From the NCBI GenBank assembly GCA_004524535.1, contig SDNY01000020.1:1-39688 (forward strand): 39,688 nt of DNA. Reading direction: 5' to 3'. Below, one piece after another: positions 1-39,688 of the stretch. Each line of letters begins with the position of its first letter. The first letter of the stretch is position 1. Position numbers and translations under genes: made by a program. Source of the stretch: Promethearchaeota archaeon. GTDB lineage: Archaea > Asgardarchaeota > Lokiarchaeia > Sigyniarchaeales > SOKP01. The notes below the pieces were generated by a model. The model was not told the DNA's origin. It made no database searches and was given only the letters and a program-made list of their open reading frames with translations.

Positions 1-41
1 AAAAAAATAAATTAGTTAATTTGAAAAAAGAAGGGTACAAA

Positions 42-515
42 TTATTCTTGACTCTTGTACATTGAGTACCCAATAAGATAGGCCAAAATAACTACTCCAA
101 ACGAAATCGCACCGGCAATATAGAACCACCTTCCAAGCTCTCCTAAAAGGTCCATGATTATCCACTGGAACAACCACATCACCGAAGCAGCAGCCATACC
201 AAAAATCATATCCCATAGAAAATTCCAAAAAGAGTCTTGGCGATCTTCGAATTTCCAACCTAATAAATAGAGAACCACGTTTTCAAAGAACTCCCAAAAT
301 AGCAATAGAAATAGAACTATAATTATAATACTCCACCATGGAATTAAAGCTTGTCCTCCTAACGCTTCGGGAACAGTTATAAATAAGGATACGAGCAAAA
401 ATAACGCGATGCCCAGAGCTAGATGTCCCCAAGAATAAAAATCCCAAGGTGACCGCCCAACATAATCGGAATCTAAGCCAACCAAGGGGATATGTTTTGG
501 ATCATCTTTACCCAT
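42..515 (-). CDS. Four-helix membrane protein of unknown function
   Basis: A 157-residue integral membrane protein. Hydrophobic segments lie at roughly residues 30-50, 60-85, 95-120 and 130-152, separated by short charged loops. An aromatic and acidic motif, WEFFEN, sits after the second helix, and DSFWNFLWD precedes the third. This pattern of acidic and aromatic residues at helix ends is loosely like VanZ or DUF2238-type membrane proteins, but I cannot assign it to a family. The ATG start is supported by an AGGTGA Shine-Dalgarno sequence about 8 nt upstream. It is a single gene, separated from etfA by a 0.6 kb gene-poor stretch. No catalytic residues are evident. Confidence 0.75.
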   Translation of the reverse strand: MGKDDPKHIPLVGLDSDYVGRSPWDFYSWGHLALGIALFLLVSLFITVPEALGGQALIPWWSIIIIVLFLLLFWEFFENVVLYLLGWKFEDRQDSFWNFLWDMIFGMAAASVMWLFQWIIMDLLGELGRWFYIAGAISFGVVILAYLIGYSMYKSQE

Positions 516-939
516 AATAATCTCACCTTTTTACAAATATATTTGATTTTTTATTGAAATTAAATCTCAATTAAAAGATAAATTATTTTAAATGAATTTA
601 AAATTATGGTATAGCCCAAAAAATTCACTCTAATACTCGTTTAAATATAAATTTTTCCTTATCAAGTTCGTAATAAAAGGATAATTTTTCTCAATCATAT
701 CATTTTAATTCTTTTTTTGAAAAAAAATTGGGATAATTTGCTTCAAAAAAAGTAATTTTTATCCCATGAATTTCATGAAAATTTTTTTTTTTTAATTAAA
801 TTTATGCGTTTATTTTCCTTTTATTATTCGATTATTATCTAAAAATTCCCGAAATTTTTTGAGACTCTCAATCTATGTTGTAGCAATCTATTTTATAGAA
901 TAATCGAATAGAGCTTTCATAAAATTGATACTTTATCAG

Positions 940-1014
940 TTAAATTTTTATACTTGAAAAAATATATATACTTTTGAAGAGAATTTTTCTTCTCGTAATG
1001 GAATGTTTAGCCAT
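940..1014 (-). CDS. Possible 24-residue basic peptide
   Basis: An ATG at 1014 is preceded by GGAGG (1024-1028) at 9 nt spacing and, further upstream, by a TATA-like TATATAAA on the same strand (about 1035-1042). The ORF runs 24 codons to TAA. The product would start MAKHSITRRK and is rich in Lys, Arg and Ile, with no recognisable domain. The TATA box would place the transcript start close to the ATG, which fits poorly with use of the Shine-Dalgarno sequence. The ORF may therefore be fortuitous, or part of a small RNA. Confidence 0.25.
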   Translation of the reverse strand: MAKHSITRRKILFKSIYIFSSIKI

Positions 1015-1068
1015 TAATTTATTCCTCCACTAGGTTTATATACTTATGACTATATTACATTCCATTAC
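995..1068. repeat. Perfect 12-bp inverted repeat, 50 nt apart
   Basis: GTAATGGAATGT at 995-1006 is the exact reverse complement of ACATTCCATTAC at 1057-1068, and a T-run (1069-1076) follows the second arm on the plus strand. It could be the closing stem of a small plus-strand RNA ending at the T-run, or paired binding sites around the minus-strand promoter of the 24-codon ORF. The sequence alone does not decide between these. Confidence 0.5.
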
Positions 1069-1103
1069 TTTTTTTTCTTATAATCAGTTTCCTTCTTATT
1101 AAT

Positions 1104-1119
1104 TTTTTCTTAAGAAAAA
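1104..1119 (-). terminator. Likely terminator after etfB-etfA
   Basis: A 16-nt palindrome TTTTTCTTAAGAAAAA lies 15 nt beyond the etfA stop codon and is flanked by T-rich sequence on the transcribed strand. It could form a 6-bp stem with a TTAA loop. T-rich ends of this kind are typical archaeal termination sites. Confidence 0.4.
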
Positions 1120-1133
1120 TTAAAAAGCTTTAT

Positions 1134-2339
1134 TTAAATTGTTTCTTCAGCTCTTACTTTTTTTATCTCTTTTATAAGAGAAGGTATGACCTTATGAAGG
1201 TCTCCAACTATGCCATAATGAGCGGTTTTAAAGATTGGAGCATTTTCATCTTTATTAATTGCTACTATTATATCAGAATTTTGCATACCGACGATGTGTT
1301 GAATTGCTCCTGATATACCACAAGCTATATATAATCTTGGCGAAACTGTTTTTCCTGTCTGCCCAACTTGATGGTCATTATCAATCCAATTGAGTTCTAC
1401 GGCTACTCTTGATCCTCCCACTTCTGCATTTAAAGTAGTAGCTAATTCTTCTATGATCTTAAAATTTTCTTTAGAACCCACACCTCTTCCCCCAGAAACA
1501 ATTATTTCTGCCTCTTCAAGATTTACTGTAACTTTTTCTTTAGTAATTATCTTTACAATTTTTGAAACCGTATCTTTTTCTTTAAAATCATAATCAATTT
1601 TTCTTATTTTTATTTCTTTTTTAACCTTTTCAGGGGTCTTAAATATTCCAGGCCTAACGGTAGCCATCTGTGGTCTGCTCCTTGGAGTTCTAATTGTGGC
1701 CATTATATTTCCCCCAAATGTAGGGCGAGTTTGTAGTAAATTTCTTGTTTCAGCATCAATATCTAATCCAGTACAATCTGCTGTAAGACCCGCATTTAAT
1801 CTTTTTGCTACTCTTGGAGCAAAATCTCTTCCAGTTGGCGTTGCTCCAATTAATATAATTTCTGGTTTATTTTTACTAATTAATTCAGTTAATACCTTTA
1901 CATATAAATCAGAATAATAATCTTTCAAAATTTTAGATTTAACATAAATTATCTCATCTACGCCGTAATAACTAAATTCATCCAATAGATTGTCAAAATT
2001 AGCTCCTAATATCACTAAGGTCAAATTTACCTTTAAAATATCTGCTAATTCTCTCCCTTTTCCTAACAGTTGATACGCGACATCATGAATTTTATCTTTA
2101 TAATGTTCTGCTATAACCCAAATTCCCTTGTATTTAGAGATATCAACTCTTTTGACTTTAAATTCCTCACGTTCTAAAATAATCGCTTCAACAGTACACG
2201 CCTCCACACAAGCACCACATAAATTGCAATCTTCTGTAATATGGGCTTTGTCATCTATTATTTCAATCCCCCCATAGGGACATGAAGCTACACAAGAACC
2301 ACACCCAGTACATAACTCATCATCTATTCGAATGCTCAT
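1134..2339 (-). CDS. etfA: Electron transfer flavoprotein alpha subunit with N-terminal ferredoxin domain
   Basis: A 401-residue EtfA/FixB protein. The first 55 residues are a two-cluster ferredoxin domain, with CTGCGSCVASCP and CNLCGACVEACT each ligating a [4Fe-4S] cluster. The ETF alpha domain follows, and the C-terminal FAD-binding part contains GGRGVGSKENF and QVGQTGKTVSP. The extra ferredoxin domain is found in ETFs of strict anaerobes, for example the Acetobacterium caffeoyl-CoA reductase ETF, and suggests electron exchange with ferredoxin. The gene follows etfB by 15 nt and has a strong GAGGAGG Shine-Dalgarno sequence, so the two are one operon. The likely electron partner is the acyl-CoA dehydrogenase upstream at 3495-4649. 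Whether it bifurcates electrons cannot be read from the sequence alone. Confidence 0.95.
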   Translation of the reverse strand: MSIRIDDELCTGCGSCVASCPYGGIEIIDDKAHITEDCNLCGACVEACTVEAIILEREEFKVKRVDISKYKGIWVIAEHYKDKIHDVAYQLLGKGRELADILKVNLTLVILGANFDNLLDEFSYYGVDEIIYVKSKILKDYYSDLYVKVLTELISKNKPEIILIGATPTGRDFAPRVAKRLNAGLTADCTGLDIDAETRNLLQTRPTFGGNIMATIRTPRSRPQMATVRPGIFKTPEKVKKEIKIRKIDYDFKEKDTVSKIVKIITKEKVTVNLEEAEIIVSGGRGVGSKENFKIIEELATTLNAEVGGSRVAVELNWIDNDHQVGQTGKTVSPRLYIACGISGAIQHIVGMQNSDIIVAINKDENAPIFKTAHYGIVGDLHKVIPSLIKEIKKVRAEETI

Positions 2340-2354
2340 TTTTTTGTCCTCCTC

Positions 2355-3164
2355 TTAAAAAATTTTATCCTCCTTTAATTTTTGACAAAGTTCACGAGAC
2401 ATCTCTTCTATAGTTCCAGTTAATTTGATATGTTCCCCTTTTCGTTCAGGAATAAAAATTTTCCAGACTTCTGTTTGTGAACCAGTTAATCCAATAAATG
2501 CCTTATCTGCATTTAACGCCTTAGCATCTAATTTAGTTACTTCCTTTTGTTCATATGCGTCTATGATTCCAGACATAGTAGGATACTTAGGCGTATTAAT
2601 TTGTTTTAAAACAGAGATTAATACGGGTAATTTGGTTTCAATAACTACAATTTCTTCAGTTCTAAAGACTCTCTCAGCAATAATACTATCATCGTCTTTT
2701 AATTCGAATTTTTGAACATATGTTATTTGTGGAATCTGTAGTTCTTCTGCCAATTCAGGACCCACTTGTGCCGTATCTCCATCAATCGCTTGGGTTCCAC
2801 AAATTATAATATATTTCTCATCCTTTTTTGAATCATTCAATATTTTTTTAATAGATAAGGCTAGAGCATGTGACGTAGCTAATGTATCTGCCCCTGCGAA
2901 TGCTCTATCGGTTAATAGGAAGGCTCTGTCCGCGCCCATAGCTAGTGCTTCCCGTAATGCTTTTTCTGCTTGAGATGGTCCCATGCTGATTGCTATTACT
3001 TCAGCTTCACGCTCTTCTTTTATTTTTAAAGCCAATTCGATTCCATTTTTGTCCATCGGATTGATGATTGATGGTATTCCCTCTCTTATCAAAGTATTAG
3101 TTTTTGGATCAATTTTAACTTCTGATATGCCGGGTACTTGTTTAATACAGACGAAAATCTTCAT
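2355..3164 (-). CDS. etfB: Electron transfer flavoprotein beta subunit
   Basis: A 269-residue EtfB/FixA protein of normal length. Diagnostic segments are the N-terminal VCIKQVPG, IINPMDKNGIELALKIKE, and the nucleotide-binding ADTLATSHALA stretch. It forms the FAD- and nucleotide-binding heterodimer with the ferredoxin-containing alpha subunit encoded 15 nt downstream. EtfB is transcribed first in the two-gene operon. No strong Shine-Dalgarno sequence precedes the ATG, which suggests a short-leader or leaderless transcript. The pair probably accepts electrons from acyl-CoA dehydrogenases or delivers them to enoyl-CoA reductases in the cytoplasm. Confidence 0.95.
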   Translation of the reverse strand: MKIFVCIKQVPGISEVKIDPKTNTLIREGIPSIINPMDKNGIELALKIKEEREAEVIAISMGPSQAEKALREALAMGADRAFLLTDRAFAGADTLATSHALALSIKKILNDSKKDEKYIIICGTQAIDGDTAQVGPELAEELQIPQITYVQKFELKDDDSIIAERVFRTEEIVVIETKLPVLISVLKQINTPKYPTMSGIIDAYEQKEVTKLDAKALNADKAFIGLTGSQTEVWKIFIPERKGEHIKLTGTIEEMSRELCQKLKEDKIF

Positions 3165-3494
3165 TTTTCAATATTTTAGGTTAAAACTTGTTAAACTTTA
3201 TAATATTAATAATTTTAAATATTTTTTATTCGTAAATTATTTTCACAAATTATTTGTTTTCGCAAGGAATTCAATTTGAGATATAAATATAATTTTTATT
3301 ATTAGAAAACCTTTCTAAATTAATTAACAGATATTATTGAATCTGTCATAAAAGATGCAGAAAAATATATAAAAAGGGCTTCTAATTTAGCAAAGTAGTC
3401 CTAAGTTCTCTTTTTTTTTTGATGAGTTAGGTTTCTGCCTTCTCTATATTTTATAAAATTTTAAAACACGAAAGTTTTTTTATTTCATTAGTTC
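3165..3494. other. 330 bp intergenic, etfB promoter side
   Basis: This AT-rich stretch lies between the acyl-CoA dehydrogenase stop and the etfB start. It must hold the etfB promoter, and several TATA-like stretches are present without one standing out. On the plus strand, 3324-3398 is a short open stretch that looks like a piece of a histone helix, followed by a T-run at 3411-3420. Nothing else is recognisable. Confidence 0.4.
3324..3398 (+). pseudogene. Possible histone-fold fragment
   Basis: The 24 codons before TAG read LTDIIESVIKDAEKYIKRAS plus NLAK. This has the heptad pattern of the long central helix of an archaeal histone and stops where the RKT loop would be expected. It has no start codon and no remaining flanking histone sequence. 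It may be a decayed histone gene or chance similarity in an amphipathic stretch. Confidence 0.12.
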
Positions 3495-4649
3495 TTAAAG
3501 TGTCATTCTTAATAAATGGTTAGCGATAACCATTCGCTGAATTTCACTCGTCCCTTCATATATCTCCGCCATCTTGGCATCTCTGAAATATCGCTCAACA
3601 GGGTAAGCTTTCATCAATCCATAAGCCCCATGTATTTGAATTGCATCGTGAGCTGCCTGCATTGCAGCTTCAGAGGCTTTAAGCTTTGCCATTGAACTAA
3701 CCAATCCATAAGGGATACCATTATCGCGCATCCATGCTGCTTTATAGGTTAATAATCGAGAACACTCGACAGCAACTCCCATATCAGCAATTTTCCATTG
3801 TACACCTTGAAATCGTCCAATAGGTTTTCCAAATTGTATCCTTTCATTTGCGTATTTAATTGAAGCTTCGAGTGCTGCTTGTCCTAATCCGACGCATTGT
3901 GCTGCCATAAGAATTCGACCATAATCTAGAATTTGTAAACCTAATCTAAATCCTTGTCCAACGCCACCTAAGACATTTTCTTTAGGAATTCGGACATCTT
4001 GAAAAACAAGCTCTGAAGTATTAGATGCTCTTACGCCCAGTTTATCTTCTCTGACACCTACAGAATATCCTGGTGTGTGTGTATCTACTATAAAAATGGT
4101 TAATTCTGGTCTTTTTCCCTTTTCTCCTGTTTTTGTTACGACGAGTAAAACCTCAGCAATACCTCCATTTGTAGCAAAAATTTTACTACCATTTAAAACC
4201 CATTCATCACCATCTAAATATGCGTTCATTTCAACACCGTGAGCATCAGAACCGGCGTTCGCTTCAGTTAATGCGAAAACACCCAATTTATCGCCCTTCG
4301 CAAGCGGAATTAAAAATTCTTGCTTTTGTTCTTCTGTTCCAAAAATATATATGGGATAAGCGCAAACACTCGCATGAACACCAGTTGTAATCGACCAAGA
4401 AGCGTCAATCCTTCCAATTTCTTCAGTAATAATACAAAAACTTACAGTATCATCATGTAATCCAGCACCTCCGTACTCCTTTGGAACACAAGTACCAAAA
4501 TACCCCATTCTTTTCATTTCTTCCATTACTCTTGGATCTAACTGTGAGTTCTGGTCACTCTCTTCTGCAATTGGAGCAATAAATTCCTCCGCAAACTCAC
4601 GAGTGATTTTGCGTATCATTTCTTGTTTAGGAGTAAGCTTAAAATTCAT
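3495..4649 (-). CDS. Acyl-CoA dehydrogenase
   Basis: A 384-residue flavoprotein of the acyl-CoA dehydrogenase family, full length. The N-terminal helical domain contains PKEYGGAGL. The middle domain has the FAD/substrate motif ALTEANAGSDAHG. The C-terminal domain carries GRFQGVQWKIADM and ends with IYEGTSEIQRMVIANHLL, where the Glu of YEGTSE is the usual catalytic base in the short- and medium-chain branch. It should oxidise an acyl-CoA to the 2-enoyl-CoA and hand electrons to the ETF encoded just downstream on the same strand, 330 bp away. It is divergent from the acyl-CoA mutase operon, and the shared upstream region holds a direct repeat. Chain-length or branch specificity cannot be called. 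Confidence 0.95.
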   Translation of the reverse strand: MNFKLTPKQEMIRKITREFAEEFIAPIAEESDQNSQLDPRVMEEMKRMGYFGTCVPKEYGGAGLHDDTVSFCIITEEIGRIDASWSITTGVHASVCAYPIYIFGTEEQKQEFLIPLAKGDKLGVFALTEANAGSDAHGVEMNAYLDGDEWVLNGSKIFATNGGIAEVLLVVTKTGEKGKRPELTIFIVDTHTPGYSVGVREDKLGVRASNTSELVFQDVRIPKENVLGGVGQGFRLGLQILDYGRILMAAQCVGLGQAALEASIKYANERIQFGKPIGRFQGVQWKIADMGVAVECSRLLTYKAAWMRDNGIPYGLVSSMAKLKASEAAMQAAHDAIQIHGAYGLMKAYPVERYFRDAKMAEIYEGTSEIQRMVIANHLLRMTL

Positions 4650-4712
4650 AATAAACCATCAAGTACCTAATTTCTTCTTAAATCTCTTTTGAAATAATAT
4701 TCTTTCAAGAAA

Positions 4713-4848
4713 ATTAAATGGTTTAGTTATTAATTATAAATATATTTTATCAATAACATTAAACTTATTATCTATATCTAACAATGAAAACATCCTTTAT
4801 TCAAAAGATTAAATGGTTTCAATAATTATTAAAATTATATTTTATCAA
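4713..4848. repeat. Imperfect direct repeat in divergent promoter region
   Basis: Two copies of a roughly 41-nt element (4713-4753 and 4808-4848) both begin ATTAAATGGTTT and end ATTTTATCAA, with AT-rich middles that align apart from a few changes. They lie between the divergently transcribed acyl-CoA dehydrogenase and acyl-CoA mutase genes, 96 bp start to start. This is a natural place for a shared regulator to bind. Each copy also contains TATA-like sequence, so duplicated core promoters are an alternative. Confidence 0.5.
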
Positions 4849-4887
4849 ATTAAATTTTGAATAATACTCAATTGGTAAGATTATATT

Positions 4888-6561
4888 ATGTGGGAAAAAG
4901 AATACTTAGAAAAAATCAGCAAAGCCAAATTAGAATGGGAAGAAAAATTTAAAAATAGCAAGGAACGTGATGGTAAATTTGAAACTGACTCTGAAATTCC
5001 AATTAAAAGATTATATACTCCATTAGATGTCAAAGGCGACTATTTAGACAAGGTCAACTTCCCTGGACGTGCTCCATACACACGTGGGATATATCCGACT
5101 ATGTATAGAGGTCGTGTATGGACAATGAGATTGTTTTCAGGTCATGGTACCCCAGAAGAAACCAATAAGCGATGGAAATTTTTATACGATAATGGTGAAA
5201 CTGGATTCAGTGCCGCTGTTGATGCTTTAACATTTAATGGTATTGATCCAACAAATCCAGATGGTTCACCAGAGGTCGGTACCTCAGGGGTTCCTTTATA
5301 TTGTATTGATAGCTTATTTGCTCTCACAGAAGATATCCCTATTGATAAGATTAGTGTTGCTTTAGTTGTTGAGCCCTTTACTTCTGCTCCAGTATGTTCT
5401 ATGTATTTTAATATGGCAAAAATGCGTGGATATGACATTAAAAATCTGGTGGGAACTACTCAAAATGATATTTTAACTATGACAGTTGGATATATTCCCT
5501 ATAAAAATGTTGCACCAAATCATCTACTTCGGCTAGCATGTGATTTTATTGAATGGACTGTAGCAATGAAAAATGTGCCTAAATGGCATCCGATAAATTT
5601 TACGGGATATAATTATCGTGAAGGGGGCATTGATGCCGTTCAAGAATTAGGATTTGTATTTGCAAGTGCCTGTTCCCATATTGATAATCTTATTGAAAGG
5701 GGTTGGAAAGTTGATGATTTTGTAGGCAGACTTGCCTTTCATTTAGCAGCACATAAGGATTTTTTTGAAGAAATTGCTAAATTTCGAGCCGCAAGAAGAA
5801 TTTGGTATAAATTAATGACAGATAGATATGAGTCAAAAGATGAAAGGAATCATGGGTTTCGCTTTCACATCCAAACGGCTGGATCATCTTTAACGGCACA
5901 AACACCCTTGGTTAATATAATAAGAACTGCGATTCAAGGTTTAGAAGCAACAATAGGCGGATGTCAATCCCTTCACACGAATTCCTACGATGAAGCAATT
6001 TGTTTGCCTTCAGAAGAGGCCGCTCTAATAGCGCTTAGGACACAACAAGTATTATCAGACGAAACTCGCATCACGAACACTGTTGATCCATTGGCTGGTT
6101 CTTATTATGTTGAATGGTTAACTGATGAGATCGAGGAAAGAGTATGGAAATATATTGAGAAAATAGAAAAAGTAGGAAATATTGCTAAGGCTCTCTCTAC
6201 AGGATTTTTATACAAAGAAATGAGAGATGCATTTCACCGTAGACAAGCTCGTATTGAAAAGGGCGAAGAAATCATGTTAGGTGTCAATAAATATGCTGTC
6301 CCCTATGACGAAGTTACAGATGTATTCAGAACAAATAAAGAAGCTGTAAAAATTGAACAAGAAAGAATTAGAAAGCTTAAAGAAAGAAGAGATAATGCGA
6401 AATTAGAGAGAATTCTGGACGATCTCCGTAAGGTGTGCGAGAAAGAGGAAAATGTAATGCCTGTTATAATGGAAGCTACTAAAGAAGGAGCGACTGTAGG
6501 CGAGATTTGTGATATCTACAGAGAAATATGGGGTATCTGGGATCCTCCCTTAGCTATTTAA
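4888..6561 (+). CDS. B12-dependent acyl-CoA mutase, catalytic subunit (divergent methylmalonyl-CoA mutase family)
   Basis: A 557-residue TIM-barrel acyl-CoA mutase subunit without the B12-binding domain, which is encoded 18 nt downstream. Family signatures include YPTMYRGRVWTMR, GTTQNDIL, QTAGSSLTAQ, SLHTNSYDEA, DPLAGSYYVEWLT and the terminal GVNKY. It would rearrange the carbon skeleton of an acyl-CoA by a radical mechanism using adenosylcobalamin. The substrate pocket is unusual. By alignment to Propionibacterium numbering, Tyr89 is Phe83, Arg207 falls on Tyr202 (or Gly201), and catalytic His244 is Asn242. Methylmalonyl-CoA mutases keep Tyr, Arg and His, so the natural substrate is probably not methylmalonyl-CoA. 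The gene leads an operon with the B12 subunit and MeaB. Family assignment is certain; the substrate is unknown. Confidence 0.9.
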   Translation: MWEKEYLEKISKAKLEWEEKFKNSKERDGKFETDSEIPIKRLYTPLDVKGDYLDKVNFPGRAPYTRGIYPTMYRGRVWTMRLFSGHGTPEETNKRWKFLYDNGETGFSAAVDALTFNGIDPTNPDGSPEVGTSGVPLYCIDSLFALTEDIPIDKISVALVVEPFTSAPVCSMYFNMAKMRGYDIKNLVGTTQNDILTMTVGYIPYKNVAPNHLLRLACDFIEWTVAMKNVPKWHPINFTGYNYREGGIDAVQELGFVFASACSHIDNLIERGWKVDDFVGRLAFHLAAHKDFFEEIAKFRAARRIWYKLMTDRYESKDERNHGFRFHIQTAGSSLTAQTPLVNIIRTAIQGLEATIGGCQSLHTNSYDEAICLPSEEAALIALRTQQVLSDETRITNTVDPLAGSYYVEWLTDEIEERVWKYIEKIEKVGNIAKALSTGFLYKEMRDAFHRRQARIEKGEEIMLGVNKYAVPYDEVTDVFRTNKEAVKIEQERIRKLKERRDNAKLERILDDLRKVCEKEENVMPVIMEATKEGATVGEICDIYREIWGIWDPPLAI

Positions 6562-6579
6562 GATTTAGAGGTTATTACA

Positions 6580-6978
6580 ATGGCAGATGGAAAAATTAGG
6601 GTTTTAATGTCAAAACCAGGAATTGATGGGCATTGGCGTGGCGGGATTGTTATCTCAAGAGCGCTAAGAGATGCTGGGATGGAACTTATATTTGGTGGAT
6701 TTCAGAATGTTGAGCAATGTGTTGAATCTGCTATCCAAGAAGATGTGGATGTCATAGGGTTAAGTATACATTCAGGTGCACATTTCGCATATGTAAAGAG
6801 GCTTTTAGATTTGATAGAAGAAAAAGGACTTACGGACCAATTTATGTTACTTGTCGGAGGTGTAATTCCTGCTAGGGATTTTTCCGAGCTTAAGAAAATG
6901 GGAGTAGCTAATGTTTATGGTCCCGGTACTATGACTAAAGATGTTGTTGAATTTATTAAAGAAAATATTAAGAAATAG
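6580..6978 (+). CDS. B12-binding subunit of the acyl-CoA mutase
   Basis: A 132-residue cobalamin-binding domain protein (Rossmann-like). The motif D16-G-H18-W-R-G provides the lower axial histidine of base-off/His-on cobalamin. The usual SxL motif reads S62-I-H64, so Leu is replaced by His, and VGGVIP supplies the Gly-Gly element near the C-terminus. It pairs with the separate catalytic subunit directly upstream (18 nt gap) to form the holo-mutase, as in archaeal two-subunit mutases. GAGGT precedes the ATG. The changed SxL motif parallels the altered residues in the large subunit and again points to a specialised mutase. Confidence 0.92.
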   Translation: MADGKIRVLMSKPGIDGHWRGGIVISRALRDAGMELIFGGFQNVEQCVESAIQEDVDVIGLSIHSGAHFAYVKRLLDLIEEKGLTDQFMLLVGGVIPARDFSELKKMGVANVYGPGTMTKDVVEFIKENIKK

Positions 6979-7044
6979 TATGATATAGATTTTGAAAATA
7001 ACAATTTAAGCAATAAAGGAATAAATTTTTGGAGTTTTATTTAT

Positions 7045-8016
7045 TTGAGAAGAGAGTATGATATTGATCTTTTAATTAGAAAATTTAAAGAGAAAGATAA
7101 AATAGCTTTAGCAAGGTTAATTTCTATTATAGAAAATCATCCTGAAAAAGCTTCAGACATTTTTAAAAATTTTAATCATATTAAACATGATTCCTACATT
7201 ATAGGAATAACAGGATCTCCAGGTGTTGGAAAGAGTACTTTAACTGGAGCTATAGCTAAGAGACTCCTGAAAGAAGGGAAATCTATCGGTGTAATTTCAG
7301 TCGATCCAACTTCTCCTTTCAGTGGAGGTGCATTTTTAGGAGATAGAGTAAGGATGACAGAAGTTTCATTGGATCCCAATATCTTTATCAGAAGTCTTGC
7401 TTCGAGAGGGTATAGAGGTGGTATCTCAAGAGCTGTGCTTGATATTACATTATTATACGAAGCTTTTGGGATGGATTTCATTATTATCGAAACGGTAGGC
7501 GTCGGACAATCTGAATTTGAGATATACAATTTAGCTTATACGATTATTGTTGTCATGGTCCCAGGTTACGGAGATGCTATTCAAATGCAGAAAGCGGGAA
7601 TTATTGAAATAGGAGATATATACGATGTCAACAAAAAAGATCTGGGTGGTGCTGATATAGCTGCTCATATAGATATGATGCTTGACGACTCAACATTTCA
7701 AGGTGGCTGGAGACCACCTATTGTGCAGACAAATTCTATTACAGGTGATGGAGTGGATGAGCTAATTGAAAACATCTGGGATCATAAAGAACACATTGAA
7801 CTCTCTGATTTATTATCAGAGAAGAAAAAAATTCGTTTTGCTTATAAAATAAAGGAATTACTTTATTATAAGATTGATATAGTCTTAGAAAGTCTCATTA
7901 ATCAAGATGAGTTAAATCATATAACAACAAAAGCATTAGAAAATAAATTCCAGATATACGATTTAGTTCATGATCTATTCAGCGATGTTAAATTTGAACG
8001 AAAAAGTAAGAGTTAG
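7045..8016 (+). CDS. meaB: MeaB/ArgK-type G3E GTPase, mutase chaperone
   Basis: A 323-residue P-loop GTPase. The Walker A motif is G57-SPGVGKST, the Mg-binding and switch region contains SVDPTSPFSGGAFLGDRVRM, FIIIETVGVGQSE is the Walker B region, and VNKKDLGGAD is the guanine-specificity NKxD motif. MeaB proteins load and protect adenosylcobalamin in acyl-CoA mutases, and this gene closes the mutase operon 66 nt after the B12 subunit. The start is a TTG at 7045 with a GGAG Shine-Dalgarno sequence at 7031-7034; no in-frame ATG lies near it. Length and motifs are normal for the family. Confidence 0.93.
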   Translation: MRREYDIDLLIRKFKEKDKIALARLISIIENHPEKASDIFKNFNHIKHDSYIIGITGSPGVGKSTLTGAIAKRLLKEGKSIGVISVDPTSPFSGGAFLGDRVRMTEVSLDPNIFIRSLASRGYRGGISRAVLDITLLYEAFGMDFIIIETVGVGQSEFEIYNLAYTIIVVMVPGYGDAIQMQKAGIIEIGDIYDVNKKDLGGADIAAHIDMMLDDSTFQGGWRPPIVQTNSITGDGVDELIENIWDHKEHIELSDLLSEKKKIRFAYKIKELLYYKIDIVLESLINQDELNHITTKALENKFQIYDLVHDLFSDVKFERKSKS

Positions 8017-8032
8017 TCCGTTTTTGGTCTTA

Positions 8033-8260
8033 CTAGTTATTTTTACTCCCTTTATAGTTAGGCGTTAATGCGTGGCAGTTAGGGCAGAGAAGTTCAAGGT
8101 TTTCAGGTCTGTTGTTCTGACGATTTCCATCGATGTGGTGTATATCGAGAGGAGATTTTCTAGTGTAAGGATTGATTTCATGCCTCCTACATTTTGGACA
8201 CATTCCTCGCGAAGTAATTAAAGAACAACAATGTTTTATTAAAGAAAAAAATATAAACAA
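8033..8260 (-). CDS. Small HNH endonuclease-type protein, possibly a fragment
   Basis: Residues 20-70 form a compact HNH/zinc-ribbon domain: CPKC, then the HHIDGNRQNNRPENL core, then CPNCHALTPNYKG. These are the metal-binding cysteines and catalytic histidines of small phage and mobile-intron HNH nucleases. The 75-residue form needs a TTG start at 8260 and begins with a hydrophobic stretch unlike other HNH proteins. Starting at the internal ATG gives 56 residues. Either way the usual N-terminal part is missing, so this may be a remnant of a mobile nuclease. It is convergent with the mutase operon, 16 nt from meaB. Confidence 0.6.
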   Translation of the reverse strand: MFIFFSLIKHCCSLITSRGMCPKCRRHEINPYTRKSPLDIHHIDGNRQNNRPENLELLCPNCHALTPNYKGSKNN

Positions 8261-8297
8261 TAATAAAAAAACAATTTAAAAAATACTCAAGATTGCA

Positions 8298-9020
8298 TTG
8301 ATAACTAATTTAAATCCTGAAACTATAGATGCCTTTGATAAGATAAGGAAGGTTTATTTATTAGAAAAATTTGAAAATCTTTCTGAAGAAACTGAAGATA
8401 TATTAAAAAGTAATTTGGAAAATGAAGAGTATTTAATGGATATTAAATCTACGATAGAATTAATAATTGAATCTAAATTTGAAAATAAGATCAGCGAATT
8501 TGAAGAGCTTTTTGATTTACCAGATCTTAACGAAGAATTAAGTTTAGCTCGTACATGTTTAATAGATTTGCTTAAAGGAGATCCGGACGTTGAATGTATT
8601 AAGAGCTATATAATTTATAATTCAGCAGCGGGTACCATAAAATTTGGATGGAATCACTCAATTTTTAAAAAAGATATTGAGTTAGTAATAGGTCTATTCA
8701 CAGCAATAACCAGCTTTAGTAAAGAAGCAATTGAAAGGCAATTAAAAGGCTTAAGTGTTGAAGGAATGGAATTTAAGATGATCCGCTTTGAAAAAAGTGA
8801 TTTAGCAATATTATTCATTTTAAGTAGAGAACCTTCACCCATTTTGATAAATAGAATGAATCAATTTTCAACTGAATTGCAAAAAGAAATGTTAGATCTA
8901 TTTTTGACAAAGGATTTTATTGATTTTACTCGTGATGAAAACGTGAAAAAGAAAATATATGATATTATGGTTCAAACTTTAAAATTTGATTTAAAAAAAT
9001 TAACAGAAATTAACGAATAA
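8298..9020 (+). CDS. Asgard-type protein with longin-like domain
   Basis: A 240-residue protein with an acidic, helical N-terminal half (about residues 1-105). A segment from about 105 to 200 reads like the longin/roadblock-like proteins common in Asgard genomes: a beta strand (AAGTIKFGW), the helix KDIELVIGLFTAITSFSKEA, two more strands around EFKMIRFEKSDLAILFIL, and a second amphipathic helix. In eukaryotes such folds occur in vesicle-traffic adaptors and small-GTPase regulators; that is family knowledge, and the match here is by eye. It starts at TTG (8298) and leads a tight three-gene cluster: 2 nt separate it from the next gene. Its partner may be the coiled-coil protein that follows. 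Confidence 0.6.
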   Translation: MITNLNPETIDAFDKIRKVYLLEKFENLSEETEDILKSNLENEEYLMDIKSTIELIIESKFENKISEFEELFDLPDLNEELSLARTCLIDLLKGDPDVECIKSYIIYNSAAGTIKFGWNHSIFKKDIELVIGLFTAITSFSKEAIERQLKGLSVEGMEFKMIRFEKSDLAILFILSREPSPILINRMNQFSTELQKEMLDLFLTKDFIDFTRDENVKKKIYDIMVQTLKFDLKKLTEINE

Positions 9021-9022
9021 AC

Positions 9023-9679
9023 ATGAGTGTAAAGGATTCTTTAAATTTATTACAGAAGAATATTATAAATTTTCAAAATATCGTTAAAGAGAGCATATTT
9101 AATTTAGGTAAATTTAAAGTATCAGTCATTAAACCTAATAATGAGACAGAATTAATGCCTCTTTCCATGGGACTTTATTTTATAAGAAATACAATCAAAG
9201 AAATACTAAATTCTGATATTAAATTAAAAGATTTTAATAAATTGCAAAAAACAATTAAAATATTATTTCAAAAATTTATTGATACTAACGAATTAATTAA
9301 ATTCGATAAGGGAGAAGATCTATTTAAAAAACTAAATGAAAATGATTCTATATCACCGTTTAAACTTTTATTTTGCGATGTTTTTCAAGAAAAAATTAAG
9401 AGAGATGCGTTCAAAGCTAAATGTAATGAATTAAAAGAGTGTGTAAGTAATTTTAATAGTTTCAAAGAAAAATTTAAAGAGCTTAATTCCAAAATTCAAT
9501 ATTTTGAGGCTTTAAGAAAAAAACTTGAAGAGTATCAAAATATCTTAAATAGCGGAAATTTAAAAAAGATTAATCAAAAAAATTTGGAAGATTTTAGACT
9601 GTTTCGCAGTTTCTATCCTTTAAACGCTAACTCTGAATATTTAATAGATATCAAAAATAGAAGCATCATTAAAATATAA
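9023..9679 (+). CDS. Uncharacterised helical protein with C-terminal coiled coil
   Basis: I do not recognise this 218-residue protein. It is Lys/Asn/Glu-rich and predicted almost wholly helical. Residues 130-175 alternate hydrophobic and charged positions like a coiled coil (FKEKFKELNSKIQYFEAL and onward). It begins 2 nt after the longin-like protein gene, and its TAA stop overlaps the next gene's possible ATG (TAATG). The three genes are therefore translationally coupled and probably act together. No membrane segment, signal peptide or catalytic motif is visible. Confidence 0.6.
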   Translation: MSVKDSLNLLQKNIINFQNIVKESIFNLGKFKVSVIKPNNETELMPLSMGLYFIRNTIKEILNSDIKLKDFNKLQKTIKILFQKFIDTNELIKFDKGEDLFKKLNENDSISPFKLLFCDVFQEKIKRDAFKAKCNELKECVSNFNSFKEKFKELNSKIQYFEALRKKLEEYQNILNSGNLKKINQKNLEDFRLFRSFYPLNANSEYLIDIKNRSIIKI

Positions 9680-10047
9680 TGGGTGGAGTCATGGATTCAA
9701 AAGAAGTCATAGAATTAATATTAAAAGAAATAAAAACAAATAGCTATATCAATATTTCAGAATTTTTAAAGAAAAATAAGTTAAAAAATTTTAAAACGAA
9801 AGATATAATTGAAGAAATCGAGAGAAATTATAATAAGCAATTAATTTTAGATTTAAAAAATAAAGAAGTGTATTCATATAATTTAGTTTATAATTATCTT
9901 AAACTGAAATTATTCAAATTGTTGGAAAAGGGAAACGATATTGATCTCAGTTCTGATGATTTTAAAGCATTTAAACCGGATGATTTGATCCGGATTATTA
10001 GCATAATCGATTCAGAATTTTTGAATTACTTATTAGATAATATCTAA
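9679..10047 (+). CDS. Uncharacterised small helical protein, winged-helix-like
   Basis: A protein of 122 residues if the ATG overlapping the previous stop is used, or 118 from the in-frame ATG at 9691. GGTGGAG sits just before the second ATG, but closer than ideal. The order of predicted elements is helix, helix, helix, beta hairpin (LILDLKNKEVYSYNLV), then more helices, which would suit a winged-helix domain. It closes the cluster with the longin-like and coiled-coil proteins. No family is recognised, and the winged-helix suggestion rests on pattern only. Confidence 0.55.
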   Translation: MGGVMDSKEVIELILKEIKTNSYINISEFLKKNKLKNFKTKDIIEEIERNYNKQLILDLKNKEVYSYNLVYNYLKLKLFKLLEKGNDIDLSSDDFKAFKPDDLIRIISIIDSEFLNYLLDNI

Positions 10048-10085
10048 AAATTTATTAAAAATTAAGTAAAAAAAAAGAAATTAAA

Positions 10086-11765
10086 TTATTCAATAAGATC
10101 TGCGTCCGTAAGAATTTTTTTATGATCAAAAGCCAGATCCATTTCCTTCAGCCTTCTTCTTGGGACAAGGATAATATCTATTGCATCATCTCTGCTTTTC
10201 ATATCAGAGACATTCCCTTTTAATCTACACTTATATGCAGTTGAATGAATTGGGCCACGAGGATCTCTACCTTCTTCGTCGTAATATCCAATTTTTTTAA
10301 TAATTTGTACGTCTAAATTGGTCTCTTCCTTGACTTCTCTTATTAATGCATGTTTAATATTTTCACCCTTTTCTACGAGTCCGCCAGGTAACGCATAAAA
10401 ATCTTTAAAAGGCGGGTACTTTCGCTTAATTAATACTATATTCCCCTCATTATCTTCAATAATAGCATCTACAGCTTTTCCAATTTCCTTTTCTTTAATT
10501 TTATATCTTAAGAATATATAGTATCCAAGTGTAATAACTAAAATTCCAATAATAAATAAGGCTATTAGGCTATGTAACAGAATTGAAGGCAAATCACTCT
10601 CTTCTAGACTTAAAGCGATAAGAATAACTCCAGCTAAATCGGCTAAAATACCTGCCCCAAAGAGGAGATTTAGTAAACTGAGCCCTTTTTCAGTTCTCTC
10701 TTGATTTTCTTTACTTTTTTGAAGATATAACTCTTGTAAAGCTGCTTCGATAATCTTAAATTTATCATTCACTCGATTAACTAAATCTTTTAATTCAAAT
10801 TCATTTATTAGATGTTTCAATACACTCGTATAATGTTCTCTCCTATTATAATCCAATTCATTATATATTACACTTAATCTTGTTTGAATAAGCCCTCGTA
10901 ATAATCCAAGATTTTTTATTTTATCTTCTACAATCTCGATATTAACAAATGCTCCTGAACGAGTTTTTAAAAATAATGAATCAAGAGATTGGTTAATTGA
11001 CCTTAGAGCGAATAAAACAGCCCTCATTTTTGGAGTGGGATCTAAAACATATTGTTTCATATACGATTCAAAGAAATTCTCATAGTTTTGCTCTGCCATA
11101 TATATAAATCCAGAATTTCGATAAATAAAATGTAATTCCGACAAACGATTAGAAAGATTGTCCCTTATTCTTCTGTCAAAAAGTTTTTCAGAATAATCTG
11201 GCCATTGACCTGAATAAATCACTGTCCAATAAGAAATAACTTTTTTGTATTTATCAATGTTTTCTTGTGTCCAACTAATATTCGGGGGATTTGTCTTATT
11301 TGAGATGGTAAAGATATAAATAGGACTTTCTAAATCAAAGAAAACACCTTCATTTCCAGGCTTTCTGCTAAATTCCTTTAATAGGTTTAGAACAATATAG
11401 GGTATCTGCTGTATTAATAAGGAATTAATCTTTTCCTTTTTGGAAGGATCATCTTTAAAATATTCTATATCGAATTGGAAAAAACCGAGTGTGTTATATT
11501 TTCTCTCAGAATTTTCATCTGTATAAGGAAAATTCTCCACATATGTAACCCATTTGCATGATAAATTAATATTTTTAGCCATTTCGATCAAATTATCCTT
11601 TAGCTCTTTACGATAAATATCGTCATCTGTTAAATTACTCAGTTTATCGTGGATGAGATTTTTAAAATGTTGGCTTAACTTGTTTTCATTAACTTTAGTA
11701 GTATTCAGAAATGCGCTAATGAACCAAATTTCTTCTTTATAAATGAATTGTAAATTTTCCGTCAT
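10086..11765 (-). CDS. Membrane-anchored Nudix hydrolase with large N-terminal domain
   Basis: A 559-residue fusion. Residues 1-230 form an unrecognised soluble domain. Residues 230-355 are helical, with a likely coiled coil. Two transmembrane segments lie at about 362-385 and 397-420. The C-terminal 130 residues are a Nudix hydrolase, with box GGLVEKGENIKHALIREVKEE at about 457-477. RDPRGPIHS downstream resembles the ADP-ribose pyrophosphatase / NADH-pyrophosphatase branch. The helix-rich region followed by two helices near the middle recalls CorA-like membrane topology, but no GMN motif is present. The Nudix domain would be cytoplasmic and would hydrolyse a nucleoside diphosphate derivative. 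The gene stands alone, convergent with the three-gene cluster. Confidence 0.8.
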   Translation of the reverse strand: MTENLQFIYKEEIWFISAFLNTTKVNENKLSQHFKNLIHDKLSNLTDDDIYRKELKDNLIEMAKNINLSCKWVTYVENFPYTDENSERKYNTLGFFQFDIEYFKDDPSKKEKINSLLIQQIPYIVLNLLKEFSRKPGNEGVFFDLESPIYIFTISNKTNPPNISWTQENIDKYKKVISYWTVIYSGQWPDYSEKLFDRRIRDNLSNRLSELHFIYRNSGFIYMAEQNYENFFESYMKQYVLDPTPKMRAVLFALRSINQSLDSLFLKTRSGAFVNIEIVEDKIKNLGLLRGLIQTRLSVIYNELDYNRREHYTSVLKHLINEFELKDLVNRVNDKFKIIEAALQELYLQKSKENQERTEKGLSLLNLLFGAGILADLAGVILIALSLEESDLPSILLHSLIALFIIGILVITLGYYIFLRYKIKEKEIGKAVDAIIEDNEGNIVLIKRKYPPFKDFYALPGGLVEKGENIKHALIREVKEETNLDVQIIKKIGYYDEEGRDPRGPIHSTAYKCRLKGNVSDMKSRDDAIDIILVPRRRLKEMDLAFDHKKILTDADLIE

Positions 11766-11874
11766 AATTTTTCAGTTTAATAATAAATTATTTCTTTAGT
11801 CTAAAAAATAGGTTTAATTTTCAAAATAATTCTTTATAATAAAAACGTTTATAATTTAATATTTTCATTTTTTT

Positions 11875-13161
11875 TTATAGATATTTTACTTTAAATCCTT
11901 TTTTTCCCCCTTTTTTAACTTTCATTCGGACTTCTTTAAGTATTTGGCTTTCAAGTTCTTTACTAATTTCAAGGTTATTTTCCGCTAAATATTCTCTTAA
12001 CTTTTCTTTAGTAACCCGTCCTCCTATATTATTAGATTGTACCCAATTTGAAATTTTTTCAACTAATTCTCCCCCATCTCCTCCCATAAACTTTGGTAAA
12101 TAGCAATTAGCAAGTGCTTTTGACATGTAGACTGCATACACAAATAATCCTTTAGGATCTAATTTCTTATACACACCAGGAACTCTTTTAGGATTTAATA
12201 TGGTCATTTGGATATTTTTCCCGGCTTTTTGAATTTTCTTATAGAGTGGCATCCATTTATCAGCTCCATCTTGAGGCATTCCTGGTTTTAAGCCAGGCAC
12301 ATACTGAATTCCTGTCACATGAGGCAAAATATCATCAATAAATTTTATTTGTTCTGGTCCATCTAAATGATAAATTGAATAATCCATATGTTCTGCTTGT
12401 TCAATAAGATCTGGTAATACGAATCTTTTGAACCATTTTGGACTCAGCATTACGCTAAAATCACATTGCATTGTATAGTATCGTTTAGGACACCATACGT
12501 TAAGCCAAGTATTACACCCATCTACATATTTATTAATAATATCTTGTAATTCGTCATAAACTTTTAAATACTTCTCCATAATTATTGCCCGACAAGTATC
12601 AATAAGTCCAGGGTTGCGTTTCATTGCTAAAATGATATTTGTTGATCCTAAAAAGGAAATTAGTATGTCTAATACGCCTCCTAAATCTGTCATGGAGATA
12701 TAGTAATTGCCCTTGACAGCACGTTTTGCTGCATATTCCGTTATACGTTTTAATCTTGAATACCATTCATTATTGGCGTCTAATTTGACGCTTTCAAGTA
12801 CGGAGATTATATCTTTTACTTCTGTAGGCTTATGAAACCACATTGTATTTGCTTTGAATTCTGGTGTAACTCCTAAAACTGATGCCATTATCCCTGGACC
12901 ATAGTTTGGAAAATAAGAAGGGATGCATTCACCTCCAAAAATTAGGCCATCTGCATTATTTTCTAATTTGTCTAAAATAGCTTCAATCCCATCAAAATCT
13001 TTTGCCAAATCCCAGCACAAAGGAGTTGAAGCAATAAGTGCTTTAATAGAATTCTTGCCTGCAGGGATATTGTAAGAAAGAACGGGTCTATCAATAATTT
13101 CATGGTCCCACCAAGCTCTCATTCGTTCTTTAGCTTCTTCTAAATCTTCCTTTATTATCAT
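11875..13161 (-). CDS. URO-D-fold protein (uroporphyrinogen decarboxylase / methyltransferase superfamily), copy 1
   Basis: A 428-residue TIM-barrel protein of the uroporphyrinogen decarboxylase superfamily. Visible markers are WWDHEIIDRPVLSY at the N-terminus, TDLGGVLDIL, SIYHLDGPEQIKFID (candidate metal or substrate His and Asp) and PGLKPGMPQDGADKW. It lacks the arginine-rich N-terminus of true heme-pathway HemE, so heme synthesis is unlikely. Relatives include corrinoid methyltransferases such as MtaA and CmuA, and undefined proteins near sugar genes. It is a paralogue of the next gene upstream, identical at well over half of positions, with a 92 nt gap. An AGTAGGA Shine-Dalgarno sequence supports the ATG. 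The substrate is unknown. Confidence 0.8.
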   Translation of the reverse strand: MIIKEDLEEAKERMRAWWDHEIIDRPVLSYNIPAGKNSIKALIASTPLCWDLAKDFDGIEAILDKLENNADGLIFGGECIPSYFPNYGPGIMASVLGVTPEFKANTMWFHKPTEVKDIISVLESVKLDANNEWYSRLKRITEYAAKRAVKGNYYISMTDLGGVLDILISFLGSTNIILAMKRNPGLIDTCRAIIMEKYLKVYDELQDIINKYVDGCNTWLNVWCPKRYYTMQCDFSVMLSPKWFKRFVLPDLIEQAEHMDYSIYHLDGPEQIKFIDDILPHVTGIQYVPGLKPGMPQDGADKWMPLYKKIQKAGKNIQMTILNPKRVPGVYKKLDPKGLFVYAVYMSKALANCYLPKFMGGDGGELVEKISNWVQSNNIGGRVTKEKLREYLAENNLEISKELESQILKEVRMKVKKGGKKGFKVKYL

Positions 13162-13253
13162 AATTTTCCTACTAAATTCGTAATTGCTTATTTAATTATT
13201 ACTAAAATCTTATCTTTTTCGTTCAAATACTTAATTTTAAAATAAATATCGTT

Positions 13254-14531
13254 TTAAACTCTTCTACTTAAAACTTTTAATGCGTCAGTTTTCTTCCTTA
13301 ATTCTTTAGCTACTTGTCCCTCAAGAGATTTTGATAATGGATTATTATTCTTTTGAGCATATTCTCGAATATTAGCTCTACTAACACGTGTTATGTTGTT
13401 TTCTTTTGCCCATAAATTTAAATCTTCAACGAGTTCTCCTCCATCTCCCCCTACAAATTTAGGCAAATAACAATCAGCTAAGCCTCTTGTAATATAGATT
13501 GCAAATACTATAAGACCTTTAGGGTCTAATTTTTTATAAATATGGGGGACACTAGAACAATCAAATGTAGTCATATGAATATTTTTTCCAGCTTTCTGAA
13601 TTTTTTTATAGAATGGCATCCATTTATCAGCTCCATCTTGAGGCATTCCAGGTTTTAAGCCAGGCACAAACTGAATTCCATCTACTACTTTTAATATATC
13701 GTCCGCAAATTTTATTTGTTCTGGCCCATCAAGATGATAAAAAGAGTAATCCATATGCTCTGCCTGTTCCTTAAGATCTGGTAATATAAATCTTTTAAAA
13801 TATTCGGGATTAAGCATAACGCTGAGATCACATTGCATAGTATAATATGTCCCAGGACACCAAAGATTTAACCAAGAATCACATCCCTCCACATGTTTAT
13901 TAATTATGTTCTGCAACTCGTCGTAGACTTTCAAATATTTTTCCATAATAATGGCTCGGCATGTATCGATTAATCCAGGATTCCTCCTCATCTGAATTAT
14001 AATGTTCTGTGGATCAATAAAAGATGCTAATATGTCCATAATCCCTCCTAAATCCGTCATAGCAATGTAATAATTATTTTTAGCACCTCGTTTTGCTGCT
14101 ATTTCCGTAGTGCGTTTTAATCTTACATACCATTCGTTATCATCGTTTAATTTGGCACTTTCTAAGACAGAAACAATATCTTTAACATCGGTAGGTCTAT
14201 GAAACCACATAGTGCGGGATTTATATTCGGGAGTCACTCCTAGTACCGCTGCCATTATTCCAGGACCGTAGTTTGGAAAAAATCTTGGGAGACATTCTCC
14301 TCCCCAGACGATTCCATTTCCATATTTTTCAAATCTATCAAGAACAGTCTCTATGCTATCAAAATCTTTACCTAAAGCCCAGTCAAAACCAGTTGATGCA
14401 TAAAGTGCCTTTTCAGAATTTGGTCCTTCGGGAATATAATAGGATATAACAGGTCTATCAGTTACCTCATGGTCCCACCAAGCCTTCATTCGTTCTTTAG
14501 CTTCTTCGATATCTTCTTTAACCATAGACAT
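13254..14531 (-). CDS. URO-D-fold protein, copy 2
   Basis: A 425-residue paralogue of the preceding protein with the same landmarks (WWDHEVTDRPVISYYIP, TDLGGIMDIL, YHLDGPEQIKFAD, PGLKPGMPQDGADKW). The two diverge mostly in the C-terminal 60 residues and in the region after the His-Leu-Asp-Gly motif. It starts 5 nt after the GH3 glycosidase stop, so the glycosidase and this gene are almost certainly co-transcribed. Two ATGs lie close together, and the first follows AGGTT. The link to a glycosidase suggests action on a sugar-derived or methylated compound, which is inference only. Confidence 0.8.
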   Translation of the reverse strand: MSMVKEDIEEAKERMKAWWDHEVTDRPVISYYIPEGPNSEKALYASTGFDWALGKDFDSIETVLDRFEKYGNGIVWGGECLPRFFPNYGPGIMAAVLGVTPEYKSRTMWFHRPTDVKDIVSVLESAKLNDDNEWYVRLKRTTEIAAKRGAKNNYYIAMTDLGGIMDILASFIDPQNIIIQMRRNPGLIDTCRAIIMEKYLKVYDELQNIINKHVEGCDSWLNLWCPGTYYTMQCDLSVMLNPEYFKRFILPDLKEQAEHMDYSFYHLDGPEQIKFADDILKVVDGIQFVPGLKPGMPQDGADKWMPFYKKIQKAGKNIHMTTFDCSSVPHIYKKLDPKGLIVFAIYITRGLADCYLPKFVGGDGGELVEDLNLWAKENNITRVSRANIREYAQKNNNPLSKSLEGQVAKELRKKTDALKVLSRRV

Positions 14532-14536
14532 ATGGT

Positions 14537-16549
14537 TTAACCTACATACTCAATTTTACCTTCTAAACGAATATCTCGGGAGGAACTCCCTATTAGTATG
14601 TTAAAAATGCCTTTCTCTGCTTTCCATGTATTACTTTTTTCGTCAAAAAAAGAAAGATCTTCTTTTTTAAGTTCCAATGATACACTCTTTTTCTCACTTG
14701 GTTCTAATTTAACCTTTTCAAAGCCCTTTAATTCTTTCAGAGGCCTATCAACACTGCACTCAACATCCTGGACATAAAGCTGAACTACTTCAGCACCTGC
14801 ACGCTTACCAGTATTTGTAATGTCAACCGATACTTTAATAGTGTCTTTTTCAGACATTTTTTCTTTATTTATATTAAGATTTTCGTAAATAAAATTAGTA
14901 TAAGATAAACCATGGCCAAAGGGAAAGAGAGGTTCAATATTGTTTGTATCAAAATATCGATATCCTACAAAAATCCCATCATCATAATTCACTTCTAAAT
15001 CCTTTACTATTTGAGCGGGTGAATCTTCAAGCTTTTTGGGAAATGTAATTGGAAGTTTACCGGAAGGATTCACTTCGCCAAAAAGGACCGAGGCTATAGC
15101 ATGTCCTCCTTCCATACCGGGATACCATGCTTCAATCACAGCGGGAACTTTATCAATCCAATCCATACCAATAGGACTACCACTTATTAAAACAACTATT
15201 GTTTTAGGATTTTCTTGAATCGTTTCATTTATCTTGCTAACTTGTACTGACGAGAGATGAAATTTTTTCCTATCTGAACCTTCAGTATCTTTATGAGGAG
15301 AATGTCTAAGTCCAGTAATATAGATAACAACATCTGCTTCTGAAGGGGTAGAAACTATTTCAATTTTCCCTTTACATTTCGCTTGTATTCCTTCAAGCGG
15401 CTTAATTTCATAGGGAGGTTTAACTTGAGAACTCCCGCCCCCCCTAGACATTTTTCTATTAGCATTTGGCCCAATTACGGCGATTTTTTTTATTGAATTG
15501 ATATCAAGCGGGAGAAGATTATCTTCGTTTTTTAAGAGAACAATGCCCTCTTCTGCGATTTTACGAGCCACTGCTTGATGTTCTGAAGTGTTTCTACTAC
15601 CAGGGGGAATCATGCTCGGATCGTCAAAAAGTCCTGTTAGAAACATTACACGCAATAACCTTCTTATATTTTCATTTAACATTTCTTCAGTAAATTTACC
15701 TTCATTTAATGCATCCATCATACTTTTATATTTATATTTGATTGCAGTTGGCATTTCGAGAGATAGACCTGCTTCTACGCAAGGCCCCGTAGTTTTTATA
15801 TGTTGCGTTGCAGTCCAATCAGAAACAACAAATCCCCTAAAACCCCATTCTTCCATTAACCTTTGTTTTAAGAGATTTTTATGTTCAGAACCATATACTC
15901 CATTAACTTTATTATAACAAGTCATGAATGACCAAGCGTCTGCTTCGCATACAGTAGCTTTAAAGGCAGGAAGATAAATCTCTTGAAGGGCTCTTTCACT
16001 AACGACTGAATTACAAGTAAGCCTATTTGTTTCTTGATTATTGCAAGCATAATGTTTTACACATGCCGCAATTCGTTGGCTTTGTATGCCTTTTACACAA
16101 TGTACTGCTAACCTTGAGTTTAAATAAGGATCTTCCGTTTGATATTCGAAATTTCTTCCACAATGCGGGGCTCTCTGAATATTTACCCCTGGTCCTAAAA
16201 GCATATGATATCCAATATCCCTTACTTCTTGTGCTACTGCCACTCCAAATTTTTCTGAAAGCTCTGGATTCCACGTTGCAGCCCGACAAATCCCTACGGG
16301 AAAATAAGTACATACCGAATCACCGCTACTATGTGGACCAATCCCATGGGGTCCATCCGTCATTTTAAAATGTGGTATTCCCAATCTTTTTATAGTTTTA
16401 GTATAAAAAAATTGTGTTCCCGAACTAAGTTTGAATTTATCTTTTAATTTTAACCTTCCTAAAAGGTCTTCCACTCTCTTTTCTAAATCCAAATTGTTAT
16501 CCATAAAAGGTAATTTTGATAATTCTTCATTTGAAAGCTTTTCACTCAT
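14537..16549 (-). CDS. Glycoside hydrolase family 3 (beta-glucosidase-like)
   Basis: A 670-residue GH3 enzyme with the standard three-part layout: an (alpha/beta)8 barrel with the nucleophile Asp in GFVVSDWTA (about residue 243), an alpha/beta sandwich with the likely acid/base Glu in TEGSDR (about residue 423), and a C-terminal fibronectin III-like domain (from about 560, with VDITNTGKRAGAEVVQLYV). No signal peptide or membrane segment is present, so it acts in the cytoplasm on imported oligosaccharides or glycosides. The exact sugar cannot be read. It heads an operon with two URO-D-fold proteins. The gene looks bacterial in origin, as do many Asgard carbohydrate enzymes. Confidence 0.92.
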   Translation of the reverse strand: MSEKLSNEELSKLPFMDNNLDLEKRVEDLLGRLKLKDKFKLSSGTQFFYTKTIKRLGIPHFKMTDGPHGIGPHSSGDSVCTYFPVGICRAATWNPELSEKFGVAVAQEVRDIGYHMLLGPGVNIQRAPHCGRNFEYQTEDPYLNSRLAVHCVKGIQSQRIAACVKHYACNNQETNRLTCNSVVSERALQEIYLPAFKATVCEADAWSFMTCYNKVNGVYGSEHKNLLKQRLMEEWGFRGFVVSDWTATQHIKTTGPCVEAGLSLEMPTAIKYKYKSMMDALNEGKFTEEMLNENIRRLLRVMFLTGLFDDPSMIPPGSRNTSEHQAVARKIAEEGIVLLKNEDNLLPLDINSIKKIAVIGPNANRKMSRGGGSSQVKPPYEIKPLEGIQAKCKGKIEIVSTPSEADVVIYITGLRHSPHKDTEGSDRKKFHLSSVQVSKINETIQENPKTIVVLISGSPIGMDWIDKVPAVIEAWYPGMEGGHAIASVLFGEVNPSGKLPITFPKKLEDSPAQIVKDLEVNYDDGIFVGYRYFDTNNIEPLFPFGHGLSYTNFIYENLNINKEKMSEKDTIKVSVDITNTGKRAGAEVVQLYVQDVECSVDRPLKELKGFEKVKLEPSEKKSVSLELKKEDLSFFDEKSNTWKAEKGIFNILIGSSSRDIRLEGKIEYVG

Positions 16550-16654
16550 ATTTAATCTCTAATTTTTTTTATTTTTTTAATATTTTTGATATAAGAGTTT
16601 AATTTCCTTTTTATTTTCTTATTATTCTTAAAAAAAAAGGATTAAAAATAGAAT

Positions 16655-18493
16655 TTAGTAGAGATCTTTAATTACAAAGTTTAAATTTAAATCTGTCAAT
16701 GTTTCTTTGGTTGGATATGCGTTTTCAGGATTCCAACCCATATTTTTGCAATATCCTTTATAGTCTTCCAAATAATCAACATCAACAGTTCTCTCAGGCA
16801 ATTTATTATTTATTACATCAATTCCTTCTCTTAAAGAAAATGAATGTCTTAATGTCTGAATCCTTAAACCTGCTTTCACAAGTTCATCTATAGAAATATC
16901 CCACCCAACTATTGCTTTTATTAATTCTATTAATGGATATTTCAGAAAGTTATAAATAAATTCGCACAATCCAACACAATTGGTTGCTTGGAAAATCCCA
17001 CATACTAATTTTTCAGCTTCACTTCTCTCATCACCAGGCCTTTTATATTTTCTTGGCAACTCAAAACCCTCAAATAATCCATTTGATTTTACTAAAGGCC
17101 CTCGTATATACATGTCCAGTGTTGCTGTTGTATGTCTTCCTGGAGTAGGGTCAAATGCATAACTTGCACCTAAGCTGTTATAAACTTTTGGAGAATGCAT
17201 CCCAAGCTCTTGACCCATCGAATGCATAGCATACTTGCTGCTCCCTTTCTCAATTTTTTCCGAAGCAATTTTTGAACCATCTGCTAATATATCTCCAAAA
17301 CCCTCACGATTAATGATCTTCTTGACTAATTCTATAATTACGGATGAATTGCCCCATGTTAATTCGAGACCATCGGTATCTTCTTTACTAAGAATACCAT
17401 TTTCATAACATTCTATAGCGAATGCGACTGTTGCTCCTGTGGATATTGTATCTATTCCAGCTCTATTACATAAATCATTTATTGTAAATAATGACATAAG
17501 ATCGTTATTGAGGACAAGGTGCCCAAAAGTAGCACAAGTTTCATATTCAGGCCGATGAGTCTCATCGAGTCCAAGTTCAGGGACTTTCATTATAGACCCA
17601 CATTGAACTGGACAAGAAAAACATCCATAAGGTTTTTGTCTATATTTATTTATTTCCATTCCCGAAATCTTATTAATCATCTCCATAGGGAAATCTTCAT
17701 TGACAGTTCCGCCCCAATTTTTAATTGGTGTATCTCCAGTTTGAGCACAATAAGTATTTGCCATAGTTGTGCCAAATGTTTTCCATCCGACAATCATTCC
17801 TTTTGATGAAGATATCCCTTCATTGTACTCTTTTGTAAGATTAAGTAATGCCTCTTTATCTGCTACAGTGATAGCTTTATTTCCCTTTAAAACAATAGCT
17901 TTTAATTTTTTAGAACCCATAACAGCCCCAAAACCAGATCTTCCCGCAATTCTAGCTTTATCATTTACAATTCCTGAGATTAACGAGAGTTTTTCCCCTG
18001 ATTGCCCTATGCTCATAACTTGGACTTTTCCATGCTTTTCTGTCAGTTTTTCTTCTGTTTGGACAACATCTAAGCCCCATAAATCAGAAGCATCTAAAAT
18101 TTGCTTGTCATCATTAATGATTGTTATATATTTTGGACTACTTGCCATTCCTTTAATAATTATCGCATCATAGCCACATTTTCTAATCTCTGGACCAAAA
18201 TACCCTCCACAATTAGAGTCTCCCCAGGTTCCTGTCAATGGAGACTTACCAGCGACCATAAAGCGCCCTGTTAGAGGAGCAACTGTACCCGTTAACAATC
18301 CTGGAAAAAATCCAAAAAGAGCATCAGACCCAAGAGCATCCGTTTTTGAAGGCATATTTTCATAAATTAATTTTGCTGCTAAGCCATAACCTCCAAGATA
18401 TTGTCGATAAGTCTCATCTGGTAATTGTTCTTCTTTAAAAGTTCCCTCAGAAAGATTTATCCATAAAATTTTACCCATATATCCATTAGACAT
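16655..18493 (-). CDS. aor: Tungsten aldehyde:ferredoxin oxidoreductase
   Basis: A 612-residue AOR family protein. The N-terminal domain has GKILWINLSEG and GGYGLAAKL, followed by the tungstopterin-binding GRFMVAGKSPLTGTWGDSNC region. The [4Fe-4S] ligands are CFSCPVQC (about residues 291-298) and a distal Cys in CVGLCEF (about 507). It oxidises an aldehyde to a carboxylate, or runs in reverse, with ferredoxin as electron carrier. AAAGGAAT precedes the ATG. It lies 121 nt downstream of the CoA-transferase-like pair on the same strand and may share their transcript. Related BamB-type ring reductases belong to the same superfamily, but the partner subunits they need are absent here, so plain AOR is preferred. 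Confidence 0.92.
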   Translation of the reverse strand: MSNGYMGKILWINLSEGTFKEEQLPDETYRQYLGGYGLAAKLIYENMPSKTDALGSDALFGFFPGLLTGTVAPLTGRFMVAGKSPLTGTWGDSNCGGYFGPEIRKCGYDAIIIKGMASSPKYITIINDDKQILDASDLWGLDVVQTEEKLTEKHGKVQVMSIGQSGEKLSLISGIVNDKARIAGRSGFGAVMGSKKLKAIVLKGNKAITVADKEALLNLTKEYNEGISSSKGMIVGWKTFGTTMANTYCAQTGDTPIKNWGGTVNEDFPMEMINKISGMEINKYRQKPYGCFSCPVQCGSIMKVPELGLDETHRPEYETCATFGHLVLNNDLMSLFTINDLCNRAGIDTISTGATVAFAIECYENGILSKEDTDGLELTWGNSSVIIELVKKIINREGFGDILADGSKIASEKIEKGSSKYAMHSMGQELGMHSPKVYNSLGASYAFDPTPGRHTTATLDMYIRGPLVKSNGLFEGFELPRKYKRPGDERSEAEKLVCGIFQATNCVGLCEFIYNFLKYPLIELIKAIVGWDISIDELVKAGLRIQTLRHSFSLREGIDVINNKLPERTVDVDYLEDYKGYCKNMGWNPENAYPTKETLTDLNLNFVIKDLY

Positions 18494-18614
18494 AGTATTC
18501 TTATTCCTTTTTTATTTAAACAAATTTAATATTTAAATCATATTTTACACGACATTTATTATTTCTTAAAATAATTTGAGAGGTCTAGATTCTTTTATAT
18601 TACTATTTTTATGT

Positions 18615-19487
18615 TCATAATAGTAAGTTTGGAAATCTCTTTTCCATTGCTAATTCTTTTTCAATGACTTGATTTAATAATTCTTCACGTTCTTTGCCCC
18701 CAAGAACTTCTAGTTTTCTAATTTCCAATGGATCGACTTTTCCTCTTAAGAGTTTAATTTCTTTTTCTGTTGGGGGTTTTGTCTCTTTCAAATCTTTTGG
18801 AATAATCAATTCAAAACCAGTTGATTTTTTTACCGTCTCAAGATCTATGCCTGGATGGATCGTACCAATTTTCATTCTCTTAGTTTCATTATCAAAAGTA
18901 AGATATGCAAGATTAGTTATTACACATTGAGGTCCAGAACCACCACATATACTTGGCTTCCCATCTGGAAATCCAACTCCTGAAATAAAATCAACTTTTG
19001 GAACAAATGTTTTCCTATCGTGCCTTGGGGTGTATAAAAAACTCCCTCGTGAATAAAACATAGAAAAATCCGCTATGCCAGCACATCCAGGAAACCTAAT
19101 TTTCGGATTTTTCCACTCACCAATACAAATATTATTTGTATTCCCATACATATCAATTTGAGCTGGTCTAAACCATTCAATTGTAGTTAATGTATCTGAA
19201 GGAAGAGATTCTAAGGTACATTCCCCTGAATTTTGAAACTTATATGCTCTAGCGGTATTCATCTCCAAATATAACAATGATACTTGACGGGGTTCAAATA
19301 CATATGTATTACCCATGATATAATGAAAAATTGCATCTGGTGCGTGAGTTACTTTTGCTAAAGTAAATGCTGCCCATACACAAGGGGTTGCAACTCCAAC
19401 GATCATAACGTCGTCATTTCTAACTTCTCTGGCCATTAAGACCGTAAGCATCTCATCCATTGTATAATCCTTTGAATATTCACTCAT
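18615..19487 (-). CDS. CoA-transferase-fold beta subunit (GctB/IpdB-like), catalytic Glu absent
   Basis: A 290-residue family I CoA-transferase beta subunit. It aligns along its length with glutaconate CoA-transferase GctB: HAPDAIFHYIMGN, AQIDMYGNTNNICIGEWKNP, the FPGCAG turn and a C-terminal LLRGKVDPLEI. At the position of the catalytic Glu54 of GctB this protein has Ile (residue 61 if counted from the upstream GTG). The absence of this glutamate is the hallmark of IpdAB-type hydrolases that open cyclic diketone CoA esters, so CoA transfer is doubtful. I chose the ATG at 19487 because GGAGGAGTGA lies upstream at a workable distance; a GTG at 19499 sits too close to it. It follows the alpha subunit almost directly. 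Confidence 0.82.
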   Translation of the reverse strand: MSEYSKDYTMDEMLTVLMAREVRNDDVMIVGVATPCVWAAFTLAKVTHAPDAIFHYIMGNTYVFEPRQVSLLYLEMNTARAYKFQNSGECTLESLPSDTLTTIEWFRPAQIDMYGNTNNICIGEWKNPKIRFPGCAGIADFSMFYSRGSFLYTPRHDRKTFVPKVDFISGVGFPDGKPSICGGSGPQCVITNLAYLTFDNETKRMKIGTIHPGIDLETVKKSTGFELIIPKDLKETKPPTEKEIKLLRGKVDPLEIRKLEVLGGKEREELLNQVIEKELAMEKRFPNLLL

Positions 19488-19504
19488 ACTACTTCTCACT
19501 CCTC

Positions 19505-20362
19505 CTATAACAATACATTTAAAATTGTTTGTACTCCACCTACTTCTTCCAGATATTGACTATGAGTCTTATTTAGAATATATTTACGCTTATACTCCTC
19601 AAAATCTGTCTTAAGATAAGTTTGAATGTGAATCGGGTCAAAGGTATAGTTTGGAAAACAACTTGTAGGATGTGCTCCAAACGGAACTTTTACTACAGCA
19701 GCCGTAGTTTGCATTGGTATCTGAGCTCTTCTAGGTAATCTGATTATATCCTCAGTCTCAACTAACTTTTCAGATATAATAATTGTTTTTTTTGCGGTTT
19801 TTGCCATGTCATCGTCAAGCCAAACAGCTCCTTCGATATTTCCATTTCCAAACTCATCAGCATCATTAACATGTACAATAGCAACATCTAAGTCGATCTT
19901 AGGCATTGCCATTAGTTGAGTACCTGAACCTAAGGGATCTTCAAATTGTTTGATGTCATCTCTGACCTTTGGAAAATCTGTACCTATTATCCCTTTCAAA
20001 GGCATGAATGGTACCTTTAAGTAAGAACATTTAAGCCCTAAAGCAATCGAAGCTTCGCTTTCCTCAGAGATCCTGATTTCTCCAGACTCAACGCCCTTTC
20101 GATAGTGAGGAGCCATCCCAAAAACTTCCATACCGACAAAAGATGCTCTTATCTCAGAAACACATCCTCCTCCAACAAGCATATCTACATCAATCCCCCC
20201 AACAAAAGTACAAATCGAGAGGTCCTTTTTCTCTTGTCTGATTATTTCCCTGCAGGCGCATATTGGTTTCCTCCAAAATGATAATCCACCAATACCAATA
20301 AGATCGCCATTTTGGACATATGATGAAATCGCTTCTTCTAATGACATGAGTTTAGAATCCAT
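19505..20362 (-). CDS. CoA-transferase-fold alpha subunit (GctA/IpdA-like)
   Basis: A 285-residue partner of the beta subunit. Landmarks are VQNGDLIGIGGLSFWRKP near the N-terminus, the GGGCVSEIRASFVGME segment, and AIVHVNDADEFGNGNIEG, typical of GctA/IpdA proteins. GAGGTT precedes the ATG. It is the first gene of a likely operon (alpha, beta, AOR) and is divergent from the corrinoid adenosyltransferase gene across 164 bp. As the beta subunit lacks the catalytic glutamate, the complex may be a hydrolase acting on a cyclic or branched acyl-CoA. Confidence 0.85.
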   Translation of the reverse strand: MDSKLMSLEEAISSYVQNGDLIGIGGLSFWRKPICACREIIRQEKKDLSICTFVGGIDVDMLVGGGCVSEIRASFVGMEVFGMAPHYRKGVESGEIRISEESEASIALGLKCSYLKVPFMPLKGIIGTDFPKVRDDIKQFEDPLGSGTQLMAMPKIDLDVAIVHVNDADEFGNGNIEGAVWLDDDMAKTAKKTIIISEKLVETEDIIRLPRRAQIPMQTTAAVVKVPFGAHPTSCFPNYTFDPIHIQTYLKTDFEEYKRKYILNKTHSQYLEEVGGVQTILNVLL

Positions 20363-20477
20363 TTATAAACCTCAAAAAGATGATATTAAAATTTTAAGAA
20401 CTCTATAGAAATTAAAATTGTTAATACAATATTAATAATGTCAGATCGAAAATTTAATTTGATTTATCATACTGTCC

Positions 20478-20492
20478 AAAATATATTTAAAT
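20478..20492 (+). promoter_or_regulatory. TATA box of the adenosyltransferase gene
   Basis: AAAATATATTTAAAT lies about 30 nt upstream of the Shine-Dalgarno AGGTG (20516-20520). It would place the transcript start near 20505-20512, giving a leader of about 15-20 nt. The match to the archaeal TATA consensus is good. The same 164 bp gap must also hold the promoter of the divergent CoA-transferase-like genes. Confidence 0.5.
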
Positions 20493-20526
20493 ACAAAAAC
20501 TTAGAAACCAATAAAAGGTGTAGAAT

Positions 20527-21094
20527 ATTACTCGAGAAAGATTGAAGCAAGGACTTGTCCAAGTCTATTTTGGTAGAGGCAAAACTGCTGCCGTTTAAGG
20601 CAGAAGTGCCTAAGGGTAAAACTACCGCAGCCATAGGACAAGGAATACGCGCTATTGGACATGGTTTTAAAGTATACATGATACAATTTATGAAAGGAAA
20701 TTATAAATATGGAGAGATAAGGGCTCTTAAAGAGCTTCCCAACTTTGAGTTAAAACAATTTGGAAGCCCCGACCTCATAGCAGAACCAGGAGATTTTGAT
20801 CGTGAAGAGGGGAAAAAAGCGCTTGATTTTGCTAAAGAAATCATTATAAGTGATGAATATGATATAGTTATCCTCGATGAGGTGGGGGTTGCTATATCTA
20901 TGAATGTCATATCTGTTGAACCTGTTTTGGAACTTATAAAAAATAAACCTGAAAAAGTGGAATTGATTTTGACAGGGGGTCCACAAATGCATCCCAAAAT
21001 AAAACAAGTTGCTGATTTAGTTACCGAGATGAAAATGATAAAACATTATTATTCCTCTCAGGGTATTACTTCAAGATATGGAATTGAATATTAA
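20527..21094 (+). CDS. cobA: Corrinoid adenosyltransferase, apparently interrupted by a 31-nt intron
   Basis: A CobA/CobO-type ATP:corrinoid adenosyltransferase that makes the adenosylcobalamin used by the mutase at 4888-6978. The body (GIRAIGHGFKVYMIQFMKG, DIVILDEVGVAI, ILTGGPQMHPK, MKMIKHYYSSQGI) is in one frame from 20614. The N-terminal strand GLVQVYFGRGK is in another frame (20551-20583) that stops at TAA 20596-20598. Removing 20583-20613 joins them into GLVQVYFGRGKGKTTAAIGQ, the normal modified P-loop. The joined segments are 20527-20582 and 20614-21094, 178 residues. The start is probably ATT at 20527, 6 nt after AGGTG; TTG at 20542 is the alternative. If no splicing occurs, this is a pseudogene. 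Confidence 0.8.
20583..20613 (+). other. Candidate archaeal mRNA intron with bulge-helix-bulge-like motif
   Basis: The inferred intron is 31 nt. Folding gives a 4-bp central helix AGGC (20577-20580) with GCCT (20608-20611). A 3-nt 5' bulge AAA (20581-20583) and a 3-nt 3' bulge AAG (20612-20614) flank it. The inner hairpin pairs ACT with AGT and CTGCC with GGCAG around a GTTTAA loop. Cutting after the second base of each bulge yields GGC AAG GGT AAA, that is Gly-Lys-Gly-Lys. The outer helix is weak: GGTAG 20572-20576 with CTACC 20622-20626, or T20568-20571 with A20618-20621. It is therefore a relaxed form of the motif. The fold was done by eye. Confidence 0.7.
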
Positions 21095-21109
21095 TTAAAA
21101 AGCTATAAT

Positions 21110-21853
21110 TCATAATTCAAAATTTAAGCCGTCATACGCTGCGATGGTATTATTAAAGAATATTTTAGCTGCTGTTTCTGACTGTTTTCGTTCTTCCATT
21201 GTTTTGTAAAGGCTGGCGTCAAAATGTGTAATTATAAGTTGCTTAACATTACATTGTTTAGCGATATTGGCAGCAGATTCTGGATTTAGATGGGGCCAAG
21301 AGTCTTCAAATTGACCAGATTTATAAGAACACTCGCTTATTAGTAAATCAACATCGTTTGCAAGTTCTAAGATATTATCACACATACCAGTGTCAGTACA
21401 ATACGCAATTTTTTTATCATCAAGCTCAAATCTATAACCTAAACAAAGATCTGAATGAACAAGGAGTTTACAATTGAAATTAACTGGCTGTTTGTATTCA
21501 CCTTCTTCTATTTCATGTATTTCTGCGTTAAAAGGTAATTCACTTAACGGCACAGTAAAAGGATGGCGTAAAATTGTATCAATATTTTTTTTGATCCCAG
21601 TATATCCATATATTTGCATCTTTTCTTTAAATTGAAATTTATTAAAGATATGAATTCCAACGATATGATCAAGGTGCAAATGACTAAGAAATAATAGAAT
21701 TGGCTTATCATCCTTTATATAATTATCTATTTTGTAAAGACCATCACCAGCATCAAGAATTATATAAAATTCTCTTGAGTCAATTAGAATACAGGAAGTG
21801 TTGCCAGTTAATGTTGAAAACCAGCCATTAGTTCCTAAAAAAATAACTTTCAA
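21110..21853 (-). CDS. Metallo-beta-lactamase fold hydrolase, RNase Z-like
   Basis: A 247-residue MBL-fold protein. The dinuclear zinc site is complete: H58-L-H60-L-D62-H63, a histidine around HSDLCLGYRF, the bridging Asp in AYCTDTGMCD, and ITHFDAS near the C-terminus. ISECSYKSG is the usual strand before the last helix. The overall layout (MKVIFLGTNGW start, NTSCILID) resembles RNase Z and arylsulfatase-like MBL proteins, but it lacks a clear exosite insertion, so tRNA 3' processing is only one possibility. It is convergent with the adenosyltransferase gene, 15 nt apart. Confidence 0.85.
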   Translation of the reverse strand: MKVIFLGTNGWFSTLTGNTSCILIDSREFYIILDAGDGLYKIDNYIKDDKPILLFLSHLHLDHIVGIHIFNKFQFKEKMQIYGYTGIKKNIDTILRHPFTVPLSELPFNAEIHEIEEGEYKQPVNFNCKLLVHSDLCLGYRFELDDKKIAYCTDTGMCDNILELANDVDLLISECSYKSGQFEDSWPHLNPESAANIAKQCNVKQLIITHFDASLYKTMEERKQSETAAKIFFNNTIAAYDGLNFEL

Positions 21854-21920
21854 ATTTTAGTGTCAACTTTTAGTATTGTTACCATTTGATGGCATCGGGG
21901 TCAGAAAAGTTTAACTTATT

Positions 21921-22130
21921 TTAGTCGAATTCGACACCGATTTCCTTGAAAGAGACCTTAGGATATTGGGCAATCGCAATCACTTCTTTCCTTAAATAAT
22001 AGAAGAACAACTTATGCGTCCATCTTAGATGGTTCATCCTATTTGAAATATTATTCTCTTGAAGGAGTGCATAAAACCAATCCAAGTCCTTAGAGATTTT
22101 TGCTCTTCTAAATTCAACAAATTCTCCCAT
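21921..22130 (-). CDS. Hypothetical small protein
   Basis: A 69-residue reading frame in a gap between the MBL protein and the 594-residue protein. It is charged and aromatic-rich (DLDWFYALL, HLRWTHKLFFYYLRKE), with no recognised motif and no membrane span. No good Shine-Dalgarno sequence precedes the ATG. It could be a small gene, the leftover of a longer one, or chance. Confidence 0.3.
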   Translation of the reverse strand: MGEFVEFRRAKISKDLDWFYALLQENNISNRMNHLRWTHKLFFYYLRKEVIAIAQYPKVSFKEIGVEFD

Positions 22131-22292
22131 ACCATTTCTCTTTGATCTTTTTCTCGTTCATTTTGAATGTTTGAAACTTTTAAAAATCAAGAAAGCTTTA
22201 CAGTCCCCTATAATATGTATAAAAATGAATTACTCAACATATTGGATTTAGAATATAATGATTATATTATGATAGTTATAATTGATTAAGCT

Positions 22293-24077
22293 ATGGATAT
22301 GGGATGCATTATAAGACCTGGAGATGAGGTTAAAATATTACCTGATTTTACAAAAGCAAGTATATTATTTGATGAATTAAGGGATTATGTTGAAGAAGTT
22401 ATAATACGAGCAGATATAGAGATTTTAACTAGAATAGGTACAATACTAGATGAAACATTATATTCATATATGGGATTAAAAGCTAGCCAATTTAGGACAA
22501 TGAAATATAGATTAAATAAAAAGAATTTACCTTCGCTTTATTTTATACCAAGAGTTTATCTCAATCTTTATGATAAATTGAGACCTTATGTATCGGATAA
22601 GGATTGGAAGACTATAGAATGTAAAATTAATGAGTTATATTCTGTTTTATTTCGAAGTAACTTAGGATTTTCAGATTTCAAATCTTTATACTTAAATCCT
22701 CAAATTGTCGACTTTAGCAAATTCAAAGAACTGTTTAGATCTTTCAAATATGGTCAAAGAAGTTCTCACATAGTATCTCAAAAACGATTTTTAATAGATA
22801 AATTAGAATTATCTTTCTTTAGTATTTTTCTTGAGTTTAGGGAAGGTAAAAGATCGCTTACTACAACCGATAGACATCTTAGTAACTTATTATTTGATAA
22901 AGCTTATAGGACAAATATTTTTACAGCTACTGAAAAAGAAGAAAGAATTAATTTGCCAACTCTTTTAGCTCTCATTTATAGAATAGATTGTTTAACATTA
23001 TTAGATTTAAAGTCTAAGGGTGTTAATAGTGCTAATCTACATAAGCTTGAGAGGCTGAAGGATAACTTTAGAGCAATAATAGAAGATTTTATTGTTAGCA
23101 ATCCTTACATTGATAGTCCATATATTGGTAAATGGGGTGAGACTATTATTGAGCGTGAACCAGAATTTTATAGACCTGAGCTGGAATTATTAATCGAATT
23201 TTATATTGCTTTTTCCAATCAAAAAGGTCGAGAGATTTCACTTGAAGAATTAAAGAATGAATTAGGCATTAATCCAGGATTTTTAAATTTACATGATGTT
23301 AGCATTATTACATGGAATACATTCTTAAAATTAGTTGGCGAGTTTAAAGGTAATTATTACTTTTTAGGTATCCTGCATAAGAGCTTAACTTGTAAAAATT
23401 ATAAGCGAACGTCTCAAGCATTAAGAATTTATAGGAATGATAGAGAAATAAATCCGCCAAAAGAGTCGGGATATCATGAGAATTGGAATGATAGGGATTT
23501 AAAGGATTTTCATATCGTGATTTTATTATTAAGAGATCTTGGTCATGATATTCGTAACCTACAGCCAATAGATTCATCTTCGTTTTTAAGACAATTAAAT
23601 AATAAATATAAGTTCAGACGTCATCATATATTTAAGGAAAGTGATAGAAAAAGTTTAGATCCAAATAAATTGGCTTTAGTAATACAAGCTTATCATTATG
23701 CCTTAGAGAGTCTTGATACTTCAACTGTTAATGATTTAATCAGCAAAAGACTTAATTGGAATGATAATTCATGTCCACAATTTTATAAGGAATTATTTCC
23801 AGATGATTGGAATGATTTATGGCAAGAAATTATTGAAAGGCGAGATTATTTAAAACAGCGTGGTGTTGAAGAATTTCTTAAGAAATATTATCCTGATGTG
23901 GTTACTCGAGTATTTGGGAATCGATTTGTCAAAGGATCATTAGAGACTAAAGTAAGAAATATGATTTATAATTGGATAAAATTAGGAAATCCAATACCTA
24001 ATCTTCCAGATTATTTAGATAATATTTTAATAGGTCCAATTCAACAAAAAATAACAAATTATTTAGGAAATCTTTAA
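22293..24077 (+). CDS. Large uncharacterised protein with a possible degenerate HNH motif
   Basis: I do not recognise this 594-residue protein. It is mostly helical and basic. A stretch near the N-terminus (ETLYSYMGLKASQFRTMKYR) looks like a helix-turn-helix. Around residue 447, FRRHHIFKESDRK is followed by NKLALVIQAYH. That His-His-Ile then Asn-Lys-Leu then His spacing recalls the ββα-metal core of HNH proteins, without the zinc-binding cysteines. It stands alone between weakly supported neighbours and has an in-frame TAA just before the ATG. Nuclease activity is inference from one motif. Confidence 0.6.
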   Translation: MDMGCIIRPGDEVKILPDFTKASILFDELRDYVEEVIIRADIEILTRIGTILDETLYSYMGLKASQFRTMKYRLNKKNLPSLYFIPRVYLNLYDKLRPYVSDKDWKTIECKINELYSVLFRSNLGFSDFKSLYLNPQIVDFSKFKELFRSFKYGQRSSHIVSQKRFLIDKLELSFFSIFLEFREGKRSLTTTDRHLSNLLFDKAYRTNIFTATEKEERINLPTLLALIYRIDCLTLLDLKSKGVNSANLHKLERLKDNFRAIIEDFIVSNPYIDSPYIGKWGETIIEREPEFYRPELELLIEFYIAFSNQKGREISLEELKNELGINPGFLNLHDVSIITWNTFLKLVGEFKGNYYFLGILHKSLTCKNYKRTSQALRIYRNDREINPPKESGYHENWNDRDLKDFHIVILLLRDLGHDIRNLQPIDSSSFLRQLNNKYKFRRHHIFKESDRKSLDPNKLALVIQAYHYALESLDTSTVNDLISKRLNWNDNSCPQFYKELFPDDWNDLWQEIIERRDYLKQRGVEEFLKKYYPDVVTRVFGNRFVKGSLETKVRNMIYNWIKLGNPIPNLPDYLDNILIGPIQQKITNYLGNL

Positions 24078-24273
24078 GTTTTTAATAAAATACTTTTTTT
24101 TAAAATATGTACATTTGTTCATTGTAATAATATAGATAAATATATGATTTATATTCCAAAGTATTATGGATGGTTTTATATAAATTGCTATAGAAAGAGT
24201 CTTGCTATTTAATTCTATGATTAGAAAATAAAAATTAGAAAAATAAAATAATCTTTATCTTTTATAGAAATGA

Positions 24274-24717
24274 TCATCCAGGAAAGACAATTGTACCTTC
24301 ACCAGAAGTCACTACTTCATCCTTTTCATTCTTTACAATCGTGTCGCAGATAATGAATTTTAATTTACCCTCTTTTTTAGTAAATTTATCTTTTACTGTA
24401 GCTATAGCGGTTAATTTATCACCGAAAAATACAGGTTTAAGAAATTTAACTGTCTGACCACCATATAAAATACCTGGTCCAAACAATTTGGTACCTAAAA
24501 CCGCTGAAATTAAACCAGAACTTAAAGCTCCATGCGCTACTTGTTTCCCAAACATCTGAGTTTTTGCATATTCAGGATTAACATGGATAGGGTTGTAATC
24601 ACCAGTTACTTCTGCAAATTTCATGACATCTTCTTCAGTTATCGTTTTAGTAAACTCTGCTGATTGCCCAATTTCGTAATCTTCCCATTTAACGGGTTTT
24701 AAATTTGAATTCGTCAT
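24274..24717 (-). CDS. MaoC-like (R)-specific enoyl-CoA hydratase
   Basis: A 147-residue single hot-dog-fold protein of the MaoC/PhaJ family. The hydratase 2 motif is intact: FAEVTGDYNPIHVNPEYA supplies the catalytic Asp and His, and GALSSGLISAVLGTKLFGPG follows. It would hydrate a trans-2-enoyl-CoA to the (R)-3-hydroxyacyl-CoA. I start it at the ATG at 24717; a TTG four codons upstream is possible but has no better ribosome site. It is divergent from the thiolase-DUF35 operon, with which it fits functionally. Confidence 0.88.
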   Translation of the reverse strand: MTNSNLKPVKWEDYEIGQSAEFTKTITEEDVMKFAEVTGDYNPIHVNPEYAKTQMFGKQVAHGALSSGLISAVLGTKLFGPGILYGGQTVKFLKPVFFGDKLTAIATVKDKFTKKEGKLKFIICDTIVKNEKDEVVTSGEGTIVFPG

Positions 24718-24886
24718 AATAATAATCAAATGAAGTTATAGATAAAAAGGTTAACCTTCTAATTATGTATAAAAAAAATGCTCAAAAAAGTATATTAGAA
24801 ATCATAAGAAATTTAATTTTTCGATTATTCAATTTTTTAATTTAAATTAATTATAAGATTAAAATTAAAGAAAAAAGTGTAAAATT

Positions 24887-26146
24887 ATGGGAAAATTAGC
24901 AAGGAAAGTCGCATTAGTTGGAGCTGGTATGTGTAAATTTGGTGCGAATTTTCCGCACCAACGGAATCCAGATATGTGGGTAGAGGCTTGGTTAGACGCG
25001 GTGAGAAGAACTGATAATGGAATAGAACCAAAAGATATTGATGCATGTTATGTGGGAAATTATTCTTCAGATTTATTCAATCACCAGGGACATTTGGGAC
25101 CTCAAATGGCTGGTTTAGTTGGATTAGTTCCTAAACCTGCTTCTCGGTTTGAAGGCGCATGTGCTAGTAGTGGTATAGCATTTAGGCAGGCGATTATTGC
25201 TATTGCTTCAGGTATACATGATGTAGTATGTGTCTCTGGAGTTGAATGCATGACAGAATTACCAACAACAGGAGTTACAGACGTTTTAGCGACGGCCTCG
25301 GATAGTTTATTTGAATATCCTGCGGGTGCCACATTTCCAGGATTATATGCAACTTTAGCATCCGCACATTTTCACAAATATGGAACTACAGTAGAAGATT
25401 TAATGAGAGTTGCTATAAAGAATCATGAAAATGGAAAAGAGAATCCATATGCTCAGATGCAATCATCGATAAAAGATATAATGAATAGCAAAATATCAAA
25501 AATAAAAGCCTCTGGAGGAGAGATTCCAGATTGGAAGGATGAATTTGATTTTCTTAAGAGTAGATCAAATCCAATGATTGCTTATCCGTTACGTCTATTT
25601 GATTGTAGCCTTGTAACTGATGGAGCAGCGTGTCTTTTTATTGCTGCAGGCGATGTAGCAAAAAAATTTACCGATACACCTATTTGGATCACTGGAACTG
25701 GCCAGGGATCAGCAGAATTATCTATGCACGATAGAGAGTCTTTAACTAGCTTTATCGCAACGAAGGAGGCTGCACGTCAGGCATATGAAATGTCTGGATT
25801 AAAACCAAAGGATATCCAAATTGCGGAAGTCCATGATTGTTTTACAATAGCAGAAATTGTCGCACTTGAAGATTTGGGCTTTTATGAGAAAGGCAAGGCC
25901 GTTGATGCCATAAAAAATGGAGAAACAAAAAGGGATGGTTCTCTCCCGATTAATGTAAGTGGTGGATTGAAGAGTAAAGGTCATCCTGTAGGAGCCACAG
26001 GTGCTGCATTTGCAGTGGAAGCATTTAAACAAATGAGAGGTATCGCTGAGAGAAATAGACAAGTCAAATTTGATGTCGAACGTATGCTTACTCATAATTT
26101 AGGTGGATCCGGAGCAACATGCGTCGTAACGATATTTGAAAAATAA
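24887..26146 (+). CDS. Thiolase (acetyl-CoA acetyltransferase, archaeal SCP2-like type)
   Basis: A 419-residue thiolase. The nucleophile Cys92 is in FEGACASSGIAF, the HDCFTIAEI motif is at about 315, SGGLKSKGHPVGATGAA carries the catalytic His (about 365), and NLGGSGATCVV ends the active site. It belongs to the archaeal group that works with a DUF35 partner, and that partner is encoded 15 nt downstream. In methanogens such pairs also bind HMG-CoA synthase in mevalonate synthesis; no synthase gene is nearby here. A role in beta-oxidation is equally possible, given the acyl-CoA genes in the window. Confidence 0.92.
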   Translation: MGKLARKVALVGAGMCKFGANFPHQRNPDMWVEAWLDAVRRTDNGIEPKDIDACYVGNYSSDLFNHQGHLGPQMAGLVGLVPKPASRFEGACASSGIAFRQAIIAIASGIHDVVCVSGVECMTELPTTGVTDVLATASDSLFEYPAGATFPGLYATLASAHFHKYGTTVEDLMRVAIKNHENGKENPYAQMQSSIKDIMNSKISKIKASGGEIPDWKDEFDFLKSRSNPMIAYPLRLFDCSLVTDGAACLFIAAGDVAKKFTDTPIWITGTGQGSAELSMHDRESLTSFIATKEAARQAYEMSGLKPKDIQIAEVHDCFTIAEIVALEDLGFYEKGKAVDAIKNGETKRDGSLPINVSGGLKSKGHPVGATGAAFAVEAFKQMRGIAERNRQVKFDVERMLTHNLGGSGATCVVTIFEK

Positions 26147-26161
26147 AGGTGAGAAAAAAAA

Positions 26162-26584
26162 ATGTCTGAAAATGAGAGAGATTTTACTATTAAAAGTTAT
26201 TTAGATTTCTTGGCTGAGAAAAAACTAATGGGTTCTAAATGTAAAAATTGTAACGCTACTTATGTACCTGTAAGAAAACTGTGCACTAAATGTAATACGG
26301 CAAATATGGAATGGATTGAAATGTCAGGGAAAGGCAAACTTGCTGCGTTCACTAGTATTACGGTAGGAACTCCTTTTTTCGTAGAAAAAGGGTATGGTCG
26401 AAATAAACCCTATTGCTTTTCAGTTATTAAATTGGACGAAGGGCCAATGGTTAGTGGTCAATTGATTGGTGTGGATGAATCTAAACCAGAAACTATTAAA
26501 ATAGAAACTCCCGTGAAGGCTATATTTTTAGAAACGGAACTCAAAGGAGAAACAAGAGTCGATTTAGGATTTGAGCCCGTCTAA
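26162..26584 (+). CDS. DUF35 zinc-ribbon/OB-fold thiolase partner
   Basis: A 140-residue DUF35 protein. An N-terminal rubredoxin-like zinc ribbon (C27, C30, C41, C44) is followed by an OB-fold domain with GKLAAFTSITVGTPFF and SGQLIGVD. Such proteins bridge thiolases and their partner enzymes and help channel CoA esters. AAGGTGAG precedes the ATG and overlaps the end of the thiolase, showing translational coupling in a two-gene operon. Confidence 0.93.
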   Translation: MSENERDFTIKSYLDFLAEKKLMGSKCKNCNATYVPVRKLCTKCNTANMEWIEMSGKGKLAAFTSITVGTPFFVEKGYGRNKPYCFSVIKLDEGPMVSGQLIGVDESKPETIKIETPVKAIFLETELKGETRVDLGFEPV

Positions 26585-26703
26585 ATATGTAATTATTTTA
26601 TATTCTTCTCTTTTTTTTAATTTTAATAATGATCCGAATAGATATTTTCTAGAATAGAATTGATCTTATAATGAATTTACATAAAGAAAGAATATCGTTC
26701 GTT

Positions 26704-26730
26704 AATAAGTTTTACTTTAAATAACTTATT
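26704..26730. repeat. Inverted repeat upstream of signal peptidase gene
   Basis: AATAAGTT (26704-26711) and AACTTATT (26723-26730) form a perfect 8-bp inverted repeat with an 11-nt spacer, some 73 nt before the signal peptidase ATG. A TATA-like TTATTATAAA follows at about 26749-26758. It could be a repressor site; it could also be chance in AT-rich DNA. Confidence 0.3.
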
Positions 26731-26803
26731 CTATATTATATTTATTATAAAAAGAAAATTTAAATTGAGTTTTTTATTTAATAGACCAAAGAAAGAATAG
26801 TTT

Positions 26804-27508
26804 ATGAATATGCAAAGAAAATACCGTATAAAATCAAAAGAAAAATCGAAAGAAACAAAAGAACCAATAACAAAAAAAAAAGTTATAGTTGCTACTTTTT
26901 TAATATTTTTTGCTTTTTTCGGATCTTTTCTTTTTTATTTCTTATTGTCGATTGCATTAAATACTGATACTCCAATGGTGGTAGTAGTTTCAGATTCAAT
27001 GGCACCAAAGATTAATACAGGGGACCTATTATTTCTACAGGGGAGAGATCCTGAGGATATAGAAGTGGGAGATGTTGTTGTTTATGACGCTCCATGGGCA
27101 GGAGCACCTGATGAACCTATTGTTCACCGGGTCGTTGGTATAAGATATAATGAAGAAAAAGATCGATATGAATTTCGAACTAAAGGGGATGCTAATGATT
27201 ATAAGGATGAGGAATGGTTCCCAGAACAGCGTATTAGAGGAGTAGTAATTGGCAGAATTCCGTACATTGGCTGGGTTAAAATAGTTTTAACAGATTATGG
27301 ATTATTCCTTCCAATTCTTATAATTCTCTCAGTTCCTCTTATTATAAGTATAATTTGGGATATTATTAAAGGTGAAGAGGAGAAGGAAAAGGAAGAAAAA
27401 ATGGAAAAAACAGATTTTTTAGAAGAAGAAATCAAAATAAAAGATGAAAGAAAACAAATAAAGAAAGTTGATCGAGTGGAGAGTAGAGATGACGATTTTG
27501 ATTTCTAA
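26804..27508 (+). CDS. Signal peptidase I, archaeal/ER (Sec11) type
   Basis: A 234-residue membrane protease of family S26B. A basic N-terminus (about 25 residues) precedes a transmembrane helix (about 27-52). The catalytic core follows: Ser in VVSDSMAPKINTGDL (about residue 65), the general-base His in PIVHRVVG (about 107, His rather than bacterial Lys) and an Asp in TKGDANDYKD. A second hydrophobic segment lies at about 165-190, and a highly charged Glu/Lys-rich cytoplasmic tail completes the protein. It removes Sec signal peptides from exported proteins. It is a single gene, with an inverted repeat and TATA-like sequence upstream. Confidence 0.93.
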   Translation: MNMQRKYRIKSKEKSKETKEPITKKKVIVATFLIFFAFFGSFLFYFLLSIALNTDTPMVVVVSDSMAPKINTGDLLFLQGRDPEDIEVGDVVVYDAPWAGAPDEPIVHRVVGIRYNEEKDRYEFRTKGDANDYKDEEWFPEQRIRGVVIGRIPYIGWVKIVLTDYGLFLPILIILSVPLIISIIWDIIKGEEEKEKEEKMEKTDFLEEEIKIKDERKQIKKVDRVESRDDDFDF

Positions 27509-27627
27509 AAGCTTAATTAAATTCTTCTCGAAGTTTATGTTTATATTAATCCTCTAATAAACTTTAATATATTTCCTTAATTTAACACAAATGACTATAC
27601 TATCGAAAAATAGTGTAGAATAATAAC

Positions 27628-27655
27628 ATCATAATTTGTAATAAAAAATTATGAT
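27628..27655. promoter_or_regulatory. 10-bp inverted repeat in the Alba leader
   Basis: ATCATAATTT (27628-27637) and AAATTATGAT (27646-27655) are exact reverse complements with an 8-nt spacer. The repeat lies about 90 nt upstream of the likely alba start. It could form a hairpin in the leader RNA or be an operator, perhaps for autoregulation by a chromatin protein; that is inference. Confidence 0.4.
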
Positions 27656-27743
27656 AGAACATCGTACATTATACGAAAAAACTAAAAAATCAAAAAAGCA
27701 AACAAAACTAAATATCAAAAAAACAAATAAAACATTAAAGGTA

Positions 27744-28028
27744 ATGAAAATGTCCAAAGACGAAAATGCTGTGTTTGTTGGCCGACGTCCCACCATGAAT
27801 TATGTGATGGCGACGATGATGATCCTTAACAAAGGTGAAGACTGCACTGTTAAGGCACGTGGCAGAGCTATTTCTCATGCTGTCGATGTATGCGAAATTT
27901 TACGCAACAGATTTTTAAAAGGCACAGAATATAAAGATATAAGATTATCTACTGAACAATTAGAAGGAGAAAATGGACAAAATAATAACGTATCAAGTAT
28001 AGAGATTGTCCTTGCTCCACCAAAATAA
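27744..28028 (+). CDS. alba: Alba chromatin protein
   Basis: A protein of about 94 residues in the Alba family. The core contains VFVGRRPTMNYVMATMMIL, the RNA/DNA-binding loop, KARGRAISHAVDVCEILRNRF and a C-terminal strand pair. Alba coats DNA and RNA in archaea. An ATG at 27651 in the same frame would add a very Lys-rich tail of 31 residues, but nothing resembling a ribosome site precedes it. AAAGGT (27737-27742) sits well for the ATGs at 27744 or 27750, so the short form is preferred. It stands within 1.3 kb of a histone gene, making this a small chromatin locus. Confidence 0.88.
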   Translation: MKMSKDENAVFVGRRPTMNYVMATMMILNKGEDCTVKARGRAISHAVDVCEILRNRFLKGTEYKDIRLSTEQLEGENGQNNNVSSIEIVLAPPK

Positions 28029-28149
28029 AACAGAGAAGTTAAATAGTTAAGTTCTCTTCAGTAAAACAAAAAAACAATTTTTTTTTTTCATTTCCTATTT
28101 AATTTTTATGTTTAATCATCTCTATTTTTATGTGAACTTTAAATAATTA

Positions 28150-28157
28150 TTTATAAA
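28150..28157 (+). promoter_or_regulatory. TATA box of the 38-residue peptide gene
   Basis: TTTATAAA at 28150-28157 matches the archaeal TATA consensus. A transcript start about 25 nt downstream would leave a leader of about 25 nt containing GGAAGTGA just before the ATG. Confidence 0.6.
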
Positions 28158-28203
28158 CCTCTAGTTACCATTAAAAGTAAATTATTTAACGGAAGTGAAT
28201 TTA

Positions 28204-28320
28204 ATGGAGTTAAGCAAAAAAGTGTTGGTTGCTTTAGCTATTCTATTAACAGTTTCTTATGGTTTAAGTATGGCTGCGGCTGGAGTAAGCATTCCAGGAT
28301 GCGGCGAAGCTGCCCCTTAA
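28204..28320 (+). CDS. 38-residue secreted or membrane-anchored peptide
   Basis: An ATG with GGAAGTGA at 28191-28198 (5 nt away) opens a 38-codon frame ending TAA. The product begins MELSKKVLVALAILLTVSYG. A short basic N-terminus and a hydrophobic stretch of about 16 residues look like a signal peptide or a single membrane span, followed by a small Ala/Gly-rich tail with one Cys (GCGEAAP). A clear TATA box lies upstream and a T-rich terminator downstream, so it looks like a real, separately transcribed unit. No family is known to me. It lies between alba and the histone gene. Confidence 0.6.
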   Translation: MELSKKVLVALAILLTVSYGLSMAAAGVSIPGCGEAAP

Positions 28321-28734
28321 ATCCTAAGGAATGTTTTAAATAATAGCTAAAAATTTATATTTTTTTTTCTTTTTTTTGCTAAATTGGAAAAATTTATTAT
28401 ATATAATATCTATAGAAATTCAATTTTTGCTTTATTTTCAAAAAAAAGAAAGATTTTAAATGTTCAAATCAAGAGCTTATATCTCTCAAAAGATTACATA
28501 CTTTTTATATGTAATTTTTCATGAAAATACATTTACCGATTAAATTTTCGGTTTTTGGATCCTTTAGAAAATACTATTTAACCTAAAAAAATGTGATTTA
28601 ACTAAGATTTAACAATAAATTTCAATAACATTTAAAAACTCAATTATACAAATTATTAATTAACAGTATTTAGAATTTTTTACAAAACTAATTAATAATA
28701 ATATAAAAACCTTAATTAAAAGAGGGAATAAATT
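28321..28734. other. 414 bp gene-free stretch before the histone gene
   Basis: It holds the terminator at 28360-28377 and a hairpin at 28493-28515 (ATTACATA pairing with TATGTAAT around 7 nt, followed by T5). A second small stem, CCGA with TCGG, lies near 28540, also followed by T's. The histone promoter must lie at its end; the sequence before 28700 is TATA-like throughout. An undescribed small RNA around 28440-28560 is possible. No reading frame of note is present. Confidence 0.4.
28360..28377 (+). terminator. T-rich terminator after the peptide gene
   Basis: A nearly unbroken run of T (broken by one C) begins 40 nt after the peptide stop codon. Oligo-T runs are the usual archaeal intrinsic termination signal. 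Confidence 0.55.
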
Positions 28735-28929
28735 ATGGCTAAAAAAGGTTCAGAACCACTATTTGTTAAATCTAAAGTTAGAGAGTTTATCAAATCTAAA
28801 GGATGTAATACGAGTAGTGCCGTTTTAGATGGTGATTCTTTGAATGGTATCATCATGGGCATGCTAGACAAAGCTGTCGGTAGAGCACAAGGAAACGGCA
28901 GAAAAACAGTAAAAGCTCGAGATTTATAA
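28735..28929 (+). CDS. Short archaeal histone, face-to-face/HBb-like type
   Basis: A 64-residue histone-fold protein: helix 1 with VKSKVREFIKSKG, the long central helix with SLNGIIMGMLDKAVGRAQGN, the second DNA-binding loop with GRKTVKARDL, and almost no third helix. The MAKKGSEPLFV start and missing helix 3 set it apart from HMfB-like nucleosomal histones. It resembles the group that includes the Bdellovibrio HBb protein and the 'face-to-face' histones. It should bind DNA, probably as a dimer or tetramer. GAGGG precedes the ATG. It is a single gene, convergent with rad50. Confidence 0.88.
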   Translation: MAKKGSEPLFVKSKVREFIKSKGCNTSSAVLDGDSLNGIIMGMLDKAVGRAQGNGRKTVKARDL

Positions 28930-28988
28930 TCTTAATTCTAACATTATCTTTTTTTTTTATTTTTATTTATCTTTTCTAAATCAAAAAG

Positions 28989-31067
28989 TTATAAAATTAC
29001 GCTTTGCTTTTCAAATTTCGCATGGCTAATACCTGTGGAATGATCTTTTTCTACTAGGATTTTATGCGTTTGAATATCTGACGGGATAGCTGTATGAGTT
29101 ATTAGAAAAATCTGAGAAAAGGCCTTAGATTTCGTAAGATGCTTTAATATTCGCTCTCTCCTAACCTCATCTAAAGCTGCTAAAGGTTCATCTAATAAAA
29201 GAAAATTGATTTTTGGATTTTTTTTTGGAGACTCTTTAGTTGGACGAATTATGCTCATTAATTCACTAATGGCTAACCTTAAAGCCATACCTAACGCAGT
29301 ACGATCCCCCCCAGAAAGGACCTCGATAGGCTCATATTGACCATTAAAATAGTCCTTAATTTTAAGAGAAAGTCCTGTCTTTTTAGTACCTGTTAAATCT
29401 AGCATAAGTTCACCATATTGACCCGACGTAAAATCCTTAATATATCTATCCGCTTTCAACGTAATGTTTTTTACAAGACGCTTAACAACCATATATTCCG
29501 TCACAAATCGCCGGACGAATTCTTTTGCTTTAATAATATGTTCAAGATCAATTTCAATCTCGCCAATTTTTTTCTCTAAATCTTTCATTTTTTTGATTTC
29601 ATTGCTCAATTCCGTAATTCTAGTTTGATTATTTTTAATAGTAGCTCTTTTTTCTGCTATTTCCTTCTTAATCAATTTCAATTCCGTTGTTAATCTTTCT
29701 ATTTCGAGAGAAATATCCTTTATTCCCTTAGCACTTGAATCCTTGAACCTCTCTTTATTTTTTTTTAAAAAAACCGATAGTTCTTTTTGAATATTCGTTA
29801 ATTCTATATCGTATTTCTGATAATTCTCAAAGTCTTTCTCAAGATTTTGAATAATAGTAATTTGTTCGTTTATTTTATCTAAATCTTGTTGACATTTCTC
29901 AATATCTTTATTGTTATTTTTTATTAATTGAGATATTTCCTTAATTTTTTTCTGATTTAGTGCAAGTTCGTCATTAAAATTCTGAATAACATTATCATAG
30001 TGCTCTTTTGTAAGTTCGCTTTGACATGTAGGACAGAGTGCGGTTTGATTTTCAGTAAATTGTAAACTTTTTTCCATTTTACTAATTATTTTTGAAATAT
30101 CTTCAACTCTACCTTTAGTTTTTCCCATACCTTTAACAGTTGCTTGCTTTTTTTTGTCATTTTTCTCTTTATTAGCTTCAATTTCTCTTTTTGAGTTATC
30201 TAAGGTATTAAATTTATTCTTAATTTTTTCTAATGATGTGAAATCTTCTAAATTTAAATCAGTATTCTTAAGTTTTGTTTCAAAATCATTTTTATAAGAT
30301 TTGTATTTCTCTTCAGTTATTTCTTTATTTTTATATAAGTTCTCTAAATTGGAAATTAATTCATTTGAAGGATATGTTTTAAGGGTCGATTCGTATTCAA
30401 GCATTATTTTTTCTTTTTCTGAGATAATTTTCTTGTTATCATTGTTTTCCTGTTCAATACGCTTTATATCTTCTTCTATTCTTTCAATTGGAACACGAGA
30501 TTTTTCAAATTTTTCCTTTTCATGAGTTTTTGACTTTGATTCTTTATCTAGATATCTTAATGAATCGTCAATTATATTAAGACGAAATATATCAATAATC
30601 ATTTCTCTTAGTTTAGCACCCTTGATATTGGCCAATTCTTCTACTTCTCCTTGCCTAACAAATACAGTACTCATAGCTTGGTCTTTAGAAATTTCAAAAA
30701 ATTCCTCAATATTAAATTTTTTAATTTCCCGATACATTCCTTTTTTATCTGATTCAAAGAGTTTCACACTAGCGCTTCCAGATCTGCCCCATTTACGATA
30801 TATATAATATTTGATATTATCAAGCGAGAAAGATACACTCAATTCTGCCTTATTTTGACCATAGGTTATAAAAGATTCAGCTTTTCTACCAGTAAAAATT
30901 TTTGACCCAAAAAAAGCAAATAAAATACCTTCTAATATTGTAGATTTCCCATAAGAATTGTTTCCACTCACTAAAATTAATCCCTGAGGAAAGTCATCTT
31001 CTCCATCAGGCAGATTTAATTGTTTATAACCCATAAAATTTTTAAATATAAGTTTGGTTATTTTCAC
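28989..31067 (-). CDS. rad50: DNA double-strand break repair ATPase Rad50
   Basis: A 692-residue SMC-like ATPase. Walker A GNNSYGKST (about residues 34-42), Q-loop and N-terminal lobe are followed by a coiled coil, a central zinc hook CPTCQ (about 345) and the returning coil. The ABC signature LSGGDRTALGMALRL (about 582) and Walker B LLLDEPLAALD (about 624) complete the head. Each arm is only about 150-170 residues, shorter than in Pyrococcus Rad50. With Mre11, encoded 8 nt upstream, it tethers and processes DNA ends. It is last in the herA-nurA-mre11-rad50 operon. Confidence 0.96.
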   Translation of the reverse strand: MKITKLIFKNFMGYKQLNLPDGEDDFPQGLILVSGNNSYGKSTILEGILFAFFGSKIFTGRKAESFITYGQNKAELSVSFSLDNIKYYIYRKWGRSGSASVKLFESDKKGMYREIKKFNIEEFFEISKDQAMSTVFVRQGEVEELANIKGAKLREMIIDIFRLNIIDDSLRYLDKESKSKTHEKEKFEKSRVPIERIEEDIKRIEQENNDNKKIISEKEKIMLEYESTLKTYPSNELISNLENLYKNKEITEEKYKSYKNDFETKLKNTDLNLEDFTSLEKIKNKFNTLDNSKREIEANKEKNDKKKQATVKGMGKTKGRVEDISKIISKMEKSLQFTENQTALCPTCQSELTKEHYDNVIQNFNDELALNQKKIKEISQLIKNNNKDIEKCQQDLDKINEQITIIQNLEKDFENYQKYDIELTNIQKELSVFLKKNKERFKDSSAKGIKDISLEIERLTTELKLIKKEIAEKRATIKNNQTRITELSNEIKKMKDLEKKIGEIEIDLEHIIKAKEFVRRFVTEYMVVKRLVKNITLKADRYIKDFTSGQYGELMLDLTGTKKTGLSLKIKDYFNGQYEPIEVLSGGDRTALGMALRLAISELMSIIRPTKESPKKNPKINFLLLDEPLAALDEVRRERILKHLTKSKAFSQIFLITHTAIPSDIQTHKILVEKDHSTGISHAKFEKQSVIL

Positions 31068-31075
31068 AGTTGAAA

Positions 31076-32383
31076 TTAAACCTCCTTTTCTTTATCCATT
31101 ATTCTTAAGGCGCTTTTTATAGCACTCAATCCAAATTGAGTAAGCTTTTCGACATTGAACTGCGTTTTATCCTCTGTCAATTTCTCTTTAACGAAATTAT
31201 TAAATTCTTCGTCTGGTTTTTCCAAAATATAATCTTCAATAATCCCAGGACTAATATCATCCTCAATTGTTTCGGAAATATCAGAAACTTGCCAGATTAA
31301 CTGTAATATATTATATTTATCGGTTTGAGAAAAGCAATCCCTTCTAAGTGTTACCATTAAATCATTTATTTGCCAGAGTTTTTCGAAGGTCATTTCTCCA
31401 GTAAAATTCATTTTTAATCTTGCTGAGGTTTTAGGATCAAATCCATCCTTAGAGATATAGTTAGCTAATTCTTTATTCACATTATTTCTTAATTCTTCTG
31501 AGCTTTCTTGAGGAGAAATATTAATAGGAATTATTTCAAACGGTCTTGTTAACATTTTATCAGTATAAACTTTTTCAACCTCTAATTTTCTCGTGTTCTC
31601 TTCAATATTTATAATTAAATATCCCTGAGTTTCAGTTATTTCTTTAAAATTCATGGGTAATAAACATCCCGCGTAATAATGAGTTCTTGATTCTGATTTT
31701 AACCCGTGTTCATGTCCTAGAGCAATATAATCATATCCAAAATCATCTGAGCTTACTTTTTTGTGTAGCGTTTCATCTAATTTAGACCCATGAGCAATTG
31801 CAATATTAATATAATTATTATCATTAGGTTTTTGATTAATTATCCAATTATCATAAGCATTCTTATACTCAGCATGGCTCTTAAATTCAAAATAAGGAAA
31901 TAAATAAAAACGAACTTTTTTATCATTAAATTCAAGTTTTAAAGGGTTATTCGTTTTTATTGCTTCTATTAAATCTCGATCTTTGAAATAATAGAGATTA
32001 GGATATCTTTCTTTACTAATATGTGATTCAAACGGGGTATATTCATATCCTTTAAACACACCGTGATTTCCTTCAATATAGATAAAAGGTACTTTATTAT
32101 TTGAATTTTTAAAGAACGTATCTAATGCTGTTTTTAAAACTCTTCTTGCTGGTTCAGGAGGAGGATATGATCTATTAACAGTAGGTAAATGAAACATGTC
32201 TCCACAATGGACTAAGAAATCTACATCCTTTAGTTTAGAGACATCATCTATAACTTTTAGAAATGCATCATAAATTTCTTGTTCGTATGGTTTTGAATAA
32301 TTCGGTATAGCCCATTTATTTATAGTACCTCTTCCTTCTCTATAACCTAAATGGGTATCAGCCATATGAATAATCTTAACCAT
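31076..32383 (-). CDS. mre11: Mre11 nuclease
   Basis: A 435-residue calcineurin-like nuclease with the phosphoesterase motifs in order: D9-T-H11 (ADTHLGY), HCGDMFHLP, IEGNHGVF, IAHGSKLD and ALGHEHG. The third motif is GNHG rather than the usual GNHD; the metal-binding Asn and His are kept, so activity is likely retained. A capping domain and C-terminal helices for Rad50 binding follow. It works with Rad50 on broken DNA ends, in concert with HerA and NurA encoded just upstream. Confidence 0.95.
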   Translation of the reverse strand: MVKIIHMADTHLGYREGRGTINKWAIPNYSKPYEQEIYDAFLKVIDDVSKLKDVDFLVHCGDMFHLPTVNRSYPPPEPARRVLKTALDTFFKNSNNKVPFIYIEGNHGVFKGYEYTPFESHISKERYPNLYYFKDRDLIEAIKTNNPLKLEFNDKKVRFYLFPYFEFKSHAEYKNAYDNWIINQKPNDNNYINIAIAHGSKLDETLHKKVSSDDFGYDYIALGHEHGLKSESRTHYYAGCLLPMNFKEITETQGYLIINIEENTRKLEVEKVYTDKMLTRPFEIIPINISPQESSEELRNNVNKELANYISKDGFDPKTSARLKMNFTGEMTFEKLWQINDLMVTLRRDCFSQTDKYNILQLIWQVSDISETIEDDISPGIIEDYILEKPDEEFNNFVKEKLTEDKTQFNVEKLTQFGLSAIKSALRIMDKEKEV

Positions 32384-32428
32384 ATTTTATAACCCTTTTA
32401 ATAAAACTATAAAATTCTTAATTTTTTA

Positions 32429-33628
32429 TTATATACCAAAAACTTTTTGCCTCCAAGATTCAGTATATCTTTTAATTTTCGGATCATATTTTAATTCCAA
32501 AAATTTACTCTCTAATTTATTATATTCTGAGACCAATAATGTACTTGCCTCATGAGCACCAATTAGACATAATGGATAACCTCTTGGGGAGTATGGAATT
32601 AAATTTTTTAAAATATAATTTGCATCTTTTGTATCCAAGTAATCTGGAATATCAAATCTTAATGCTGAACTTTCTTCCTGTAATCTTGTTATATAAGCTT
32701 TACTTTTAGTATAAGCTGAAAGATCTGGTAATTCTACTAAAAATTTTTTATCTTTTAAAATTTCTGACCAAATAGGTAAAATAAAATTCCCTTGAGCATC
32801 TCTTAATCTACAAGTTTTGGAGAAACTATAATATTTAATATCGTAATCAACAATGAATCTATAAAAAAATTCAATAAAAGATGAGGGGGGAAAAATATGT
32901 TGTCGAAACATCTGAATCCCATCTCCAAGAAAAATAACATTTTTATTTTTGCCCCAATTGCTCTCTTCTTTAATTCTAATCAACGATTTTAAAATTTCAT
33001 CTGCAGTTCTAATTCTATCAACAACATGTCCTAATGAGGGATAATAAAAGTCATGACCCTTAATATGATCATCTATTTTTTTTTTATAGGTATTTTCATA
33101 CCACTCTTCTAACTCATCAATTTTCCCTTTTAGACTACCAGTATAAAAATCTCTTTTTACAGTTTTTACAAAATTCTCTATTACTGTCTTATAAACGATA
33201 AGTTTGTGTTCATTATCTTCTATATAACTACTAATAGGTCGATACATTATTTTTTCTATCTTATACTTTCCATCTTTAAAAATAACTTGGCCTTCACCAA
33301 ATTTGAACGAAGCTAATCTGGCATAAGTTCCACTCAAAGTATTTGAACTTTCATCAAATCCAATAATTTTATATTCTTTATTTATATAATCAGTCAATTC
33401 TTTTTCAATAATCTCATAGCCCATTTCACTAAAATGAGCATTAGTGTTTTTGAGAGTTTCATCACTATCAAATTTATCCGTTTCTAACTCGATTTTTTCC
33501 TCTTCCGTCCATTTAATCCTTCTCTCTTTTATATATTCTTTGAACAATTTAATTTCTTGATCTATTGATCTTTCTGGTCTGTTTTCAATAGTTTTTTCTA
33601 ATGAGATTAATTCAAAATCAAAAGAAAT
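32429..33628 (-). CDS. nurA: NurA 5'-3' nuclease, ATT start likely
   Basis: A NurA nuclease working with the HerA translocase in end resection. The RNase H-like core shows the catalytic Asp in KIIGFDESSNTLSG, a second in VIFLGDGIQMFR, and the C-terminal HEAS segment. A start at TTG 33547 gives 372 residues but has no ribosome site. The frame is open upstream without ATG or GTG. ATT at 33628, 8 nt after a good GAGGTG (33637-33642), gives 399 residues beginning with (M)SFDFELISLEK. I prefer ATT. It follows herA by about 37 nt with this start, as expected in an operon. Confidence 0.88.
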   Translation of the reverse strand: MSFDFELISLEKTIENRPERSIDQEIKLFKEYIKERRIKWTEEEKIELETDKFDSDETLKNTNAHFSEMGYEIIEKELTDYINKEYKIIGFDESSNTLSGTYARLASFKFGEGQVIFKDGKYKIEKIMYRPISSYIEDNEHKLIVYKTVIENFVKTVKRDFYTGSLKGKIDELEEWYENTYKKKIDDHIKGHDFYYPSLGHVVDRIRTADEILKSLIRIKEESNWGKNKNVIFLGDGIQMFRQHIFPPSSFIEFFYRFIVDYDIKYYSFSKTCRLRDAQGNFILPIWSEILKDKKFLVELPDLSAYTKSKAYITRLQEESSALRFDIPDYLDTKDANYILKNLIPYSPRGYPLCLIGAHEASTLLVSEYNKLESKFLELKYDPKIKRYTESWRQKVFGI

Positions 33629-33665
33629 TTTCTTTACACCTCGTATATTATTAATAAAAAGTTGA

Positions 33666-35411
33666 TTAAGGGAGCCCTGTTGGGGGAGTTGATGTTTGTG
33701 ATTTCATTTTTTTTGAAAATTCAATATAATAATTTTTTGAAACATCTTTAAAGTAATCATCATATAACGGAATTCTTAATTTTTGGAAGTTGGTTAACCA
33801 TATTCCAGAAATTAACGCAATACCCCTTGTGCCTGTTAAAGATTCAATATCGCTATATTGAATCCCTCCCCCTAGTATTTTTGACGCTGCTGATTTTTCT
33901 TTTTCTGATCTTAAAGGTAAATTCACTACAGTATTCATATTAGATATGATTGTATCGTCTATTGGAGTATATTGCTGTGAAATTACTTCTAATCCTAAGT
34001 TAAATTTTCTACCTTGCCGAGATATATCCTTGAATACATTACTAAATTTCATTATATCTGGCCGTAATATACTAGGTGCTTCTTCTATTGTAAAGATAAT
34101 AATAGGCATATCATAGGGATCTTTTACATTTGTTCCAGATGAGATATATAACTTTTTCAAATTAGCTTTGTAATTACCAAAGAAATTTTGAGGAAGCGCT
34201 TTACTCAGTTTTGTCTCAAAAGTAGAATAATCAGTTGAGGATTTTAAAGTCTTACGGATATCAAATAAAGTCCTTGCTAATACACTATTAAATAAAAATT
34301 GCTCTAAATCTCTTAATAGCGAGACATTAAATATGATAATTCCTCCTTTTTCTAACTTCTTAATAATCGATGGTAATTTGCTACTTGCATTTGATTGAAA
34401 TATATCTGAATATTCCAACCAGTTAAGACGTCTTCTGATTGCTGAAATTGTTTTTGGATCATGATTTCCTGGTGGGAAATAAGTATCATCTAATAGATTA
34501 TCAATATAATCATCCGGATTATCATGATAAGCAGAGTGTATAGCTCCAGCTTGTAGTTCGTTGAATGAGCCCGTAGCAAAGAGATCTTGGGGTTTTATCT
34601 CTTGATAATTAATTATGCATGGTTCTGCCATACTTTTTACTTCTGTAGGAGGGAGCCCTTTATTTGGATAGAGATAAAACCATTTACCAATTAATTTTTT
34701 AACAGCGCTCACATCCAACGTTTTAATTATATGGTATAATCCATAATCATTACAACCTAATGCGTATTCATCATGCATATCAATTGCGAGCATAGAAACT
34801 TTTGTGCCCTTTCCATTCATTATTACGTTTGCGTTATGTTGAAGTAAGCCATCAATAAAAACTTGATTTAAGTTGGATTTTCCCTGACCTGTTGCACCCG
34901 CAATAAAGAAATGATACATTAAATATTTCAAAGGAAAGAAAACTTTAACATTCGATTCTGATGCTAAATCTCCCATATATATCCCGTCGGGGGTAAAAAT
35001 ATTTTCCAAATAGATTGCTCTATCCTTTTGAATCTCTGATATCTTCATTGAATGGGGCTTTAAAACTTCCTTTTCCATTAGATCTTCAATAAAGAAAAAA
35101 ACATTTAAAGTTTTATGAGTTTCTTTCTTAGATTTTTTATCAATTTCCGTACAAATAATCGGCCGTCCTTGTATTACATACTGAAGTTCAGTCTCTAATT
35201 CGGCTTTTATATAATCTGTCATCCTTACATGTTTTAATTTTTGACGAGTTAAAACATAATCAATAATAGTTTGCTCGTTTAAGATTTGAATTATTATTCT
35301 ATATTCTTTATCGTCACTTTCAGCTTCAAGCTTTATAAATCCATGAAGATGTACATATTTTTCATAAAAAATTTCTATCGTGCTCTCAATTGAGTTTATT
35401 TTTATTATCAT
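33666..35411 (-). CDS. herA: HerA hexameric DNA translocase
   Basis: A 581-residue FtsK/HerA-family ATPase. An N-terminal HAS beta-barrel (about residues 1-120) precedes the RecA-like core, with Walker A FIAGATGQGKSN (about 168-179), Walker B MLAIDMHDEYA, and EEAPSILRP followed by ISRQGRKFNLGLEVISQQ (sensor and arginine-finger region). HerA forms a hexamer that pumps DNA through NurA. It is first in the repair operon, with AGGAATGA before the ATG. The C-terminus is short and Thr/Pro-rich. Confidence 0.94.
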   Translation of the reverse strand: MIIKINSIESTIEIFYEKYVHLHGFIKLEAESDDKEYRIIIQILNEQTIIDYVLTRQKLKHVRMTDYIKAELETELQYVIQGRPIICTEIDKKSKKETHKTLNVFFFIEDLMEKEVLKPHSMKISEIQKDRAIYLENIFTPDGIYMGDLASESNVKVFFPLKYLMYHFFIAGATGQGKSNLNQVFIDGLLQHNANVIMNGKGTKVSMLAIDMHDEYALGCNDYGLYHIIKTLDVSAVKKLIGKWFYLYPNKGLPPTEVKSMAEPCIINYQEIKPQDLFATGSFNELQAGAIHSAYHDNPDDYIDNLLDDTYFPPGNHDPKTISAIRRRLNWLEYSDIFQSNASSKLPSIIKKLEKGGIIIFNVSLLRDLEQFLFNSVLARTLFDIRKTLKSSTDYSTFETKLSKALPQNFFGNYKANLKKLYISSGTNVKDPYDMPIIIFTIEEAPSILRPDIMKFSNVFKDISRQGRKFNLGLEVISQQYTPIDDTIISNMNTVVNLPLRSEKEKSAASKILGGGIQYSDIESLTGTRGIALISGIWLTNFQKLRIPLYDDYFKDVSKNYYIEFSKKMKSQTSTPPTGLP

Positions 35412-35579
35412 CTTTTCATTCCTAATTTAGTTAATTCCTCTTATTATGAGATATATCCAACCAATATAAATAAAAAAAATAATCTTTGATTAGGATTTAT
35501 TTGTTTTCTTAAAAATTATATTTATCTTAATATTTAAACTTAAAAGAGTTTAAAAAATTAATAAATTACAGTTGAAAAT

Positions 35580-37115
35580 TCATAGTGTATGAGTTTGACC
35601 ATCTTTTAAAAGAACGGTATTATAAAAATTATTCGCAAACCACTCAGGATTTTGTGTATGAACTGGAATTATCACGTCCGGATCAATCGTTTCGATTGCC
35701 CATCTAATTTCATTTTGAGAAACATGCCCTGAAGCGTGGTAACCTTTAATAAAATTTGGTTTATCTCGTCCCTCTTGCTCTAAGATTTCGTATCCGTAAA
35801 TTTTGAAATTAAAAGCCTCAAGCCATTTACTTAATCGAATGAAATCATACTCTGACTCTTCCTCAAACGCTTCGCTTGAAGAATACACGTAAGTCCCATA
35901 TTCTGGTCGAATGTCTAATAAATGCTTCATATCATAAAGAGAAAAACAGAGTAGATATTTGTCTTGTTCGCTGGATATTCTTGTCGGATCGATAAAAGCT
36001 GTCTCATTTATTTCCTTTTTAAGGTATTCCTTCTCCCAATTATATCTAACTGCTTTTAATTCTTTATAAATCAATATATCTTTTGTCCTATCAACTCCAT
36101 CTGCCTTTTCAAGCGCTTTTAGCAAATAAGCATCTTTTGCCGATATGATTAACGTTCTCCCTACCTTACTGGCTATTTCTTTAAAAGTCTCTAAGCGCTC
36201 AAAGTTTCTGGCAGAGAAATCAGCAATAACAAGCCCTTTAGATTCCTCAACAGCCTCTAGACAATTTCTAAAAACCATTTCTTCGGACTCGTTTATATCT
36301 TTTCTCGATGTCCTCGTTCCCTCAATTATTAGAATGGAAGCATTTTTCGCTTCGTTAATAAACTTTCTACTCTTTTCTGCTCTCTTGCCATGAAGGCGAA
36401 AATCACCTGTGTAAGCAATTGTCGAATCACCCTCCAAAATATAAGCTGTAGATCCATATATAGAATGATCTACTTCAAAAGCTTTAATTTCGAAGGGAGT
36501 TGAGCAATCATCAATCGTACAAATGTGCCCTGCTTCTATCTGTTTTTGTTTTTTAACACTTGTCAAAATAAATTCTTTAAAAGGTTCTGAAAAACCTTTT
36601 GTACAAATAAAATTTCGACCTTTATATTTACTTAATTTCCTTCGATCTGCTTTTAGAACTCTGTCGTCCTTATCGTCTGGCAATCTTTCTGAAAAATAAG
36701 CAACATCTGACCCAACTTTAGCTGATGAAGTGTCTAAAATCGCTTTTAGTAACATTAATGTTGATGGCGATGCGATTATTGGAATATTTTCGTCAAGCAA
36801 TCCCATATTTCCAAAATGATCCATATGCGCATGACTAAGCAAGACTGCTTCTACATTCAACGAGGGAAATATGGATATATCGAGATCCGAAGGGATTAAA
36901 TCTTTACGATAAATATTGAGCCGAGGGATTAATTCAAGAGAAATATGATCGTAAATCCCTCTGGCGCTTCGATCGAATAAAAATTCTTGATAATACACTT
37001 TATACTTTGCAAAATTCATGCCAAAATCAAGAAAAACGCCCTTTTTGTTTTCTTCTACGTAAATCTTGTTCCCACCTATTGTCTCGGCACCATCATATAC
37101 TCTTACTTTTGTCAT
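35580..37115 (-). CDS. Beta-CASP metallo-beta-lactamase nuclease, RNase J-like
   Basis: A 511-residue MBL/beta-CASP protein. The zinc site is HAHMDHFGN (about residues 94-102), with VDHSIYGS, YTGDFRLHG and a C-terminal PVHTQNPEWF. The beta-CASP insert contains IIEGTRTSRK, ISAKDAYLLK and KGYHASGHVSQNEI. The order and the HASGH segment match RNase J-type nucleases, which trim RNA from the 5' end. An oddity is an insertion of about 50 residues (about 120-180, DDKDDRVLKADRRKLSKYK) between the zinc motif and the CASP part. It lies 168 nt upstream of herA on the same strand. Confidence 0.88.
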   Translation of the reverse strand: MTKVRVYDGAETIGGNKIYVEENKKGVFLDFGMNFAKYKVYYQEFLFDRSARGIYDHISLELIPRLNIYRKDLIPSDLDISIFPSLNVEAVLLSHAHMDHFGNMGLLDENIPIIASPSTLMLLKAILDTSSAKVGSDVAYFSERLPDDKDDRVLKADRRKLSKYKGRNFICTKGFSEPFKEFILTSVKKQKQIEAGHICTIDDCSTPFEIKAFEVDHSIYGSTAYILEGDSTIAYTGDFRLHGKRAEKSRKFINEAKNASILIIEGTRTSRKDINESEEMVFRNCLEAVEESKGLVIADFSARNFERLETFKEIASKVGRTLIISAKDAYLLKALEKADGVDRTKDILIYKELKAVRYNWEKEYLKKEINETAFIDPTRISSEQDKYLLCFSLYDMKHLLDIRPEYGTYVYSSSEAFEEESEYDFIRLSKWLEAFNFKIYGYEILEQEGRDKPNFIKGYHASGHVSQNEIRWAIETIDPDVIIPVHTQNPEWFANNFYNTVLLKDGQTHTL

Positions 37116-37230
37116 TTTTAAGACTTCTATTTTTTTCTAAGTTATTTTATTAATATTATATTTTAAATCAATCTATTAAATGAGTGAGAAAAATTTGTGA
37201 TAATTCTATTTACCATCGCAATCAAAAATT

Positions 37231-37241
37231 AAAAAAAAAAA
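37231..37241 (-). terminator. Oligo-T terminator of membrane protein gene 1
   Basis: Eleven A's on the plus strand are a T-run on the transcribed strand about 34 nt after the stop at 37275. The same arrangement recurs after the paralogue (37890-37900), so it is conserved in the duplication. Confidence 0.6.
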
Positions 37242-37274
37242 GGAGTTTAATTTAAAATAGGTCCTTATTTACTT

Positions 37275-37670
37275 TTATTCGCGCTTTTGTATCCAAATAT
37301 GAATACCTAATACAGCGAAAAAGATATTCACAATCATTGCTATTATGACACCCATAGTTAATATCCCATACATAACAATACCAAGAATAAATGCGATTAA
37401 AATTAAAATATTTACGATTACTGCAAATAACACCCAATGCTCAATGTTCTCCCAGTTATCTAATTTCTTATACAACATTATCAAAATTACGACCCAAGCT
37501 ATAAAAATTGCTCCTATTATTCTACCAAGAACCGGAGAAAAGTGTCTTCCAGCATCCATTATTGCATTATAAGACTCATAAGAAATAAAAAGCCATGCGC
37601 CGTAAAAGATCACCACTAATATAGCTGCAATCCAAAATATTTTAAGTTCTTTCTCAACATCAAATGCCAT
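37275..37670 (-). CDS. 131-residue four-helix membrane protein, copy 1
   Basis: A small integral membrane protein: cytoplasmic MAFDVEKELK, then four hydrophobic helices at about 10-30, 45-65, 75-95 and 100-122, ending IQKRE. A charged loop KKLDNWENIEHW lies between helices 2 and 3. No family is recognised. GGAGGG precedes the ATG. It is one of a tandem pair with the gene at 37933; the two proteins are identical at more than half of positions, and their leaders and terminators are similar too. The gene just beyond (38590) has the same length and layout but is much diverged. Confidence 0.8.
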   Translation of the reverse strand: MAFDVEKELKIFWIAAILVVIFYGAWLFISYESYNAIMDAGRHFSPVLGRIIGAIFIAWVVILIMLYKKLDNWENIEHWVLFAVIVNILILIAFILGIVMYGILTMGVIIAMIVNIFFAVLGIHIWIQKRE

Positions 37671-37810
37671 TATTTTCCCTCCAAATATTTTTTTTTTAAT
37701 TTTTTGATTTTCACTTTTTTGTTAAAAGTAAGTAAATAATAAATAAGATCAGTTTTAAATCTTTCAAGAAAAATTGTATGAAATTTGGTTTTTTTGAACT
37801 GCTAACTAAA

Positions 37811-37858
37811 AGCGATTTTTGACCATAATTTTCTCTTTAGAGACAACAATATATAAAT
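37811..37858 (-). promoter_or_regulatory. Conserved promoter block of membrane protein gene 1
   Basis: A 48-nt block, about 80% identical to 38466-38513, lies 140-190 nt upstream of the start codon. On the transcribed strand it holds a TATA-like ATTTATATATTG followed by TCTCTAAAGAG. A start near 37825 would give a leader of about 150 nt, long for an archaeon. Confidence 0.5.
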
Positions 37859-37889
37859 TATTATCTTTTTGTAAGTTCGCAAAAAAAAT

Positions 37890-37900
37890 AAAAAAAAAAA
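37890..37900 (-). terminator. Oligo-T terminator of membrane protein gene 2
   Basis: Eleven A's on the plus strand lie about 33 nt after the stop at 37933, matching the terminator of the sister gene. Confidence 0.6.
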
Positions 37901-37932
37901 GATTTTAATTTAAAATAGGTCCTTATTTACTT

Positions 37933-38328
37933 TTATTCGCGCTTTTGCATTATAATATGAATACCTAATATAGTGAAAAAGATATTAATAATTATAACTA
38001 TTATGACACCCACACCGAAGATCCCATACATAACAATACCAATAATTTCAGCGATTAAAATTAAAATTTGTACCATTACTCCGAAATACATCCACTCCTC
38101 AATTTTCTCCCAGTTATCAAGTTTCTTGAATATTCTTATTCCAATTATTGCCCAAGCTATATAAATTCCTCCTATAATTCTAGAAGAAACTGGATCAAAG
38201 TAGCGATGACTACCCAATAGTGCACGATAAGATTCAGGGGAGATGTAAAGCCACACTCCATAAACGAGCAACACTATTATACCTGTAATCCACCATATTT
38301 TAATTTCTTTCTCAACATCAAATGCCAT
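37933..38328 (-). CDS. 131-residue four-helix membrane protein, copy 2
   Basis: The sister of copy 1, with the same start (MAFDVEKE), the same loop KKLDNWEKIEEW and the same end (MQKRE). I start it at the ATG at 38328 by homology. An upstream in-frame ATG at 38430 would add 34 residues that correspond to the leader of copy 1 and is rejected. Its Shine-Dalgarno sequence (GACGGG) is weaker than that of copy 1. Function unknown; a small membrane sensor or stress protein is one guess. Confidence 0.8.
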   Translation of the reverse strand: MAFDVEKEIKIWWITGIIVLLVYGVWLYISPESYRALLGSHRYFDPVSSRIIGGIYIAWAIIGIRIFKKLDNWEKIEEWMYFGVMVQILILIAEIIGIVMYGIFGVGVIIVIIINIFFTILGIHIIMQKRE

Positions 38329-38465
38329 TGTTTTTCCCGTCAAATTTTTTTTATTGAATTTTTTAAATTTCACTTTTTTATTAAAAGTAAGTAATAAATA
38401 AGAAAAGTTCAGTTTTAAATGTTTTAGCAAAATTGTGCGAATTTTAGCTTTATTAACCAGTTAAC

Positions 38466-38513
38466 AGCGATTTATAACCATAAATTTCTTTTTAGAGACA
38501 ATAATGTATAAAT
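38466..38513. promoter_or_regulatory. Conserved block, possibly bidirectional promoter
   Basis: This block, matching 37811-37858, lies upstream of copy 2 on the minus strand. Its end (TGTATAAATA, 38505-38514) also reads as a TATA box on the plus strand for the gene at 38590, about 80 nt away. The two divergent genes may share this element. Confidence 0.4.
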
Positions 38514-38589
38514 ACTTGCTCATCATAAGGTTAAAATATCTAACAAAAAATATAACTCTAATATTAAAAAAAAAAAGAGGATAAACCTA

Positions 38590-38985
38590 ATGACGGAAAT
38601 CTCAAAAAGGATGAAATTACTTTTAATAATTAATACGATTGCTGCTTTTATCTATGGATTTTTATATTTGGCTATTCCAGAGATCCTTGCCGATTTAAAT
38701 GATCCCACTAATTATGATCCCCATTTTTGGAGACTTTGGGGTGGACTTTGTATCGTTTTCGGAATTTTTGGCATTCTCATGATTAAGAGAGCAGAATGGG
38801 AGGGCATAAAAATTCTTATAGAGTTTGTGATCATATGGCTTATAATGACAAACATTATAAATATAGCGACCATGTTCATTATACCTCGTTCAGCAGTCAA
38901 TTTCGCAAGCGAATTATTTGATATTATACTAATTTTCGCTTTAATAGGTGCTAATACTTATTTATACTTACAAGAGGGGCAATAG
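38590..38985 (+). CDS. 131-residue four-helix membrane protein, diverged relative
   Basis: The same length and four-helix layout as the two preceding proteins: basic N-terminus (MTEISKRMK), helix 1 at 10-30 with AFIYGFLYLAIPEIL, a PHFWRLWGG segment before helix 2, a charged loop KRAEWEGIK, and helices 3 and 4. The YG-(L/I)YL-x-PE motif in helix 1 matches the YGVWLYISPES stretch of copy 2, supporting common descent. AGAGGAT precedes the ATG. It is divergent from copy 2. Function unknown. Confidence 0.75.
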   Translation: MTEISKRMKLLLIINTIAAFIYGFLYLAIPEILADLNDPTNYDPHFWRLWGGLCIVFGIFGILMIKRAEWEGIKILIEFVIIWLIMTNIINIATMFIIPRSAVNFASELFDIILIFALIGANTYLYLQEGQ

Positions 38986-39067
38986 AATAGAGACAAGAAC
39001 ATTAAATAAAAAATTAAATCCCTTTTTTTTTCCTTAATTATAATAGTAGTGTAGAATCTTTCAAAAT

Positions 39068-39688
39068 TTAAAGAGACTTGGGATCAAGCAAAGGAACGGC
39101 AAAGATTTCCCACACAGGTTTACTATTTAAATTTACCTTCTGAATGGCTCCCTTTAAGAATCGATGATATTTCTCTGGGATATTTTCCACAATATTGACT
39201 AGCTCTCCCTTCCCAGCTTGTTCAATCAGAGGAAGGCACCACTTTTGTGGCACTTTTGCATATATGGCCTCAATCAATACTAATTTTTGATATAATTCAT
39301 GTGACTCTTCGCCAAATTGATTAATGATTTGATCAATATCTTCCCAAAAATCTTTAAAGACCTTTGGTTTAAATTTGTTAGATTTCATCTGACTTTCTAA
39401 TGGCTTCTTATATTTTTCTTCAAACTTTATAGTAATTTCCTCAGCAAGCCCGCTGAGAATGTGTTCGGTGGAGGAGCCAAGAGGCATTTGATAATCGATA
39501 ATTAACACGGATAAAATATGCTCCCCCGGATTGAATCGAGCTTCTAAAGTTCCCGATCGAATTAATGATACACCCGCGGGAAAGTGCAAGTCTTTAGCAA
39601 AATTATTGAGAGCTGATAAAAATCCAGACATTAATTGATCCTTGTCTACTTCCCCAAAATCCACAATTGAATACTTATACAGTAAAAT
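39068..39688 (-). CDS. Longin-like Asgard protein, 5' end beyond window
   Basis: The reading frame stays open to the window edge, and the segment before the GTG at 39664 (LLYKYSIV) looks like the first beta strand, so the true start lies outside. The visible part has the longin/roadblock-like pattern: a strand, the helix DKDQLMSGFLSALNNFA, strands around VSLIRSGTLEARF and HILSVLIID, then the helix ILSGLAEEITIKFEEKY. A helical C-terminal extension (residues about 95-198) follows. Proteins of this type occur in many copies in Lokiarchaeia, with suspected roles in small-GTPase or membrane regulation. Confidence 0.7.
   Translation of the reverse strand: MLLYKYSIVDFGEVDKDQLMSGFLSALNNFAKDLHFPAGVSLIRSGTLEARFNPGEHILSVLIIDYQMPLGSSTEHILSGLAEEITIKFEEKYKKPLESQMKSNKFKPKVFKDFWEDIDQIINQFGEESHELYQKLVLIEAIYAKVPQKWCLPLIEQAGKGELVNIVENIPEKYHRFLKGAIQKVNLNSKPVWEIFAVPLLDPKSL

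What the first reader, a model, noticed from the sequence alone, without database searches (positions are those of the whole stretch)
28150..28377. A discrete 38-residue peptide gene between alba and the histone gene
It has its own TATA box, good Shine-Dalgarno sequence, a hydrophobic span and a T-rich terminator, yet is too short for most gene finders. The tail (GCGEAAP with a single Cys) after a signal-like segment could be a lipid-anchored or secreted peptide.
Basis: seen in the sequence. Interest (0 to 1): 0.5.

Follow-up and report, generated by a model that had tools for sequence, protein, structure and literature searches.

The report
Tiny secreted-peptide gene family in Lokiarchaea
The 38-residue reading frame is a real gene of a previously unnamed, multi-copy archaeal family that appears to export peptides of about nine to fourteen residues, which makes it a testable candidate for peptide signalling in the archaea closest to eukaryotes.

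Summary
Window 28204-28320 is an ATG frame of 38 aa with its own TATA box, Shine-Dalgarno and T-run terminator. It is a gene: two paralogs in the same genome encode the identical peptide with 16-21 nucleotide differences, all synonymous, while flanks are unrelated. I collected 47 copies in 27 genomes of one Lokiarchaeal order. 37 of 47 have a TATA-like box 45-75 nt upstream and 44 of 47 a T-run within 90 nt downstream. Each looks like a one-gene transcription unit, mostly at unrelated housekeeping loci.

All share a signal-peptide-like N-terminus, usually with an A-x-A-type site, and a 9-14-residue tail (here GVSIPGCGEAAP). Where signal parts diverge, the tail usually does not. The lipid-anchor idea fails: the Cys is not universal, Pro sits at lipobox -2, and readable N-termini of exported relatives show no lipobox.

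Best explanation: a Sec-exported, signal-peptidase-processed extracellular peptide, most likely a ligand-type signal; processing and signalling are inferred. Main rival: an uncleaved single-pass microprotein. No Pfam, NCBIfam, PDB or Rfam family matches significantly.

The parts
28150..28157 (+). TATA box TTTATAAA of the peptide gene, 54 nt before the ATG
   Evidence: a TATA-like hit lies at -75..-45 in 37 of 47 family copies, against 0.10-0.18 per 30 nt in most other bins
28191..28198 (+). Shine-Dalgarno GGAAGTGA
   Evidence: GTGA-like element before the start in many copies
28204..28281 (+). Signal-peptide-like N-terminal segment, residues 1-26 (MELSKKVLVALAILLTVSYGLSMAAA)
   Evidence: A-x-A before the invariant Gly27; cleavage itself is inferred
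28282..28317 (+). Predicted mature dodecapeptide GVSIPGCGEAAP, residues 27-38
   Evidence: Identical at aa level in all three own-genome copies with synonymous DNA changes
28318..28320 (+). Stop codon TAA
28360..28377 (+). T-rich terminator
   Evidence: T-run within 90 nt downstream in 44 of 47 copies, A-run in 16, upstream T-run in 6
27750..28028 (+). Neighbour: alba; the alba-peptide order is kept in two g1 genomes and in one genome each of g3 and g4
26804..27508 (+). Neighbour: S26-type signal peptidase, kept with alba and the peptide in the same four genomes
   Evidence: PF10502, above its cut-off

Best explanation
The gene is one copy of a dispersed family of single-gene transcription units. 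Each makes a pre-peptide that the Sec pathway exports and signal peptidase cuts before Gly27, releasing here the 12-residue peptide GVSIPGCGEAAP. The released peptide acts outside the cell, most likely as a ligand recognised by a surface partner (a pheromone-like signal), with several identical copies giving dose or separately timed expression. Shown: a conserved gene, its own promoter-like and terminator-like elements, purifying selection, the two-part architecture, and a tail more conserved than the signal part in the Cys-type clades. Inferred: export, cleavage, an extracellular target, signalling.
For: Own-genome paralogs: 16, 17 and 21 nt differences, 0 non-synonymous codons where 10-12 are expected, p 0.0002 (the floor of the test); coding identity 0.82-0.86 against 0.31-0.43 in flanks. 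41 copies of the PGC type in 23 genomes and 6 of the GGG/HCG type in 4 genomes. Promoter and terminator enrichment. Pairs with diverged signal parts keep the tail: G007a/b 10 of 25 aa differ in the signal, 0 of 12 in the tail (5 synonymous nt); G001b/G002a 12 of 25, 0 of 12 (11 nt); G001a/G002b 6 of 23, 0 of 12 (6 nt); G043a/b 7 of 26, 0 of 11 (7 nt); G085a/b 17 of 25, 1 of 10. So the sameness is selection on the tail, not gene conversion. Exported SBPs of the order have similar sites (SSSYA|KDD, TPSYA|QLP) to the g2 peptides (SYA|, SHA|, AYA|).
Against: No experiment shows export, cleavage or signalling. Residues 7-26 are long and hydrophobic enough for an uncleaved membrane helix. In family f4 (4 of 24 A4 rows) Trp sits at -3, and three rows have Met or Thr at -1. 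No receptor, transporter or protease gene recurs beside the copies as an evident partner, apart from the signal peptidase at the alba locus. G077 carries two peptides differing at 6 of 10 tail residues, and orthologs G085a/G077a differ at 5 of 10: in genus g2 tails change fast. Many genomes of genera g2 and g8 have no detected copy.
Confidence: 0.55

Rival explanations
1. An uncleaved single-pass membrane microprotein: residues 7-26 are a transmembrane helix and the 12-residue tail outside binds and regulates a membrane complex.
For: Uninterrupted hydrophobic segment; Gly20 invariant across A4 and Tyr19 invariant in the 18 rows of A3, which a disposable signal would not strictly need; 7 of 24 A4 rows lack small residues at both -3 and -1 of the Gly27 site (counted by eye).
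Against: Signal parts diverge by up to 12 of 25 residues while tails stay identical; cleavage-like sites in 17 of 24 rows; g2 sites look canonical. None of this excludes an uncleaved form with a functional outer tail.
Confidence: 0.27
2. A lipid-anchored peptide in which Cys33 is the lipidation site.
For: A single conserved Cys in 22 of 24 A4 rows; sub-threshold LPAM_1 hit in 2 of 18 rows, best E 0.24.
Against: Pro at lipobox -2 everywhere; -3 variable, including Asp and Gln; Cys absent in G040, G001c and most g2 tails; no lipobox Cys in readable exported SBPs of the order.
Confidence: 0.05
3. A small hydrophobic toxin of type I toxin-antitoxin kind, or a secreted bacteriocin-like peptide.
For: Size, hydrophobicity and multiple intergenic copies resemble such toxins (recalled).
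Against: No conserved flank between own-genome copies (31-43% identical), no recurrent immunity-like neighbour, no Rfam hit over the peptide.
Confidence: 0.1
4. Not coding: a conserved RNA or a chance frame.
For: Short frame in AT-rich DNA.
Against: All own-genome differences synonymous; frame kept across genera; no Rfam match over it.
Confidence: 0.01

Closest known systems
Phr / AimP type exported peptide pheromones of Firmicutes and their phages (NCBIfam TIGR04429, NF033802)
   Same: Short pre-peptide, N-terminal signal segment, a C-terminal few residues as the presumed product; sub-threshold HMM echoes only (E 0.041 in 1 of 18 rows, E 0.16 in 2 of 18).
   Different: No significant sequence match, no adjacent receptor gene seen, several dispersed copies, and no SBP_bac_5 importer found in the window's genus (0 of 5 genomes).
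Small lipoproteins such as entericidin B (NCBIfam NF007487)
   Same: Tiny, signal-like N-terminus and a Cys (sub-threshold, E 0.23 in 2 of 18 rows).
   Different: No lipobox; Cys dispensable in the family.
Type I toxin peptides (Ldr, Ibs, Fst; recalled)
   Same: Short hydrophobic peptides in several intergenic copies.
   Different: No conserved flanking RNA; conserved Gly/Pro tail after an A-x-A-like site.

Membership tests
Sec / signal peptidase I pre-peptide | Basic N-region followed by a 10-15-residue hydrophobic core | tested here: met
   a Lys or Arg before the core in the rows read
Sec / signal peptidase I pre-peptide | Small residues at -3 and -1 of one cleavage site | tested here: inconclusive
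   counted by eye, site before Gly27: -1 is A/G/S in 21 of 24, -3 is A/S/V in 20 of 24, both in 17 of 24
Sec / signal peptidase I pre-peptide | Cleavage in the cell | not testable with these tools
   Needs N-terminal sequencing or mass spectrometry
Lipoprotein | Lipobox directly after the hydrophobic core, with an allowed residue at -2 | tested here: not met
   Pro at -2 in all 24 rows; Cys33 lies 13 residues past Gly20; the lipobox rule itself is recalled
Lipoprotein | Invariant Cys | tested here: not met
   Absent in G040 and G001c and in the G032, G077 and G085 tails
Exported peptide pheromone (Phr/AimP-like) | Significant match to a described pheromone family | tested here: not met
   Best NCBIfam E for such a family 0.041
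Exported peptide pheromone (Phr/AimP-like) | Cognate receptor gene next to the peptide gene | tested here: not met
   No neighbour family recurs across non-orthologous sites as an evident receptor; neighbours were clustered, only some were named
Exported peptide pheromone (Phr/AimP-like) | Activity of the free peptide on cells | not testable with these tools
   Needs a synthetic peptide and a culture
Type I toxin | Conserved antisense or overlapping antitoxin RNA | tested here: inconclusive
   Conservation stops at the frame in own-genome paralogs; an antisense RNA wholly inside the frame is not excluded

The most novel reading that the evidence does not exclude
This is an archaeal family of gene-encoded, secreted peptide pheromones: Lokiarchaea broadcast 9-14-residue peptides from several dispersed copies, with tails that change between genera and that a surface receptor reads as a kin or density signal.
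Probability: 0.27. Interest if true: 0.88.

Novelty: new variant of a known kind. Interest (0 to 1): 0.6.

Why it matters
It gives Asgard biology a defined, chemically synthesisable candidate for an extracellular peptide, in lineages where nothing of the kind turned up in my paper searches (listings only). The prediction is exact (a named dodecapeptide), so one mass-spectrometry run or one peptide-addition transcriptome tests it. It also shows how multi-copy genes under 40 codons can be validated from MAGs alone.

Tried and rejected
Lipoprotein reading: rejected on the lipobox, the missing Cys in several members, and the SBP comparison. RNA gene: Rfam gave only sub-threshold hits outside the peptide. 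Virus-borne gene: no relative in viral contigs. Solved structures: none up to E 1. Alba-locus scan: 30 alba loci were among the held loci scanned for similar short frames; besides copies already known, the printed hits (those with a Shine-Dalgarno or T-run) added one g2 paralog and two unrelated frames. Weak hits at E 0.005-0.007 in five other genomes of the phylum search lie in frames of 209-382 aa; I read only one (G108), a longer protein, and took none as members. The G000:C73 hit is a longer protein with a look-alike N-terminus. Structure prediction was not run.

Limits. The MAGs are incomplete, so absences are soft. G048 may be a mixed bin: its copy 'a' sits in g3-like synteny. Start codons for G001a, G002b, G007b, G016 and G025b are uncertain. 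The Fisher tests (35 of 99 signal against 0 of 47 tail changes, p 1.5e-7; with the two g2 pairs 70 of 149 against 7 of 67, p 9e-8) use pairs picked after seeing the data, and hydrophobic positions tolerate swaps more easily, so they are descriptive. One search left out G001c, G040, G048a and the six g2 copies.

Full report
What is in the sequence. Window 28204-28320 (+) is an ATG frame of 38 aa, MELSKKVLVALAILLTVSYGLSMAAAGVSIPGCGEAAP, with TTTATAAA at 28150, GGAAGTGA at 28191 and a T-run at 28360-28377. Upstream of alba is an S26 signal peptidase (PF10502).

It is a gene. The same genome (G000) holds two more copies on other contigs that encode the identical 38 residues. They differ from the window copy by 16 and 17 nt and from each other by 21 nt, with no amino-acid change where 10-12 changed codons are expected (p 0.0002, the floor of 5000 draws); coding identity is 0.82-0.86 while flanks are at 0.31-0.43. 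Of the three orthologous comparisons with the sister species G004, copy b shows 7 nt changes, all silent (p 0.0006); copies a and c have only 2 and 3 changes, one of them non-synonymous in each (p 0.64 and 0.13), too few to test.

Family and range. A profile of five sequences found the gene in 17 of the 65 genomes of the family at E below 1e-9 (the other listed rows, at E 1e-4 and above, I took as noise except the G070 row, which led to the g2 type). Phylum (227 genomes) and order (79 genomes) searches with wider profiles added six genomes of families f2 and f4. That is 41 copies in 23 genomes. A scan of 84,980 named species genomes found 17 loci, all titled Lokiarchaeota or Lokiarchaeia. The g2 hit led to a sister type, six copies in four genomes, with tails NWFPPGGGMP, NWFPLGGGMP, NWFPPSGGMP, VGYFPGGGTP, VGFIPGGGVP and GLGKQIHCGSVGP. 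I treat the sister type as probably related: same layout, cross-matches of the G070 peptide to the PGC type only at E 0.015 and weaker. No homologue was found in viral contigs, and no described family or solved chain matched significantly.

Layout. Alignment A4 (24 rows) has three fully invariant columns, Gly20, Gly27 and Pro31; Leu11, Leu15, Val28, Ser29, Gly32 and Cys33 are nearly invariant. Tails are GVSxPGCxExxP in most f1 copies, GVSVPGCGGGDSP in G048, GVSYPGCHVPQ, GVSDPGCFMPT and similar in f4, and GISIPMPGFGP and GVSIPGLKP in two Cys-less members; G029b ends GVSIPGCSEAHPKL. The residue before Gly27 is A, G or S in 21 of 24 rows and position -3 is A, S or V in 20 of 24; both hold in 17 of 24 (my count).

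Own transcription units. Over all 47 copies, a TATA-like string starts 45-75 nt before the start codon in 37, against 0.10-0.18 per 30 nt in most other bins (0.46 in the adjoining -100..-75 bin, which may hold longer leaders or late start choices). A T-run follows within 90 nt in 44, an A-run in 16, and a T-run precedes in 6. Neighbours are varied, mostly housekeeping-like genes, among them thiolase and ChsH2/DUF35-type proteins (Pfam) and, by eye only, adenylosuccinate synthetase-like, pyruvate kinase-like and small-GTPase-like proteins. Some sites are shared: signal peptidase-alba-peptide in two g1 genomes, one g3 and one g4; one radical-SAM-like neighbour (by eye) in G010 (f1) and G040 (f2), where the G040 peptide lacks the Cys. 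This points to vertical inheritance plus duplication to new sites.

The tail is the conserved product. Copies with diverged signal parts keep the tail: G007a/b 10 of 25 against 0 of 12, G001b/G002a 12 of 25 against 0 of 12, G001a/G002b 6 of 23 against 0 of 12, G043a/b 7 of 26 against 0 of 11, with 5-11 silent nucleotide changes in each tail, so gene conversion is not the reason. Among 19 within-genome pairs, 16 have identical tails, and all 4 with three or more signal differences do; among 333 between-genome pairs of comparable signal distance (0.05-0.5) 5 do (pairs are not independent, and the rows left out are named in Tried and rejected). G085a and G085b share 9 of 10 tail residues with 17 of 25 signal differences. 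Against this, G077a/b differ at 6 of 10, orthologs G085a/G077a at 5 of 10, and G029a/b at 2 of 12.

Lipid anchor or free peptide. The lipobox (rule recalled) fails with Pro at -2 in every A4 row, and the Cys is absent in several members. As a yardstick I read N-termini of 20 SBP_bac_5 loci; those that show a clear signal peptide end in sites such as SSSYA|KDD and TPSYA|QLP, and none shows a lipobox Cys; several were cut at the locus edge or had no clear start. The window's genus has no SBP_bac_5 match in 5 genomes, so uptake by a classical oligopeptide importer is unlikely there.

Mechanism and rivals. The best fit is an exported, processed peptide acting outside the cell as a ligand; I give 0.55 to the whole chain, with coding certain, export and cleavage likely, and signalling the least sure step. 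An uncleaved membrane microprotein (0.27) is the main rival and cannot be excluded by sequence.

Literature. Searches of the held library (listings only; for the string GVSIPGC, no paper) showed no report of such a peptide family in Lokiarchaea; papers outside that library were not searched, and no paper was opened.

Noticed in passing
L109:4986-5471 (G000:C73:16985-17470): A frame of up to 166 aa whose N-terminus (ISILLTVSYSLFMAAAG) nearly repeats the peptide's signal segment, joined to a domain whose relatives (G000:C76, G001:C7) match only from residue 57; possibly a captured or fused copy of the signal part.
   Followed up: partly
L226/L228 (G077:C229, G085:C128) and L225/L227 (G077:C218, G085:C47): Genus g2 genomes carry two unlinked sister genes each; in G085 the tails agree in 9 of 10 residues, in G077 in only 4 of 10, while signals follow the locus.
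   Followed up: partly
   Followed up: no
L137 (G040:C6:110939-111043): The f2 copy beside the same neighbour as G010 of f1 lacks the Cys (tail GISIPMPGFGP), a natural test of whether the Cys matters.
   Followed up: partly
L131 (G048:C95): This contig of an f2 bin shares synteny and a near-identical peptide with genus g3 of f1, suggesting a mixed bin.
   Followed up: no
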